Part shown: one piece after another, positions 1 to 64,000 of the stretch | How the letters are laid out: every line of letters begins with the position of its first letter | How positions within the stretch are numbered: the first letter of the stretch is position 1 | Origin: Colwellia sp. BRX10-3 | Lineage (GTDB): Bacteria; Pseudomonadota; Gammaproteobacteria; Enterobacterales; Alteromonadaceae | Reading direction: 5' to 3' | DNA length: 64,000 nucleotides | NCBI RefSeq assembly: GCF_014077505.1 | Contig: NZ_JACGWA010000001.1 | Coordinates: forward strand, 62,001-126,000 | Made by a program: the position numbers and the translations under genes | The notes under the pieces: generated by a model | Told to the model about the DNA's origin: nothing | Seen by the model: only the letters and a program-made list of their open reading frames with translations | The model's database searches: none

Positions 1-1004
1 TTCACTCGAAAACCACGAGCAAACTCTTCTGAGGTAAACTTTGAATAAAAACCATCTGTTTTAAGTTTGAAGTTATCAGTAGGTTGCCATTCAAGCGTTG
101 CCATGAAACCATCGCGGGTCTCTTCACCGCCTTTGTGCTGTATCTCAAAACCTTCGCTGATGTATTCTTTATTAATATTAACGCCGTTATCTTTAGTCGG
201 ACCGTTAGTGTCATTATCAAGATTATCAACGTCGCGTAGTTTACTGTAATTTAAACCGACAAATTGCGCAGTAGCGCTTGGTTGAAATAAACGAGCATAG
301 CCTAAAGCAACACCTAGCGTTTCATCGGCAAATTTACCTTGATATGAAACACTAAAGCGATGACCTGTAGATGTTGCATCTGGCACATCTGCGGCTAAAT
401 CGTTATACATGCCACGGGCATTAATACTAAAGCTGTGATCTTTTTCGTTAGACAAGGGGCTAGCAGTGGTTAACTCCACCGTACCAGCAACACCACCTTC
501 AATTAATGAAACTTTAGGTGATTTATAAACTGCCGCTTTTGAAATTAACTCTGACGGATATTGATCAAATTCAACACTACGTTTACCGCCAGTAGAGACT
601 TGTTCGCGACCATTTAAGGTTGTAGAAACAAAACCACCTGACATACCACGAATGTTAATTTCAGCCGCCTGCCCACCAGTTCTGACTGCAGAAATACCAG
701 GTAAGCGTGTTAATGCATCCGCCATAGAAACGTCAGGTAAACTACCTAAATCATCTGCGCTGAGTTGTTCGGTTACTGTATCGGCAAAACGTTTTTGGTT
801 AATGGATTGTATCAGTGAGCGACGAAAGCCTGTCACTTCGATTACTTCCATTTTTTCTGGTACTTCTATGTTTTCAACTTGTTCTGCTACTTCTTTTTGA
901 TTGTCTTCTTGAGCATACAAAGCTCCAGAATAAGCAATCAAACCACTAGTCATCATAGCTAAAGTAACATTACTGAGTTTAAAGCTTGGCTTAATTTTAG
1001 ACAT
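1..1004 (-). CDS. TonB-dependent receptor, N-terminal part (runs off the window)
   Basis: Outer-membrane active transporter powered by TonB. The visible 334 residues hold a signal peptide ending near ALYA-QED (about residue 31), a TonB-box-like EVIEVTGFR, and a plug domain with SLPDVSMADALTRLPGI, INIRGM and a GGVAGTVEL-like stretch, followed by the first barrel strands. The pattern of a GFRRSL motif followed by INQKR is typical of the large Caulobacter/Xanthomonas-type receptors. The ATG at 1004 is preceded by AAGGGGG, a strong ribosome binding site. The C-terminal barrel is missing because the window ends. Two amylase lipoproteins upstream on the same strand and shared palindromes suggest a maltodextrin or other alpha-glucan substrate; that is inference from context. 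Confidence 0.93.
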   Translation of the reverse strand, partial: MSKIKPSFKLSNVTLAMMTSGLIAYSGALYAQEDNQKEVAEQVENIEVPEKMEVIEVTGFRRSLIQSINQKRFADTVTEQLSADDLGSLPDVSMADALTRLPGISAVRTGGQAAEINIRGMSGGFVSTTLNGREQVSTGGKRSVEFDQYPSELISKAAVYKSPKVSLIEGGVAGTVELTTASPLSNEKDHSFSINARGMYNDLAADVPDATSTGHRFSVSYQGKFADETLGVALGYARLFQPSATAQFVGLNYSKLRDVDNLDNDTNGPTKDNGVNINKEYISEGFEIQHKGGEETRDGFMATLEWQPTDNFKLKTDGFYSKFTSEEFARGFRV

Positions 1005-1110
1005 TGTTCCCCCTTGATTCATCCCTGAATATTCTATTTGTAGATCAGCCTCACCACTGATTTATTGATTAAAACCAATATAGAAAACATAAAACATAAT
1101 AGATATAGAC

Positions 1111-1124
1111 TGCATACGTATTCC
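1111..1124. promoter_or_regulatory. Candidate operator, CATACGTAT palindrome (receptor-proximal)
   Basis: TGCATACGTATTCC, one of three near-copies of the palindrome TGMATACGTATKCA in this locus (also 1313-1326 and 6308-6321). It lies about 110 bp before the receptor start. The perfect core ATACGTAT and the position fit a LacI-family (MalR-like) operator. The regulator is not in the window. Confidence 0.55.
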
Positions 1125-1312
1125 TATTCGGCACAACCCAACAATAATTGCCTTGGTAGCTCAGTAATATTGTTGTTTGAAAAATAGGCCTAGATGCCGG
1201 CAAGCACTGCAGGAACTGAAAACAACTAAGTAAACATTAAATATAAGAAGAACTGATTTACAAAAAATCACTAGCGATTTTAGCTTCTACATACAAAGAA
1301 TCGATACATGTA

Positions 1313-1326
1313 TGAATACGTATGCA
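1313..1326. promoter_or_regulatory. Candidate operator, CATACGTAT palindrome (receptor-distal)
   Basis: TGAATACGTATGCA, the best of the three copies: 12 of 14 positions are dyad symmetric. It lies about 310 bp before the receptor start and about 200 bp from the first receptor copy, so it could act with that copy by looping or mark an upstream start site. Confidence 0.55.
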
Positions 1327-1628
1327 TACAATTGTGCTCTATCTTCATAAATCGCTAACATCAAAAGCAGATTAAATAACTCATTAAAATAGGCTCACAC
1401 GATGAAAATAAAAATTTAATTGTCTTATCTGCAAAGGGCACTTAACACCATAGGCATTATATTCACTTAGTGTTGTCACCTATAATGGCTTTTCTTATCG
1501 AGTAAAGTCGACTTTTCGCCTGAATTTTTGCACTAGTTTTACTTGATGCATAGTGTGAGCTTTATTAATAATCGAAAGCGCTAAAAAGGTTAAAATGACA
1601 AATAGCAGGCTTTTGTTTTTGGTGGTTG

Positions 1629-4286
1629 TCATGGGGTAGGAAGCTCAATCAGTAAATCATCCAAAATCAAAGGGTCACTGCGTTCACCACCACCAAATTC
1701 CCAGTCAGCTCCTGCAGGAGTCAAGGTTCGGATACCGCCCTCGCCCGCTCTATCCCAAGTTGTAAGATAGATTTTGGCTCCTGCCCAACCGTCTTGGCCA
1801 AGCGCCGAAGCGCTGTAAGCTAACGTAATAGTACGCGCATCTTTATCTACTTCGACACTAGGGGCAGTGCCAAGCTTTTGTCCGGGTTTATCAGCAGTGG
1901 CTCCATTACTGTCAAATAAGAAATTGCCCCAGCCATAAAGCACATGAGAAAAATCCCATAGGAAACCATCTGGTGCCTCTGCCTGTAATGTAGATAAGGG
2001 CTTTATACCCTCTAGGCCTGGAAAATCAAAAAAGAGTGTAAAAGCGACATGATCCAAATGATTGGAAGCTACCCACATATCAGTGAGCTCATGCATAGTA
2101 ATATCTAACAGTAATGTATCTCCAGCACTACGGGCACGAACGGCCTCAATATCCATTTGCTTGCCAAAGGTAGATTCACTTGGAGGAAAAATGTTCCCCG
2201 AAAGACCATTGTCATCATTAAGTCCATCTTTAAACGCTACATCCCAATTGGCTTTAACTACGGTTTCGTTATATTGCTGGCGTTCGCTCGCGGCATTAAG
2301 CTCAGTAGAATACATTTCGAAGAACCGTTTATGAGTGCCTAAGTCAACAACTGGTAATGTGGTCTCCCAACGACCATTAGCATCTGCGGTGATACTTGTT
2401 ACGTTATCAAGATTGCCGTCAACGACTAGCGCTAATGTGCTATTTGGTTTACTGATTGAGCCACTGATTGTGACGCTCTCCTTTAGCGTTTTCTTGCGAT
2501 AATCCTGATCAACACTAATACTGTGAGCTGCAACTGCTTCAGCATTAGATTTATTTTCAGCTTTGAATATTAGCAGCCCCCTAGCAGGTACTTCCGTGGT
2601 CAGAGTACCATCTTGCCCAACAACCAAGGTGGTTGTATTGTTGCCAAGTTTGTCTGAGAAAATAGGCTGTAGCACCTGCCCGTCAGGCAAGCCTGTTGGC
2701 ATATTATTCAGTAAGGTGGTGTGCTCAGCAGTGTTCATAATGATAAAGGCGTGCTCGCCTTTGTAGCTGCGTTTGTAAGCAAATACGCCAGCACTAGTAG
2801 GGTTATCAGCCAGTAATTCCATTGAACCACGGCTAAATAATTTGTCACCTTGACGAAGTTTGGCTAGGGTTTGAGTGAACTTAAATAGTTCGGAATCTTG
2901 ATTAAATTGGTCGGTATCCGTTAGGTAACCACCGGCAAACATGGCTTGGCGCGAATCAAAATGATTTTGCTCGTTCCCCTGATAAATCACCGGAATACCT
3001 GGGATGGTAAAAATTAACGCTAGCGCTTGCCTCATGCCTGCCTCACTGCCAGGGAACCTAGGGGTATCATGGTTATCAATGAAGTTGGGAACGATATAAG
3101 GGTCAGGATAAACTTCTAAGTGTGCTTTAACGCGAAAGGTAAGCCAACTGGTTGGGCGACCTGCGGAAAAAATCCGGCCCAGTTCTTCGTGCAAGGGAAA
3201 GCCAATTATTGAGGATAATTCTGGTTTTTCTTCCGTGCCCAAATAAGTTAACAGTTTGCGCTCTGCAGAATCTGACAAAGGTTTAGAAACATCTTTAACT
3301 TCGCCAAAAGTAAGAAAATTGTCTCTGCCTGTTTCGGCTGCGGTATTAAGAATGCCGTCTTGCGCGTGCAAAAAGTCGTACCAATAATCATGTTCAACAT
3401 ATTTCACTGTGTCGATACGGTAAGCATCAACACCAGCTTCTCTTATCCAATAGTTATAAACATCTTTAAATGCTTTACGAACTAATTCATTAGAGGTGTT
3501 GATATCGTCTAATCGCCCCATTTGGTATGTCCATTCCTGCACCGGGTCATCGAGGTCAACCACAAGTGGTGTCCAGTGGTAAATGTCGGCCTTAACATGT
3601 TCTGGGTTATTGGCATTATTCATATCTAGCGGTGGCATAGTTGGCGCTGAAGTGGGGATATTATTGCCAACAAATTCGAAGCCTACGGTGGGGTCATTTG
3701 GGTCGTATTCATGGTCATAATCAAAATAATTTCCCGTATGGTTGATAACTATATCTTTGATCAAATACATGCCCCGGATATGGAGCTCGTGAGATAGATT
3801 TTTGTAAGTATCTAAATCCCCAAAATGCTGGTCAATTTTTCTGTGATCTATTGGCCAATAACCATGAAAGCCGCCATAATTTTGTGCTGCATTCCACCAT
3901 TGATTGGTAACAGGTGGTGTGGTCCATAAGGTGGTAGCACCAATATTTTGAATATAATCTAATTTGTTGATAACCCCCTGCAGATCACCACCGCTATAGT
4001 GGCTTTCTTTTGTAGGATCATAGAGGTTATAACCTTGATCATTTCGAGCGGGTTCACCGTCGTTGAAGCGATCAATCATGAGGAAGTAAATAATCTGATC
4101 TTGCCATTCTGGTGAAGGAACATGTATTAACCGGCCATCTACGCAGCCTGCGATTGATGCATCGCAGGCATTAGTTAGGTTTGCTTTTTCGCTATGAACA
4201 TTATCACTACAGCCATTGCCAGCGAGCATAATTAAAAACAGCGCTGTTAAAAGATCAATAGGACGTTTGTGAATACTAATATACAT
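1629..4286 (-). CDS. Secreted GH13 alpha-amylase-like lipoprotein with glucodextranase-type C-terminal domain
   Basis: Predicted to hydrolyse alpha-1,4-glucans at the cell surface. The 885-residue protein has a lipoprotein-type signal with Cys at about 26 (the lipobox LAGNGC is imperfect). The GH13 barrel spans about residues 55-560, with DIVINH (179-183), AYRIDTVK (nucleophile Asp292), LTFGEV (acid Glu329) and FIDNHD (Asp407). An Ig-like segment follows at about 600-690. The C-terminal part (about 690-885) ends in a WDRAGEGG...WEFGGGERSDP pattern resembling the glucodextranase C-terminal carbohydrate-binding domain. GGGAG-like GGGAGAAATT precedes the ATG. It follows the other amylase gene after 133 bp without its own palindrome, so the two may share a transcript. 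Substrate (starch, pullulan or cyclodextrin) cannot be set from motifs. Confidence 0.9.
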   Translation of the reverse strand: MYISIHKRPIDLLTALFLIMLAGNGCSDNVHSEKANLTNACDASIAGCVDGRLIHVPSPEWQDQIIYFLMIDRFNDGEPARNDQGYNLYDPTKESHYSGGDLQGVINKLDYIQNIGATTLWTTPPVTNQWWNAAQNYGGFHGYWPIDHRKIDQHFGDLDTYKNLSHELHIRGMYLIKDIVINHTGNYFDYDHEYDPNDPTVGFEFVGNNIPTSAPTMPPLDMNNANNPEHVKADIYHWTPLVVDLDDPVQEWTYQMGRLDDINTSNELVRKAFKDVYNYWIREAGVDAYRIDTVKYVEHDYWYDFLHAQDGILNTAAETGRDNFLTFGEVKDVSKPLSDSAERKLLTYLGTEEKPELSSIIGFPLHEELGRIFSAGRPTSWLTFRVKAHLEVYPDPYIVPNFIDNHDTPRFPGSEAGMRQALALIFTIPGIPVIYQGNEQNHFDSRQAMFAGGYLTDTDQFNQDSELFKFTQTLAKLRQGDKLFSRGSMELLADNPTSAGVFAYKRSYKGEHAFIIMNTAEHTTLLNNMPTGLPDGQVLQPIFSDKLGNNTTTLVVGQDGTLTTEVPARGLLIFKAENKSNAEAVAAHSISVDQDYRKKTLKESVTISGSISKPNSTLALVVDGNLDNVTSITADANGRWETTLPVVDLGTHKRFFEMYSTELNAASERQQYNETVVKANWDVAFKDGLNDDNGLSGNIFPPSESTFGKQMDIEAVRARSAGDTLLLDITMHELTDMWVASNHLDHVAFTLFFDFPGLEGIKPLSTLQAEAPDGFLWDFSHVLYGWGNFLFDSNGATADKPGQKLGTAPSVEVDKDARTITLAYSASALGQDGWAGAKIYLTTWDRAGEGGIRTLTPAGADWEFGGGERSDPLILDDLLIELPTP

Positions 4287-4419
4287 AATTTCTCCCGATT
4301 AAGTTCCTGAACAGCCGCCATTAATTTGAATACAAAACAAAACTGATTATTAGAAATATCAATTGGTTATCTTTAAAAATTTTTCTATATGTTCGTCATA
4401 TTTCCAATCACAGTTGAGC

Positions 4420-6174
4420 TTATTGTGAAACTGCTTCGTGGAGTTTGCTTTGTTGCCTAAGGAGCTGTGTTTGTAGTTCAGAATTATTGATAGCGCTATT
4501 AAGTAGTAGCACTGCTACGCCATGTGATTTTACTGTGATATTCAAGGCTAAATCATTGTTATCAACAAGATACTCTTGACCAGTCATTGCATTGGTCCAT
4601 AATCCTGTACTCAGCATTTTGTCCAGAGTGAACTCGGCTTCACTATTACCTTTATTCAGCAGCACTAATGCGGTTTGGTTATCACCATTGTTTTGGTAAA
4701 CACGATAGAAACTCGCCATATCATCTTTAAAGTCGACATTAACTTGTAAGCCCCGCTGTAAGGCAACTGAGCTTTTTCTAACATGGGCTATACTGGTTAA
4801 CTCATTATGTATAATGTGATTTTTAGCTTGTTCAATTCTTTGCTGACCTAGGTAGTTTCGATTACCTTTATGCTCAGGTTTGCCAGTCATAAAATTGATT
4901 TCAGAGCCATAGTAAACTACAGGAATTCCTCGAGCGGTAAATAACCAGTTATTGGCATCGATGAAGCCTTCATCAGTGGCATTCATGCGTTCCATGTCGT
5001 GATTATCGTAGAAAGTCATTAGCTCATACGGGTTTTGATAAACACCGTCATCTAGATGTAGATACGACAATATATCGCTAAAATCGCTATCAGTATTTTC
5101 AAATACTTCGGTGATCGCTTTTCTGCCAGGGAAATCTAAAACACTAACTCCACCATTTTCAGAACGAGTATGTTCAGCAATAAATTCTGCGTCATAAGAG
5201 TAGCTTTCGCCGAAAATAAAAATATCAGGATGATGCTGACGAATGCGGCCAAAGAGTTTTTTCCAGAAGTGATGTGGCATTTCTTTAATGGTATCAACAC
5301 GAAGCGCATGGGCGCCTTGTGCTATCCACTTAAGATAAGCTCCTTCAAAATAATCTAGCACAGCTTCATTGTTTTCATTTAAATCTGATAGTTGTGCCAG
5401 GCCAGTATGGGTATTGAAAAAGGCATGCATCGGGTTACTAGGGTCGAGATTTTCAGGATAGATATTTTGATGATCGGCAACTAACTTACCGCCTTGATCA
5501 TATATTTCGCCAAATTTAGGTTGATCTTCTACCATGCTGTATGAAGGTGAGCCATGGTTAGCGACAATATCGAGCACTAAATTTAAATCATGCTTATCTT
5601 TAAGTTGCTTAGTTAAGCCAGCAAAGCTTAAATCTTTTGACGGTAGATGTTCATCAACTTGGTAAAAATTATTGGCCCAATAGCCGTGATAACCAGTTTT
5701 TCCGCCATCTTTGTAATACTCACCAAAAGCGACTTTCTCGCCGCCATTAAAAGCTTGGTCTGGATTGTCATATATCGGTGTTAGCCAAACCGAAGTGAAG
5801 CCCATATTTTTAATGTACTCGGCGTTACTTAATACACCTTTGAAATCACCACCTAAATAGCCAACATTAGCGTGTTGTCCATCAGGGCCGTTAAGTGGAA
5901 TATCGAAACTTGGGTATTTTCCGCCTTGCGCTTCATGATTGTTAGTTTTATCACCATCAACGAATCTGTCAGTTAATAAGAAATACACTGATTCAGAAGC
6001 ATAAGGATTCAAAGTTCCGTAAAATACAGGGTTTTGTTGATTTGATATTATGGATGAATTTGAGGGCTGCTTTACTGAAAATGTGCAGCCAAAAATAGAT
6101 AAAGATAAAATAGTACTGACAGATGTTAAGGTCAATGCTCGGCTAAAATTCATAGTGGAATTATCCTTTTTCAT
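4420..6174 (-). CDS. Secreted GH13 alpha-amylase-like lipoprotein
   Basis: Glycoside hydrolase family 13 enzyme acting on alpha-glucans outside the inner membrane. An open frame reaches back to a GTG at 6213. I prefer the ATG at 6174 because AAAAGGA lies about 10 bases before it; ATG 6153 is another option. A lipoprotein signal follows (SIFGC). Numbered from the GTG, the motifs are DIVANH (215-220), ALRVDTIK (nucleophile Asp307), IFGES (acid Glu336) and FYDNHD (Asp406). A short all-beta domain C follows and no extra binding module is visible. First gene of the alpha-glucan cluster, with a CATACGTAT palindrome at 6308-6321 before it. Confidence 0.9.
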   Translation of the reverse strand: MKKDNSTMNFSRALTLTSVSTILSLSIFGCTFSVKQPSNSSIISNQQNPVFYGTLNPYASESVYFLLTDRFVDGDKTNNHEAQGGKYPSFDIPLNGPDGQHANVGYLGGDFKGVLSNAEYIKNMGFTSVWLTPIYDNPDQAFNGGEKVAFGEYYKDGGKTGYHGYWANNFYQVDEHLPSKDLSFAGLTKQLKDKHDLNLVLDIVANHGSPSYSMVEDQPKFGEIYDQGGKLVADHQNIYPENLDPSNPMHAFFNTHTGLAQLSDLNENNEAVLDYFEGAYLKWIAQGAHALRVDTIKEMPHHFWKKLFGRIRQHHPDIFIFGESYSYDAEFIAEHTRSENGGVSVLDFPGRKAITEVFENTDSDFSDILSYLHLDDGVYQNPYELMTFYDNHDMERMNATDEGFIDANNWLFTARGIPVVYYGSEINFMTGKPEHKGNRNYLGQQRIEQAKNHIIHNELTSIAHVRKSSVALQRGLQVNVDFKDDMASFYRVYQNNGDNQTALVLLNKGNSEAEFTLDKMLSTGLWTNAMTGQEYLVDNNDLALNITVKSHGVAVLLLNSAINNSELQTQLLRQQSKLHEAVSQ

Positions 6175-6678
6175 ATCATTACTATCCTTTTTTCTAATAG
6201 CCATTGTTGGCACTAATCACTAGTAAAGAAAGGTTCAGCTGATATTTTATAAGTTATTATTTGTAATGCTGTATCCTAATTACTTAGCCAGATCTATTAC
6301 AAGCATCTACATACGTATTCATATATTACCGACCTGTGGGGTATAATTAACTTGGTCATTTGATTAGATGTATTTATTGCGCGATAGGAGTGAAAACGAT
6401 ATAGCGGTTTATAACTTAGATGATTATAATCTCTGATTTTTAGATTGGGTAAATAATTGAACTTAAAAGATTGAGTACAATGGACTTCAATGTTCATTTC
6501 TCGAAAATATTAAGAAAAATACGTTGTTTTCACATGCTAGTCTAGAGCCTGTTGAAAAAAGTTACTTAGATAAATAAGGTGATTTTTCTAGGACAAGCTT
6601 ACTTGTGATATCTAATAGAATATTTTCTAGATTTCGTTGAAGATGAAGTATTGCTTTTACTGACTTAAGAGGTACTTT
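6175..6678. other. Intergenic region upstream of the amylase cluster
   Basis: About 500 bp with no supported gene. It contains the operator-like palindrome at 6308. Its right edge is the left copy of the element's 65-bp repeat. A 66-codon open frame at 6297-6497 has no ribosome binding site or recognisable sequence. Confidence 0.5.
6308..6321. promoter_or_regulatory. Candidate operator before the first amylase gene
   Basis: TACATACGTATTCA, third copy of the palindrome seen before the receptor, about 135 bp before the amylase start. Sharing of the motif across the locus supports joint control by one sugar-responsive repressor; the identity of the factor is inference. Confidence 0.55.
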
Positions 6679-6743
6679 AAAGATTGGGTGGCAACCCTAA
6701 TAGCCACACTCCGGCACATGAGTCGTCTGCTGCGGTTGCTTCC
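6679..6743 (-). repeat. Left attachment repeat: duplicated 3' part of ffs
   Basis: This 65-bp stretch is identical to 9199-9263. It reproduces the 3' part of the 4.5S RNA gene, from inside the conserved GGAAGC loop to just past the RNA's 3' end. Homology stops abruptly at both edges. It marks the far junction of an element integrated in ffs. Confidence 0.9.
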
Positions 6744-6788
6744 AGCTTGCCTTTCAACGAAATACACTATGTGAATTAAGAGTTAAAT

Positions 6789-6811
6789 TGTAGCAGTTCA
6801 TGTAGCAAAAT
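6789..6811. repeat. Candidate arm-type integrase site, left end
   Basis: Two TGTAGCA heptamers about 12 bp apart, matching 21 of 23 bases with 9146-9168 near the opposite end in the same orientation. The position, about 45 bp inside the attachment repeat, fits an arm-binding site for the N-terminal domain of the recombinase. Function is inferred. Confidence 0.45.
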
Positions 6812-7195
6812 CAATTGTGTTTAACATGATAAAATTTACCGCATAAACAACAATTAACTTCTCTATTTGCCACATTGCTGAAGTTAGCATTAGAAAATTT
6901 ATATTGAAAATCTTTGTATGCTTTGATCTACAGCGGACATGTCTGAACAAACAAATTACGCTAGCCGTTTCCTATTAGCGGACGTTCCTCATAGATAAAA
7001 ACATGAGTCTTTTGAAGATTACTTAATGCCAATAATCCGTTATGTCTGAATGTGAACAAAGCCACCAGTCACGAAGTAAAGTGAATATGAAGATAGTTGA
7101 TTAATTAATTTGAAAATTCTTAATGAAATTTGAAGGTTATTAAAGAGCAGAATCCTACGAAACCATCTGAATCGCAGAACTCTGATATATTACAC
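6812..7195. other. Non-coding stretch of the element, left part
   Basis: About 380 bp with no supported gene. Only frames of about 20 codons are present, for instance from ATGs near 6939 and 7041, without convincing signals. Confidence 0.4.
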
Positions 7196-7366
7196 TTATT
7201 TTTTTCGTAATCTGCTGGCGATAATACCTGCAATAGCTAAACCAAATAAAGCCAACGAAGTAGGTTCAGGTACTTGAGTCGGTTCAGGTCCCTCAAACGA
7301 TATAGCTAACGCCAAACTCGGAGTCAATAAAAGAATAACTGTCAATCCGGCTAAAATCTTGTTCAT
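7196..7366 (-). CDS. Micro PEP-CTERM protein (56 residues)
   Basis: The protein is 56 residues and was read directly from the minus strand. Residues 1 to about 21 are a signal peptide (MNKILAGLTVILL...ALA). A linker of about 11 residues rich in Pro and Glu follows. The C-terminal sorting signal is VPEPTS, then a hydrophobic segment (LALFGLAIAGIIA), then the basic tail SRLRKK. In this family the tail directs sorting by exosortase and export of surface proteins, commonly linked to exopolysaccharide; almost nothing is left here as a mature domain. AAAGGA stands 8 bases before the ATG, and a sigma-54-like promoter lies 46 bp upstream. The gene lies inside the ffs-integrated element. It could be an intact microprotein or a truncated relic; clean start, stop and promoter favour an intact gene. 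Confidence 0.82.
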   Translation of the reverse strand: MNKILAGLTVILLLTPSLALAISFEGPEPTQVPEPTSLALFGLAIAGIIASRLRKK

Positions 7367-7411
7367 TAAGAATGTCCTTTTAGTTGTTTATTATTAACCA
7401 GTCTTTAACTA

Positions 7412-7428
7412 AGCAAAAATCACACCAA
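7412..7428 (-). promoter_or_regulatory. Sigma-54-type promoter for the micro PEP-CTERM gene
   Basis: Reading the minus strand, TTGGTGTGATTTTTGCT has GG and GC dinucleotides 12 bases apart, as in the -24/-12 consensus TTGGCAC-N5-TTGC. The predicted start near 7401 gives a leader of about 35 bases. PEP-CTERM genes in several proteobacteria are linked to the sigma-54 activator PrsR, so the match is meaningful; no activator gene lies in the window. Confidence 0.6.
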
Positions 7429-8078
7429 AAAAAAACTTCAAATAATATCAGTGAGTTAAAATAAAATCATAATTGAACAATATTAAAGTGTAAATAATTA
7501 CGACACTTATTGGATAATAATAATTTTCTACTACTTGAAATCATCTTCTAACATTAGCTCTGACTAGTACTTAATTTAGTATAGACAAGTCATGAAAATA
7601 ATTATTGAAATGCCCACTCTTGTATCAAAGTTAACGTTACATGAGATTAATTTGGCTTAATATAAGAGAATGCTCTGAGGAAAAAGTCAGCATTACAAGA
7701 TGATACACCAACGGCAGGAGTGAGCTTGCAGCCGTCATATCGATTGTTACCGTTTTATAACCATATTTTACTTTTTTGATCATGAAATGAGTATCAAAAG
7801 TGATTTTTGGAACGTCTGCTATACAAATGATGATCAATTAGCTGCCTAGCTGCTTAAGTCAACTAACTGGTGTTCAGTTGACTTCGATAAATACTCGAAA
7901 TTTCAAAATATTAGTTCCGCTTTGCGCACAAAGTGATCTTTAAATCTAGGGCTCACAGTTGACGTTAGGAACACAAAAGCTAAAGCTTCAAAGTGGCATT
8001 AATTAGCGTTAAGTGGCGAAACACCAACCGCAACTTGGACTTGAAGAGAGCCTTAGCGACAGTGACTCTAGACTTCCA
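7429..8078. other. Non-coding stretch of the element, central part
   Basis: About 650 bp without a supported gene. A 66-codon frame at 7637-7837 shows no ribosome site or known pattern. A perfect 9-bp inverted repeat (AAGTCAACT at 7856-7864 with AGTTGACTT at 7876-7884) could form a hairpin; it lacks a T-run. Confidence 0.45.
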
Positions 8079-9146
8079 TTAAGCTGTTGTAATTCCGATT
8101 ATTTCAATTGACTCTTTAAGTCTTTCAAAAGTTACTGTTTTACCATATCTATCATAAGTAATATTCCCATTACTATGCCCTAGTATTTGAGCAGTATATT
8201 GGCTAGCAACGCCAGCATATTTTAGCTCTGTAGCAACGGTATGTCTCAAAGAATGAAAATCCACGTCTGCCTTTTCACCTGTCACATTTGATTTAGAAGG
8301 ATTATTTCTACTGAACCAACGGCTAGCAGCATGACTGTAACTTCCTTTAACAACAGTCCATTGATGAAACAACCTATTTCCAACGCATTGACTTACCCAT
8401 TCTAACAAGCCCAACTCAATAAGTTTAGGGTGAGTAGGAATAGACCGTTTTGCATTACTAGTTTTGAGAACATCACCTCGAATATGAATAACATCTTTAG
8501 TTATATCTTGAGGCTTTAACTGGCATATTTCATTCATTCTTGCGCCCGTAAAACGCCCAATCATAATAAGCCAATAGCGCCTATCACCTTTTCCATAACT
8601 ATCAGCAAACTTAAGCAACACCCTCAATTGCTCTGGTGTGTAAGCTCTACGACCTTCTGATATATTTTTCTTTTTCTCAATAACTTTTAAGCCTTCAAAG
8701 GGGTTCTCAGTTATCAAAGCATTATTGGCGAGTATCCAGCGATATAGAGCATTGAAATATTTCAGGTAACGATTGAAGGTGGTAGCAGTTTTAATCACCA
8801 AGATAGAGGCTTTCAAGTCTATAGCTATTTGTCGGGTAATTACGCATTTAGGTAGAAAAGCTAGAGAGCTTTCAATACGAGTATATTCCCTAGCGCACCA
8901 TCGATTACCGTTTTCCGCTAAATAGGCTTTGATAAGATTTGTAGTTGATGTGATTTGTTTAGGTTTAGCGGGTGGCTCTGTCAGAGCAGTGTCGTTTACT
9001 GCTGACGATGAACCAAATAGGATATGACTAACTTTTCTAAAAGCTTCTTTCTTACAACGCGTTCTCAAGGACTTCCAAACGGACTGATTTCGATAGTAAT
9101 AAATACCATTACGGCAATGAAGATAAGGAATTTTAGTCGTAAGCAT
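8079..9146 (-). CDS. Tyrosine recombinase/integrase of the ffs element
   Basis: Site-specific recombinase expected to integrate and excise the element at ffs. The N-terminal part has a YLHCRNGIYYYR pattern seen in phage-type integrases, then a SAM-like core-binding region. The catalytic domain shows the Arg of FTGARMNEIC, HSLRHT (His-x-x-Arg), GHSNGNITYDRYG with His and the nucleophile Tyr. Length (355 residues) is normal for a complete integrase. The frame begins at ATG 9158, but ATG 9146 has GGAG six bases upstream and is preferred. The start codon overlaps a TGTAGCA-containing sequence, so binding there by the integrase could repress its own gene. It lies just downstream of ffs and points away from it. 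Confidence 0.92.
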   Translation of the reverse strand: MLTTKIPYLHCRNGIYYYRNQSVWKSLRTRCKKEAFRKVSHILFGSSSAVNDTALTEPPAKPKQITSTTNLIKAYLAENGNRWCAREYTRIESSLAFLPKCVITRQIAIDLKASILVIKTATTFNRYLKYFNALYRWILANNALITENPFEGLKVIEKKKNISEGRRAYTPEQLRVLLKFADSYGKGDRRYWLIMIGRFTGARMNEICQLKPQDITKDVIHIRGDVLKTSNAKRSIPTHPKLIELGLLEWVSQCVGNRLFHQWTVVKGSYSHAASRWFSRNNPSKSNVTGEKADVDFHSLRHTVATELKYAGVASQYTAQILGHSNGNITYDRYGKTVTFERLKESIEIIGITTA

Positions 9147-9168
9147 GTAGCACTCCATGTAGCAAAAT
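9146..9168. repeat. Candidate arm-type integrase site, right end
   Basis: Two TGTAGCA heptamers matching 21 of 23 bases with 6789-6811, about 30 bp inside the right attachment repeat and overlapping the integrase start and ribosome site. Likely roles are arm binding or autoregulation; inference. Confidence 0.45.
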
Positions 9169-9198
9169 TGCTAAAAGGCGTGTAAGTCATTGAATATA

Positions 9199-9263
9199 AA
9201 AGATTGGGTGGCAACCCTAATAGCCACACTCCGGCACATGAGTCGTCTGCTGCGGTTGCTTCC
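9199..9263 (-). repeat. Right attachment repeat within ffs
   Basis: Identical over 65 bp to 6679-6743. This copy forms the 3' part of the complete 4.5S RNA gene, so the gene survived integration. Confidence 0.9.
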
Positions 9264-9319
9264 TTCCGGACCTGGCCGAGTTCACAGAGTATCATTGCGG
9301 AGGGACCAAAAGGGTCACC
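9205..9319 (-). ncRNA. ffs: 4.5S RNA of the signal recognition particle
   Basis: RNA partner of Ffh in co-translational targeting to the membrane. The minus strand carries the diagnostic domain IV core AGGTCCGGAAGGAAGCA followed by a GTGCCGG segment, within about 115 nt, the size of the E. coli RNA. The ends GGTGACCC and GGGTTGCCACC can pair to close the hairpin. Ends are estimated from pairing. The gene is the integration target of the element at 6679-9263, so the sequence after its 3' end now comes from the element. Confidence 0.93.
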
Positions 9320-9401
9320 ATAGAAGCGCTGAAAGAATCTCTTTAGCGCGGCGCGAATTATCGCTAATCAATTGCTTGGTTGCAAGCGCTAGTTACTAAA
9401 T

Positions 9402-9995
9402 TCAGACTGCTTGTGGGTTTTTTGCACAAACATCAGCAAATACTTGCTTAAATTCGACTAACTCTTGATTTATATCTCCCTTTATAAAAACCGCAGGATG
9501 AAATCGTACTTCCTTTTTAACAAAATCAAAACTTACCGGTACCACAGGAACATTAGCTTGTTTGGCGATATGTAAAAATCCGGTTCTCCACTCAATGGTT
9601 TTACTGCGAGTTCCTTCTGGGGCGAGTCCTAAAATAAATTGCTCATGCGCTTTAAACTCTTCAACAATTTGACCTACAACGCCATGACTATGACTACGAT
9701 CAACACCAATACCGCCAATAGCGGTCAATAACGATTTTATTGGCCAACAAAAAATGCTGCCCTTAGCCAGAAATGATACTTTAAGGTTTAATGAAAACAT
9801 AACCGCAATACCAACGAAAAAGTCCCAATTTGAGGTATGAGGTGCCACAGCAAGTATAAACTTTGGCTGCTGAGGCAACTCTCCGGTAATTTTCCAGCCA
9901 AAGCGCACCATGGTTTGACTTGCAAATCGTCTTAAAATGCCATAATCGCGAGTTGCTATACACTTAGGTACAGTCGGCGCTTGCAATTTATTCAT
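9402..9995 (-). CDS. PlsC-like 1-acyl-glycerol-3-phosphate acyltransferase family protein
   Basis: Membrane-associated acyltransferase likely to acylate a lysophospholipid or related lipid. The 197-residue sequence has HTSNWD (the HX4D catalytic motif, about residues 53-58) and APEGTRS (acceptor-binding motif, about 126-132), both in usual order, with a hydrophobic N-terminal half. It is shorter than E. coli PlsC (245) and lacks that protein's N-terminal membrane segment, so it belongs to a side branch of the family. It follows the DUF3014 gene by 17 bp, so co-transcription is likely. Substrate is unknown. Confidence 0.85.
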   Translation of the reverse strand: MNKLQAPTVPKCIATRDYGILRRFASQTMVRFGWKITGELPQQPKFILAVAPHTSNWDFFVGIAVMFSLNLKVSFLAKGSIFCWPIKSLLTAIGGIGVDRSHSHGVVGQIVEEFKAHEQFILGLAPEGTRSKTIEWRTGFLHIAKQANVPVVPVSFDFVKKEVRFHPAVFIKGDINQELVEFKQVFADVCAKNPQAV

Positions 9996-10012
9996 TTAAT
10001 TTTCACCAAGAC

Positions 10013-10867
10013 TTAACGCGCTCTTGCTAATTTTTCGTTAATTTCTAGCAGTACTGACTTGATAACAAGTAAGTTTTCTTTACCTAGTCTTAACAATAAC
10101 TTTTCAGAATCATCTAAAGACTCTAAGGATTCATCTTTATATTTATACATAACGCTAGGACGTTCTAATTCGGGTTGAGTTTTAGGTATTTCCATGTCTA
10201 AAACCTTGGTTATTGCATTATGTAATACTTCAGTGAAATCTTGTTCTGGGTAACCTAACTCTCCATATGCCTGATCAATTAACGGTTTCAATTCAACATA
10301 CCATTGCACAAGCATTTCACTATCCATTGAGCGTAATAGGTCGACATAATTACTGAATCTATCCGCACTACTTTCATCCCACTGCCATTTAATACCATTT
10401 TCTGTTTGCTCTGCTAGTGCAGTAAATTTCGCATTAGGGGTAATTAAAGGGGTGTGTTCATAGGCCAAGGTACCTTGGCTAAAATTATCAGTAAATACCA
10501 CAAAACGGCGGATCATATCTTCAGTTACCACCAGTTTCAGTAACTCTTTACGCCAAGTTAACGTCGGCAATTTAGTACTGAACCAAGTATCACTCTCATT
10601 TAATGTCGGTAATACAATTTCAGGTACAATCTCAGTAGTGTCTTCTTCAACCGGCACTTCCGTGGAATCTGCTTCGTTTAACTCAGGTACTATTTCAAGT
10701 TCTGGCTCTTGAACTGGTGCAATAACAGTGGTTGAAACTGTATCAGAAGTTTTATTATCATCTGGAGCAGTCACATAGAAATAAATAACAAAAGCGATTA
10801 TAGCGGCAATAATTATGGTAATAACAACCCAAGGCGTTTGTTTTTGTTCAGTATTTTCAATTGACAT
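10013..10867 (-). CDS. DUF3014 domain protein, single-pass membrane protein
   Basis: Function unknown. After a short N-terminal stretch there is one membrane segment (WVVITIIIAAIIAFVIYFYV, about residues 13-32), an acidic low-complexity linker rich in Glu, Val and Pro (about 35-85), then a globular domain with LPTLNESD, FVVFTDNFSQGTLA and YVDLLRSMDSEMLVQWY, matching the DUF3014 pattern as I know it. An upstream ATG exists at 10903, but the ATG at 10867 has AAGGG in good spacing. Topology predicts a periplasmic domain. It lies between maiA and the acyltransferase gene on the same strand. Confidence 0.8.
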   Translation of the reverse strand: MSIENTEQKQTPWVVITIIIAAIIAFVIYFYVTAPDDNKTSDTVSTTVIAPVQEPELEIVPELNEADSTEVPVEEDTTEIVPEIVLPTLNESDTWFSTKLPTLTWRKELLKLVVTEDMIRRFVVFTDNFSQGTLAYEHTPLITPNAKFTALAEQTENGIKWQWDESSADRFSNYVDLLRSMDSEMLVQWYVELKPLIDQAYGELGYPEQDFTEVLHNAITKVLDMEIPKTQPELERPSVMYKYKDESLESLDDSEKLLLRLGKENLLVIKSVLLEINEKLARAR

Positions 10868-10944
10868 AATAACCCTTGTTCTTTGTAAGAAGTGGAATAG
10901 CAAATGATAAATTTTTGTATTTAAATATCACACGATAGCTTACT

Positions 10945-11586
10945 TTAGATCTGTGCATCTGCCTGATTCTCTGGCAAAGCCGCAATGAATGCCGGATGTT
11001 TATTGCAATTTTGAGCAACGCGACAAATATTTGGAAATTTACTCATATCAAGATTAAATCGATAAGCATTATAAACTTGTGGCACTAAACAAATATCAGC
11101 CATAGTAATATTATCGCCAAAACAATATGTGCCCGAGTTTACTTTTAACTGCTGCTCAACCGCGGTAAAACCTAAATTCATCCAATGATGGCTCCAGTTA
11201 AGTTTATCACTTTCTTGCAGTGAATAATTTTTAACTAGGTATTGCTGTACACGCAAATTATTTACCGGATGTATTTCACAAGCAACATCAAGCGCCAGTG
11301 CCTTTACTTTTGCTTTGGCAACAATATTTTTAGGGTAAATAGCAACTGAGGGATATTTTTCATCTAGGTACTCAATAATCGCAATCGACTGATGTAGGGT
11401 AACATCTTCATCAATCAAGGTAGGCACTAAATGCGTCGGATTTAACTCAGCGTATTCATTTTTATGCTGCTCGCCCCCCTCTTTAACTAAGTGAACTGGA
11501 ATTGATTCAAATGCCAAACCTTTTAAGTGCATAGCAATTCGTACTCTATACGCTGCAGATGAACGCCAATAACCATATAATTTCAT
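10945..11586 (-). CDS. maiA: Maleylacetoacetate isomerase (zeta-class glutathione transferase)
   Basis: Converts maleylacetoacetate to fumarylacetoacetate with glutathione, a late step of phenylalanine and tyrosine breakdown through homogentisate. The 213-residue protein begins MKLYGYWRSSAAYRVRIA, the zeta-class signature with the catalytic Ser-Ser. The thioredoxin-like domain (about 1-80, with NPTHLVPTLID and QSIAIIEYLDE) is followed by the helical GST domain. It lies 59 bp after tyrR on the same strand and close to phhAB, consistent with the pathway. Homogentisate dioxygenase and fumarylacetoacetase are not in the window. Confidence 0.93.
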   Translation of the reverse strand: MKLYGYWRSSAAYRVRIAMHLKGLAFESIPVHLVKEGGEQHKNEYAELNPTHLVPTLIDEDVTLHQSIAIIEYLDEKYPSVAIYPKNIVAKAKVKALALDVACEIHPVNNLRVQQYLVKNYSLQESDKLNWSHHWMNLGFTAVEQQLKVNSGTYCFGDNITMADICLVPQVYNAYRFNLDMSKFPNICRVAQNCNKHPAFIAALPENQADAQI

Positions 11587-11645
11587 ATTTAATACTCAAA
11601 TAACTTTTACAAATAAACTAACATCGCGATACTGGCCCGTTAGCG

Positions 11646-13196
11646 TTAAATTTTAACGGTTTTCTTATTTATATCATAATCACGTAATTTGTTGGCAATG
11701 GCCGTGTGACTAAGCCCCAATTTTTTGGCTAATTGTCGCGTACTTGGATAAGCTGGGTAGAGTTTTCTCAATAAATCCGCTTCAAAATTTTTCACTGCCG
11801 CATCTAAAGTGCCTTCAAAATCTTGCTCAAGGTATCCATGCTCACGTGTATACGCGGGTAACTGCAAGTGTGAAGTCATGATGATATTACCCTCAATTAA
11901 CGATACAGCTCGGATTAGCACATTCTCAAGTTGCCTAACATTACCTGGCCATGGGTAGTGCTCAATAAATTCCAGACACTCTTTATCAAAAGTAACATGT
12001 GTTTTACCTACACGTTGACCGAATTTAGCGACAAAAAGTTCCGCTAAAGGCACAATATCTGAACGTCGTTCACGTAACGATGGAATATTAAGCCCTAAAA
12101 CATTTAAACGATAATATAAGTCTTCTCTGAACTCACCAAGAGAAACCATGTTGAGCAAGTCTCTATTGGTTGAACCGATAATACGGACATTAACTTTGAT
12201 TTCTTTTTCGTCATCAATACGTCTAAAAGTGCCATCTTGAATGACGCGCAACACCTTAGTTTGTAACTTGGCTGACATTTCGCCTACTTCATCGAAAAAT
12301 ATTGTGCCCCCGTCTGCTGATTCGAAAATACCTCTTTTACTGTTTGCTTGTCCTGCAGCGCCTGAACCAAATAATTCAGTTTCTGCGGCATCATCGGGTA
12401 ATGCTGCACAACTTAAGGTCATAAAAGGCTTGTCAGTACGATCACTGGCCGCGTGACAAGCGCGAGCCAATAACTCTTTGCCTGTGCCTGTTTCCCCAAC
12501 AATTAACATTGACGAGTCGAGCAAAGCCATACGCTTTGCTTCGCGGATCAGCTTACGCATTGAACTACTGTTTGATTGAATACCATTAAAATCATTTTCG
12601 TTGGCCTTTTTAAAGGCACTAATTTGCTGACCTAATCTTGCTTCTGATTTTAATATTAATACGGCACCAGCAAGTACTTGCCTTTCATTACCCTCAGCGA
12701 TATGAATAGGAATAATATCAGCAACAAAATCGTCTTCTTGAAATTTTACACGTCGGGTTTGGGCGAGAACTTCTTCGCCATCTAGCCAGCGCGAGAAATT
12801 AAAGCCTTTTAGCCATTGTCCAACATGCTCACCGATAATGTGTTCTAAAGATTCACATATTATTTGCGCAGCAATATTATTTACTACTCGAATTTGGCCC
12901 TTGTTATCAATCGAAATAAAAGGGTCAGGAAATGTTTTAACTAAGGTTTCAAATTCATTTCTCTCGCGCTCAGACGGCATGTAAGGGGTTGTTTTAACAT
13001 CGACAACACCATCAATTAAACGCAATTGCGGCATAAAACTCTGCAGCTCAGAAAACTCTAAGTCTGGGATGTTAATAAAAATTTTTCCCGGTTGTTTTAA
13101 CTCGATACCACGCAGGTCAATTCCGCGCTCAACAAATATTGCCAATACACTTTGTGCAATACCAACTCGGTCTTGGCAGCCAATCTCTAAACGCAT
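11646..13196 (-). CDS. tyrR: TyrR aromatic amino acid regulator
   Basis: Transcription factor responding to aromatic amino acids. The order of domains is an N-terminal ACT domain (residues 1-75), PAS (about 78-180), an AAA+ domain (about 205-430) with Walker A GETGTGKE and Walker B-type IFFDEVGEMS, and a C-terminal HTH (TRQLAKKLGLSHTAIANKL). At 516 residues it matches E. coli TyrR (513). The GAFTGA loop needed to contact sigma-54 is replaced by GSGAAGQANSKRG, as in classical TyrR, so it should act with sigma-70. A TyrR box lies before phhA 1.4 kb upstream. Confidence 0.95.
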   Translation of the reverse strand: MRLEIGCQDRVGIAQSVLAIFVERGIDLRGIELKQPGKIFINIPDLEFSELQSFMPQLRLIDGVVDVKTTPYMPSERERNEFETLVKTFPDPFISIDNKGQIRVVNNIAAQIICESLEHIIGEHVGQWLKGFNFSRWLDGEEVLAQTRRVKFQEDDFVADIIPIHIAEGNERQVLAGAVLILKSEARLGQQISAFKKANENDFNGIQSNSSSMRKLIREAKRMALLDSSMLIVGETGTGKELLARACHAASDRTDKPFMTLSCAALPDDAAETELFGSGAAGQANSKRGIFESADGGTIFFDEVGEMSAKLQTKVLRVIQDGTFRRIDDEKEIKVNVRIIGSTNRDLLNMVSLGEFREDLYYRLNVLGLNIPSLRERRSDIVPLAELFVAKFGQRVGKTHVTFDKECLEFIEHYPWPGNVRQLENVLIRAVSLIEGNIIMTSHLQLPAYTREHGYLEQDFEGTLDAAVKNFEADLLRKLYPAYPSTRQLAKKLGLSHTAIANKLRDYDINKKTVKI

Positions 13197-13256
13197 TTAA
13201 TAACCTCAAGCAAACAACATAATCTGATAGCGCCATTGTAAACTATTTTTTACAAC

Positions 13257-13284
13257 AAAAAAAAGCCCCCTTTGATAGGAGGCT
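13257..13284 (-). terminator. Terminator after phhB
   Basis: On the minus strand AGCCTCCT, a short loop and AGGGGGCT form a hairpin followed by eight Ts. It separates phhAB from tyrR, which therefore probably has its own promoter in the remaining 60 bp. Confidence 0.75.
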
Positions 13285-13308
13285 AGATATTATTGTTGTA
13301 AGTAAACG

Positions 13309-13647
13309 TTACAGAAGTTGATCGGTTTTGGCAGCACAAATAAAGTCATTCTTATGTAGCCCTTTAATAGCGTGAGTCCACCATGTAACTTTTACTTTGC
13401 CCCACTCTAATAAAATCGCCGGATGATGAAATTCATTTTCTGCTAATTCAGAAACTTTATTTGCAAAAGCCCATGCTTGCTTATAGTTTTTAAATTTATA
13501 AACACGTTCTAGCATCATAACGCCGTTATTCACTTCAGGCACCCAATCAGGTATTTGCGCCAATAAACTTGCTAATTCGTCATCGCTAACTTTTGGTGCA
13601 TCTACTTGGCATGCTTCACATTGTTGATTTGATAATTCGCCACTCAT
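13309..13647 (-). CDS. phhB: Pterin-4a-carbinolamine dehydratase
   Basis: Regenerates the pterin cofactor for phenylalanine hydroxylase by dehydrating 4a-hydroxytetrahydropterin. The 112-residue protein is family length and has the active-site pattern [11 protein letters not shown] followed by [17 protein letters not shown] precedes the ATG. It begins 10 bp after phhA ends, so the two form an operon. Confidence 0.95.
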
Positions 13648-13657
13648 AAAATTTCCT

Positions 13658-14470
13658 TTAACTTGCTTTTGCGGTTGTTTTTAATTCAAATTTTGCTGGG
13701 TGTAGACCAATAACTTTCGCTTGCTCTACTAACGCCATAATATCTTCAACTTCTAATTTTCTTATCTCATCAAGATCACTAACTTTCGTCAGCATAAAAT
13801 AAACCGGTTGTAGAATATCAATGCGGTATTGTGTTCTTAAAACATCTAAAACATCGAGTGGTTTTCTTTCTACATTTTTATCATTTAATGCATATTCTGT
13901 TTCCGTTGGAGAAGACAAAATACCGCCACCGTATACACGCAAACCTTTAGGGGTATCAAGCAAACCAAACTCAACAGTAAACCAATAAAGTCGCGCTAAA
14001 AACACACGGTCCTCCTTCGATGCGTTTAAACCCATCATGCCATAAGCTTGAGTATAGTTAGCAAACGACTCGTTGGTGAGTAAAGCACAGTGACCGTATA
14101 TTTCATGAAATATATCGGGCTCTTGTAAATAGTCAAACTCTTCTTCGGAGCGAATAAATGTCGCAACGGGGAATTTTCTTTCAGAAAGTAGGCGAAAAAA
14201 CTCACCAAAGCCAATCAGTGCTGGCACTGGCTCACAACTCCATCCTGTTTCAGCTCTCAATACCGCACTAACTTCTTCTAATTGTGGAATACGGTCTTGT
14301 GGAAGATTTAACTTGCTCAAGCCTTCGATGAATTCATCACATGCGCTATCATGTACTGTTGATAGCTGTCGCGTAATTAACGCTTGCCAAATTTTGTTTT
14401 CTGCCGCTGTCCATGCAATGTTGCCATGTTCATCTGCAACCTTTGAAACGTACTTAGTCGCCTTTGCCAT
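13658..14470 (-). CDS. phhA: Phenylalanine-4-hydroxylase
   Basis: Iron- and pterin-dependent monooxygenase making tyrosine from phenylalanine in the cytoplasm. The 270-residue protein is a bacterial single-domain form without the regulatory ACT domain. The iron ligands are visible: two His in FHEIYGHC and the Glu in [19 protein letters not shown], a conserved active-site loop, is also present. It heads the phhA-phhB operon. A TyrR box lies about 150 bp upstream of the start, so aromatic amino acid control is likely. Confidence 0.96.
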
Positions 14471-14617
14471 TCGTGTAACCTTACTGAGTGAATATCAAAT
14501 TTATTATTAATTTTATATTGATATTTAAAACTACTTTAGTTGTCACAATAGTAAGGCAACATCAGTAGAAAAAGCACGACTTTCAAAGTGGCTATTTTTC
14601 CACCAGAACAATGAAGG

Positions 14618-14635
14618 TGTAACACTTATGTTACA
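14618..14635. promoter_or_regulatory. TyrR box upstream of phhA
   Basis: TGTAAC-ACTTAT-GTTACA has perfect half-site symmetry and close agreement with the known consensus TGTAAA-N6-TTTACA. It lies about 150 bp before phhA. tyrR itself is in the same cluster, which supports activation by TyrR; the promoter position is not clear to me. Confidence 0.7.
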
Positions 14636-14681
14636 TATAAATATACAGTAAATAAATTAACATTAAATTTCAGTAAGTTAT

Positions 14682-15695
14682 TTAACTTTTTTTCACTAGC
14701 GATTGTACTTGGCTGATGATTGTTTGACGTATATGGCCAAGTTTAGGAGCATCATCGGTAAAGGGAATAGGTCGACATAAATGCATTGCCTTTAGCCCTA
14801 GTCGTGCCGTTAACATACCTGCACCTAAGCCCTGTGCCATGCGTGCTGATAATTTCCCTAATAACTCAACACCTAACAGGTCAGCGCCCAAATCAGTCAC
14901 TAATTCACTTGCTCCTGCATATGCCATGTTAACAATAACTTGTTTAATTAATTTTACTCGGCTCCAGTAACTCAGTTTTAAGCCATATAAAGACGCTATT
15001 TTATTAACCATACGTAAATTTCGCCATAGCATCAGCAGCATATCAATAATGGCGATTGGACTGAGTGCAATTAAAACAACAGATTCAGAGGAAAACTTTG
15101 CGATTTCTTTTAATGCTTTTTGATCTACCTGAGACAAAACATTGCGAGCATAAAGCTGCATTATTTCAACATCGTTGTATTCTTCAAGATTTAATTTTTG
15201 CCATGAGCCGTGATCAAATTCAGCCAAGTCACTTGGTAATCGCTTGGAGATTTTATCGCAAAGGCTTGCGGCATCAACTTGACCTTCTCCATTGATAATA
15301 TCTTGTGCTTGTTGTTTAATATTTTGCTGATACTTAAATTGTCTAAGTCCGGAAAACTCACGCCAAACCGTTCGCCCACAAATAAGTGATAAACCGGCCA
15401 GTAAAATAGCATATAAACTGGCAATGATTGGCGATTGACTAAAACCGTTAATAAAAAACTGTACCGCCTCAACACCGACTAAGGTTATAAACACTAATCC
15501 TAGTGTACGCCAAAGCCAGCTTGGGCTTTTGGATTCAATAACTATATTGTCGTCAACGCTTTCTGTTTGCTCATCACAAACCCAGTCATGCTCGCTAACA
15601 ATAATTTGCGGTGTATTTTCTTTTATTGGACTGTCAGCAATATCTACGGCGTCAAATAATATTTGTTGTTGATATTTTTCTTTTTTTTCTATCAT
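14682..15695 (-). CDS. ycjF: YcjF family (TIGR01620) inner-membrane protein
   Basis: Membrane protein of unknown biochemical role, regularly encoded with YcjX and the phage-shock genes. The 337-residue sequence has a hydrophilic N-terminal part, two membrane segments (about residues 65-105: LGLVFITLVGVEAVQFFING and IIASLYAILLAGLSLICG), then a helical domain with a further hydrophobic stretch (VVLIALSPIAIIDMLLMLW). Its start overlaps the ycjX stop by four bases (ATGA), so translation is coupled. Confidence 0.88.
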   Translation of the reverse strand: MIEKKEKYQQQILFDAVDIADSPIKENTPQIIVSEHDWVCDEQTESVDDNIVIESKSPSWLWRTLGLVFITLVGVEAVQFFINGFSQSPIIASLYAILLAGLSLICGRTVWREFSGLRQFKYQQNIKQQAQDIINGEGQVDAASLCDKISKRLPSDLAEFDHGSWQKLNLEEYNDVEIMQLYARNVLSQVDQKALKEIAKFSSESVVLIALSPIAIIDMLLMLWRNLRMVNKIASLYGLKLSYWSRVKLIKQVIVNMAYAGASELVTDLGADLLGVELLGKLSARMAQGLGAGMLTARLGLKAMHLCRPIPFTDDAPKLGHIRQTIISQVQSLVKKS

Positions 15696-17122
15696 TTTAA
15701 TTTATCCCCAAGCAAAAATTGCAACATTTGATCCATACGAAGATGTGGTAGACATTCATCAATATTGGCCGATTCAATAGGAGAAAAAGCAATATAATTA
15801 AATGGCTGTTTTTGCCAATAATCAAGCGTTGGAATACTCGAAGGCACAGCACCAGGAAATAACGTGATCATTTGTTCATTACTTAACTGACGCCCTTTAA
15901 TAACCGGAATATTTTGACCTTGATATTGGCTTTTGCCCACTTTAGTTGCTTTAACCGAAGCAATAGCGATGGTTTTCATTTTAATGGCATCAAAACTTAG
16001 CTGTTGCTTGGTTTGAAAAACAAGCTTATTTAACAATGAAACTAAGTTGCTGTGTTGTTCAGGTGTGACATGGTCGGCCTTAGTTGCGGCAAAAAGTAAT
16101 CGATCAATTTTTGGAGAGAATAACCGTGACAATAGACTCGATTGTCCATATTGAAAGCTTTCCATGATCATCGCCATGGCATTTTGCAAGTCTGCAAAGC
16201 TTTCAGGGCCTTTATTTAATGGCGTTAAACAATCAGCAAGCACGATTTGCCGATCAAAATTAATAAAATGTTCTTTATAAAACCGGCGAACTACGCGCTC
16301 TTTATATTCAATAAATCGTGCGCGTAACATACCGATATAACAGTCATCTTTCGCATTTTGATAGTCATTACTGTCTATGCCATCAAATTCGCTGTAAGGA
16401 AAAAACTGCAATATTGGCGCATCTTCTAACTCACCGGGAAGTATAAAGCGTCCAGGCTGAATTACTGATAAGCCAAGTTGATGACGAAAAAGTAACAATA
16501 AATCAGTATATTCTTGTGATAATTGCGCTAACACCGCTTCATCAACACTGGCGAAGGGATCAAATTTTGCTAATTTATCCAAAAATGCCTTTGAATGCTC
16601 ACTTCTTGGTGCCTGCTTAAGTAGCATTGTGGTCTGTTGTGACCATTCTTCAAACGTCAGCGACAACATAGGTAAATCGAGCAACCACTCGCCAGGGTAA
16701 TCTGTTATATCAATATAGAGTGTTGCTGACTCTGTGGCATATTTAAGTAAAGAGTCTTTTGGCTGATAACGAACCGCTAGGCGTAACTCGCTAATGCCAT
16801 TTGTCGGTTTAGGCCATTTAGGCGGCGACTGACAAAGTGCGGATAACGCGCCGTCATATTCAAATCTAGGAATATGAAGGTGCTTTTGCGGCACACGTTT
16901 AGCAGCAATGTAACGCCCTTGATGAACAACATTAAAAAAACTGAGCTGCGAATTACTACCTTCATTAAGTAACTGATTAACGAGTGAGGTGATAAATGCA
17001 GTTTTACCACTGCGGCTAAGCCCTGTCACGGCAAGTGTTACATGTTGATCGATAGAGCGATTAACAATGTCACTGGCTTTTTGTTTTAACTTTTCTAACT
17101 TTGCTTTATTAATAAATGCCAT
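15692..17122 (-). CDS. ycjX: YcjX family P-loop protein (DUF463)
   Basis: Predicted nucleotide-binding protein related to GTPases and tied to the phage-shock response in many gammaproteobacteria. The 476-residue protein has a P-loop, VTGLSRSGKTAFI (about residues 32-44), YIDITDYPGEWLLDLPML as the probable switch/Walker B region (about 138-155) and LLFAATKADHV as a guanine-specificity-like motif. First gene of the ycjX-ycjF pair. A terminator lies between pspC and ycjX, so the pair may have its own promoter within the preceding 190 bp. Confidence 0.9.
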   Translation of the reverse strand: MAFINKAKLEKLKQKASDIVNRSIDQHVTLAVTGLSRSGKTAFITSLVNQLLNEGSNSQLSFFNVVHQGRYIAAKRVPQKHLHIPRFEYDGALSALCQSPPKWPKPTNGISELRLAVRYQPKDSLLKYATESATLYIDITDYPGEWLLDLPMLSLTFEEWSQQTTMLLKQAPRSEHSKAFLDKLAKFDPFASVDEAVLAQLSQEYTDLLLLFRHQLGLSVIQPGRFILPGELEDAPILQFFPYSEFDGIDSNDYQNAKDDCYIGMLRARFIEYKERVVRRFYKEHFINFDRQIVLADCLTPLNKGPESFADLQNAMAMIMESFQYGQSSLLSRLFSPKIDRLLFAATKADHVTPEQHSNLVSLLNKLVFQTKQQLSFDAIKMKTIAIASVKATKVGKSQYQGQNIPVIKGRQLSNEQMITLFPGAVPSSIPTLDYWQKQPFNYIAFSPIESANIDECLPHLRMDQMLQFLLGDKLK

Positions 17123-17314
17123 GCTTGAATGCTATCTTTTTAATTTTCAATACGTTGAAGATAATAATGATTCGTAGCTCCCTGTTTAGCACAAAGGTTC
17201 TAATCAGGTCATTAATGAGTCCAACACAACTATCTTTGACCTTGATACTAGCGGTTTTTAAGTTATGGTTACAGTACTTTATCTGGTTTTATCATTAATG
17301 TTATGGCAATAAAA

Positions 17315-17331
17315 AAGCGGCTAGGCCGCTT
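17315..17331 (-). terminator. Terminator after pspC
   Basis: Perfect stem AAGCGGC/GCCGCTT with a 3-base loop followed on the minus strand by six Ts. It ends the pspABC transcript before ycjX. Confidence 0.75.
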
Positions 17332-17336
17332 TAATT

Positions 17337-17822
17337 TTATAGCTTATTAATTTCTCGAGAAACGGTATATTCTGGCGAAGTAACGTAGCGTTCAATAACT
17401 TGTAGCTCTAACTCTAAGATTTTAAATTTACGCCTAATATCTTGAAATGCTTGTTTAGGGGGCTCTCCTGCTTGCCAAATTCGCGATTTCACTTTAATCG
17501 ATTCATTGGTAATGTCTTCATCGGCATCATGTTGTTGCGAGCCCGCCGTATTTTTAGATTGATATTGGCTGCCCTGAGCAAAACTTCCCTTTTGGGCATT
17601 GCGGTTAACATGACCAACATTGGCTGGTTTTTTATCTAATATAAACCAAGCAGCGATATAAATAACAATAAACCAACCCATTCCTAACAACACACCAGAA
17701 ACCACTAGTATGCGAACTAACCAAGACTCCCAGCCAAAGTAGTCTGCAATGCCTGCACAGACACCAGCTAATTTTCCTTGGTTCGTATTTCTGTATAACT
17801 CACCTCGGGATTTGCTGGTCAT
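17337..17822 (-). CDS. pspC: Phage shock protein C
   Basis: Inner-membrane partner of PspB in sensing membrane stress and recruiting PspA. The PspC domain is at the N-terminus (residues 5-65) with GKLAGVCAGIADYFGWESWLVRIL and a long hydrophobic segment. The C-terminal half is polar, with a short helical end (LELELQVIERYVTSPEY). At 161 residues it is longer than E. coli PspC (119) because of a Gln/Ser/Asn-rich insert. It overlaps pspB by four bases, so translation is coupled. Confidence 0.93.
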   Translation of the reverse strand: MTSKSRGELYRNTNQGKLAGVCAGIADYFGWESWLVRILVVSGVLLGMGWFIVIYIAAWFILDKKPANVGHVNRNAQKGSFAQGSQYQSKNTAGSQQHDADEDITNESIKVKSRIWQAGEPPKQAFQDIRRKFKILELELQVIERYVTSPEYTVSREINKL

Positions 17823-18046
17823 AATTTATTTCTCCACTCCGGTGTTTCAGCGTCTAGAATAGCTTCTAATGTTTTTATTCTATCTGCCATTTTGTCGGCT
17901 AATTCAGATAGCTCAGTAAGTTGAATATATTCTTCTTCACTAAAGCCTTGGCTAATTTGGCGTTTACTACGATAATGTAATATTAACCAAATAGGTGCCA
18001 CTACGACCATAAATATAATTACTGGGGCGACGATAATCTCATCCAC
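17819..18046 (-). CDS. pspB: Phage shock protein B
   Basis: Small inner-membrane protein acting with PspC. The 75-residue sequence has one N-terminal membrane segment (VAPVIIFMVVVAPIWLILHY) and a cytoplasmic coiled-coil tail (LTELSELADKMADRIKTLEAIL), like E. coli PspB (74). It starts with GTG at 18046, behind a strong AAGGAGAG site. It follows pspA by 52 bp. Confidence 0.92.
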   Translation of the reverse strand: MDEIIVAPVIIFMVVVAPIWLILHYRSKRQISQGFSEEEYIQLTELSELADKMADRIKTLEAILDAETPEWRNKL

Positions 18047-18098
18047 AACTTCTCTCCTTTATTAAGCCTAATTAAAGGCATGCACTATTGTCGTAGGC

Positions 18099-18770
18099 TT
18101 ATTTTGTTTTAGTTTCTGACTTCATTTTAGCTTTTAATTTTGCTAATTCATCATCAACTTTCTCATCTGATGCTAAATCTTCAATTTCATCGGCCAATGA
18201 CTTACTGCCCATATCGTAAGATTCGACTTGTGCTTCTATATCATCAATTTTACGTTCGTAGCGATCAAAACGACTTAGCGCGTCATCAACACGATCACTG
18301 TCAATGTTCTTTTTCACTTTTAATCGTGAGTTCGCTGTTTTCTCACGCATAATTATTGCTTTTTGACGCGACTTCGCATCTGCTAGCTTGTCTTGTAGCT
18401 GTGATATTTCACTTTGAAGTTTAGCAATATGACCATCTACGTGAGTTAACTCTTCACGCAAAGCACTTGCACTTTCAACACATTTTTTCTTTTCCATTAA
18501 TGCTGCACGCGCTAAGTCTTCACGATCTTTACTTAACGCTAGCTCGGCTTTTTCTTGCCATTGTGTGGCATCGGATTCAAACCGGTTCGCTTGACGTGCT
18601 AATTCTTTTTTATCTGCTAATGTTTTAGCTGATGAAGAACGCACTTCAACTAGCGTGTCTTCCATTTCTTGTATGATTAAGCGCACCATTTTTGCAGGAT
18701 CTTCTGCTTTGTCTAATAAGTTGTTAATATTAGAATTAATGATATCTGTGAACCTTGAAAAAACACCCAT
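18099..18770 (-). CDS. pspA: Phage shock protein A (membrane-remodelling ESCRT-III-like protein)
   Basis: Peripheral membrane protein that stabilises damaged inner membrane and inhibits PspF. The preferred ATG at 18770 gives MGVFSRFTDIINSNINNLLD, the canonical PspA start, and has GAGGAAG seven bases upstream; the frame extends back to 18788. The rest is nearly all coiled coil (about residues 25-220), as in the family. At 223 residues it matches E. coli PspA (222). First gene of the minus-strand pspABC operon, divergent from pspF. Confidence 0.95.
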   Translation of the reverse strand: MGVFSRFTDIINSNINNLLDKAEDPAKMVRLIIQEMEDTLVEVRSSSAKTLADKKELARQANRFESDATQWQEKAELALSKDREDLARAALMEKKKCVESASALREELTHVDGHIAKLQSEISQLQDKLADAKSRQKAIIMREKTANSRLKVKKNIDSDRVDDALSRFDRYERKIDDIEAQVESYDMGSKSLADEIEDLASDEKVDDELAKLKAKMKSETKTK

Positions 18771-18819
18771 AATTACTTCCTCATTCAAAAAATTGCTTCA
18801 ATTGTCTTAGGTTTTACTA

Positions 18820-18836
18820 TTCACGTTCTGCGCCAA
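18820..18836 (-). promoter_or_regulatory. Probable sigma-54 promoter of pspA
   Basis: On the minus strand TTGGCGCAGAACGTGAA fits the -24 element TTGGCAC well and the -12 element TTGCA imperfectly (GTGAA). The predicted start gives a leader of about 40 bases. The divergent gene encodes PspF, the sigma-54 activator of psp operons, which supports the call. Confidence 0.5.
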
Positions 18837-18961
18837 GTTTTTAAAATACAATAACACATTGATTAATAGTACTTTATTATTATTTAAAAAAAGACTTCTA
18901 TCTAAGCTGTTAATAAAATACACTATTTGTTAGTGAAAAAAACCAATTATTAGGTCAGTAA

Positions 18962-20056
18962 ATGACGCGTTTCAAACAACAAGATAATCTCATTGGTCAA
19001 TCTAACAACTTTTTAGAGGTGCTTGAGCAAATTTCTCAGATTGCTCCTTTAAGCAAACCAGTTCTCATCATAGGTGAACGAGGTACAGGGAAAGAGCTTG
19101 TTGCCGCACGTTTGCATTATTTATCAAAACGATGGGATCAAAATTATCTTAAGCTTAATTGTGCAGCCTTAAATGAAAACTTATTAGAAACTGAATTGTT
19201 TGGTTACGACAGTGGAGCCTTTACTGGAGCAACTAAGCGTCATGAAGGCCGTTTTGAACGCGCCGATAACGGGACATTGTTTTTAGACGAAATTGCCAAC
19301 ACTACCGGTTTAATCCAAGAAAAATTATTGCGTGTTGTAGAATATGGCGAATTTGAACGCGTTGGTGGCTCAAGAACCATTAAAACCAATGCACGATTAG
19401 TCGCGGCTACTAACGAAGACTTACCGTCAATGGCAGCTGCAGGTGAGTTTCGTGCTGACTTGCTCGATAGATTGGCATTCGACGTAATTACCCTGCCACC
19501 TTTACGCGAACGTTTAGACGATATACTCGTGTTAGCCGAGCACTTTGCCATTAATATGGCACGTGAGCTTGAGTTTGAGCTTTTTAGTGGTTTTACCGAA
19601 AAGGCAAAACGCGCCCTGCTTGAATATCATTGGCCTGGTAATATTCGTGAATTAAAAAATGTTGTTGAACGTAGTGTTTATCGTTGTAATAACCCACATT
19701 TACCTGTGCATGAATTGGTCATCGATCCCTTTGAATCTCCTTATCGCCCATCAAAACGCATTAAAACTCAAGATAGGATCATAACAACACCTAAGGTAGA
19801 AGTGAGTGAAAGCAAAGCTGAAACTAAGCTTGGCGTAGAACAAAAACTGCAGCCAATCACTAAAACCTTGCAATTTCCATTGTCATTAAAAGATTTATCA
19901 CAAAACTATGAGGTCGATTTGATCAAGTCGGCCTTGGCTAATTGCCAATATAATCAAAAGAAAACTGCTGACGCCTTAGAATTAACCTATCATCAATTAA
20001 GAGGCTACTTGAAAAAATATAATCTATTGGAATCAAGTAGCGCAGACGAAGAATAA
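18962..20056 (+). CDS. pspF: PspF, sigma-54-dependent activator of the psp operon
   Basis: AAA+ enhancer-binding protein lacking a receiver domain, as is usual for PspF. The central domain (about residues 8-240) has GERGTGKE (Walker A), GAFTGATKRH (sigma-54 contact loop) and GTLFLDEIANT (Walker B). A Fis-type HTH forms the C-terminus (NQKKTADALELTYHQLRGYLK without the first residues). At 364 residues it is somewhat longer than E. coli PspF (325), due to a charged linker at about 260-310. Divergent from pspA with about 190 bp between, and only 8 bp before sapA. Confidence 0.94.
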   Translation: MTRFKQQDNLIGQSNNFLEVLEQISQIAPLSKPVLIIGERGTGKELVAARLHYLSKRWDQNYLKLNCAALNENLLETELFGYDSGAFTGATKRHEGRFERADNGTLFLDEIANTTGLIQEKLLRVVEYGEFERVGGSRTIKTNARLVAATNEDLPSMAAAGEFRADLLDRLAFDVITLPPLRERLDDILVLAEHFAINMARELEFELFSGFTEKAKRALLEYHWPGNIRELKNVVERSVYRCNNPHLPVHELVIDPFESPYRPSKRIKTQDRIITTPKVEVSESKAETKLGVEQKLQPITKTLQFPLSLKDLSQNYEVDLIKSALANCQYNQKKTADALELTYHQLRGYLKKYNLLESSSADEE

Positions 20057-20064
20057 AGATAGCT

Positions 20065-21681
20065 ATGGCTTACTCTACACTTACAAACTATAAATTACTT
20101 ACGCTGTTAATATTAGTGTTATCAGGTTGTGATTCAAACGAAGCGCTTTCGCTAAGTAAAAAAAGCATTATCTATTGCAGTGAAGGTGCGCCTGAAAGCT
20201 TTAACCCGCAAACTGAGTCGTCTGGTACCACAATAGACGCGACATCAAATCAGTTATATAACCGTTTAATCGAATTCGACCCGACCGATAATTCTATTAT
20301 TCCAGCTATTGCGAAGTCTTGGCATGTGACACGTGATGGTAAAATGATAACGTTTTATCTCCGCAAAGATATTCAGTTCCATCAAACTAGTTATTTCAAT
20401 CCAACAAGGGCACTTAATGCCGATGATGTGCTTTTTAGTTTCAACCGTATGTTTGACTCATCGCATGATTATCATCTTATCTCGGGCGGTAAATATCCAT
20501 TTTTTCAGAATGCTCAGTTAGTTAATTTAATTGAAAGTATTGAAAAAATTAATGAACACACGGTTAGGTTTCAACTCACTCATTCTGACAGTTCATTTCT
20601 TGCAAACATAGGCGGCGATTCAGCGGTTATTTTATCTAAAGAATATGCCGACGAATTAATTGAACTTAACGCCATGCAAGAAATAGATATGCTCCCCATT
20701 GGCACAGGGCCTTTTAAGTTTAAACAATATAGTTCTGGTGCTTTTATTCGTTATGAGCCTCATTCAGATTACTGGCGAGGAAAGTCAGAGCTTAAACAAC
20801 TCGTTTTTGATATAACCCCTCGTGACACGGGACGTTTAACTAAGTTATTGGCAGGCGAATGTGATGTTATAGCCTACCCTATCGCCCATAAAAAAATAGA
20901 ACAACACCCTAATCTCACGTTAGAGTCAGTAACTTCTTTCAATGTCGGTTACTTTGGTTTTAATACCAGTAAGCCGCCATTTAACAATCCTTTAGTTCGT
21001 AAAGCTTTGTCTTACGCCATTAACAAACAAGCTATTCTAGAAACCGTTTATACCGGACAAGCCGAAATTGCTAATGGTCTAATTCCTACTTCGTCTTGGG
21101 CTTACGATTCAACGATAACAAGCCAAGAATATTCCATTGCTAAAGCGCAAGAGTTATTAGCACAAGCGGGGTATAGTAATGGTTTTGTTATGGATTTATG
21201 GGCGATGCCAGTTCAGCGAGCCTATAACCCAGACGCTGTTACTATGGCAAAACTCATTCAGGCAGATTTATTAAAAATAGGCATAGAGGTTAATGTAGTT
21301 TCAGGTTATGAGTGGTCAACTTTTTTACGAAAAATCTCTGATGGTGAGCATCAAAGTGTGTTATTAGGTTGGTCAGCCGATCACCCAGATCCTGATAACT
21401 TTTTTTCGACATTACTCAGCTGCTCTTCTGCAATTACAGGTAGCAATAGGACTTTTTGGTGTAATAAAGAGTTTGATCAGCTTATCCAAAAAGCTTTGCA
21501 AACAAACAACATTAATAAACGAAAAGTATACTATTCAAAAGCTTTAAAACTCATTAATGAAGAAGTACCTTTAATTCCCATTGCACACTCAAAAAGATAT
21601 CAAGCACGGGCGAATAATATAAACGGAACTCTGTTACGCGCAATCGGTGGTATTGATTTTAACGGGGTGACCAAAAACTAA
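20065..21681 (+). CDS. sapA: SapA, periplasmic peptide-binding lipoprotein of the Sap transporter
   Basis: Solute-binding protein of a peptide ABC importer linked in enterics to antimicrobial peptide resistance and heme or peptide uptake. The N-terminus is a lipoprotein signal (LILVLSGC, Cys at about 22). The mature protein is a SBP family 5 protein: YCSEGAPESFNPQTESSG, NRLIEFDPTDN, PIGTGPFKFKQY, KPPFNNPLVRKALSYAINKQ. Length 538 is typical. First of five tightly packed genes (sapABCDF); it starts 8 bp after pspF. Confidence 0.92.
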   Translation: MAYSTLTNYKLLTLLILVLSGCDSNEALSLSKKSIIYCSEGAPESFNPQTESSGTTIDATSNQLYNRLIEFDPTDNSIIPAIAKSWHVTRDGKMITFYLRKDIQFHQTSYFNPTRALNADDVLFSFNRMFDSSHDYHLISGGKYPFFQNAQLVNLIESIEKINEHTVRFQLTHSDSSFLANIGGDSAVILSKEYADELIELNAMQEIDMLPIGTGPFKFKQYSSGAFIRYEPHSDYWRGKSELKQLVFDITPRDTGRLTKLLAGECDVIAYPIAHKKIEQHPNLTLESVTSFNVGYFGFNTSKPPFNNPLVRKALSYAINKQAILETVYTGQAEIANGLIPTSSWAYDSTITSQEYSIAKAQELLAQAGYSNGFVMDLWAMPVQRAYNPDAVTMAKLIQADLLKIGIEVNVVSGYEWSTFLRKISDGEHQSVLLGWSADHPDPDNFFSTLLSCSSAITGSNRTFWCNKEFDQLIQKALQTNNINKRKVYYSKALKLINEEVPLIPIAHSKRYQARANNINGTLLRAIGGIDFNGVTKN

Positions 21682-21682
21682 T

Positions 21683-22714
21683 ATGCTGATTTTTACCCTG
21701 CGTCGTTTTAATTTATTTATTTTTACAATGTTGTTATTAACAATATTGTCATTTAGTTTGAGTTTTTTATTTCCTGGCGAACAACTAATCAACTTAACCG
21801 GTCAAATAGATGCTTCGCCAGAGCAATTAGCTATTTTAGCTGACGAGTATCAACAGCAATCTGGGTTATTAAGCCAATATTTTAGTTATTTAAACCACCT
21901 GTTCCATGGCGAAATGGGTTATTCAATGACCAGCAATTTACCCATAGCTACAGAAGTACTTAATCGTTTGCCTGCTACCATTGAATTAACCTGTGTAGCC
22001 CTATTAGTAGCAATGTTCTTTGGCCTACCTGTCGGCTTTTGTGCCGCCATTTACCACCGAAAATTGCCTGACAATTTAATATTAACCATTGCTATGGTTG
22101 GCTACTCTATTCCTGTTTTCTGGTTAGGACTACTGGCTATATTAGTGTTTTCTATTCAATTAGGTTGGTTACCTTCTGCTGGACAAATAAGTTTACTGTT
22201 CGAAATTGAACATGTTACAGGTTTACAGTTAATTGATATTTTACTCAGCGATAGTCCGTATAAATGGCAAGCTTTTCAAGATGCTACTCGACACCTTATC
22301 TTACCGGTAATTGTTGTGGCGTTAGCACCAGCCACCATTTTTATGCGCCTAGCTCGTTCTGCTATGTTAGAGGTTTTAGACACTCATTACATTAAAGCAG
22401 CGAACGCAAAAGGTTTAACTTTTAGCCAAATAATTTATCGTCATGCTATGCGTAATGCTGTTATTAAAGTAATCCGAGATGTAGGTTTACAATTTGCCAA
22501 TCTCGTGACTATTGCTATGGTGACAGAGGTTATTTTTAGTTGGCCTGGTATTGGTCGCTGGTTAATCGAAAGTATTTATCAACGCGACTATACCGCAATT
22601 CAAGGCGGGCTTATTGTGCTATCTACCTTTATATTCATCGTTCATATTATTATAGATTTTGTTTATGCAGCGCTTAACCCTTTAGCTCGGGAGCCTCGTA
22701 ATGGCAAGAGATAA
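21683..22714 (+). CDS. sapB: SapB, permease subunit of the Sap peptide transporter
   Basis: Inner-membrane permease of the DppB/OppB type. The N-terminal membrane segment is followed by a periplasmic stretch and five more segments. The cytoplasmic EAA-type loop reads HYIKAANAKGLTFSQIIYRH and contacts the ATPases. Length 343, E. coli SapB is 321. Starts 1 bp after sapA and overlaps sapC by 14 bp. Confidence 0.92.
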   Translation: MLIFTLRRFNLFIFTMLLLTILSFSLSFLFPGEQLINLTGQIDASPEQLAILADEYQQQSGLLSQYFSYLNHLFHGEMGYSMTSNLPIATEVLNRLPATIELTCVALLVAMFFGLPVGFCAAIYHRKLPDNLILTIAMVGYSIPVFWLGLLAILVFSIQLGWLPSAGQISLLFEIEHVTGLQLIDILLSDSPYKWQAFQDATRHLILPVIVVALAPATIFMRLARSAMLEVLDTHYIKAANAKGLTFSQIIYRHAMRNAVIKVIRDVGLQFANLVTIAMVTEVIFSWPGIGRWLIESIYQRDYTAIQGGLIVLSTFIFIVHIIIDFVYAALNPLAREPRNGKR

Positions 22715-23594
22715 AATATACCAAGAAGAAGAGTTTCCGACGCCACTTATGCAATTGTGGCATAACTTTAAACAACCTCCAGTGGTTTTAATAGGGTTTG
22801 GCTGTTTCTTATTTCTTATTGTTCTAGCGGTATTAGCCAATGTTATTACGCCTTATTCCTCAGTAGAAAATCATTTAGACCACTTACTGTTGCCACCCGC
22901 TTGGAGTGATGACGGCGATGTTAGTTTTTTACTTGGCACAGATAACCTAGGCCGAGACATGCTATCGCGTTTAATTCAAGGGACTTCTTTGACCTTTGGT
23001 TTGAGTATTATTGTGGTAATCGCTTCTTTAGCTATTGGTGTTGTTATTGGGTCACTCTCGGCGTTAACAACCGGCATTAAATCGAGTTTTCTTAACCATT
23101 TTCTCGATGTAATTCTGTCAATTCCTTCCTTACTTTTAGCAATTATCATTGTTGCGATACTCGGCCCTGGGTTAGAAAACACCCTATGGGCGATTATTAT
23201 GGTGTTAATACCGCAGTTTGTGCATATTACCCGTAACGCTGTTAGAGAAGAGTTTGCTAAAGATTATGTTTTGGCGTCGCGCCTTGATGGTGCTAGCTCT
23301 ATTAGAATTTTACGTTATTCGATTTTCCCTAATATTATTGAGAAACTGATCAGCCAAGCAACACTTGCGCAGTCAGCTGCGATTTTGGATATTGCCGCAC
23401 TTGGTTTTCTTGGCCTAGGCGCACCGATTCCTATGCCTGAATGGGGCGCTATGTTAGCCAATGGAGTTGATTTATTCTATATCGCTCCTTGGACCGTTTA
23501 CCTACCCGGTTTAGCTATTTTATTTTCAGTTGTCGCTACTAATTTGGTTGGTGAGGGCATGCGACATGCGCTAAAAGTGCGTAAGGAAAACTAA
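22701..23594 (+). CDS. sapC: SapC, permease subunit of the Sap peptide transporter
   Basis: Second permease, DppC/OppC type, 297 residues (E. coli 296). It has an N-terminal membrane segment (VLIGFGCFLFLIVLAVLANV), LLGTDNLGRDMLSRLI, which is a typical OppC-family motif, and the EAA loop KDYVLASRLDGASSIRIL. The start overlaps sapB; the stop overlaps the sapD start. Confidence 0.93.
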   Translation: MARDKIYQEEEFPTPLMQLWHNFKQPPVVLIGFGCFLFLIVLAVLANVITPYSSVENHLDHLLLPPAWSDDGDVSFLLGTDNLGRDMLSRLIQGTSLTFGLSIIVVIASLAIGVVIGSLSALTTGIKSSFLNHFLDVILSIPSLLLAIIIVAILGPGLENTLWAIIMVLIPQFVHITRNAVREEFAKDYVLASRLDGASSIRILRYSIFPNIIEKLISQATLAQSAAILDIAALGFLGLGAPIPMPEWGAMLANGVDLFYIAPWTVYLPGLAILFSVVATNLVGEGMRHALKVRKEN

Positions 23595-24586
23595 TGAACT
23601 TAATTGATATTCGTAACATGTCTATTGAATTGAAAACCGGTACAAAACCAATATTTGCTGTTGATCGCGTTAACCTTACCATGAAAGAAGGAGAGGTTCG
23701 TGGCTTAGTGGGTGAGTCTGGCTCAGGCAAATCTTTACTGGCACAAGCAATTGTTGGTGTACTCGATGAGAAATGGCGGGTTGATGCTGACCGTTTTCAT
23801 TGGCGAGGTAATGACCTCATGCGACTATCACCTGCGGAGCGTAAGGCGATTATATCTAAAGACGTTGCAATGATTTTTCAAGAACCAATGGCGTGTTTAG
23901 ATCCAACCACAACCATAGGTGAACAGTTAGAAGAGGCAGTGGATGTTGAGCAATTAACTGGCTTTTTTTGGCAAAAGCGACAACAACGCAAACAAGCAGC
24001 TATTAATTTGTTGCATAAAGTTGGCATCAAAAAGCATGAAGTATGCGTTAAAAGCTTTCCTCATCAATTAACAGATGCATTATGTCAACGCGTGATGATC
24101 GCAATGGCTTTGGCACGACGACCTATGCTACTGATTGCTGATGAACCGACAGCGGCAATGGAAAGCACAAATCAAGGACAAATATTTCGCTTGTTGGCAA
24201 GTTTAAATCAACTCAAGAATATGTCGATATTATTGATAAGTCATGACCTAGAGAATGTTACTCACTGGACGAATAATATCACCGTGATGTATAGCGGCCA
24301 ATTTGTTGAAGCAGGCACTACAGAGCAAATATTCAACCAACCCTATCATCCCTACACTCGCGCACTTGTCGACAGTAGCCCGAAAGCGAATAGAATGATC
24401 CCTAATAAGTCTCGTTTGATGACTTTACCGGGTAGTATCCCTATTTTGCAACATTTACCGATTGGCTGTCGCTTAGGCCCAAGATGTCCGCGAGCACAAC
24501 AAAAATGTGTACACGCGCCGAAAATAAAAAACTTTCATAGCCACCAAGTTAGTTGCCACTTTCCACTTAAGGATAGCTACTCGTGA
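23594..24586 (+). CDS. sapD: SapD, ATPase subunit of the Sap transporter
   Basis: ABC ATPase of the oligopeptide family, 330 residues. Walker A is VGESGSGKS (about residue 40), Q-loop FQEPMACLDP, Walker B LLIADEPTAAME and H-loop ISHDL. The ABC signature is degenerate: HQLTDALCQRV in place of LSGGQ. As I recall SapD of enterics is similar, which suggests one of the two composite ATP sites is inactive. The C-terminal domain has the oligopeptide ATPase Cys pattern (CRLGPRCPRAQQKC), possibly an iron-sulfur site. The frame meets sapF in a GTGA overlap. Confidence 0.92.
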   Translation: MNLIDIRNMSIELKTGTKPIFAVDRVNLTMKEGEVRGLVGESGSGKSLLAQAIVGVLDEKWRVDADRFHWRGNDLMRLSPAERKAIISKDVAMIFQEPMACLDPTTTIGEQLEEAVDVEQLTGFFWQKRQQRKQAAINLLHKVGIKKHEVCVKSFPHQLTDALCQRVMIAMALARRPMLLIADEPTAAMESTNQGQIFRLLASLNQLKNMSILLISHDLENVTHWTNNITVMYSGQFVEAGTTEQIFNQPYHPYTRALVDSSPKANRMIPNKSRLMTLPGSIPILQHLPIGCRLGPRCPRAQQKCVHAPKIKNFHSHQVSCHFPLKDSYS

Positions 24587-25368
24587 GTGATGTTTTATTA
24601 CAAGTCGTTGACCTAAGTAAAGTTTATAAAGATAAAAATTACTGGTTTAACCAAAAATGTGTCACGGCTCTAGAGCCACTATCTTTTGATATTATGGCTC
24701 ATAAAACTTTGGCGATAGTAGGCGAAACAGGCTCTGGTAAATCTACCGTTGCAAAACTATTAGTTGGTGCTGAATTGCCAACCACCGGCCATATACGTTT
24801 AAATGGCCAAACCTTAGAGCCTGGAAATTTTAAGCAACGCTGCCAACACGTGCGAATGATTTTTCAAGACTCAGGTACAACCTTAAACCCGAGTTTAACT
24901 ATTGAACAATTATTAGATGAACCTTTACGCCTCAATACCGGCCTAGATGAAATTGAACGCCACCAACTGATCCGCGAAACCTTACATAAAGTTGGTTTAT
25001 TAGCTGACCATATGAGCTTTTATCCTCACATGTTTTCTGGTGGTCAAAAACAACGTATTTCATTAGCACGTGCAATAATATTAAAGCCACAAGTGATCAT
25101 TCTCGACGAGGCTCTAGCATCACTCGATCCATCTTTACGCTCTCAGATGATAAATTTACTGCTCGATTTACAGCAGCAAATGGGTTTAGCCTTTATATTG
25201 ATTTCGCACAATCTAGGGATTGTCAGGCACTTCAGTGATGAAATGATGGTACTGAGTAAAGGTAAAGTTTTAGAGTTCGGTAAAACTGCTGATATTCTGC
25301 AAAAGCCTAAACACAAGTACACTAAAAAGCTAATAATGAGCCAGCGTTTCCAACTCCTATATCGTTAG
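24583..25368 (+). CDS. sapF: SapF, ATPase subunit of the Sap transporter
   Basis: Second ATPase, 261 residues (E. coli 268). It has Walker A VGETGSGKSTVAK, Q-loop IFQDSGTTLNPS, intact signature FSGGQKQRISLARA, Walker B VIILDEALASLD and ISHNL. It pairs with SapD, whose signature is degenerate. It starts with GTG overlapping the sapD stop. Last gene of the operon, followed by a terminator at 25451. Confidence 0.93.
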   Translation: MSDVLLQVVDLSKVYKDKNYWFNQKCVTALEPLSFDIMAHKTLAIVGETGSGKSTVAKLLVGAELPTTGHIRLNGQTLEPGNFKQRCQHVRMIFQDSGTTLNPSLTIEQLLDEPLRLNTGLDEIERHQLIRETLHKVGLLADHMSFYPHMFSGGQKQRISLARAIILKPQVIILDEALASLDPSLRSQMINLLLDLQQQMGLAFILISHNLGIVRHFSDEMMVLSKGKVLEFGKTADILQKPKHKYTKKLIMSQRFQLLYR

Positions 25369-25450
25369 TTTTAGCTATAAATAATTTATTGAGTAGCTTT
25401 GCTTATTCAGAGGTAAATTGGCAAATAAAGCCTAAACTTACCAAAACAAA

Positions 25451-25472
25451 AAACCAGCCTATTGGCTGGTTT
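25451..25472. terminator. Bidirectional terminator between sapF and ppiD
   Basis: Perfect 9-bp stem AAACCAGCC/GGCTGGTTT with a 4-base loop, flanked by A-run on the left and T-run on the right. It serves sapF and possibly the convergent ppiD. Confidence 0.85.
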
Positions 25473-25563
25473 TTATTTTAAGCTTTGTCTAATCAAATCT
25501 GAACTAACTAAAACTTAGCACTATGTCAAAAGTAGAGTGAGCCCAAATCGAATTAGGTCTAAC

Positions 25564-27471
25564 TTAGTATTGCGTTGTAGGCGCCTGAATTTTGCGACGA
25601 ACAATCTCTGCATCTACTTTTAGTGATTCTACATAACTTAAGTAAGCTGCTTGAGCTAATTGCTGAGTTAACTGCTGTGACAAGTTAGGTGAATCTTTTG
25701 CTGTACCTACATTGACTGCTTGCACTTCAAGTAAGGCTAAGTTGCCATTGCTAAGATTAACTGTCGTTGCTGATACTGCGCTTTCACTTGGACGCGGTAA
25801 TTTAAAGGCTTCACGCGCTAAACTAGCATCTAAGCCACTACCTACACGTGCAACGGCTGCTTTAACTTCCATAGTAGCGCCAATTGCTGCTAGTTGCTCA
25901 GTAATATCCGTACCCAGTTTAAATGCTACGAGTAACTCATCTGCAACAGTTTGTGCTTTTTCAGAGGCTTTTTTCGCAATAAGTGTATTTTTAATTTGCG
26001 CACTCACCTCAGCAAGTGGTTTAACACTCGCTGCTTGGTATTCATTTAAACGCATAACGATGGCTAAACTATCACTAACTTCAACGATGTCAGAGTTTAG
26101 TTGTTCATTAACAACAATATCAGAAAAAGCGGCATCAACAACTCCGCTAACATTAAAAGGGGCTGTGTTAACATTACGAGTTAACCAATCAGATGTTTCC
26201 ACGGTGGCATTAATTGCCTTTGCAGCATCATCTAAACTATCAGGAAACTCAAAGCTTAAACGTGCAACTTCTTGTTGAAGCTCAAAATACTTGTCTTGTG
26301 CTCTTTCGTTTTTAGCTTCTGCTACTATAACATCACGCACTTCAGCTAAGCTTTGTACTTTTTTAGCCTTATAATCAGTTAATTTAATGATGTGAAAACC
26401 AAAATCAGTTTTAACTACGTCACTTACGCTGCCGATGCCAGTTAATGCAAACGCTGCATCATCAAATGCACTGTCCATAACGCCAGCTTCAATCCAATCT
26501 AAATCGCCACCATTTTCGCCACTAAAAGTATCTGCAGAATTTTCTTTTGCTAGTGTAGCAAAATCTTCACCGGCAGTTATTTTAGTAAGTAACGCTTCAG
26601 TTTTAGCTTTAGCTACTGCTTCGTCATCACCAAATTCTATTAGAATATGAGCAACACGACGTTGTTCTTCTTCACTGTATTGACTGATGTTGTTTTTGTA
26701 ATAGGCTTCAACATCTGCATCAGTTAACACAACTGTGCTAGCAATTGTGTTTACATCAAGGGTGATGTAATTAACTTTTACCTGTTCTTGATTTTCGAAG
26801 CGCGATTTGTTGGCAAGATAATAGTCATTAACTTCTTCATCGCTCAGCTCAATACTGGCTTTAAATTGTTCAGCATTAATCGTTGCAAAACGAATATCAC
26901 GTTGTTGGTTTTGCAATGCAGTATACATATCTTCTTGATATGGCAAGCTAAACTCACTAGTGACCAATGCTTGTGTTAACTGACGACGTGTCATTTCAGT
27001 GCGTAAATAATCACGAAAATCAGATGACTGGTAAAAACCCGCTTGATTAATCATGGCTAAGTAACGATTGTTGTCAAAAACACCGTCGACTTGAAATTCT
27101 GGCATATTACGAATGGTACTTTTAATACGCTGATCTGCTACCCGAATGGCAAGCGCCTCTGAGTTTTGATCGACAAGTTTTTGGTTAATTAAATTATCAA
27201 CCACACCATTGCGAAAATTACTCATGTAACTTGGGTCAGCTGATAATGTTTCAAACATTTCACCAAACTGCTGCGCCATACGGTTACGCTGTGATTGATA
27301 AGCTTTATTAAACTCATCTTGTGATATTTTTTCACCATTAACTTCAGCTACTGAATTATCAACTGAGTTATTGTAACTACCAATGCCGGCAACAGCGAAG
27401 GTTAAAATAATAAAACCAAGAATAATCTTAGCGGTTAATCCTTGAGAGCTTTCTCGAATATTTTCTAACAT
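25564..27471 (-). CDS. ppiD: PpiD, membrane-anchored periplasmic folding chaperone
   Basis: Inner-membrane chaperone at the Sec translocon exit. The 635-residue protein (E. coli 623) has a short cytoplasmic start (MLENIRESSQGLTAKII), one membrane segment (about 15-35), an N-terminal SurA-like chaperone region and one parvulin domain (about 260-360: RRVAHILIEF, ENGGDLDWIEAGVMDSAFD, TDFGFHIIKLTDY). In E. coli ppiD follows hupB directly; here four cytochrome c maturation genes and about 5.3 kb separate them. Confidence 0.95.
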   Translation of the reverse strand: MLENIRESSQGLTAKIILGFIILTFAVAGIGSYNNSVDNSVAEVNGEKISQDEFNKAYQSQRNRMAQQFGEMFETLSADPSYMSNFRNGVVDNLINQKLVDQNSEALAIRVADQRIKSTIRNMPEFQVDGVFDNNRYLAMINQAGFYQSSDFRDYLRTEMTRRQLTQALVTSEFSLPYQEDMYTALQNQQRDIRFATINAEQFKASIELSDEEVNDYYLANKSRFENQEQVKVNYITLDVNTIASTVVLTDADVEAYYKNNISQYSEEEQRRVAHILIEFGDDEAVAKAKTEALLTKITAGEDFATLAKENSADTFSGENGGDLDWIEAGVMDSAFDDAAFALTGIGSVSDVVKTDFGFHIIKLTDYKAKKVQSLAEVRDVIVAEAKNERAQDKYFELQQEVARLSFEFPDSLDDAAKAINATVETSDWLTRNVNTAPFNVSGVVDAAFSDIVVNEQLNSDIVEVSDSLAIVMRLNEYQAASVKPLAEVSAQIKNTLIAKKASEKAQTVADELLVAFKLGTDITEQLAAIGATMEVKAAVARVGSGLDASLAREAFKLPRPSESAVSATTVNLSNGNLALLEVQAVNVGTAKDSPNLSQQLTQQLAQAAYLSYVESLKVDAEIVRRKIQAPTTQY

Positions 27472-27782
27472 CTTTATCTCTTTACACGAGGGTATTGTAC
27501 TTTTCGGGCGAATTTAACTGCGGTATTAATCACCGCTTTATACGTTGTAATTATTCAGTAGTCGTTAAATTTAAAAAGTGAAAACTCACTTATATAGCAA
27601 ACTAACCAAGCTACTTTACTAACTTATACGCTTTAAAATCGCAATATGAACGGGCATGTTAGCCCAATAATAATCAAAATGAAACTCTTTTACTTTTGCG
27701 GTGAATTAACGGTCAAATAACCATCAAAAAACGCTATTTCATCGATTTCAGGGATGAATATTTATCATGTGATTTACCGCAC
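27472..27782. other. Intergenic region between ccmH and ppiD
   Basis: 311 bp with no supported gene. It presumably holds the ppiD promoter. I found no clear hairpin terminator for ccmH or sigma-32 pattern. Confidence 0.4.
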
Positions 27783-28295
27783 TTATTTCTTGTTGAGAAT
27801 ATCATCCAAGTTTGCTTGCTCTTGCACTGATAAATCAAGCTCATTGGCTTTAACTTGATTACGTTTTCGTAAAACAAATATCGCACCAATTATAAAACCA
27901 AACAAAATGATTAAAGGACCAAACCATAGGATATAAGTTTGTTCTTTCAACGGCGGTCGATATAAAACGAAATCACCATAGCGATAGACCATAAAATCAA
28001 TAATCTCCTGATCGCTCTTCCCTTCTTGCAACAAGTTATAAAGGCTTTTTCTTAAATCTACGGCAATTTTAGAGTTCGAATCTGCTAAGTTTTGATTTTG
28101 GCACTTAGGACAGCGTAACTCTTTCGATAATATTTGAAAGCGCATCTGTGTTGCTTCATCTTTAAACTGAAAAGTGTCTACTGGGCTAGCATTGGCGCTA
28201 CTTAACCAAAAAATACCAAGTAGCAAAGAACTCATCACAACGCGTATTAACTGTTGCAGTTTCACAGAATCTCTATAAATCAGCGCTTGTTTCAT
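27783..28295 (-). CDS. ccmH: CcmH, apocytochrome c thiol-reducing component
   Basis: Holds apocytochrome c thiols for heme attachment in the system I maturation pathway. The 170-residue sequence has an N-terminal hydrophobic segment (MSSLLLGIFWLSSANA, about 21-37), the family motif LRCPKCQNQNLADSN with the redox CxxC, EGKSDQEIIDFMVYRYGDFVLYRPP and a C-terminal membrane helix. It corresponds to the N-terminal CcmL part of E. coli CcmH; the TPR part is the separate CcmI here. The start ATG overlaps the ccmG stop (TAATG). Confidence 0.93.
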   Translation of the reverse strand: MKQALIYRDSVKLQQLIRVVMSSLLLGIFWLSSANASPVDTFQFKDEATQMRFQILSKELRCPKCQNQNLADSNSKIAVDLRKSLYNLLQEGKSDQEIIDFMVYRYGDFVLYRPPLKEQTYILWFGPLIILFGFIIGAIFVLRKRNQVKANELDLSVQEQANLDDILNKK

Positions 28296-28846
28296 TAAGA
28301 CGCTCCGTTTGCCATTTCAATTTCGAGCGTTTTAATTAATGGCAAAAACTCTTCTTTCCAAACCACATTATTAATAGGACCCGCGAAACGCTTACGAATA
28401 ATACCTGTGTGATCAATAACAAAGGTTTCAGGAGCACCAAATACACCAATATCTAAACCTAAAGCACCCTGCTCGTCGAAGAGCGAAAATACATAAGGGT
28501 CTTTATATTGCTTTAACCAACTCAACGCGGCATTAAGATCGTCGGTAAAATTAAGCCCATAAAGTTTAATACGTGGGTCTAGAGCAATCTCTAGCAAATA
28601 TGGATGTTCATATTTACACTGTATACACCAAGTTGCCCAAACATTAAGTAGTACAATATTACCTTTTAAGTCATCTCGCCCAAAGAGTTGATCAGTCGCT
28701 TTTAATGTCGGGAGTTGAAAGTTTGGCAGCGGCTTACCTATCATTGCTGACGGCATTGCCTGAGGATTAAGAAATAACCCCCGATATAATAATACGCCTA
28801 ATAAAATAAATAAAATTAATGGAATAAAACGAATAATACTTTTCAC
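28295..28846 (-). CDS. ccmG: CcmG/DsbE thiol:disulfide interchange protein
   Basis: Periplasmic membrane-anchored thioredoxin-like reductant of the cytochrome c maturation pathway. It has a membrane anchor (about residues 5-25), then a thioredoxin fold with NVWATWCIQCKYEHPYLL; the active-site dipeptide is Ile-Gln, unlike Pro-Thr in E. coli. GAPETFVID carries the conserved cis-proline region. 183 residues (E. coli 185). Starts 4 bp after ccmF. Confidence 0.93.
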   Translation of the reverse strand: MKSIIRFIPLILFILLGVLLYRGLFLNPQAMPSAMIGKPLPNFQLPTLKATDQLFGRDDLKGNIVLLNVWATWCIQCKYEHPYLLEIALDPRIKLYGLNFTDDLNAALSWLKQYKDPYVFSLFDEQGALGLDIGVFGAPETFVIDHTGIIRKRFAGPINNVVWKEEFLPLIKTLEIEMANGAS

Positions 28847-28850
28847 TAAT

Positions 28851-30836
28851 TTACGCCTCTTTTAAAACTGCTGAAGTAGATTGCTTAAGTTTTTGTTCTG
28901 TTACCAATACGCGTTTTCGATAGCGTTTACTTAATATGGCTAGGAAACCACCTAATGCCATAAAAAAGCCACCCGACCATATCCAAACAATAAACGGCTT
29001 GTAATATAAACGCATTGACCAAGAGTTTGTCTCTAGCGGATCACCTAAGGCAACATATATATCACGCCATACGTTAGTATGAATAGCGGCTTCGGTCATG
29101 CCCATGCGTTGCACTTTGTAAGTACGTAGCTCAGGCTTTAATAAGGTAACAAACTCACCATCTATTGAGACCTTTAGCTGACCTTGAATCGCGCTATAAT
29201 TAGGCCCTAAAATATTTTTAGTGCCGTCAAACTCTATGGTATAACCTGATAAGTTGACACTTTCACCTGGCGCCATTTTCACATTGATTTCATTTTCATA
29301 GGTCGACACCATAGTTACACCTATAACAGTAATCGCTATACCTGCGTGTGCAACCGCCATACCTATGTGATTAAGCGGTACGGCCGAAAACTTCAAGCTA
29401 CCATCGGCCTGCTTGGCATTGTTAAACACATCTTTTAGTACCGCTAACACTATCCAACAACCCAAAGTCATGCCAATAAATGCGCTGAGGCTAAATTCGC
29501 CCGCGAATATAAATGGCCAAGCGGCACCAAATAACACACTAAAAATTGAAGTACCATTTAAGTGCTTAGATAACTCACCTTTACGGGCTTTTTTCCAGCG
29601 AGTAAGTGGTCCAACCCCCATAAATAGAAACAAAGCTATCATCATAGGCACGAATACAGCGTTAAAGTATGGTGCACCAACTGATATTTTTCCCATGCCC
29701 ATAGCATCGATAATCAACGGGTAAAGCGTTCCCAACAAAATAGTGACTGTCGCCGTTACCAATATTGACATGGCAACTAAAATAGCACTTTCACGTGAAT
29801 ACAAAGTAAAACGGCTAGGGCTACTGACATTGGTCGCTCTCAAAGCATAAAGGGTTAGTGCCCCCCCAACAGCTATGGCTAAAAATACGAGTAAGTAAAT
29901 GCCGCGCTCTGGATCTACTGCAAATGAATGTACTGAAGTAATAACACCTGAACGTACTAAAAACGCTCCTAATAAAACCAAAGAAAAAGTAAAAATAGCC
30001 AGTAATAATGTCCAATGCTTAAAAGTGTTACGTTGTTCTGTTACTGCTAACGCATGAATCAGCGCAGTACCAGCAAGCCACGGCAGAAATGAAGCATTTT
30101 CAACAGGATCCCAAAACCACCAACCGCCCCAACCAAGTTCATAATATGCCCACCAACTACCTAACGCGATACCTACGGATAAAAATGACCAAGCGGCAAC
30201 CGTCCATGGGCGAGACCAACGTGCCCATGCGGCATCCATTTTACCTGCCATCAAGGCGGCAATAGCAAAAGCAAAAGCAACTGAAAAGCCGACATAACCC
30301 ATATATAACATTGGTGGATGAATAATTAAGCCAAAATCTTGTAATAATGGATTTAAATCACGACCTTCAAGCGGGAAATTTGGTAATAAACGCTCAAACG
30401 GGTTAGAGGTTAATACCGTAAATAAAATAAAGCCAACAGCAATCATGCCCATGATAGCTAAAACACGGGCAACAAACTCTTTTTCTAATTGCTTACTAAA
30501 AACACTAACCGCGAAGGTCCAACACGTTAAGGCAAAAACCCAAAGTAGCATAGAGCCTTCGTGTCCGCCCCAAACAGCGCTAATTTTGTAATAATATGGT
30601 AATAAACTATTAGAGTGGCCAGCAATATATTTGACTGAAAAGTCATCAATCGTAAAGCTATAGCCTAATAAAAAAATACTGATTGCGACAAATAAAAACA
30701 AACCAAAACTTAATGGTTTGGCACTATTAATTAATTGTTGGTTGTTCTGCGCTACGCCAATAAGCGGCACTATGCTTAAACATAAAGCGAAAGCTAATCC
30801 GATAATGAGTGCGAAATGGCCGAGCTCTGGGATCAT
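28851..30836 (-). CDS. ccmF: CcmF, heme lyase subunit of cytochrome c maturation
   Basis: Polytopic inner-membrane protein that, with CcmH and CcmI, ligates heme to apocytochrome c. The 661 residues include about 15 membrane segments, WGGHEGSMLLW and the Trp-rich heme-handling motif GWGGWWFWDPVENASFLPWL; conserved periplasmic His residues are also seen. Length fits E. coli CcmF (647). Second gene of the ccmI-F-G-H block; the ccmABCDE genes are absent from the window. Confidence 0.95.
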   Translation of the reverse strand: MIPELGHFALIIGLAFALCLSIVPLIGVAQNNQQLINSAKPLSFGLFLFVAISIFLLGYSFTIDDFSVKYIAGHSNSLLPYYYKISAVWGGHEGSMLLWVFALTCWTFAVSVFSKQLEKEFVARVLAIMGMIAVGFILFTVLTSNPFERLLPNFPLEGRDLNPLLQDFGLIIHPPMLYMGYVGFSVAFAFAIAALMAGKMDAAWARWSRPWTVAAWSFLSVGIALGSWWAYYELGWGGWWFWDPVENASFLPWLAGTALIHALAVTEQRNTFKHWTLLLAIFTFSLVLLGAFLVRSGVITSVHSFAVDPERGIYLLVFLAIAVGGALTLYALRATNVSSPSRFTLYSRESAILVAMSILVTATVTILLGTLYPLIIDAMGMGKISVGAPYFNAVFVPMMIALFLFMGVGPLTRWKKARKGELSKHLNGTSIFSVLFGAAWPFIFAGEFSLSAFIGMTLGCWIVLAVLKDVFNNAKQADGSLKFSAVPLNHIGMAVAHAGIAITVIGVTMVSTYENEINVKMAPGESVNLSGYTIEFDGTKNILGPNYSAIQGQLKVSIDGEFVTLLKPELRTYKVQRMGMTEAAIHTNVWRDIYVALGDPLETNSWSMRLYYKPFIVWIWSGGFFMALGGFLAILSKRYRKRVLVTEQKLKQSTSAVLKEA

Positions 30837-30990
30837 GATAATTCCTGTAAATCGATGTTAAAACATTATGGGACTAAGTTTAGCTGATTTTAACTAGCCA
30901 AGACTAGCGTCAAATCAAATATTCTATCAGTAATTTCTGTAGTAAATGGTTGCTAGAGGTAAATTTATCACCACATTTAACCAATTACTT

Positions 30991-32253
30991 TTAGGGTACT
31001 TGTACTGATATTTGCATCGGTATTGGGCTTTTAACCATAGCATCTACATTAAGAGCTTCAGCTTTATAGTCACCGGACTTAATACCGACACTACCTTGCA
31101 TAGAGACAACTGCGTATATATGGACTTTATCAACGCTACTTAAACGCATTTGTGGCGTCATTGCTTTTTCATCATCTAAAATTATAGTGATAGGTAAGTC
31201 ACTGGCTTTAATTTTTACCGCAGCTAGAGGCATTCGAGGTCCCTCGGCGGCAATAGCATATATAAATACAGTTTTATCTTCGCTGCTCATTAATTGTTCT
31301 TGAACACTTTTGGCTAAAGATACTTCAATAATAAGATGTGGCAAGTTTGGATCAACTTCAGCACTAACCTCTCCAGAAGAAGCCATATTACTACTCAAGC
31401 GTAAACGATTTTTAGCCTCTTCTACCGCTCCCGCAAGAGCTTGTGTACTTATTCCTGGTCGGTCACTATTTAAAACCACTTCCCAGTACTGCACTGCTTT
31501 GGCAAAGTCTTGGTTGCTAAAACTGTCCATACCTAAAAGAATATTGGTCGATGCGTCTAGCGAGTCTAACGCTAAAGCCTTATCAATTACGGCTTGAATG
31601 TCGGCGTTGATTTGCTGATTATTTTTATAATACATAGCTTGAGCTTTTGGCCCTAATAATTCAGCATGTTCACCTACTTGCTTCATTACACGGTCAAATG
31701 CCGCTATCGAATTATCAAACTCTCCAACAGAAATATAAGCTTGGCCTAAGCTAAACCAGGCTTGAGAATTAGTTGGATCATCTTTAACTTCACGCTGCAG
31801 TTGCTGCAAGCGAAAAGCTAACATTTGCTCTGGGCTTAATTCGCTATGAGCATCATTTTCATTTATTGCTACAGGTGAATTCAATTTTGAATAGGCACCT
31901 AAGGTCATGTAGGTGTATAAGCTCAGACTAACGATTGAAAGTGCAATACCTAGCGGCCATAACCATGATCTTTCCTGATTTTCAATGGTTCGCGTTTGAC
32001 TTGATTGAACATCTTGTAAAAGTGTTTTATCTAATTCTGCTTTTAATTGTACAAAGCTCTCTTGCTCAATACTACCTTCTGCCATGTCGCTTTCGAGTTG
32101 AGATAAGTGCTCATGATAAAGCGTGACATTAGTTTCTTGACGAATATTTAGATTTTCAGCACCTATGGTATTTTTAGGTGTGGCAAAAATACGCCAGACA
32201 ATAAGTAATGCAATCACTATTAATAATAAAATTGCCAGCCAGAATGAAGTCAT
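30991..32253 (-). CDS. ccmI: CcmI (CycH), apocytochrome c chaperone with TPR domain
   Basis: Presents apocytochrome c to CcmF and CcmH. There are two N-terminal membrane segments (residues 3-22 and about 95-115) separated by a cytoplasmic coiled coil, then TPR repeats in the periplasm (about 130-280: SQAWFSLGQAYISVGEFDNSIAAFDRV shortened here to the visible TPR pattern AWFSLGQAYISVGEFDNSI). A C-terminal beta-rich domain follows (VFIYAIAAEGPRMPLAAVKI). 420 residues. First gene of the block on this strand. Confidence 0.9.
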   Translation of the reverse strand: MTSFWLAILLLIVIALLIVWRIFATPKNTIGAENLNIRQETNVTLYHEHLSQLESDMAEGSIEQESFVQLKAELDKTLLQDVQSSQTRTIENQERSWLWPLGIALSIVSLSLYTYMTLGAYSKLNSPVAINENDAHSELSPEQMLAFRLQQLQREVKDDPTNSQAWFSLGQAYISVGEFDNSIAAFDRVMKQVGEHAELLGPKAQAMYYKNNQQINADIQAVIDKALALDSLDASTNILLGMDSFSNQDFAKAVQYWEVVLNSDRPGISTQALAGAVEEAKNRLRLSSNMASSGEVSAEVDPNLPHLIIEVSLAKSVQEQLMSSEDKTVFIYAIAAEGPRMPLAAVKIKASDLPITIILDDEKAMTPQMRLSSVDKVHIYAVVSMQGSVGIKSGDYKAEALNVDAMVKSPIPMQISVQVP

Positions 32254-32762
32254 ATTATTTAATTTATACCTATGTTAAAGCAATTATTTAATCCAGTTGG
32301 CATTAGTCATGTAAGAAAATTTAATCAACTTTATTACAATAAAGCACTAATGTTTAATACTGTTGTTCGCAAGGATTGTAGATTAACAATTATAAGCTGT
32401 TTTTCCTAGCGATACCGACGAAGAAAAAAGCATATTCATCGCATATTAAGCTTAACCCGTTATTCAAAAGTTATGGTGGCACTAAGCGCTTAACATAATG
32501 AGGGTTATTAGTGGATCATATACTACGAAACATTCATCCTAGTTAGGGTTTTCATAGGCCTGCTGGTTTTATATTGCGGATGTTGGTATTAGAATAATTC
32601 TATATATGCTCAAAATAAGATAAATTGATAAATGTTACATAGAAATTAAAGAAAAGGCTGAGCGGTGAATTTAAGCTTTATGACTTAATCAAAGAAGGCT
32701 TAATGTAAGGGAGATTTATTATAACGACTAGCATTTCAATATTAGTAGTGCTCTAGATACAA
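32254..32762. other. Intergenic region between hupB and ccmI
   Basis: About 510 bp with no supported gene; probably holds the ccmI promoter. It marks the point where the conserved hupB-ppiD adjacency is broken. No repeats or insertion-sequence ends recognised. Confidence 0.45.
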
Positions 32763-32788
32763 TTAAGCCGCTTATAAAAGCGGCTTAA
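32763..32788 (-). terminator. Terminator after hupB
   Basis: Perfect 11-bp stem TTAAGCCGCTT/AAGCGGCTTAA with a 4-base loop, 28 bp after the hupB stop. The T-run is weak. Confidence 0.7.
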
Positions 32789-32815
32789 TAAGCATTCTTT
32801 AGCAAAAACTATTAA

Positions 32816-33091
32816 TTAGCCGTTGCATGCATCTTTAAGTGCTTTACCAGCCTTAAAAGATGGGATTTTAGCTGCTGCGATTTCAATAGTCGCACCAGTT
32901 TGTGGGTTACGACCTGTGCGCGCTGCACGGTCACGTACTGAAAAAGTACCAAAACCAACAAGAGCAACTTGATCGCCACCCTTTAATTCTTCTGTAACTG
33001 CTTCGATAAATGAATCTAAGGCACGACCAGCCGCAGCTTTAGAAATGTCAGCACCAGCAGCAATTTTCTCGATAAGTTGAGATTTATTCAC
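32816..33091 (-). CDS. hupB: HU beta-type nucleoid protein
   Basis: Small DNA-bending histone-like protein. The 91-residue sequence has the HU signature [21 protein letters not shown] (shortened here: [17 protein letters not shown]) and [14 protein letters not shown] at the C-terminus. It starts with GTG, behind GGGGAA. Position just after lon identifies it as the HupB copy, as in E. coli. Confidence 0.95.
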
Positions 33092-33379
33092 AGTGTATTC
33101 CCCTTCAAGTGTTATTATTCAGCGCTATCTTCTGTTTTAGCGTCCTGCAGAAACCTTATATTTTGTCTCTTTATGAACATCAAGCGCCGAGTTAAAGAAA
33201 ACTAAAAATATTGATAATTATTTTTATCTCTACCAGGCCCCTTATAGATAGGGGCTCTAGCGTTATCAGCGTCATTAACTTAACATAGTTTCAGCGTTTG
33301 AAAAGCGTTAATTGCATTTTTTTCTAATTTTTTACTGTTTTTTTCAATTTTTTAGCAAAAACAGCTGTTTTATAGCCAT

Positions 33380-35728
33380 TTATTTATCTGACTGCCACTT
33401 TTCAACTGGATGTTCTAAAGCAATTTTTAACACTTCATCTATCCATTTTACCGGATGAATGGCTAAATCCGCTTTAACATTGTCAGGTATTTCTTTCAAA
33501 TCTCGCTCATTATCCTTCGGAATAATGACCGTTTTTATACCACCACGATGCGCTGCTAGTAATTTTTCTTTTAAACCACCGATAGCTAACACTTCACCAC
33601 GTAAAGTAATTTCACCCGTCATTGCCACATCAGCTCTTACAGGATTACCCGTTAAACTTGATACTAAGGCTGTACACATACCAACACCGGCACTTGGGCC
33701 GTCTTTCGGTGTTGCGCCTTCGGGTACATGCACGTGAATATCGCGTTTTTCATGAAAATCACTATTAATACGTAGCTTTTCTGTGCGACTTCGCACAACC
33801 ATCATTGCCGCTTGTATCGACTCCTGCATCACATCACCAAGCGAGCCAGTATAACTCAACTTACCTTTGCCTGGCACAGAAGCGGTTTCAATGGTTAGTA
33901 GCTCTCCGCCGACTTGAGTCCAAGCTAGACCTGTTACTAAACCAACACGATTTTCATCGTCTGCTTTACCATAGTCAAAGCGCTGCACACCCAAAAACTC
34001 TGATAAATTGTCTTGATTTATGGTCACTTTTTTTACGTTTTTGTCCAATAAAATTGACTTAACCGCTTTGCGACATAACTTAGAAATATCACGTTCTAGC
34101 GCACGAACACCTGCCTCGCGTGTGTAATAGCGAATAATACCGACAATGGCGCTATCTTCTATTTCAATTTCTTTACTTTTTAAACCATTGCGTTCAATTT
34201 GCTTATCAAGTAAATGATTTTTCGCAATATTAAGCTTTTCATCTTCGGTATAACCCGATAAATGAATAACTTCCATGCGATCTAGCAAGGGTCCAGGAAT
34301 ATTCATACTATTTGAAGTAGCAACAAACATCACATCTGACAAATCATAGTCAACTTCTAAATAGTGATCGTTAAAGCTGCTGTTTTGCTCTGGATCTAAA
34401 ACTTCTAACAATGCTGATGCGGGATCACCACGCATATCAGAGGCCATTTTATCTATTTCATCCAACAAAAATAACGGATTTTTCACGCCTACTTTTGCTA
34501 TTTTCTGTATAAGTTTGCCCGGTAATGAGCCGATATAGGTTCTTCTATGACCACGTATTTCAGCTTCATCGCGCACGCCGCCTAATGCCATACGCACATA
34601 CTTACGACCGGTAGATCTCGCAATAGATTGTCCTAACGAGGTTTTACCTACACCTGGAGGTCCAACTAAACACAAAATAGGCCCTTTTAACTGGCTAACA
34701 CGCTGTTGAACGGCCAAATACTCTACGATGCGCTCTTTAACTTTATCGAGTCCATAATGGTCTTTGTCTAACACTTCTTGTGCTAACTTAAGATCGCGTT
34801 TTAATTTACTGCGCTTTTTCCACGGTACGCTGATCATCCAATCAATATAGCTTCGCACAACAGTTGCTTCAGCTGACATTGGCGACATCATTTTTAATTT
34901 TTTCAGTTCTGTTAAAGTTTTATCTTTTGCTTCTTTAGGCATTTGAGCAGCTTCAATCTGTTTTTCTATTTGCTCAACTTCGTTTGTGCCCTCTTCGTCA
35001 TCGCCTAACTCTTTTTGAATAGCTTTCATTTGCTCATTCAAATAATACTCGCGTTGACTTTTTTCCATTTGCTTTTTAACACGTGTTCGAATTTTCTTCT
35101 CAACTTGCAGTAAATCGATTTCCCCTTCCATTAACGCCATTAAAAACTCTAGGCGTTCTGAAACATGGGTTATTTCTAATACTTTCTGCTTATCAACTAA
35201 CTTAAGTGGCATATGTGCTGCCATGGTGTCAGCTAACTGCTCAGCATCATCAATACCTGAAACCGAGGTTAAAACCTCTGGTGGTATTTTTTTATTTAAT
35301 TTAACGTAACCTTCAAACTGAGAAATAGCAGAGCGAATAAGTACTTCAGTACTATCATCAGGCACACCTTCCACATTGAGAAATTCTGCATTGGCAGTAA
35401 AGTATTCATCTGTTTCGACAAACTCAGTAATTTGAGCACGACGCACACCTTCAACCAGCACCTTAACGGTACCATCGGGTAATTTTAACATTTGTAAAAT
35501 AGTGGCAATGGTACCGGTTTGATACAAATCGTTTTGCGCGGGATCATCAACCGCAGCATCTTTTTGTGCAACAAGGAAGATTTGCTTATCATTTTCGTTG
35601 GCAATATCAAGACAACGGATTGATTTTTCGCGACCAACAAATAATGGGATAACCATTTGCGGATAGACAACGACATCACGTAAGGCTAATACGGGAATTT
35701 CAACTACGCCAGATAACTCTTTAGTCAT
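33380..35728 (-). CDS. lon: Lon ATP-dependent protease
   Basis: Cytoplasmic AAA+ serine protease degrading damaged and regulatory proteins. The substrate-binding LON domain covers residues 10-200, followed by coiled coil, AAA+ with [13 protein letters not shown] and FLLDEIDKM, and the protease domain with the Ser in PKDGPSAG and Lys in [14 protein letters not shown]. 782 residues (E. coli 784). A sigma-32-type promoter lies 55-80 bp upstream, so heat-shock control is likely. Confidence 0.97.
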
Positions 35729-35780
35729 TGGTTACTCTCTCGGTGAATAGTATGATGTAATTTTTACAGATATGTATTTG

Positions 35781-35810
35781 TATATGGGGTGTTTGTAAAT
35801 ACTTTCAACA
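35781..35810 (-). promoter_or_regulatory. Heat-shock (sigma-32) promoter of lon
   Basis: On the minus strand TGTTGAAA, 13 bases, then CCCCATATA. This closely matches the sigma-32 consensus CTTGAA-N13-17-CCCCATNT. It is about 55 bp before lon, whose E. coli counterpart is a sigma-32 gene. Confidence 0.75.
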
Positions 35811-35820
35811 GATGAATAAA

Positions 35821-35859
35821 AAAAAGTGATGTTAACCAAGTTGGCTAACATCACTTTTT
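35821..35859 (-). terminator. Terminator after clpX
   Basis: Stem of 14 bp (AAAAAGTGATGTTA with its complement) around an 11-base loop, with a T-run on the minus strand, 22 bp after the clpX stop. Confidence 0.85.
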
Positions 35860-35880
35860 AACTATATTTTACCGTAATAC

Positions 35881-37158
35881 TTATTCTGAAGACGCTTTAT
35901 TTTGCTGCGTTTCATAAATAATAATCGGCTTAGATTCACCTTTAATCACAGCTTCGTCAACAACGACTTTAACAGCGTTGTCCATTGAAGGTAATTCATA
36001 CATTGTTTCGAGCAATACACCTTCAACAATAGAGCGTAAGCCACGAGCACCGGTTTTACGTTCCATCGCTTTATGAGCAATAGCAGCTAATGCATCTTCT
36101 CTAAATTCAAGTTCAACATTTTCCATATCGAAAAGTGCCGTAAATTGTTTAGTTAACGCGTTTTTAGGCTCTTGTAATATTTGAATAAGCGCATCTTCAT
36201 CAAGCTCTGTTAAAGTCGCTACAACGGGAAGACGCCCAATAAATTCAGGGATCAAACCATATTTAACTAAATCTTGAGGTTCAACATCTTGAAAACGTTG
36301 CGTTAAGGTTTTCTCGTCTTCTTTACCACGAACCGTAGCACCAAAACCAATACCTGTACCTGTATGACAACGTTGCTCAACAACTTTATCAAGACCGGCA
36401 AATGCACCACCACAAATAAATAGAATCTTAGAGGTATCGACCTGTAAAAACTCTTGTTGTGGATGCTTACGACCACCCTGCGGCGGAACAGAAGCAATAG
36501 TGCCTTCAATAAGTTTCAATAATGCTTGTTGTACACCTTCGCCTGACACATCACGAGTGATAGATGGATTGTCTGATTTACGTGAAATTTTATCAATTTC
36601 ATCAATATAAACAATACCACGTTGGGCTTTTTCAACGTCATAATCACATTTTTGTAATAGCTTCTGAATGATGTTTTCAACATCTTCACCCACATAACCG
36701 GCTTCGGTCAGTGTCGTGGCATCAGCCATGGTAAATGGCACATCTAATAAGCGCGCTAATGTTTGCGCTAATAATGTTTTACCACTACCCGTAGGGCCAA
36801 TAAGCAAAATATTGCTTTTGCTTAGCTCCACACCATTGTGTGAGTCGCCATTACGTAAACGCTTATAATGGTTATAAACCGCTACAGCCAGCACTTTTTT
36901 AGCGTGCTCTTGCCCGATAACATAATCATCTAAGCTTTCACGAATTTCGATTGGCGTTGGTAAGCTTTCTTTGTCTTGCTTAGGCGAAATTTCTTTAATT
37001 TCTTCGCGGATAATGTCATTACATAATTCAACACATTCGTCGCAAACAAAGACAGAAGGACCTGCAATTAACTTACGCACTTCATGCTGACTTTTACCAC
37101 AAAACGAGCAATACAGTAACTTACCGTCATCACCGTCACCTGTTTTCATATCGGTCAT
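35881..37158 (-). CDS. clpX: ClpX, ATPase and unfoldase subunit of ClpXP
   Basis: Hexameric unfoldase delivering substrates to ClpP. An N-terminal zinc domain has [11 protein letters not shown] and CDECVELC. The AAA+ domain has [17 protein letters not shown], the pore loop GYVGEDV, the RKH loop GGRKHPQQ and the ClpP-docking IGF loop GIGFGATV. 425 residues (E. coli 424). It follows clpP by 93 bp. Confidence 0.97.
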
Positions 37159-37251
37159 ACGGTACCTCTAATATTTTAAATTTTTACAAACTAATACTGA
37201 CCAGTATTTCATAAATCGCGCAAATAACAACGCGAATAACAAAGTAGACCG

Positions 37252-37890
37252 TTATTTATCGATTCTTTGTTCTAATATGGCATCAACTAAACCATATTCA
37301 ACCGCACTTTCAGCGCTTAAGAAGTTATCACGGTCTGTATCACCAGATACTTTTTCTAATGGTTGGCCAGTGTGCTCTGACATTAAGCGATTAAGCTTTT
37401 CTTTAATATACAAAATTTCTTTTGCATGTATTTCAATATCTGACGCTTGACCTTGAAAACCACCCAGCGGCTGATGAATCATCACACGAGCATTAGGTAA
37501 ACAGTAACGTTTGCCTTTTTCTCCGCCAGAAAGCAAAAATGCGCCCATACTAGCCGCTTGACCAATACAAACCGTGCTAATATTTGGCTTAATAAACTTC
37601 ATGGTATCGTAAATAGCCATACCTGCAGTAACAGAACCACCAGGAGAATTTATATATAAATAAATATCTTTATCTGGGCTTTCTGACTCTAAGAATAGTA
37701 ATTGGGCAACGATCAAATTTGCCATATGGTCTTCAACTTGACCACAAAGGAAAATAACGCGCTCTTTTAGCAGTCTTGAATAAATATCGTAAGAGCGTTC
37801 ACCTTTGGCGGTTTGCTCAACAACCATAGGCACTAAAGCACTTTCGGTCGTATTCGTTAAATCGTGAGAATTATTGTGAGAAGTAAACAA
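37252..37890 (-). CDS. clpP: ClpP protease subunit
   Basis: Serine peptidase tetradecamer. The catalytic Ser lies in [13 protein letters not shown], His in [10 protein letters not shown] and Asp in the [11 protein letters not shown] region. 212 residues including a short N-terminal propeptide; [21 protein letters not shown] is the usual mature start region. The promoter at 37940-37968 and a terminator for tig lie in the 88 bp before it. Confidence 0.97.
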
Positions 37891-37911
37891 CTAACTTTCC
37901 TTTTTATAAAA

Positions 37912-37943
37912 AAATGGCTCATATGTCCCCATACAAGCCATTT
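37912..37943 (-). terminator. Hairpin between tig and clpP
   Basis: Stem AAATGGCT/AGCCATTT with a 16-base loop, followed on the minus strand by seven Ts. It can end part of the tig transcripts. It overlaps the -10 region of the probable clpP promoter. Confidence 0.55.
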
Positions 37944-37968
37944 AAGCGATTGCTCAGCAAAATGTCAA
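37940..37968 (-). promoter_or_regulatory. Probable clpP promoter
   Basis: TTGACA, a 17-base spacer and TTAAAT on the minus strand, 50-78 bp before clpP and just after the tig stop. A sigma-70-type match; I see no sigma-32 pattern here. Confidence 0.5.
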
Positions 37969-37978
37969 TCTAAAAGGT

Positions 37979-39286
37979 CTATTTACCTTCAGGATTCATA
38001 ATATCTTTAAAGCTGGCTTTCTTATCTTTTACTTTTGCGCTTTTAAGTAACAACTCAACCGCTTGCTCTTCCAATGCAACATTCTGCATTTGTTGGGCAA
38101 GTTCTTTGTTAGTTTTGTAGTACTCAATAACTTCAGATGGATCTTCGTAAGCTGATGCTGCAGATTCAATTAATTCAGTCACTTTAGCTTCGTCAACTTT
38201 TAATTCGTTAACTTTGATCACTTCACCTAAAAGCAAACCCGTTTTAACACGACGTTTAGCTTGCTCTTCAAACATTTCTGCAGGAAGTTCAGGTAAGTTA
38301 TTCGGATCCATTTGACCAGCAAAACGTTGCATAGCTTGCTTGCGCAATACTTCAACTTCTTGAGCAACAAGTGCCGCTGGAATATCTAATTCGTTAACTT
38401 CAAGTAGGCCTTCAATCACTTGCTCTTTAACTTTAGCTTTAACAGCTTGGTTAAGTTCGCGAGCCATGTTTTTACCAACTTCTTCACGAAGTGCAGCAAC
38501 GCCACCTTCTTCAACACCGAATAGTTTTGCAAATTCGTCATCTACTTCAGGTAAAATTGGACCTTCAGTTTTGTGAACAACGATATCAAACTCTGCATCT
38601 TTACCTTTAAGCTTCTCAGCATGGTAATCATCAGGGAAGGTTACTGTGATAGTTTTTTCGTCGCCAGCTTTCATACCGATGATTTCTTTTTCGAAACCAG
38701 GGATCATGCGACCTGAACCTAATTCAAGTTCAAAAGCTTCAGCTTTACCGCCTTCAAATTCTTCACCGTCAACACGGCCATTGAAGTCGATAGTTAGCTT
38801 ATCGCCTTTCTTCGTTTTACGTTTGTTTTCTTTCCACGTTTTATGCTGGTTTTGTAATGTTTCAAACATTTCATCAAGGTCAGCATCAGTAACGTCAACA
38901 GCAGGACGTTCTACTGCTATTTTGTTTAAATCTTTTAAAACAACTTCAGGGTAAATCTCAAATGTTGCTTCGAACTCTAACGCTTTACCATCTTCGTTGC
39001 TTTTGGCAACAAATGATGGACGACCTGCTGGGTTTAATTTTTCAGCAACAATCGCATCGACAAAGTTACGTTGCATTAATTCACCGGCAACTTCTTGACG
39101 AACAGATTGACCATAGCGTTTTTGAATAACTGATGGTGGCACTTTACCTGGGCGAAAACCATTGATACGTTGGGTTTTACCGATGTGGCGAAGACGATTT
39201 TTAACTTCAACATCTACTGTTTCGGCAGGAACTGAAATCGTTAAACGACGTTCCAAACCTTGTGTAGTCTCAACTGAAACTTGCAT
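37979..39286 (-). CDS. tig: Trigger factor
   Basis: Ribosome-bound chaperone with prolyl isomerase activity. The ribosome-binding domain (1-110) has [18 protein letters not shown], the signature loop. The FKBP-type domain (about 150-240) has [16 protein letters not shown] and [16 protein letters not shown]. The helical C-terminal arms follow. 435 residues (E. coli 432). Confidence 0.97.
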
Positions 39287-39578
39287 TTAATTACCTCAAA
39301 AAACTTAGCGTATGCACGCTTTCTATAACGCATCTAAATATAGTCAACAGTACTTTATATAACAAAGCAATGTATTCAGCTTGCTAGCATTACTAACAGA
39401 GCCCGGAAAATCCGAATAAAGATGTTCAGATTAAAATAATGACGCGAAATTATAGCGGTGCTTTAAACAAGAGTCGAGCATAGAACGCAATTAAATTGAA
39501 AAATTTAATTTAATAAGGTAATAAAAGAAGATAAAACGGATATTTAGAAAAGAAATTACAGATGGAATGTTAATAAAA
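39287..39578. other. Intergenic region between tig and the tRNA repeats
   Basis: About 290 bp, AT-rich, with no supported gene. It contains the tig promoter region; nothing else is recognised. Confidence 0.4.
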
Positions 39579-39863
39579 TGCTTTGTGATGCAAAATTTGA
39601 ACTTCGACTGAACTTAATGACACTCAAACCAGCACTTACTCTTTCAATATATGTAAGTAATAAAAAGAAGAAGTGGTCGGTTATGCAAGAGTCGAACTTC
39701 GACTGAACTTAATGACACCCAAACCAGTACTTAGTCTTACAATATACGCAAGTAATAAAAAGAAGAAGTGGTCGGTGATGCAAGAGTCGAACTTCGACTG
39801 AACTTAATGACACCCAAACCAGTACTTAGTCTTACAATATACGTAAGTAATAAAAAGAAGAAG
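39579..39863 (-). repeat. Three tandem 95-bp units with tRNA-Pro 3'-half remnants
   Basis: Units start at 39579, 39674 and 39769, each 95 bp, the phase ending at the true tRNA-Pro at 39864. Read on the minus strand each unit has a spacer (CTTCTTCTTTTTATTACTT), then TACTGGTTTGGGTG resembling the anticodon arm, then GAAGTTCGACTCTTGCATC and ACCGACCA resembling the T-arm and acceptor end with CCA. The 5' half of a tRNA is missing. The two units nearest the tRNA are almost identical; the farthest is more diverged. Layout recalls the tandem repeats after E. coli tyrT. Confidence 0.85.
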
Positions 39864-39940
39864 TGGTCGGTGATGCAAGATTCGAACTTGCGACCCCTTG
39901 GACCCAAACCAAGTGCGCTACCAAGCTGCGCTAATCACCG
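39864..39940 (-). tRNA. tRNA-Pro (anticodon TGG)
   Basis: 77 nt with encoded CCA. The acceptor stem CGGTGAT/ATCACCG closes, the anticodon loop is TTTGGGT, and the T-arm is GCAAGTTCGAATCTTGC. Identical to the copy at 40313-40389. Last tRNA of the operon, followed by the 95-bp repeats. Confidence 0.97.
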
Positions 39941-39970
39941 ATATACTTTTACAACAAACCATACAAAAAA

Positions 39971-40047
39971 TGGGGTGGCTAAAGGGACTTGAACCCTCGA
40001 CAACCGGAATCACAATCCGGGGCTCTACCAACTGAGCTATAGCCACC
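39971..40047 (-). tRNA. tRNA-His (anticodon GTG)
   Basis: 77 nt with encoded CCA and the extra 5' G (G-1) opposite C73 that is characteristic of tRNA-His. Anticodon loop TTGTGAT and T-arm GAGGGTTCAAGTCCC. Nearly the same as E. coli hisR. Confidence 0.97.
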
Positions 40048-40053
40048 ATTGTA

Positions 40054-40130
<77 letters not shown>

Positions 40131-40203
40131 ACATTGCCTACAGATGCTGAACAAACTTTACACTTGTAAAGTTTATCCTTTTTTTACTAAAAAAGTAAAA
40201 AAT

Positions 40204-40312
40204 TGGTTGTGATGCAAAATTCAAACTTACGACTGAACTTAATGACACCTAAACCTATTACTTAATCTTTAAATCTACATAAAGTAACTTTAAAATAACT
40301 AAAAAGAAAAAG
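40204..40312 (-). repeat. Diverged fourth unit of the tRNA-Pro-derived repeat
   Basis: Follows the first tRNA-Pro on the minus strand. It keeps the GACTGAACTTAATGACACC and TGATGCAAAATTC segments of the 95-bp unit but is 109 bp and many bases differ. The CCA-end equivalent has a deletion, so it is a decayed copy. Confidence 0.65.
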
Positions 40313-40389
40313 TGGTCGGTGATGCAAGATTCGAACTTGCGACCCCTTGGACCCAAACCAAGTGCGCTACCAAGCTGCGCTAATCACCG
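40313..40389 (-). tRNA. tRNA-Pro (anticodon TGG), first gene of the operon
   Basis: Identical over 77 nt to 39864-39940, including CCA. The operon order from the promoter is Pro, Arg, His, Pro. Duplicated tRNA-Pro genes flank the Arg and His genes. Confidence 0.97.
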
Positions 40390-40427
40390 ACATTTGTTAA
40401 AAACGCTTGCGTTCTCAACGGGTGCGG

Positions 40428-40456
40428 ATATTACCTAGTTGGCCGTTGCGCGTCAA
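40428..40456 (-). promoter_or_regulatory. Strong promoter of the tRNA operon
   Basis: On the minus strand TTGACG, a 17-base spacer and TAATAT, followed by a GC-rich discriminator (CCGCACCCG). The discriminator is typical of stable RNA promoters under stringent control. Confidence 0.8.
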
Positions 40457-40656
40457 ACACTTTTTTTAAATAAATGTGCGTTCGCTCACTTTTAAAGCAT
40501 CTTGGTTAAAATACCACTCATAATGACCTATAAAATAAAAATAACGTCATTATTCATCAATAAATCATTCTTTCGACGACCAATGCATTTATTTCCTACA
40601 AATAGCTTTTCTATTATGCGAAAATAACCACGTTTTTTAGCCTTTTGTGAATAATT

Positions 40657-41514
40657 ATGACTGCAGCGCTTATTGACGGTAAGTTGATCGCCCAACAACT
40701 ACGCCATTCTGTTAAAGATAAAGTACAACAACGCATTGAAAATGGCCTGCGTGCTCCAGGATTAGCCGTAATTTTAGTTGGTTCAGATCCCGCATCTCAA
40801 GTTTATGTTGGTAGTAAAAGAAAAGCCTGTGAAGAAGTTGGCTTTGTATCTCGCTCTTATGACTTGCCTCCAACCACGACACAAGACGAACTTTTTAATT
40901 TAATCGATGAATTAAATAACGATATTGAAATTGATGGTATTCTTGTTCAGTTACCCTTACCTGCTGGTTTAGATGCTAATTTAATTATTGAGCATATTAA
41001 TCCATTAAAAGATGTTGACGGGTTTCACCCTAATAATGTTGGCAAATTAGCGTTACGTCAACCGGGTCTTCGCCCATGCACACCTAAAGGTATTATGACC
41101 TTAATTGCTTCAACGGGTGTTGACCCTCATGGCCTAGAAGCTGTAGTTGTTGGTGCATCAAATATTGTTGGTCGCCCTATGACACTAGAGCTATTGCTTG
41201 CAGGCTGCACAGTGACCACAACCCATAGATTTACCAAAAATTTAGAAGCAAAAATAAGAAATGCTGATCTGTTAGTTGTTGCTGTTGGCAAACCTGAGTT
41301 TATTCCAGGCGAATGGATTAAAGCTGGCGCAATTGTTATCGATGTAGGTATTAACCGTTTAGATAACGGCAAACTAGTTGGCGATGTTGGCTTTGCTAAA
41401 GCAAAAGAGAGCGCGGGTTATATTACTCCTGTGCCCGGTGGTGTGGGCCCTATGACAGTAGCTAGTTTGATAGAAAACACCCTTATTGCATGCGAAGAGT
41501 TTCATAATAAATAA
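40657..41514 (+). CDS. folD: FolD, methylenetetrahydrofolate dehydrogenase/cyclohydrolase
   Basis: Bifunctional enzyme interconverting methylene-, methenyl- and formyl-tetrahydrofolate with NADP. 285 residues (E. coli 288). It has the substrate-site motif [13 protein letters not shown] with the catalytic Lys, [10 protein letters not shown], and the Rossmann part [26 protein letters not shown] closes the fold. Monocistronic, convergent with cysS and separated from it by a terminator. Confidence 0.97.
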
Positions 41515-41661
41515 TTTCAAATACTTTGAATTACTTTGGATTACTTTATTAAAAGTATAATCACATCGATATTGCTCTAAATATTAAGTCGTCAGGTAAG
41601 GCATAGTTCGCATATTACAGTGCTTTAATTTCATTATAATTTTCTTAGTTAGCTAAAACAA

Positions 41662-41686
41662 AAAAAGCCTGCGATGCAGGCTTTTT
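41662..41686. terminator. Bidirectional terminator between folD and cysS
   Basis: Perfect 11-bp stem AAAAAGCCTGC/GCAGGCTTTTT around GAT, serving the convergent genes. Confidence 0.88.
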
Positions 41687-41710
41687 AATTAACACTTTAT
41701 ATAAGAAAGT

Positions 41711-43093
41711 TTAAGCTTTACGCCACGTTGTTCCACCCGCGCTATCTTCTAGAATAATATTGAGTGCCACCAATTTATCACGTGCATCATCAGCCAATGC
41801 CCAATCTTTATTAGCGCGGGCATCGTTACGCTGTTTGATCAAAGCTTCAATTTCTGCAACTTCATCATCGTTAGCATTGCTACCTTGAAGGAATTCTTCT
41901 GGTGAATTTTGCGCTACACCTAAAACTTCGCCAAGTGATACTAAAATAAAAGCGAGTTTTGAAGCGGCTTCAACATCCGATACTTTTATGCGATTAATTT
42001 CTTTTGCTAACTCAAATAATACCGGCATTGCTTCAGGGCAATTAAAGTCATCATTCATCGCTTTTTCAAAACGCTGAACATATTCATTACCTTTTAATTC
42101 TACTTTTATCGGTGTCAGTTCACGCAACGCGGTATAGATACGCTCTAAACTTGCTCTTGCTTGCGTTAAATTGTCTTGTGAGTAATTTAACTGGCTACGA
42201 TAATGACTAGAAGTTAAAAAGAAGCGCACACTCTCTGCATCATATTCATCTAATACACTGCGCAAAGTAAAAAAGTTATTTAAAGATTTTGACATCTTTT
42301 CTTTGTTAATTTGTACCATGCCGCCATGCATCCAATAATTTACGTATGGCGTATCAAAGGCACAACATGATTGCGCAATTTCATTTTCATGATGAGGAAA
42401 CTGTAAATCAGACCCACCACCATGAATATCGAAGTGTTCACCTAAATGTTTACTGTTCATTGCTGAACATTCAATGTGCCAACCAGGGCGACCTTTACCC
42501 CAAGGTGAATCCCAGCTTGGTTCATCAGGTTTTGCCATTTTCCACAGCACAAAATCTAATGGACTGCGTTTCGCTTCATCAACGTCAACCCGAGAGCCCG
42601 ACTGCAGCATATCTAGATTTTGTAAACTCAACTTGCCGTAATCGCTATATGTGCTGACTTCAAACATAACATCGCCATTACTGGCAACATAAGCGTGTTT
42701 ACGTTCAATAAGACGTTCAACTAAAGCAATAATCTCATCCATATGCCCGGTAACAGTAGGCGCAATATCTGGGCGCATAATATTAAGGTCGTCAAAATCT
42801 TGATACATTTGCTCGGTCATGCGTAAAGTTAGCGCTTCACAACTCTCACCGTTTTCATTAGCTCGTTTTATAATTTTATCGTCAACGTCAGTAATATTGC
42901 GTACATGTGTTAAATCATAATTTAAATACTTTAAGTAACGAGCGATAATATCAAAGGCAACATAGGTTCTAGCGTGACCAATATGGCAGCGATCATATAT
43001 AGTAATACCGCAAACATATAAACCTACCTTGTTGGAAGTGATCGGTTTAAAAACTTCTTTTTTCCTGCTTAAGGTATTATAAATCTGCAACAT
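41711..43093 (-). CDS. cysS: Cysteinyl-tRNA synthetase
   Basis: Class I aminoacyl-tRNA synthetase charging tRNA-Cys. 460 residues (E. coli 461). It has CHIGHART (HIGH motif), zinc ligands in [19 protein letters not shown] and [17 protein letters not shown], and [10 protein letters not shown] (KMSKS). Divergent from ppiB-lpxH, the arrangement also known in enterics. Confidence 0.97.
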
Positions 43094-43306
43094 AACGACG
43101 CTTTTTCCTATGTAATATCAATACTTGATTAAATTCGACTATCCTCCACACGGAGATTTACGCAATTGTACCCCAACTATTGGTACTAATCATTAGCTTG
43201 GCTTCATTTGCTGAGAAATATGCGAATAAATTTTGCAGAGAAATGTTTCTATTATTGAGTTACAATTTGCGTAATTACATTTCCTTTAGATTTATGAGTA
43301 AAAACA

Positions 43307-43798
43307 ATGATCACATTTAAAACGACCTTAGGCGAAATTAAAATTGAATTAGATTTTGACAACGCACCTGCTACTGCAAAAAATTTCCAACAATACGCTG
43401 AAGACGGCTTTTACAACGGCACGATTTTTCACCGTGTAATTAAAGGCTTTATGGCACAAGGCGGTGGTTTCGCATCAGGCATGGACGAAAAAGACAGCCG
43501 TGAATCAATCAAAAACGAAGCTAATAATGGCTTAGTTAACGCTCGTGGCACTTTAGCTATGGCGCGAACACAAGAACCACATTCAGCATCAGCACAGTTT
43601 TTCATTAATTTAGCTGATAACGACTTTCTTAACTTTAAAAGTGAAGATACACAAGGTTGGGGTTACTGTGTATTTGCTAAAGTGGTTGAAGGTATGGACA
43701 TTGTTGACAAAATGACCTTAGTTGATACTGGCCGTATAGGCTATCACGACGATGTTCCAAAAGAAGAAATAATCATTGAAGAAACAATCGTAGCGTAA
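43307..43798 (+). CDS. ppiB: Peptidyl-prolyl cis-trans isomerase B (cyclophilin)
   Basis: Cytoplasmic cyclophilin, 163 residues (E. coli 164), without a signal peptide. Active-site motifs [13 protein letters not shown] and [14 protein letters not shown] are present. It precedes lpxH by 24 bp and likely shares its transcript. Confidence 0.95.
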
Positions 43799-43822
43799 TT
43801 TATCACTACGAATCTTAACGCT

Positions 43823-44593
43823 ATGAGCGATACCTCTCAAATGACAGATAAATCAGCATTAACTTATTTTATTGCTGATTTACATCTCGCGCAAAACAGG
43901 CCCGACATAACGGCCTGTTTTTTAGCTTTCTTGAAAGATGAAGCGCCCAAAGCACAAACATTGTATATTTTGGGCGATTTATTCGAGTACTGGATTGGCG
44001 ACGACGACGATAGCCCTTTTATTTTAGAAATATCTCAGGCAATAAAAGCATTATCGTCGATAGGTTGTAAAATTTATTTTATACACGGTAACCGCGACTT
44101 TTTGCTGGGTAAACGTTTTGCTAAACAATCAGGCATGGAGCTCTTACCTGAAATCACCTTAATAGATTTATATGGCACACCCGTGGTCATTATGCATGGC
44201 GATACCCTTTGCACGCTAGATGTTGGCTACCAAGCTTTTCGTAAAAAATCACGCAGTTGGTGGTGGCAAGCCATCATAAAAAGCTTACCCTTGTTTATTA
44301 GACGAAAAATTGCCAATAATTACCGTGACCAAAGTGCCACAGCCACAGCCATGAAATCTCAAGAGATTATGGATGTTACGCCCATTGAGGTTGTTCGCTG
44401 TTTAGAACAATATCAAAGCCAGATATTGATCCACGGACACACTCACAGACCAGCGGTACATGACGTAAAAGCAAACAACCAACAAGCACAGCGAATCGTA
44501 CTAGGTGATTGGTATGAACAAGGTGCATGGCTGAAAGTAACGCCTGAATCAATGGACTTAATGGATAGCCCATTTGAGTTAATAGAAAAGTAA
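43823..44593 (+). CDS. lpxH: UDP-2,3-diacylglucosamine diphosphatase
   Basis: Lipid A pathway enzyme that cleaves UDP-2,3-diacylglucosamine to lipid X and UMP at the inner membrane. Metallophosphatase motifs in order: FIADLHL, GDLFEYWIGDDD, HGNRDFLLG, MHGDTLC, HGHTHRP. 256 residues; the first about 10 residues precede the usual start, so a later start is possible. Confidence 0.95.
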   Translation: MSDTSQMTDKSALTYFIADLHLAQNRPDITACFLAFLKDEAPKAQTLYILGDLFEYWIGDDDDSPFILEISQAIKALSSIGCKIYFIHGNRDFLLGKRFAKQSGMELLPEITLIDLYGTPVVIMHGDTLCTLDVGYQAFRKKSRSWWWQAIIKSLPLFIRRKIANNYRDQSATATAMKSQEIMDVTPIEVVRCLEQYQSQILIHGHTHRPAVHDVKANNQQAQRIVLGDWYEQGAWLKVTPESMDLMDSPFELIEK

Positions 44594-44660
44594 TTAAACC
44601 TGAGCATCGCCACTCTTTCACATCGACGTAAATGGATATACTAATGTCGTGGAGCCTTGG

Positions 44661-44793
44661 ATGGCTATGAACGGCCATGTAATCGCGATATTGCCGACGT
44701 GAATGTCGGTATTTAGTTTTTTGTCTGGAACAAAAAAACTGACCGTTCATGCTGAGCATATAAGTGCCTGAACTCTCATTCAAACACTTATAT
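44661..44793. repeat. Cluster of four inverted repeats between lpxH and the DUF885 gene
   Basis: Four hairpins in 133 bp: ATGGC/GCCAT (44661-44678), CCGAC/GTCGG (44694-44709), AGTTTTTTGT/ACAAAAAAACT (44715-44740, one extra base) and ATATAAGTG/CACTTATAT (44758-44793). The last is followed by Ts and can terminate lpxH. The first two look like a repetitive intergenic element of REP type, though only one copy is in the window. Confidence 0.55.
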
Positions 44794-44822
44794 TTTTAAA
44801 GCTAATAAACTAGATTTATTAA

Positions 44823-46703
44823 CTACTTAGGCGTTTGACTACTTACCCAATCATTCACTCTTCGCTCTAATATTGCTAATGGCATAGCTCCACCACCCAG
44901 CACAGTATCGTGGAAACCGCGAATATCAAAACGATCTCCAAGTGCTTGTTTCGCATTTTCACGTAGGTCCAGAATTTTCAACATACCAATTTTGTATGCG
45001 GTTGCTTGGCCTGGTAATACTAGATAACGACGAACTTCTGAAACAATAGCTTCTTCTGCAATCGGGGTTTTTGCTTTAAAGTAAGCAATAGCTTGCTCTT
45101 CGGTCCAACCTTTTGTGTGTAAACCAGTATCAACCACCAAACGCACTGCACGCCACATTTCATTGACCAGTCGACCAAAATCAGAAAAGTCATCTTGATA
45201 AGCGCCCATCTCTTTTGCTAATAATTCAGCATATAAGCCCCAACCTTCGCTATAAGCGGTAAAACTTGCTTGCGTGCGAAATTGGGGGACTGATGTTAGC
45301 TCTTGAGCAATAGAAATTTGCATATGATGGCCAGGATTACCTTCATGGTAAGCAACGCCTTCCATTTCATTTTTAGGCATGGCAGACATGTCAGATAAAT
45401 GTGCATAATAAACCCCTGAGCGACTTCCATCTGGCGTACCAGGATTATAATGTTGTGCGGCACCGTCTTGCTCTCTAAAGGCTTCTACACGTTTAACCGC
45501 TAAATCAGCCTTTGGCAAAATACTAAAGTATTGTGGTAGCTGCTTATTAATAAAGTCTAAATACGTTTCAGTGTCGGTAATATAACCTTGTCGACCTTCA
45601 TCCGTATTAGGGTAAAAGAATTGTTCATCGGTTTTGATAAAATTAAAAAACGCGGGTAAATCGCCTTCAAAACCAACACGATTTTTAATCTCGATCATTT
45701 CATTGGTGATACGTGCAACTTCTTTAATACCAATAGCATGAATTTCGGCAGCGGTTAATTCGGTAGTTGTTGATACGCCTATCATGTAATTATAAAACGC
45801 TTGGCCATTGTTTTGTGTAGAAACACCTGTAGGGTTACTCTCGGTGTTGGCAATATCACTTTCAAACCAAGTAATAAGTGATTGATAACTTGGTAGAAAG
45901 GTTTCGAGCAGTTGTGTTTTAGCCGCTAATTTTAATGACAGCGCTTGGTCTGAAGTAATTTTATCCGCGTCAACTAGGCCATTTATCTTTCTATTAATGT
46001 CCATCCAAAGTGGCGAGTCGGTTGCGCCTTCTGCCTTTGAAAATGGTGTACCCGTAATCAAGTTACCCGATTGCTCGATAACACCTTCATAAGCAAATTT
46101 TGGTGGCCTAGTACCAGCAGCAGCATTTTCTTTTGCGCGAACCAATAATTGATCAATCGCGGTGCTAACACCGCCAATACGTTTGATATAGGCCTGCATG
46201 TCACTTAACTCATCAACCCGATGAAAGTTTATTAAAAACTGGGCAGCAAATGCTTGAATGCCATTAAATTGAGTGAAGATATAGCCATTTTTATTAAACT
46301 CTTGTCCAGCTTTTGCTTGTTCATATTGATAAAGCCAAATGTCGTATGAAATTTTAGCTTCGGCTGTTAATTGGTTGTAGTCAAAACTTGAGGTCAATTC
46401 AGCAACCGTTGCCGCTTGCCAAGCTAACTGCTTTTTCTCAAACGCTGCTGACATATCATTTATTTGATCGTATTTTTCTTTACGTCCTAAAAACGTAAGC
46501 ATTATTGGATTGCTTTGTAACTGCTCTTCATACTTAGTGGCAAACCATTCGTTTAATCTTTTCGACTCACTAAGTTTATTTTGTCCTAAGCTTTTAGTTG
46601 CAGTAACTGCAGTTGGCTCTTGAGTAGGCTTTTGTGTTGAACTATTTGGTTGGCAGGCAGATAAACACACCACAGCTCCAACCAATGCAATGATAGTGCG
46701 CAT
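44823..46703 (-). CDS. DUF885 family lipoprotein, probable metallopeptidase-like
   Basis: Predicted outer-membrane or periplasmic lipoprotein of the DUF885 family, which resembles zinc carboxypeptidases in fold. The signal ends in CLSAC (Cys about 17). EGNPGHHMQ carries a His/Glu pattern like HExxH-type zinc sites, and YSEGWGLYAELLAKEMG adds conserved Glu. The frame has a TTG codon before the ATG; the ATG at 46703 with AAGGA upstream is chosen. 626 residues, common for this family. The real substrate is unknown. Confidence 0.88.
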   Translation of the reverse strand: MRTIIALVGAVVCLSACQPNSSTQKPTQEPTAVTATKSLGQNKLSESKRLNEWFATKYEEQLQSNPIMLTFLGRKEKYDQINDMSAAFEKKQLAWQAATVAELTSSFDYNQLTAEAKISYDIWLYQYEQAKAGQEFNKNGYIFTQFNGIQAFAAQFLINFHRVDELSDMQAYIKRIGGVSTAIDQLLVRAKENAAAGTRPPKFAYEGVIEQSGNLITGTPFSKAEGATDSPLWMDINRKINGLVDADKITSDQALSLKLAAKTQLLETFLPSYQSLITWFESDIANTESNPTGVSTQNNGQAFYNYMIGVSTTTELTAAEIHAIGIKEVARITNEMIEIKNRVGFEGDLPAFFNFIKTDEQFFYPNTDEGRQGYITDTETYLDFINKQLPQYFSILPKADLAVKRVEAFREQDGAAQHYNPGTPDGSRSGVYYAHLSDMSAMPKNEMEGVAYHEGNPGHHMQISIAQELTSVPQFRTQASFTAYSEGWGLYAELLAKEMGAYQDDFSDFGRLVNEMWRAVRLVVDTGLHTKGWTEEQAIAYFKAKTPIAEEAIVSEVRRYLVLPGQATAYKIGMLKILDLRENAKQALGDRFDIRGFHDTVLGGGAMPLAILERRVNDWVSSQTPK

Positions 46704-46940
46704 CAATTATTTTCCTTATTATTGTATTAACAGCAAGCGCATTTAAAACGCCTACTTTATACTATCGAGTTCTGATGATAATTAAAATTATTATCCAGCC
46801 ACATTCATAATTTGTTACGTATTAATTCTACATTTAACGTTACTTAGTCTTAGTTATGGCGCTAATAACTAATTTACTCTGCAGATAAGAATATTTTCGT
46901 TAACTATCAGATAAGTTTTACAATCAACATGATTTAAAAA

Positions 46941-47714
46941 TTAAAGCGACGGAACACCACTATGAAATTTAAAATCACTGTCTGGGCTGGTAATTAATAC
47001 CGTTTCCACTTCAGCAAAGTAGGCGATACGACTATCTACCTTATCGCAATGCTCTGGGCCCGCAATTTCTTTTGCGAGTGTGAGATAGTCTTGATAATGT
47101 CGGGCTTCTGAACGAAGTAGAGATATGTAAAAGTCGCCTAATCTTTTATCAACGTGAGGTGCTAACATCGCAAAGCGCTCGCATGATCTTGCTTCAATAT
47201 AGGCACCAATAATTAATTTATCGATAAGGGCATCAGGTTCGAAGGTTTTAACATGCTTTAACATTCCCTTGGCATAACGACATGGCGTAATACTGCGATA
47301 TTCGACACCGTACTCATCCATAATTTCTAATACTTGATAAAAATGATGGAGCTCTTCTTTTATCAATAACACCATCTTATCAATCAAACTTTGCCCATAA
47401 GGTGAGTCAGCTTTTGGGATAACTGATTTTGTCAGTTTGTTTTTAGCGGCTAATAAACGCCAATCGCCTTCACGTTTATATATTAGGGTTTCAAAGGGCT
47501 GCAGCCATGCTAATAGTGCGTCACTGCCCGCTTTATCAACCGCATATTTTCGGATCATAAACATCGCAGATTGTGCGGCTTTAAGCTCACAAATTAAATG
47601 ATCAATAAGGAGTATGGGTAAGTTTTCCTCCGCTTTAGCCTGTGCAAGCCAAGATTGTGGTGTCGAGACTTTCAAGAAATTATTGATGGGTTCAAGCAGT
47701 TGGGAATAAGGCAT
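46941..47714 (-). CDS. miaE: tRNA-(ms2io6A)-hydroxylase
   Basis: Di-iron monooxygenase hydroxylating the isopentenyl group of ms2i6A37 in tRNA. The ferritin-like helical protein has Glu/His ligand motifs HLICELKAAQSA, IKEELHHFYQVLEIM, AYIEARSCERFAML and SEARHYQDYL in the expected order. The frame opens with TTG at 47720; the ATG at 47714 is chosen, but its ribosome site is weak. 257 residues. Confidence 0.92.
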   Translation of the reverse strand: MPYSQLLEPINNFLKVSTPQSWLAQAKAEENLPILLIDHLICELKAAQSAMFMIRKYAVDKAGSDALLAWLQPFETLIYKREGDWRLLAAKNKLTKSVIPKADSPYGQSLIDKMVLLIKEELHHFYQVLEIMDEYGVEYRSITPCRYAKGMLKHVKTFEPDALIDKLIIGAYIEARSCERFAMLAPHVDKRLGDFYISLLRSEARHYQDYLTLAKEIAGPEHCDKVDSRIAYFAEVETVLITSPDSDFKFHSGVPSL

Positions 47715-48105
47715 AAACAAACGCTATTAATAAATTTTAGCTATATTAAAAGCCCGACGCTTGAGTTACTAGTAAAACTATTCATTTATCGCTGATAAAT
47801 TAGCTAAATGAATATTACATTAACTGAAATTAGCGAAAGTAAGCAACCATAGGTATTTACTCTGACTTTTATCGCTAAAGACCATTAAAGTAAATGATTT
47901 TAATCTGGTGTTAAAAGTGTTAGATAATACTGAACAATGGTGACTAGCGTATTTATATTAACAGCTAAAAAAGCAACAAAATGAATGCTGGATTTAAAGG
48001 ACTGCATTTAAATGAAAAAAGCTCTGCTATTTGTTATGATATTAATAAATGAGACCCATTGAATTAACTCAATAAAATTATTCTTAATAAAATATAGCGA
48101 AAATA
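47715..48105. other. Intergenic region before the small unknown gene
   Basis: About 390 bp between divergent miaE and the 93-residue gene. It must contain both promoters. No operator or repeat recognised. Confidence 0.4.
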
Positions 48106-48387
48106 ATGATGAAAAAGACGGCTGCTAAATCACTAACAGATAAACACAAAGAACTTACCCATAGTGAACAACAAACCGTGCTTTCGCATGTACAGCGTGA
48201 AGTTGATGAATGGTACATAAATACCATTATGTTAAAGGGTATTGATGTTCCTTTTAAATATCGTAGAAAAAAACTTTATAAATCATTGCAAAATCAACAG
48301 GTCAATATTACCTATTATCCGACCAATGAATTGGTTGCCGGCTTTGAACTTGAAGTGATGAAAATTGTACGTATCAAAGTCTGTTAA
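48106..48387 (+). CDS. Hypothetical protein, 93 residues
   Basis: Not recognised. A basic soluble protein (many Lys, Arg) with no signal peptide or membrane segment. It has predicted helices early (LTHSEQQTVLSHVQREVDEWY) cut here to LTHSEQQTVLSHVQREVDE, a KYRRKKLYKSLQ basic stretch and a beta-like end (ITYYPTNELVAGFELEVMK). Two successive ATGs can serve as start; the ribosome site is weak. The frame and composition look like a real gene, but evidence is limited. Confidence 0.6.
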   Translation: MMKKTAAKSLTDKHKELTHSEQQTVLSHVQREVDEWYINTIMLKGIDVPFKYRRKKLYKSLQNQQVNITYYPTNELVAGFELEVMKIVRIKVC

Positions 48388-48597
48388 CACTTTTTAGCAT
48401 AAAAACCTCGTATTCAGACTGATAGACGGCTAAAAAATAGCTTTTTTTCGACGAAAGATCAATCAACCCTTGACGAATCCCTCGCCATCTTACATAAATA
48501 GCATATCAACTATAATAAAAATAACGTTGATTTAACGGCAAGGCTGCAGAGTTTGACTTATATCTGCATTATTTTTGGGGACAGAGAGGTATATAAC

Positions 48598-49197
48598 ATG
48601 ATCTTAAATCATATCTGGGGGCTTTATACTGCACCTAAAAAAGAATGGCAAACCATTGAGAAACGTCACGAGAGTCTAATGTATTCTATGGTGCATATTC
48701 TCACTATTGCGCTCATTCCAGCAATTTGTGGTTACTATGCTGCAGCGCATATAGGTTGGACAATAGGCGCAGGGGATCCCATTAAATTAACGGAATCAAA
48801 CGCGTTGTTTATGTCAGTTGCCATGTATGCTGGTTTGATTATAGGTGTATTTGGCCTAGCTGTGTTGATCCAATGGATGGCAAAAACATTTGACTCAACA
48901 CCAGATTTCACCCAATCATTAGAGTTAGCAGCATACGCATCAACACCTTTATTAATGGCTGGTTTAACCGCGCTGTTTCCAGTACTTTGGTTTGTGGTAT
49001 TGGCTGGATTAGCTGCACTATGTTATTCGGTGTACCTGTTATATTCAGGTGTACCAATTATGATGAATATTCCTGAAGAAAAAGGCTTTATTTATTCGAG
49101 TTCAGTGGTAACTTGTGGCTTAGTACTTATTGTGGCACTTATGGCAGCTAGTGCGATCGTTTTTAACTCTGGTTTAGGTGTTGAATACATTAGTTAG
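48598..49197 (+). CDS. Yip1-family (DUF1282-like) inner-membrane protein
   Basis: Membrane protein of unknown role. ATG 48598 is chosen because GAGAGG lies before it and it gives MILNHIWGLYTAPKKEWQTI, the usual start of bacterial Yip1-family proteins; the frame extends back to 48553. Five hydrophobic segments follow (ILTIALIPAICGYYAA, MSVAMYAGLIIGVFGLAV, ASTPLLMAGLTALFPV and two more). About 199 residues. Followed by a terminator at 49215. Confidence 0.85.
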   Translation: MILNHIWGLYTAPKKEWQTIEKRHESLMYSMVHILTIALIPAICGYYAAAHIGWTIGAGDPIKLTESNALFMSVAMYAGLIIGVFGLAVLIQWMAKTFDSTPDFTQSLELAAYASTPLLMAGLTALFPVLWFVVLAGLAALCYSVYLLYSGVPIMMNIPEEKGFIYSSSVVTCGLVLIVALMAASAIVFNSGLGVEYIS

Positions 49198-49214
49198 TAC
49201 AAGAAAAAATCTAT

Positions 49215-49243
49215 AAAAAAACCGCTCGATAAGCGGTTTTTTT
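49215..49243. terminator. Bidirectional terminator between the Yip1-family gene and purF
   Basis: Stem AAAAAAACCGCT/AGCGGTTTTTTT with a 5-base loop, serving both convergent genes. Confidence 0.88.
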
Positions 49244-49286
49244 ATAGTGAAAATTTAATAATTAATCGTCATATTAAATGGATTAA

Positions 49287-50804
49287 TTATTCAGCGCCTT
49301 CGTTATACATATCAATAATTGAATCAGCATTTTTATCCGAAGTTTCTTTTGTTTCATTATTGCGCATAGCATCTAGTCTATCTAAATAACTTTGATCAAT
49401 ATCTTTTGTGACGTATTCACCGTTAAAGACTGATGTTTCAAACTCAGTAATATCTGGATTTGCCGTTGATACTGCTGCGACTAAATCTTCTAGGGTTTGA
49501 AAGATTAATTTGTCCGCACCAATAAGTTGACAAATATCTTCTAGTTCACGGCCATGTGCAATTAACTCATTGGCACTTGGCATATCAATACCATAAACGT
49601 TAGGGAAACGAATTTCTGGTGCAGCAGAGGCAAAATAAACTTTCTTAGCACCTGCAGCACGGGCCATTTCAATAATTTGACCTGAAGTTGTGCCGCGAAC
49701 AATAGAGTCATCTACTAATAATACATTTTTACCAACAAACTCAGCACCAATAGCATTAAGTTTACGGCGTACTGACTTTTTACGCTGCTCTTGCCCTGGC
49801 ATAATAAACGTTCGGCCAATATAGCGGTTTTTAACGAAGCCTTGGCGATATGGAATATTAAGATGACGAGCAATTTCTAATGCAGTATCACAAGATGTTT
49901 CTGGAATTGGAATAACCACATCAATATCTATGTCATCCCACTCTTTGGCAATTTTATCACCAAGCTTTTTACCCATATCAACGCGCGAGCCATAAACAGA
50001 AATCTTATCGATAGATGAATCTGGACGAGCAAAATAAACGTATTCAAAAATACACGGGTGAAATGATGGGTTCTCAGCACATTGTTGGCTATGAATTTGC
50101 CCTGACTCAGTAAAGAAAATAGCTTCACCTGGCGCAACATCACGAACAAAATCGAATTCGTTAGCATCAAGTGCTACCGATTCAGACGCCACCATATATT
50201 CAACACCTGATTCGGTTTCACGCTTACCAAATACCAGCGGACGAATACCATTAGGATCACGAAATGCCACCATACCGTAACCGATAATCAAGGCAACAGT
50301 CGCATAAGCGCCACGTACACGTTTATGAACATTACTTATTGCTTTGAAAATATCACTTGGATCTAAGGTATGTTGTTCTGCGTTTTGTAATTCATGGCCT
50401 AAAATATTTAATAATAATTCAGAGTCAGAAGTCGTATTAACATGACGACGTGCTTGAGTATTAAGCCATAACTTTAATTCTTCAGCGTTGGTTAAATTGC
50501 CATTATGCGCCAGCGATATTCCAAACGGTGAGTTTGCGTAGAATGGCTGCGCTTCTGAAGAACTTGATGTGCCTGCCGTCGGGTAACGAATATGGCCAAT
50601 ACCCATGTTCCCCTGTAAGCGCAACATATGGCGAGTATGAAAAACATCTTTTACTAAGCCGTTACCTTTACGCAATCTAAAGGTATTATTGTGAATAGTC
50701 ACAATACCTGCGGCGTCTTGGCCACGATGTTGTAATACCGTTAAACCATCATATAAAGCTTGACCTACGGGTGTTTTACCAACAATACCAACAATACCAC
50801 ACAT
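49287..50804 (-). CDS. purF: Amidophosphoribosyltransferase
   Basis: First committed enzyme of purine synthesis, transferring glutamine amide N to PRPP. The Cys nucleophile directly follows the initiator Met (MCGIVGIVG). The glutaminase domain is residues 1-235 with GHIRYPTAG; the PRPP-binding motif is [14 protein letters not shown]. 505 residues (E. coli 505). It ends the accD-folC-dedD-cvpA-purF group. Confidence 0.97.
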
Positions 50805-50836
50805 GAACTTATTCTCCGACGAACTAAGTTTAAATA

Positions 50837-51319
50837 CTAAGCTAAAAAACTTGATGATTGTTTGAGATACTCAAAAAACCATTCAACTATTAATGTAAAT
50901 TCTGGCACCAACTGAGAGTTCTGCCACCATATACTAGAGGACGCGGGGGTAAATGCATCCATAAAAAATAATACTGCGGCTATGATCAAAACACCTCTTA
51001 ACGCACCAAATACGACACCTAGTACTCTGTCGGTACCAGACAAACCGGTTTTACTGACAAGTTGTCCAATGATGTAGTTAACGAGCGCACCTAAGATTAA
51101 GGTGGAAATAAATAAAATAGCAATTGAGGCGGCGTTACGCAGAAGTTGGTCGGAAATATTGGTAAGTAGAGTCGACAAGTTTAAATAGAAGCTGCTCGCG
51201 ACAAAAAAGGCACTGATCCAAACTATTAAGGAAACGGCTTCTTTAACAAAGCCCCGCACTAAGCTAATTAAAGCTGAAATGCCAATGACAGCCAAAATGG
51301 CATAATCTATCCAAACCAT
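50837..51319 (-). CDS. cvpA: CvpA family inner-membrane protein
   Basis: Protein needed for colicin V production in E. coli and for membrane robustness; exact function unsettled. The 160 residues contain four membrane helices ([66 protein letters not shown]). It precedes purF by 32 bp, as in E. coli. Confidence 0.94.
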
Positions 51320-51390
51320 AAATCGAATATTCTCATTGATTAGAGGCGCGCATTCTACCAGAAGGCGGCTAGGATTTGCTAATAATTTTA

Positions 51391-52035
51391 TTATTTAGCT
51401 GGATAAAATCGGGCAACTTTCCCTTGAACATTGGTCAGCACTTTCAAAGCTGGTAGCTTTTCTTCCAACGATGCTTTTATTAATTCAGGTCCAATAAAAA
51501 CCTTGGTCAACTTACCAGACTTGGTCTTAATTGGTTTAGTAAAGGCCGTATAGCCTTCTTTTTTTAATTTATTGACCAAATCATCAACATTATTTTGATG
51601 GCGAAAACTGCCTAATTGAATTACCCATGCCTGTTCAGGAATCGCTTTACTAGGCGCAGTTTTAACCGTTTTAGCAGTTGATTTATTTGTTGTTTTTGGT
51701 TCTGGCGGAGCGGTAAAAGACGACTCTTTTGATAAAGTGGTTACCGTAATACCTTTTTCCTTGAGCGCTTTGGCTGAATCTATAACACTATCATCGTCCA
51801 GCGCAATCGCCTCAGAAATATGCTCTACCGGCAAATTAGCCAGTTTGTCTTCGGGGAAATTTTTATTGGCTTGAGGAAAGTCTATCTGAGGTGTGACTGG
51901 GATCATCTCAAAGTTATCTTGGTAAGTTTTTTTATCGCCATCAAGTACATCAGGCAAAAATATAATAGCGACCGCGGCAACAATAATGGTACCAACTAAA
52001 CGATTTTGAAATGGTGTAGACAAAGTAGACTCCAA
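51391..52035 (-). CDS. dedD: SPOR domain protein DedD
   Basis: Division-associated protein binding denuded septal glycan. It has an N-terminal membrane helix (RLVGTIIVAAVAIIFLPDVL), a Lys/Ser/Thr-rich linker and a C-terminal SPOR domain (AWVIQLGSFRHQNNVDDLV, TKVFIGPELIKASLE). 214 residues (E. coli 220). It begins 6 bp after folC ends. Confidence 0.93.
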   Translation of the reverse strand: MESTLSTPFQNRLVGTIIVAAVAIIFLPDVLDGDKKTYQDNFEMIPVTPQIDFPQANKNFPEDKLANLPVEHISEAIALDDDSVIDSAKALKEKGITVTTLSKESSFTAPPEPKTTNKSTAKTVKTAPSKAIPEQAWVIQLGSFRHQNNVDDLVNKLKKEGYTAFTKPIKTKSGKLTKVFIGPELIKASLEEKLPALKVLTNVQGKVARFYPAK

Positions 52036-52041
52036 GTATTG

Positions 52042-53316
52042 CTAAACTAATAAACGTCTTATTTCAGCAACGGTATAAAAAGATCCGAAAACCAAAATAA
52101 GATCAGTTGCTTTTGCATTCTGTTTTGCCATTTTAAATGCCTGAGAGACATTGTCAAAACAATTCACCTTAGCCGCGTCTATTTGTGTAGATTCTAGTAT
52201 GTTTATTGCTTTGCAGCCTCTAGGAGCATTAAGCGTACCAATATACCAATGCTCAACTTCTGGCAACAGTGGCGCTATGGTATTGGTAGCATCTTTATCT
52301 GCGAGCATGCCAAGTACGGCATGCACCTTAGCATAATTTAACTTCTGTAATTGCGTTGCTAAATATCGCGCTGCTTGTGGGTTGTGCCCTACATCTAAAA
52401 TAACATCACAATCGAGGGTGAACTTCTCCATTCTGCCTGCTACTTTTGTTTGGTCAATAATCTGATTGATAAATCTGCTATCTAACGAGAGTCTGAGTTT
52501 ATCTGCTAAAAGATGCAGCACCATAATAGCCGAAGCGACGTTATCTTGTGGTATTTCACAGCAATTAAGTGCTAAAAATTCAGCTTCACTACCGCGCCAA
52601 TGCCAAGTGTTATTATTGGCCTGTTCAACAGTAAAATTTTGCTCGCGAAAATAAGATTTAGCGCCAATATCGCCTGCGTGTGTAGCTAATGAGCTAGGTG
52701 GATTAGTATCGCCTATCACCACCACTTTATTGGCCCGCATTATACCGGCTTTTTCAAAACCAATGGCTTCTCGCGTGTTACCCAAGAATGCTTGATGATC
52801 AAGATCGATAGTGGTAATTACGGCAACATCAGTATCGATAATATTGGTGGCGTCTAAACGCCCGCCTAAACCAACTTCCAGTATAATAACATCAGGCTGT
52901 TCAGCCATTAATATAAGCAAGGCGGCTAAAGTGGTGTATTCATAGTACGTTAAGCTAATATCACCTCGCATGGTCTCTATGGTTTCAAACGCATTGACTA
53001 AGGCACTGTCAGCGACTTCACGCTTATTAAGGCGTAAACGTTCATTAAAACGCTCAATATGAGGTGAAGAGTAAACGGAGCAAGTTAAGTCTTGTGCTAA
53101 AAATGCATTTTCCAAAAAAGCACAGGTAGTGCCTTTGCCATTCGTGCCAGCAACCGTAATAACTGTTGAACTAGGAAAAGCAATCTTGAGTTTATTCGCA
53201 ACAGCGGCAATGCGTGTTAAGCCAAGATCTATTTCGACAGCATGAATACTTTCTAAATAAGAAAGCCACTCAGTAAGATTGCTTCTTGCTGAATGGCCTT
53301 TAATCATTTTTGACAT
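52042..53316 (-). CDS. folC: Folylpolyglutamate/dihydrofolate synthase
   Basis: Adds glutamate to dihydropteroate and folates. It has the Mur-ligase-like P-loop VAGTNGKGTTCAFLE, SSPHIERFNERLRLN and DVGHNPQAARYLATQL. The frame is open back to 53364 inside accD; the ATG at 53316 with GGA seven bases upstream is chosen, just after the accD stop. About 424 residues (E. coli 422). Confidence 0.95.
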   Translation of the reverse strand: MSKMIKGHSARSNLTEWLSYLESIHAVEIDLGLTRIAAVANKLKIAFPSSTVITVAGTNGKGTTCAFLENAFLAQDLTCSVYSSPHIERFNERLRLNKREVADSALVNAFETIETMRGDISLTYYEYTTLAALLILMAEQPDVIILEVGLGGRLDATNIIDTDVAVITTIDLDHQAFLGNTREAIGFEKAGIMRANKVVVIGDTNPPSSLATHAGDIGAKSYFREQNFTVEQANNNTWHWRGSEAEFLALNCCEIPQDNVASAIMVLHLLADKLRLSLDSRFINQIIDQTKVAGRMEKFTLDCDVILDVGHNPQAARYLATQLQKLNYAKVHAVLGMLADKDATNTIAPLLPEVEHWYIGTLNAPRGCKAINILESTQIDAAKVNCFDNVSQAFKMAKQNAKATDLILVFGSFYTVAEIRRLLV

Positions 53317-53326
53317 GAATTTTCCG

Positions 53327-54184
53327 TTATGCTGCGGGGCTATCTTGTCCCATAAACTTAGCAAGCATTCTTGCTAAAGTACTGCGCATTTCACGACGAT
53401 CAACAATAATATCAATCGCACCTTTTTCTTTTAAGAATTCGCTGCGCTGAAAACCTTCAGGTAATTTTTCACGTACGGTTTGTTCGATAACGCGTGGACC
53501 AGCAAAACCAATTAAGGCTTTAGGCTCTGCAACATTAATATCGCCTAACATCGCTAAACTTGCAGAAACGCCACCCATCGTTGGATCAGTTAATACCGAT
53601 ACATAAGGTAGGCCTTTTTCACTCATTTTTGCTAAGGCTGCACTGGTTTTAGCCATTTGCATTAATGAAAATAATGCTTCTTGCATGCGCGCACCACCAC
53701 TGGCAGAAAAACACACAAAAGGTACATTATGCTCTAAACAATATTCAACACCTTTAACAAAGCGCGCACCGACAACAGACGCCATTGAGCCACCTAAGAA
53801 GCCAAATTCAAATGCTGCAACAACGATAGGTTGTCCGCACAATTCACCTCTCATAACAACTAATGCATCTTTTTCACCCGTGCTTTTTTGCGCGGCTGAA
53901 ATTCTATCTTTGTATCGTTTTGAGTCTTTAAACTTGAGAATGTCTTGAGCTTCAAATTCTTCACCTAGCTCTACTCGCTCGCCTTGGTCAAGAAATCCAT
54001 CAATGCGTTTACGCGCAGAAATACGCATATGATGATCACACTTTGGGCAAACCGACATCTGTCGATCTAACTCAACTTTATATAGAACCGCGTTACAGCT
54101 AGTACACTTACTCCAGACACCTTCCGGAATATTTCTTTTTTGTGTTGACTTTGCTTTTGGGAGAATCTTTTCAATCCAGCTCAT
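53327..54184 (-). CDS. accD: Acetyl-CoA carboxylase carboxyltransferase beta subunit
   Basis: Part of the complex making malonyl-CoA for fatty acid synthesis. An N-terminal zinc ribbon has CTSCN and CPKCDHH. The crotonase-type core includes [27 protein letters not shown] and [15 protein letters not shown]. Start ATG 54184 gives [10 protein letters not shown], the usual AccD start. About 285 residues (E. coli 304). Confidence 0.97.
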
Positions 54185-54330
54185 AATATATTTTTGCCTA
54201 TGCACGAAAGATCTAATAATTGTTTAAAATACAACCACTAAATATAAAATTTTTGCTAATTGTTTGAATTAGACCATAGAACGCCTACATAATTATAGGA
54301 AAAACTGGTCTGTTTTCTTCTTATTGTTGA

Positions 54331-55113
54331 TTATAGTAGAAACAATGGCCCTGGGCTACGCTTTGGAATACCAAACTCTTCAGGGTATTCAACATCAACA
54401 AAGTATAGCCCCGCAGATGGTGCTGTAATACCAGCAACACAACGATTTTTTGCCTCTAATACTTCTTTGAGCCAGCTAACAGGTTTTAGTTCCTGGCCCA
54501 CTTTCATCAAACTACCCGCAATATTTCTCACCATATGGTGTAAAAATGCATTACCTTTAACATCAATAATAACAAACTCACCTTGGCGAGAAACATTACA
54601 ATAATGCAAGGTACGTGTCGGAGAGTTTGATTGACAATGTACAGTTCTAAACGACGTAAAATCGTGTCGTCCTACCAAGTATTGTGCCGCTTGGTGCATT
54701 AAATTTTCATTAAGTGGATAATGGCAAAAACTAATGCCTGAGCTTAAAATTGCCGACCGCAAACGATTATTATTAATAATATAACGATACCGCCTCGCCG
54801 TTGCACTAAAGCGCGCATGAAAATCGTCATTAACTTCTTTCACCCAAGATACCGCGATGTCTTTAGGCAAGTTAGTATTAACACCTAATGTCCAAGCGAC
54901 ATCTTTACGAATTTTGTCGGTCTCAAAATGAATGACCTGATTGGTCGCACTAACCCCTGTATCGGTTCTGCCTGCGCAGACGACTTGAATGGGTTCGTTG
55001 GCGATTTTAGATAGCGCCTTTTCTACCGTCTCTTGAACGCTAATAACGTTTTTTTGTCTTTGCCAACCGTAGTAGTTACTACCATCGTATTCTATACCTA
55101 AAGCGTAACGCAT
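54331..55113 (-). CDS. truA: tRNA pseudouridine synthase A
   Basis: Forms pseudouridine at positions 38-40 of tRNA anticodon arms. Catalytic Asp is in [15 protein letters not shown]. The start [19 protein letters not shown] is the family norm; ATG 55113 has GGAGG five bases upstream, while the frame extends to 55143. [15 protein letters not shown] is another conserved block. About 260 residues. Confidence 0.96.
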
Positions 55114-55524
55114 TTTATCCTCCACTGCTAAGGTGGGGGACATTATCCATTATTTTACGCATTTTTGCCAAGTGACTATTCAGTAATACCAATTAAAATA
55201 ATGAATTAACCAACTAAACGCTGTATTGGCTTCTTTATAATAAGTGAAATAATTCAAGCATAGTGGTTATCTACATTATCCCCTGAGACGCATTAACACT
55301 TATATTTATGTGGACGTATGGCTTATTTATCTGGCTAAGGTATATCAGAAGAGTAAAGCACTTCGAAGGGGCGATTTAAATACTTATAATCAGCAAGATT
55401 GTTTCAAATAAGGTTTATTGATAAGTGTAAATACTTAAGCTCAATCTGGAGTGATGCTCTTTTGTCTTTTAACGTTTACATTATTCTACGTAGTTAAGTA
55501 AAGTGCGCTGTAGATAAAAGTATT
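55114..55524. other. Intergenic region between fimV and truA
   Basis: About 410 bp without a supported gene. It presumably holds the truA promoter. No repeat recognised. Confidence 0.4.
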
Positions 55525-55551
55525 AAAAAAGACTGCAAATTGCAGCCTTTA
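55525..55551 (-). terminator. Terminator after fimV
   Basis: On the minus strand AAGGCTGCA, a 3-base loop and TGCAGTCTT form a hairpin (one G-U pair) followed by a T-run, 30 bp after the fimV stop. Confidence 0.8.
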
Positions 55552-55580
55552 AATCCTGAAATTAAAATAATAAAGCTGAG

Positions 55581-58500
55581 TTAGTCTTTCAGGTTATCTA
55601 ATAATTGTTGGGAATCAAATTGTTGTTGTGCATCACCCTGTTTAATAACATCGAGTAAAATCACTTCAGCGTTGTCATGATCACCAATCTCAATATACAC
55701 TTTAGCCAAATCTAATTTTGCTGCAATACCATTGTCGTCGTCATCAACATCTTCTTCGGTGATATTACCTGAGAATTCAGGGAATTCACTCAGTCCAACA
55801 TCAATGTTCATTTTTTCATAAGGTTCAGTTGGCTTGCCGTCTAGTAGACTGTCTGATAATAATGAATCTACCGAAATAAAGTCTTTTTCTGCATTTTTAT
55901 TATCTTCTGACCCAGTCTCTTCTTCTATATCGATACCTTCTTCAACTGTCTCCAGTTCGAAGTCATCACCAATTTCAAAGTTTTCGTCGAATTCAAAATC
56001 ATCACTAGCAGATTGGCTACTCTCTTCTTCAATGTTCGCTAAAAGGTCATCAAAATCTAAATTATCAAGCTCTTTAATACCATCAACTTCTTCAGCATTA
56101 CTTGCGTTACGGTTTTCGACATCATTTTGTTCATGGTTGTCGTTATCAGAAAGTAAATCAGCTAAGACATTGCTATCAGTAAAGTCTGGTGATAATTCAA
56201 CTATATCATCAGACTCTTTTTCATCGTTCAACAACTTTGCCAATGTTGATTCGTCAAAATCACTCGACAATGCTGCTAAAGTTTCTTCATCAATTTCTTC
56301 AGACGTTTGCTCTGTCGATTCGTTGTCAGTTTCTTCACTCAGTAAGTCACTATCAAGTAATTCAGTATCTAGCACATCATCACCAATATCTAATGGTGAA
56401 TCATCTTTGGTTTCTGGAGTGTGGTTTACTTCGTCAATTAATGCATCGATATCAAAATCATCTGAAATTTCTTCGCTAGTGTCGCTTGGAATTTCAGCCT
56501 GTTCATCTGTGGTAGCATTTTTTTCTGGCTCACTAACCGCTATTTCATCTAAGTTATCATCCGCACTTTCATTCGACAACTTACTAAAATCTGTATCGAT
56601 AAATGATTGTACGTATTCATCAGTAAAATTATTAATGAGTTCTGTATTTTCATTTTCTGAGTTTTCTGAAGTGTCGATTTCGTCATCGCTGATATCTTCA
56701 CTAATGGGCGCGCCTATATCGTCTGGCTCTGAGACTTCATTGCTTTGCTCAGCGCTAGTTTCTTCAGCAGTATCAATTGCAGCTGATGTATCACTTGTGT
56801 CATTTATAGAATCTAACAGTGCATCTATATCATCTGGGTCTGAGACTTCACTGTTTTGCTCAGCGCTAGTTTCTTCAGCAGTATCAATTACAGCTGGTGT
56901 ATCACTTGTGTCATTTATAGAATCTAACAATGCATCGATATCATCTGGGTCTGAAACTTCACTGTTTTGCTCAGCGCTAGTTTCTTCAGCAGTATCAATT
57001 GCAGCTGGTGTATCACTTGTGTCATTTACAGAATCTAACAGTGCATCGATATCATTTGGGTCTGAGACTTCACTAGCTTCTTCAGCAGTATCAATTGCAG
57101 CTGATGTATCACTTGTTTCATTTATAGAATCTAACAGCGCATCGATATCATCTGGGTCTGATACTTCACTGGCTTCTTCAGCAGTATCAATTGCAGCTGG
57201 TGTATCACTTGTGTCATTTATAGAATCTAACAGTGCATCGATATCATTTGGGTCTGAGACTTCACTGGATTCTTCAGCAGTATCAATTGCAGCTGGTGTA
57301 TCGCTTGTGTCATTTATAGAATCTAATAGCGCATCGATATCATCTGGGTCTGAGACTTCACTGGCTTCTTCAGCAGTCTCAATTGCAGCTGGTGTATCAC
57401 TTGCTTCATTTATAGAATCTAACAGCGCATCGATATCGTCTGGGTCTGAGACTTCACTGGCTTCTTCAGCAGTATCAATTACAGCTGGTGTATCACTTGT
57501 GTCATTTATAGAATCTAACAGTGCATCGATATCATCTGGATCTGATACACTTTCTGCAGTTGAGGCATCTTTAATTTCACTGACTTCATCCAACAAGGCA
57601 TCAATATCGTAAGGTTCTTCCACTTCATTAATGTTAGCTGTAGCCGTGTTGTTATCGGTTAGCTCATCTGATTCTTCAGCCGCATCAAGTAAAGCGTCAA
57701 TATCTTCTGGTTCGCTCAGCACTTCAGTGTCATCAGTTGCTATCGGTTCAATTTCAGAACTCTCAGCCAGTAGGTTATCTAACTCGCTTGAATCAACGTC
57801 ATCTAATTCAGGCGCTGTGTCATCGTCCGAGTCTAATTCGTCTTCTAAACCGGCAAATAACGAATCTAAGTCGCCTTGATCTAATTGACCACCTTCTAAG
57901 GCTTCGCCTTCAATAAGATCATCATCTAAAGAAATTGTTTCTGAATCATTATCTAAAGAAATATCTTCAAGTTCATCTAAATCATCTAAATCATCGTCCA
58001 GTTGAATTACTTCATCATCAAGTGAATCTAAGTCATCGGTAAACAAATCGTCATGATCTTCATCAGTCTCTGATAAATCTATAGACAATTCATCATCGAG
58101 TGAAAGTTCATCAAGCGCTAACTCATCGTCTAAGGTTAATTCACTGTCTAAACTGTCAGAGCCTTGCTCATTCTTCGCTTTAGCTTCGGGTTCAACTATT
58201 TGGTCTGTTTTCGCAGGTATAATATTTTCATCATCTTCTTTGTTGGCTCTGCGTCGAAATAAAATTGCTAATAATGACAGCACTAATATCGCGGGTAACG
58301 TTGCCATTAACGCAACAAACCATGAGCTCGACATAAAGCTACCATCTTCGAGTTCGGCTTTTTGTTTTTCTAGTAATAATGCTTGTTCTCTAGCTTCTGC
58401 TTTTGACAATAAGGCTTGTTGCAGCGAGATCATATCATCCATCTGCACTTTAATTTCTTTACTTTTGGCTACTTCACTTTGCATGACACCAAGTTGGTCG

Positions 58501-59126
58501 TTGAAGCTGGTAAGGCGTTCACGTAACGCTTCATTTTCTTTTAATAGACTTTGTAGTCCATCGATAGAATCTAAAACATCGTTTTGAATGTTAGCAAATC
58601 TTTGTTGCTGACTGCTGTCTATGGCTTGTAACTGAACATTAATTTCTGATTTAGCGGCATCTAAATCTTTTTTATTTACTGAGGCTTCTTCAGGTAAGAG
58701 TACTTTTTTAGGCGCCACTTTAACGACTTTGACAATTTTCTTTTGCCAAGCTTTGTCATCACTGCGTGATTTTTGTTGCGCGTTGTCAGGATTAATAGCC
58801 CGCATTATGTCGATAGATGGGAGTTTTAAATACTGACCACTGATCATGTGATTTAAGTTTTGATCTTTAAAAGAATCTGGATTGTTTTCATATAGCGCTT
58901 GCATGACTTGGTAAACAGACAAACGAGGATCTGGGCGCACTTTTAGTGCGATATTCCATAATGTATCTTTGCTGGTAATAGGGCCATAACGGTCATAAGG
59001 AAAAGCATCTGTCGATTTCGGGCCACGAATACGTATACCGCCGTCTTCAGCAGAAATAGGTAGACTAAAACAGCTAATGCTAATAATAAGTACCTGCCAT
59101 AGGCACAGGCGTAACAATTTTTGCAT
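55581..59126 (-). CDS. fimV: FimV/TspA-family polar hub protein with acidic tandem repeats
   Basis: Inner-membrane, peptidoglycan-binding protein that in Pseudomonas and Vibrio relatives organises the cell pole, type IV pili or flagella. A signal peptide (residues 1-26) is followed by the FimV N-terminal region with a LysM-like YGPITSKDTLWNIALKVRP, a coiled coil (about 165-250), one membrane segment (SWFVALMATLPAILVLSLLAI, cut here at 20 to SWFVALMATLPAILVLSLLA), then a very long acidic cytoplasmic region. It carries eight tandem 32- or 37-residue repeats (about residues 527-797) containing DPDDIDALLDSIND. The C-terminus has a FimV-type TPR end (AAKLDLAKVYIEIGDHDNAE). 1181 residues. It sits between truA and asd. 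Confidence 0.93.
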   Translation of the reverse strand: MQKLLRLCLWQVLIISISCFSLPISAEDGGIRIRGPKSTDAFPYDRYGPITSKDTLWNIALKVRPDPRLSVYQVMQALYENNPDSFKDQNLNHMISGQYLKLPSIDIMRAINPDNAQQKSRSDDKAWQKKIVKVVKVAPKKVLLPEEASVNKKDLDAAKSEINVQLQAIDSSQQQRFANIQNDVLDSIDGLQSLLKENEALRERLTSFNDQLGVMQSEVAKSKEIKVQMDDMISLQQALLSKAEAREQALLLEKQKAELEDGSFMSSSWFVALMATLPAILVLSLLAILFRRRANKEDDENIIPAKTDQIVEPEAKAKNEQGSDSLDSELTLDDELALDELSLDDELSIDLSETDEDHDDLFTDDLDSLDDEVIQLDDDLDDLDELEDISLDNDSETISLDDDLIEGEALEGGQLDQGDLDSLFAGLEDELDSDDDTAPELDDVDSSELDNLLAESSEIEPIATDDTEVLSEPEDIDALLDAAEESDELTDNNTATANINEVEEPYDIDALLDEVSEIKDASTAESVSDPDDIDALLDSINDTSDTPAVIDTAEEASEVSDPDDIDALLDSINEASDTPAAIETAEEASEVSDPDDIDALLDSINDTSDTPAAIDTAEESSEVSDPNDIDALLDSINDTSDTPAAIDTAEEASEVSDPDDIDALLDSINETSDTSAAIDTAEEASEVSDPNDIDALLDSVNDTSDTPAAIDTAEETSAEQNSEVSDPDDIDALLDSINDTSDTPAVIDTAEETSAEQNSEVSDPDDIDALLDSINDTSDTSAAIDTAEETSAEQSNEVSEPDDIGAPISEDISDDEIDTSENSENENTELINNFTDEYVQSFIDTDFSKLSNESADDNLDEIAVSEPEKNATTDEQAEIPSDTSEEISDDFDIDALIDEVNHTPETKDDSPLDIGDDVLDTELLDSDLLSEETDNESTEQTSEEIDEETLAALSSDFDESTLAKLLNDEKESDDIVELSPDFTDSNVLADLLSDNDNHEQNDVENRNASNAEEVDGIKELDNLDFDDLLANIEEESSQSASDDFEFDENFEIGDDFELETVEEGIDIEEETGSEDNKNAEKDFISVDSLLSDSLLDGKPTEPYEKMNIDVGLSEFPEFSGNITEEDVDDDDNGIAAKLDLAKVYIEIGDHDNAEVILLDVIKQGDAQQQFDSQQLLDNLKD
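56736..57548 (-). repeat. Eight in-frame tandem repeats in fimV
   Basis: Five units of 96 bp followed by three of 111 bp, 813 bp in total, in gene order. Each encodes VSDPDDIDALLDSINDTSDT with slight changes, then PAAIDTAEE. The longer units add SAEQN. DNA identity between neighbours is high, so copy number may vary by slippage. The complementary strand is open over the same span, producing a long false reading frame. Confidence 0.92.
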
Positions 59127-59334
59127 TAAAATTTCCTATTTATAATAATTATTCGCCAATACAATGACGCGCCGAGTCAGGAGAATGTAAAGCAAAGATT
59201 ATTCCAGTTATGAATAATTGCTTCTACCTATATGTATAAATGCTTTCTAACTTTCACTATGTTATCAAATTAACGCTGTAATACTTATCTTATCGTTAAT
59301 TTAATAAAAGTTAAATTAATTGCTATAAAAACAA

Positions 59335-59366
59335 AAAACCCGTCGCTTATTATAACGACGGGTTTT
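59335..59366 (-). terminator. Terminator after asd
   Basis: Stem AAAACCCGTCG/CGACGGGTTTT of 11 bp with a 10-base loop, 46 bp after the asd stop. Confidence 0.85.
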
Positions 59367-59411
59367 CATTTTTCTTTAATAAATCTATAACTTAGATTCA
59401 TTTATTTGTAT

Positions 59412-60437
59412 TTAATACTCGCTAAGGTGCTCTTTAATTAATAACTCAGCAATTTGAACGCTGTTTGTTGCTGCACCTTTACGTACGTTATCGGCAACTA
59501 TCCACATATTAATACCACTATTGTGGCTAATGTCTTCACGAATACGACCAACAAAAGTTTCATCTTTACCGCTAGCATCAGTAATTTGCGTTGGAAAATC
59601 TTCATCTTTGTGACAAACCACTATACCTGGCGCTTTGCTCAGTAACTCTTTGACTTCTTCAGCTGAAATGGGTGAGTTGGTTTCAATATGCAGTGATTCA
59701 CCATGACCAAAAAATACCGGTACACGCACAGCTGTTGGGTTAACCATTACACTATCGTCGCCCAATATCTTCTGTGTTTCCCAAACCATTTTCATTTCTT
59801 CTTTGGTATAACCATTTTCAAGAAATACATCAATTTGTGGAATAACATTAAAAGCAATTTGGCGAGAAAAGTTTTTCGGCTCGACCGGTTTGCCACACAG
59901 TAAGTCCGCAGTTTGCTTTGCTAACTCGTCCATAGCGGCTTTACCACCACCTGAAACTGACTGATAAGTACAAACATTTACGCGAGAAATACCTACGGCA
60001 TCATAGATAGGTTTTAATGCCACCATCATTTGAATGGTTGAACAATTCGGATTTGCGATAATATTACGATTACGATATTCAGCTAACGCTTGCGGGTTTA
60101 CTTCTGGTACAACTAATGGAATATCAGCGTCATAGCGAAACTCAGAGGTATTATCGATAACAATACAACCATCGTCAGCAGCAATTGGCGCATACTTTGC
60201 CGATATTTCGCCACCTGCCGAAAAGAAACCGATTTGTGCTTGGCTCCAATCAAAATTGTCAGCATCTAAAACTTCAATACTTTCACCCTTAAAATCAATA
60301 AATTCACCCGCCGAACGAGCGCTTGCCAGTGGGTATAATTTATTAATTGGAAAATCACGCTGTTCTAGTATTTCAATAATGGTTTTACCGACTAAACCTG
60401 TTGCACCTAGTACGCAAACATCAAATTTCTGTGCCAT
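59412..60437 (-). CDS. asd: Aspartate-semialdehyde dehydrogenase
   Basis: Reduces aspartyl phosphate to the semialdehyde, branch point to lysine, diaminopimelate, threonine and methionine. It has the NADP site VCVLGATGLVGKTIIEIL, the catalytic Cys in NPNCSTIQ, and the His/Arg region VFFGHGESLHIETN. The frame reaches back to 60491; ATG 60437 with AGAGAGGA upstream gives MAQKFDVCVLGATG. About 341 residues. The start overlaps the end of pdxB by 17 bp. It occupies the position of usg, a catalytically impaired asd homologue, in E. coli. Confidence 0.94.
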   Translation of the reverse strand: MAQKFDVCVLGATGLVGKTIIEILEQRDFPINKLYPLASARSAGEFIDFKGESIEVLDADNFDWSQAQIGFFSAGGEISAKYAPIAADDGCIVIDNTSEFRYDADIPLVVPEVNPQALAEYRNRNIIANPNCSTIQMMVALKPIYDAVGISRVNVCTYQSVSGGGKAAMDELAKQTADLLCGKPVEPKNFSRQIAFNVIPQIDVFLENGYTKEEMKMVWETQKILGDDSVMVNPTAVRVPVFFGHGESLHIETNSPISAEEVKELLSKAPGIVVCHKDEDFPTQITDASGKDETFVGRIREDISHNSGINMWIVADNVRKGAATNSVQIAELLIKEHLSEY

Positions 60438-61578
60438 GATCCTCTCTCTTTTTATCCAGTTTTTTATTAAAGCCAAGCTGATGTGGAACATCTAGGCTCA
60501 ACGCGTTATTCAAGTTGACAGTTATAGACGAAAATTCCCGGCGAGTCGGGTACGTTTTACGAATATGGTCAAATCCTTGAATATTGATTTGTTGACGAAA
60601 AATTGCATCGTCACGTCTAACATCGTATACCATTTTTACTAGCTGGTTTAGCAGTATTTCATCAAACTTTTGCTTAATTTCAACCGCACTAATTGCCGGT
60701 GTCGGTAAAAAGTCAGCAAGCTGCTTATTTGGCAAAACACCTAGCTGTTGGCATAATGCCCGATACAGAATTTCTGTGCCACGAGCTTTTCCTTCTAAGC
60801 TATAACCGGCGATGTGCGCTGTGGTAATTTCACAATGCGCGATCAACGCAGTTAAGATATTGGGTTCGTTTTCCCAAACATCTAAAACCAACTTTACTGC
60901 ATGTCCTTGCTGCTTCATTTTCAATAAAGCGCTATTGTCGATTACTTCACCGCGACAAGCATTGATCAGAATTTGATTGTCTTTAAATCGAGCTAGTCGT
61001 TCACCGTTCAATAAATGATACGTTGCATGTTTGCCAGTACGCGTTAATGGTACGTGCAGCGAAACTACGTTGCAACTTAACGCTTGCTCAAGCGAAACGA
61101 ATTCACGTTTATCCGCTGGGTCTTCAGCCTGTATGGGATCACATAAAACATGCTTAATATTTAAAGCGGTTAATTTTTCACTTAACCTTGAACCCGTGTT
61201 ACCCGCACCCACTATGCCTACAGTTAATGCTGATAATGTTAATAAATAACGCTCTGCTAACACGACTAAAGCACTCAGTACGTATTCGGCGACAGAAACG
61301 GCATTACAACCTGGGGCAGAATGAAAGCTCACTTCTCGATTAGCTAAATAGTGTTGATCAATGTGATCAACACCAATCGTTGCGGTACCGACAAAACGTA
61401 AGGTTTTATTTTGCTTTAACAGCGCTTCATTCACTTTAGTGATCGAGCGCACCAATAAAACGTCAGCATCACGAATATCAGTTGACGATAAAGAGCGGCC
61501 AGAAAACGCCGTTAACATGCCTAAATCAGCAAAAAATTCCGCTGCAAACGGCATATTTTCGTCATAAAAAATATTCAT
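60421..61578 (-). CDS. pdxB: Erythronate-4-phosphate dehydrogenase
   Basis: Second step of deoxyxylulose-5-phosphate-independent branch feeding pyridoxal phosphate synthesis, oxidising 4-phosphoerythronate. D-2-hydroxyacid dehydrogenase fold: GIVGAGNTGSRL (NAD site), INACRGEVID (Arg), VWENEPN (Glu) and TAHIAGYSLEGKARG (His). A C-terminal PdxB dimerisation domain follows. 385 residues (E. coli 378). Overlaps asd. Confidence 0.95.
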   Translation of the reverse strand: MNIFYDENMPFAAEFFADLGMLTAFSGRSLSSTDIRDADVLLVRSITKVNEALLKQNKTLRFVGTATIGVDHIDQHYLANREVSFHSAPGCNAVSVAEYVLSALVVLAERYLLTLSALTVGIVGAGNTGSRLSEKLTALNIKHVLCDPIQAEDPADKREFVSLEQALSCNVVSLHVPLTRTGKHATYHLLNGERLARFKDNQILINACRGEVIDNSALLKMKQQGHAVKLVLDVWENEPNILTALIAHCEITTAHIAGYSLEGKARGTEILYRALCQQLGVLPNKQLADFLPTPAISAVEIKQKFDEILLNQLVKMVYDVRRDDAIFRQQINIQGFDHIRKTYPTRREFSSITVNLNNALSLDVPHQLGFNKKLDKKREDHGTEI

Positions 61579-61625
61579 TTAAAGTTTCCAAACCACAAAC
61601 AAGTAAATAAAAAGTCGATATTACA

Positions 61626-61976
61626 TTATGTCGTTAAGGTTATTTTCTTAACATAGCTTTCTTTTTCTATTTTTGTTACTTCAACCGTAATTACCGAGCC
61701 TTCAATACCCAAGCGTTCGAGTTGATTACTGACACCCTCAGTAAGGTTTTTACGTTGAGATAAATCACGCCCAGATAATATTTTTAAATTTACGTGCACA
61801 AACACCTGCTCAGCGCCGGGTAAATAAAAATCATCGTAAGCGCATGCGCGCACTTTAATATCTGCGGCAGTAAAAAGTTCGCTTTGGTTTACACCTTTAT
61901 AAACAGCATGCATTAGCTGTTCTACCGGTAAATTTTCGGTAATTTTTGTAGAATACTCAACAATACAATGAGGCAT
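61626..61976 (-). CDS. 5-carboxymethyl-2-hydroxymuconate delta-isomerase family protein
   Basis: Tautomerase-superfamily protein. With ATG 61976 it starts MPHCIVEYS, so processing exposes the catalytic Pro1. The CHMI-like pattern KVRACAYDDFYLPGAEQVFVHV is seen, cut here to ACAYDDFYLPGAEQVFVHV. About 116 residues, near the family's usual 125. The frame reaches upstream to 62015 but the extension would bury the Pro. No homoprotocatechuate genes surround it, so its real substrate is open. It follows fabB and precedes pdxB. Confidence 0.82.
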   Translation of the reverse strand: MPHCIVEYSTKITENLPVEQLMHAVYKGVNQSELFTAADIKVRACAYDDFYLPGAEQVFVHVNLKILSGRDLSQRKNLTEGVSNQLERLGIEGSVITVEVTKIEKESYVKKITLTT

Positions 61977-62045
61977 GATTAGGCAGTCATAATTAATAAC
62001 AAATAAGGTGCTCATTGTAGCTAAATTTATAAGGGAAAAGACACA

Positions 62046-62074
62046 AAAAAACCGTTAAATTTTTAACGGTTTTT
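62046..62074. terminator. Terminator after fabB
   Basis: Stem AAAAACCGTTAA/TTAACGGTTTTT with a small loop, 55 bp after the fabB stop. Confidence 0.85.
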
Positions 62075-62128
62075 AATTTAGTCCAAATTAATGACGATTA
62101 AAGCCATTAATAACACTATATCAAGACA

Positions 62129-63340
62129 TTATTTGTACTTTTGCATCACAAGTGTTGCGTTAGTACCACCAAAACCAAAGCTGTTAGACATGACTAAGTT
62201 AAGCTCCATATCACGTTTTTCGGTAACTATGTCTAAGCCTTCTGCTTTTTCATCTAAGGTATTAATATTAATAGACGGTGCAACAAAACTATGTTCCATC
62301 ATCAATAATGAGAAAATAGCTTCATGAACACCAGCGGCACCCAATGCATGGCCGGTCATTGCTTTTGTCGCACTAATTGCTGGAGAGTTATCACCAAATA
62401 CCGCTTGAATAGCACCAAGCTCTTTAACATCGCCAACTGGCGTAGAGGTACCGTGAGTATTTAGGTAATCGACTTTCGCGTCAACCCCCTCCATGGCTTG
62501 TTGCATACAACGTATAGCGCCTTCACCACTCGGAGCCACCATATCGTAACCGTCTGACGTTGCGCCGTAGCCAACAATCTCAGCGTAAATATGTGCACCA
62601 CGCGCTAAAGCGTGTTCAAGTTCTTCCACAACAACCATACCGCCACCGCCTGAAATAACGAAACCGTCACGGTCTGCATCATAAGTGCGAGAAGCCTGTT
62701 CAGGGGTGTCATTATATTTAGAAGATAATGCACCCATGCCGTCAAACATCATGGCTAACGACCAATGAACTTCTTCACCGCCACCCGCAAATACTACGTC
62801 TTGCTTACCTAGTTGAATAAGTTCAGCTGCGTGGCCAATGCAATGTGCACTAGTGGCACAGGCAGAACTAATTGAATAGTTAACACCCAAAATTTTAAAT
62901 GGTGTGGCTAAACATGCTGAGATAGTGCTCGACATTGTTTTTGGTACTGCGTAAGGACCAACACGTTTAACGCCTTTTTCGCGCAGAATATCTGCTGAAT
63001 TAACCACGTTTTCTGAAGAAGCACCACCAGAGCCGGCAACAATACCGGTACGGAAATTTGAAACTTGCTCAGGGGTTAATTTTGAATCTTTAATTGCTTG
63101 ATCCATGGCTATATAAGCAAAAGCTGAAGCTTCGCCCATAAAACGTAAGGCTTTACGGTCAATATGGTCTTTTACTTCAATTTCAGGTTTACCCCAAACT
63201 TGACTGCGTAAACCCATTTCAGCAAAACTTTCAGCACGGGTAATACCTGAACGTCCTTCTTTTAATGACGCTAATACTTCTTCTGCATCATTACCAATAC
63301 TTGATACAATACCTAATCCGGTGATAACTACACGTTTCAT
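62129..63340 (-). CDS. fabB: 3-oxoacyl-ACP synthase I
   Basis: Condensing enzyme needed for unsaturated fatty acid elongation. It has the Cys nucleophile in [10 protein letters not shown], the two His in NTHGTSTP and [13 protein letters not shown] 63340 gives [16 protein letters not shown], the usual start; the frame reaches to 63358. 403 residues (E. coli 406). Its upstream region has adjacent FadR-like and FabR-like operators. Divergent from mnmC, as in E. coli. Confidence 0.97.
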
Positions 63341-63375
63341 ATAAATAACCATATTCAATTAAAAAATCTGGGCGT

Positions 63376-63381
63376 ATCATA
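63376..63381 (-). promoter_or_regulatory. Probable -10 element of fabB
   Basis: TATGAT on the minus strand about 35 bp before the ATG. The place of the -35 is occupied by the FadR-like site and holds no good TTGACA match, as expected for an activator-dependent promoter. Confidence 0.45.
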
Positions 63382-63400
63382 CATACTTTTGCCCCCTATA

Positions 63401-63413
63401 CTGGTCTGTCCAG
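63401..63413. promoter_or_regulatory. FadR-like operator upstream of fabB
   Basis: CTGGTCTGTCCAG agrees with the FadR core CTGGTCNGACCAG at 11 or 12 of 13 positions. Its centre is about 38 bp before the predicted start of fabB transcription, where FadR activates fabA and fabB in E. coli. Confidence 0.65.
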
Positions 63414-63430
63414 CGTACACTTGTACACTG
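63412..63430. promoter_or_regulatory. FabR-like operator upstream of fabB
   Basis: AGCGTACACTTGTACACTG with palindromic core GTACA-CT-TGTAC, closely resembling the FabR site AGCGTACACGTG... known next to the FadR site at E. coli fabA. It abuts the FadR-like site. Confidence 0.6.
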
Positions 63431-63511
63431 AATTTTTTCATTTTTATGACAGTCCTTTGTAATAATATGTAAAATAACCTTTTTTTACCTACAACGGAAG
63501 ACGTTAATATA

Positions 63512-64000
63512 GTGATTGATCAAACAAAGATTACCTTTCAAAGTGACGGTTCACCTTATTCAAGCCAATTTGAAGATATCTATTTTGATACAAACCACGG
63601 CACAAGCCAAAGTGAGTGCGTATTTATTGACGGCAATAATATTAAAGCAAGATTAGCCAAATACCCTGAAAAGTTTGTAATCGCAGAAACCGGCTTCGGC
63701 ACAGGATTAAATTTTTTACTCACGCTTGCGGCATTTGACCAATTACAACGAAGCCAAAACCTACAAAACACAAAACCAGCAGTTGTAAGCGCTTTACACT
63801 TTATCAGTGTCGAAAAATATCCATTATCAAAGGCGCAACTAACACAATCGTTGAAAATATTGCCGGATATTGATCAATACAGTCAGCAGTTAATCGCCCA
63901 GTACCCTGAACATCCTGAGCAAGATATCACCCTGAGTTTTCTTAATGGCGCAGTCACACTTCAGTTGATCTTCAACGATGCTACATTAGGCTTAGCGCAA
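63512..64000 (+). CDS. mnmC: MnmC, tRNA modification bifunctional protein, N-terminal part (runs off the window)
   Basis: Converts cmnm5(s2)U34 to mnm5(s2)U34 in tRNA. Visible is the SAM-dependent methyltransferase domain: ITFQSDGSPYSSQFEDIYFD at the start (20 residues) and ETGFGTGLNFLL, the SAM-binding motif. The frame is open from 63473 with no ATG; GTG 63512, with GGAAG about 12 bases upstream, is the best start. The FAD oxidase half lies outside the window. Position beside fabB is conserved. Confidence 0.92.
   Translation, partial: MIDQTKITFQSDGSPYSSQFEDIYFDTNHGTSQSECVFIDGNNIKARLAKYPEKFVIAETGFGTGLNFLLTLAAFDQLQRSQNLQNTKPAVVSALHFISVEKYPLSKAQLTQSLKILPDIDQYSQQLIAQYPEHPEQDITLSFLNGAVTLQLIFNDATLGLAQ

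Follow-up and report, generated by a model that had tools for sequence, protein, structure and literature searches.

A stretch of 64,000 nt from Colwellia sp. BRX10-3 (hereafter the window) carries, immediately downstream of ffs, the gene for the 4.5S RNA of the signal recognition particle, a 2.5-kb segment that ends in a second copy of part of that same gene. What is this segment, and how did it come to lie at an RNA gene? We consider it very likely to be a small genomic island whose own tyrosine recombinase inserted it at the 3' end of ffs. A preliminary description had reported perfect 65-bp direct repeats, one of them being the 3' part of an intact ffs, with a tyrosine recombinase gene just inside, and both observations are borne out. 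The two copies are 100% identical over 65 nt, with starts 2520 bp apart, which is far beyond chance, and ffs itself matches RF00169 over its full length (Table 1). The minus strand carries the gene, whose 3' end faces the element, and the proximal repeat comprises ffs positions 49-97 and then 16 bp more. Since the terminal stem of the folded RNA reaches about 9209, the 3' end of the 4.5S RNA falls within the repeat, and since the 3' strand of this long stem lies there, a cut at this place would need repair by the element's own copy. A search of the whole genome (G000) with ffs gave four matches, namely the two repeat sites and two 18-bp matches at E 0.77.

The recombinase gene (int) is an intact open reading frame of 359 aa with a PF00589 match, although its likely start is a later ATG at 9146 that is common to relatives. 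R207, R305, H328, and Y338, which we take to be the catalytic residues of the window integrase, are columns that are invariant in seven aligned integrases. The int query found a single match in the whole source genome, the window gene itself. End repeats at an RNA gene, int near one end, and an empty site in a relative (see below) are three hallmarks of a tyrosine-integrase island that this element shows; excision as a circle, with a restored attB, is predicted.

Table 1. Features of the window element, of its surroundings, and of related loci (window positions unless a locus is named; sizes are given for islands).
Feature	Position or size	Strand	Evidence or remark
Tyrosine recombinase (integrase, int), intact, 359 aa	8079..9158	-	Pfam Phage_integrase PF00589, E 7.1e-16; PHROG integrase, E 1.6e-43
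ffs (4.5S SRP RNA), Rfam core	9215..9311	-	RF00169, 72.9 bits vs gathering score 40, full model 1-97
Folded 4.5S RNA including terminal stem	about 9209-9320	-	RNA fold
Proximal attachment repeat (ffs 3' half + 16 bp)	9199..9263	+	Sequence comparison
Distal attachment repeat (ffs 3' fragment, far element end)	6679..6743	+	Sequence comparison
Shared core (ffs-query 92-108), putative	9204..9220	-	Overlap of window, G080, and G215 repeats; terminal stem, RNA 3' end
Proximal arm-type direct repeat TGCTACA-N5-TGCTACA	9146..9164	-	Overlaps int start
Distal arm-type direct repeat TGCTACA-N5-TGCTACA	6789..6807	-	Same type at distal end of 15-kb G080 element
Weak match (82%) to proximal junction of element	6449..6476	-	Outside element, between distal repeat and glycosidase gene; E 0.48
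PEP-CTERM protein, 56 aa	7196..7366	-	PF07589, E 1.1e-07
Dispersed intergenic module A	6867..7067	-	
Dispersed intergenic module B	7720..7940	-	
G080 island	about 15.2 kb		Distal ffs 3'-end copy 35 bp
G338 island	9.4 kb		Distal copy is nearly whole ffs, 97% over 98 bp, L066:10723-10820
G654 island	6.0 kb		Distal ffs 3'-end copy 111 bp
G676 island	16.6 kb		Distal ffs 3'-end copy 28 bp
Aeromonas island	18.9 kb		Distal ffs 3'-end copy 108 bp
G528	11.9 kb		Distal copy 139 bp, extends into int-proximal region (tandem)
E. coli L189 island	10.9 kb		Distal ffs 3'-end copy 29 bp
E. coli L190 island	8.6 kb		Distal ffs 3'-end copy 22 bp
int genes with antisense ffs stretch	L066:1662-1686, L071:19436-19455, L075:1429-1453		Also L073, L067, L168, L171
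Inverted-repeat arms	L190:16275-16414 and 17501-17640		Also L191-L194, L196, L174, L175

In the mechanism that we infer, Int would recombine the ffs 3'-end copy of a circular element (attP) with the chromosomal ffs (attB). The chromosomal 5' part of the gene would be joined to the element-borne 3' part, so that the 4.5S RNA would stay intact, and the displaced ffs 3' end would turn into the distal repeat. Both the activity of Int and the circular form are predictions from sequence. The repeats of the window, G080, and G215 overlap at ffs-query 92-108 (the G215 match being weak, 18 bp at E 0.14), and we take this terminal-stem end of the RNA as the putative recombination core. Next to the core, the direct repeat TGCTACA-N5-TGCTACA is present at both ends of the window element and at both ends of the G080 element (with one mismatch distally), and the second fragments of G352 and of G083 contain it twice. 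These direct repeats at the two ends are likely to be the arm sites of the integrase.

Alignment of ffs loci from related strains, which had been proposed as the way to find the empty site, located it in G002, a genome of the same genus in which a single ffs is followed directly by the left flank of the window. The joined window flanks align with G002 across the site: the ffs-side match covers 799 bp at 88.4%, the one that leads from ffs into the glycosidase gene covers 745 bp at 89.4%, and the two meet at ffs. G002 has no integrase at E<=1e-30 and no DNA resembling the element interior near ffs. The same-genus set comprised 17 genomes including that of the window, with ffs assembled in 16. 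Strains that lack the integrase and still keep both 65-bp copies, named in the preliminary description as counter-evidence, did not appear among the other 15 loci (12-kb stretches): all were without this integrase at E<=1e-30 and none had a second copy. One sequence alone shows no more than a repeat and a gene, as would be expected if the 3' end of ffs had simply been duplicated near an unrelated int. Against such a duplication stand the clean empty site in G002, the arm-like repeats at both ends, and islands built alike, distal ffs copies included, in E. coli and in other families. The duplication would require G002 to be a secondary loss and the other islands to be coincidences; given the empty site and those islands we rejected it, and we give it almost no credence.

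The same loci contain traces of other insertions. In 13 of the 15 stretches, a gene that we take to be comFB-like follows ffs at a distance of 0.5 to about 6 kb; the 12-kb stretches of G002 and G014 did not show it. DNA resembling the proximal end of the element is present just past ffs at seven loci (G006, G007, G010, G011, G012, G013, and, weakly, G008) and at none of the remaining eight. The ffs site in this genus has been used and lost repeatedly, and since 7/15 loci hold only proximal-end relics, decay is common here. The weak junction match outside the window element (Table 1) is possibly a relic of the proximal end of an older element. If the window copy had gone the same way, it would be a dead relic fixed at ffs with an inactive Int, a reading that fits these proximal-end relics as well as the broken int genes of G338, G352, and G179. 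The window int is nevertheless free of stop codons, its presumed catalytic columns are those invariant in the alignment, and the two repeats are identical, and we find a dead relic doubtful.

If ffs is the site at which this integrase acts, then its relatives would be expected at ffs as well, and the preliminary description had suggested examining whether close integrases adjoin it. They do: among 395 genomes of the family (sampled from a larger group), 10 contained the integrase at E<=1e-30, and in all 10 int is just downstream of ffs and not at another target. Across 394 genomes of the order, a profile search at E<=1e-40 gave 10 matches outside the family, five with ffs, two with tmRNA, and three with no RNA gene in the locus, while 369 genomes of the class yielded one further match, with a tRNA gene in its locus. 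The family of G676, presumably Enterobacteriaceae since the G676 ffs-int region is matched by records from E. coli at 75.6%, gave 21 matches in 372 genomes; an Rfam scan of 12 of these loci found ffs in eight, tRNA in two, and neither in two (one of them starting at a contig end). In the genus of G303, 12 of 39 genomes had matches, and the eight loci scanned contained ffs once (with an N-terminal fragment of the integrase), tRNA four times, tmRNA twice, and nothing in one case. An Aeromonas integrase of 34% identity also adjoins ffs, and two sphingomonad relatives (25-31%) have tRNA-Gly in the locus.

Phylogenetic analysis of the integrases placed 20 ffs-side sequences on a single branch versus 18 from other sites, with support of 97/93.7, and the ffs-side branch also takes in a 21st row, which comes from a contig end. 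Support was 92/92 in an earlier tree of 12 ffs-side rows and 8 others. Broken or partial genes (G338, G352, G179, G651, G1290) and nine more matches from the G676 family (L180-L188) were excluded; several rows of the tree are long-branched, and G1072 was counted as unknown despite the tRNA in its locus. The window int sits on the branch of other ffs-side integrases in trees that include tRNA- and tmRNA-side ones. Sampled members of the lineage are nearly always beside ffs, in marine and gut bacteria alike, and ffs is the target of this lineage. It thereby joins the RNA genes that have a dedicated integrase lineage, from cold-sea bacteria to E. coli.

The relatives' islands that are closed by a distal ffs copy measure 6-19 kb (Table 1). 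No distal copy was found for G303, G283, G179, G063, G083, or G651, and since these six have none and G215 a weak one, those boundaries are drawn, where at all, from flanking genes. The interval from ffs to the neighboring gene in G283 contains an argH-like gene and is therefore not wholly island. G673 (L141-L142) has two ffs genes that are unlike each other and lie about 14.4 kb from one another; one adjoins the integrase, and the island may include a whole ffs of foreign origin. Another recurrent gene, for a small serine-type recombinase, accompanies the tyrosine integrase in the ffs islands of G080, G303, G215, and E. coli L189, L190, and L194. The loci with this gene are L065, L071, L073, L189, L190, and L194.

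The preliminary description had left open whether the element is a remnant of a larger island or a minimal satellite. Our analysis leans toward the first, with the qualification that the two ends and the integrase are intact: the window copy probably descends, by reduction, from an island of 6-19 kb rather than being naturally minimal. Over 61 bp its distal end is 77% identical to the corresponding end of the 15-kb element in G080, and the small serine-type recombinase of the relatives' islands is missing from it. What it has kept is both ends, each with a core and an arm-type repeat. Most of the interior outside int is module A-B DNA (6867-7940), a repeat present elsewhere in the genus, and the PEP-CTERM open reading frame consists of a signal peptide joined almost directly to a sorting tail, with little else; we count both as evidence of reduction. 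Modules A and B were matched in 9 of the 17 same-genus genomes, often as B-gene-A pairs that enclose differing genes. One such pair in G008 likewise surrounds a PEP-CTERM gene. An Rfam scan of 6744-8100 gave no match up to E 1, so that these modules were not taken for an RNA family; nor are they a single repeat in two orientations, since they have only a 13-14 bp inverted motif in common.

Other than int and the PEP-CTERM gene, the open reading frames of the element are short and without assignment. We identified no excisionase in the element, and besides int it has no open reading frame of the size of a relaxase or coupling protein; no packaging, capsid, or phage-derived genes were found, and of the two proteins compared with PHROG, int alone was matched. 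A single exosortase (PF09721, 149.8 bits) was matched in the host genome, so the 56-aa PEP-CTERM protein could be processed. Potentially working cargo of this kind, together with an intact int, both cores, both arm-type repeats, and a distal repeat that is still 100% identical, is what would be expected of a naturally minimal integrative element, made up of int, attachment sites, and a short passenger and moved by a helper phage or conjugative element. However, no second element of such size and content was found, the DNA outside int was matched elsewhere only at modules A and B, no packaging or mobilization sequence was identified, and nothing comparable was present among viral contigs. We consider a minimal element unlikely and favor the reduced island. 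A phage origin was also considered and rejected, since IMG/VR gave no exact match to a 21-base piece of ffs and no relative was confirmed by single protein or profile. Phage records gave 26 matches, all below 60% identity (about 24-30% in the best 8 of the 26), and plasmid records gave 48, again all below 60%, the best being a 4.9-Mb Aeromonas record that resembles a chromosome.

The kind of element is known. Like the tyrosine-integrase islands at tRNA and tmRNA genes, it targets the 3' end, restores the gene with its own copy, has int adjoining, and is bounded by end repeats; it differs in that the target is ffs, in that this copy is just 2.5 kb, and in that the integrases form a group separate from those sampled beside tRNA and tmRNA genes. 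The E. coli islands between ffs and ybaA (L189, L190; 'site-specific integrase' in RefSeq) share the integrase clade, the place downstream of ffs, and the distal repeat, but they are 8.6-10.9 kb long with many cargo genes, and the L190 type has perfect inverted repeats around int. Three further systems are similar by site. A pneumococcal prophage is likewise integrated in ffs, although it is 39 kb long, has a Gram-positive host, and is likened here by its site and not by its integrase (PMC8637289). A 19.8-kb island of P. aeruginosa lies between identical srpRNAs, so that SRP RNA copies form its bounds, by which and not by its integrase it is likened to the window element, while its cargo differs (PMC6299553). 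Finally, type I-F3 elements have ffs as one of their att sites, and the I-F3b CRISPR-associated Tn7-like transposons, which use it, move by guide-RNA-directed transposition without a tyrosine integrase (PMC11406308).

The classes of integration target given in PMC12424338 do not include ffs, the available part of PMC10121019 does not mention it, and the accessible text of a pan-genome paper on E. coli defense islands has 0 occurrences of 'ffs' and 'ybaA'. We found no description of this integrase lineage in the open-licence literature, subscription papers being largely outside the scope of the search. The earlier suggestion that ffs is a less commonly described target needs softening, as pneumococcal prophages, an island of Pseudomonas, and Tn7-CRISPR elements have all been published with this target, and the present lineage uses it in E. 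coli too. What sets the window element apart as a variant is its ffs-side lineage and its very small size. With one integrase, two ends, and an empty site, it offers a clean minimal case for studying the choice of attachment site at an essential RNA gene.

Two oddities of the relatives, an antisense piece of ffs in some int genes and the inverted repeats around int in E. coli, are directly testable. When the ffs of each of 23 loci was compared with the int region of that same locus, there was a complementary stretch scoring 16-22 at seven (G338, G352, G303, G215, G179, G676, G1290) and weaker stretches of 12-15 in the same place at four (G1263, G1303, G1158, G1207). G1365 and G1418 match elsewhere, via the inverted repeat described below, and 10 loci have a background-level score of 7-8. 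The window is one of these 10, and an antisense piece in its int was rejected, the best match being 8. Controls gave 7-9 in the sense direction and at most 8-12 for codon shuffles (20 each, 16 loci). At the seven stronger loci the piece is 16-36 nt long, complementary to the locus's own 4.5S RNA (ffs about 45-85), and located in the inter-domain linker of int; the linker is the same in both groups and, judged by eye, so is the reading frame. It tracks the ffs variant of the host, being GCGGTTGC in Colwelliaceae and GCGGCTGC in G676 and G1290. At fourfold sites, G352 and the four other integrases that have the piece agree at 10/30 to 9/17 over whole pieces, so conservation of the stretch is raised, if not decisively.

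An antisense piece of ffs in the int coding sequence makes int mRNA complementary to the 4.5S RNA of the host. The lineage might then be ffs-specialized down to the RNA: in part of it, the in-frame antisense ffs (about 45-85) between the N-terminal and core-binding parts would allow the abundant 4.5S RNA to pair with int mRNA, damping or timing integrase synthesis and making the expression of int depend on an intact target gene. We regard this as quite improbable; the match has drifted in the weaker four, and E. coli L189 retains just 75.6% over 41 bp, both of which argue against a function.

The inverted repeats belong to one of the two E. coli types. Among 5426 E. coli genomes, the L190-type integrase is present in 62 and the L189 type in 2. 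At eight of the nine L190-type loci examined, int is located between perfect inverted repeats of 139-142 bp that reach from the 3' end of ffs as far as roughly codon eight of int and include the attachment core; the ninth locus, L195, has an IS3 element there instead. The window copy is without such repeats. An inverted state of int was looked for in assemblies and not seen, as ffs and int are on the same strand in 59/59 genomes with one place covering at least 80% of the ffs-to-int query. The arms are identical inside one strain and differ from strain to strain (93 to 139 of about 140), and this combination of identity within and divergence between strains points to recombination between the arms.
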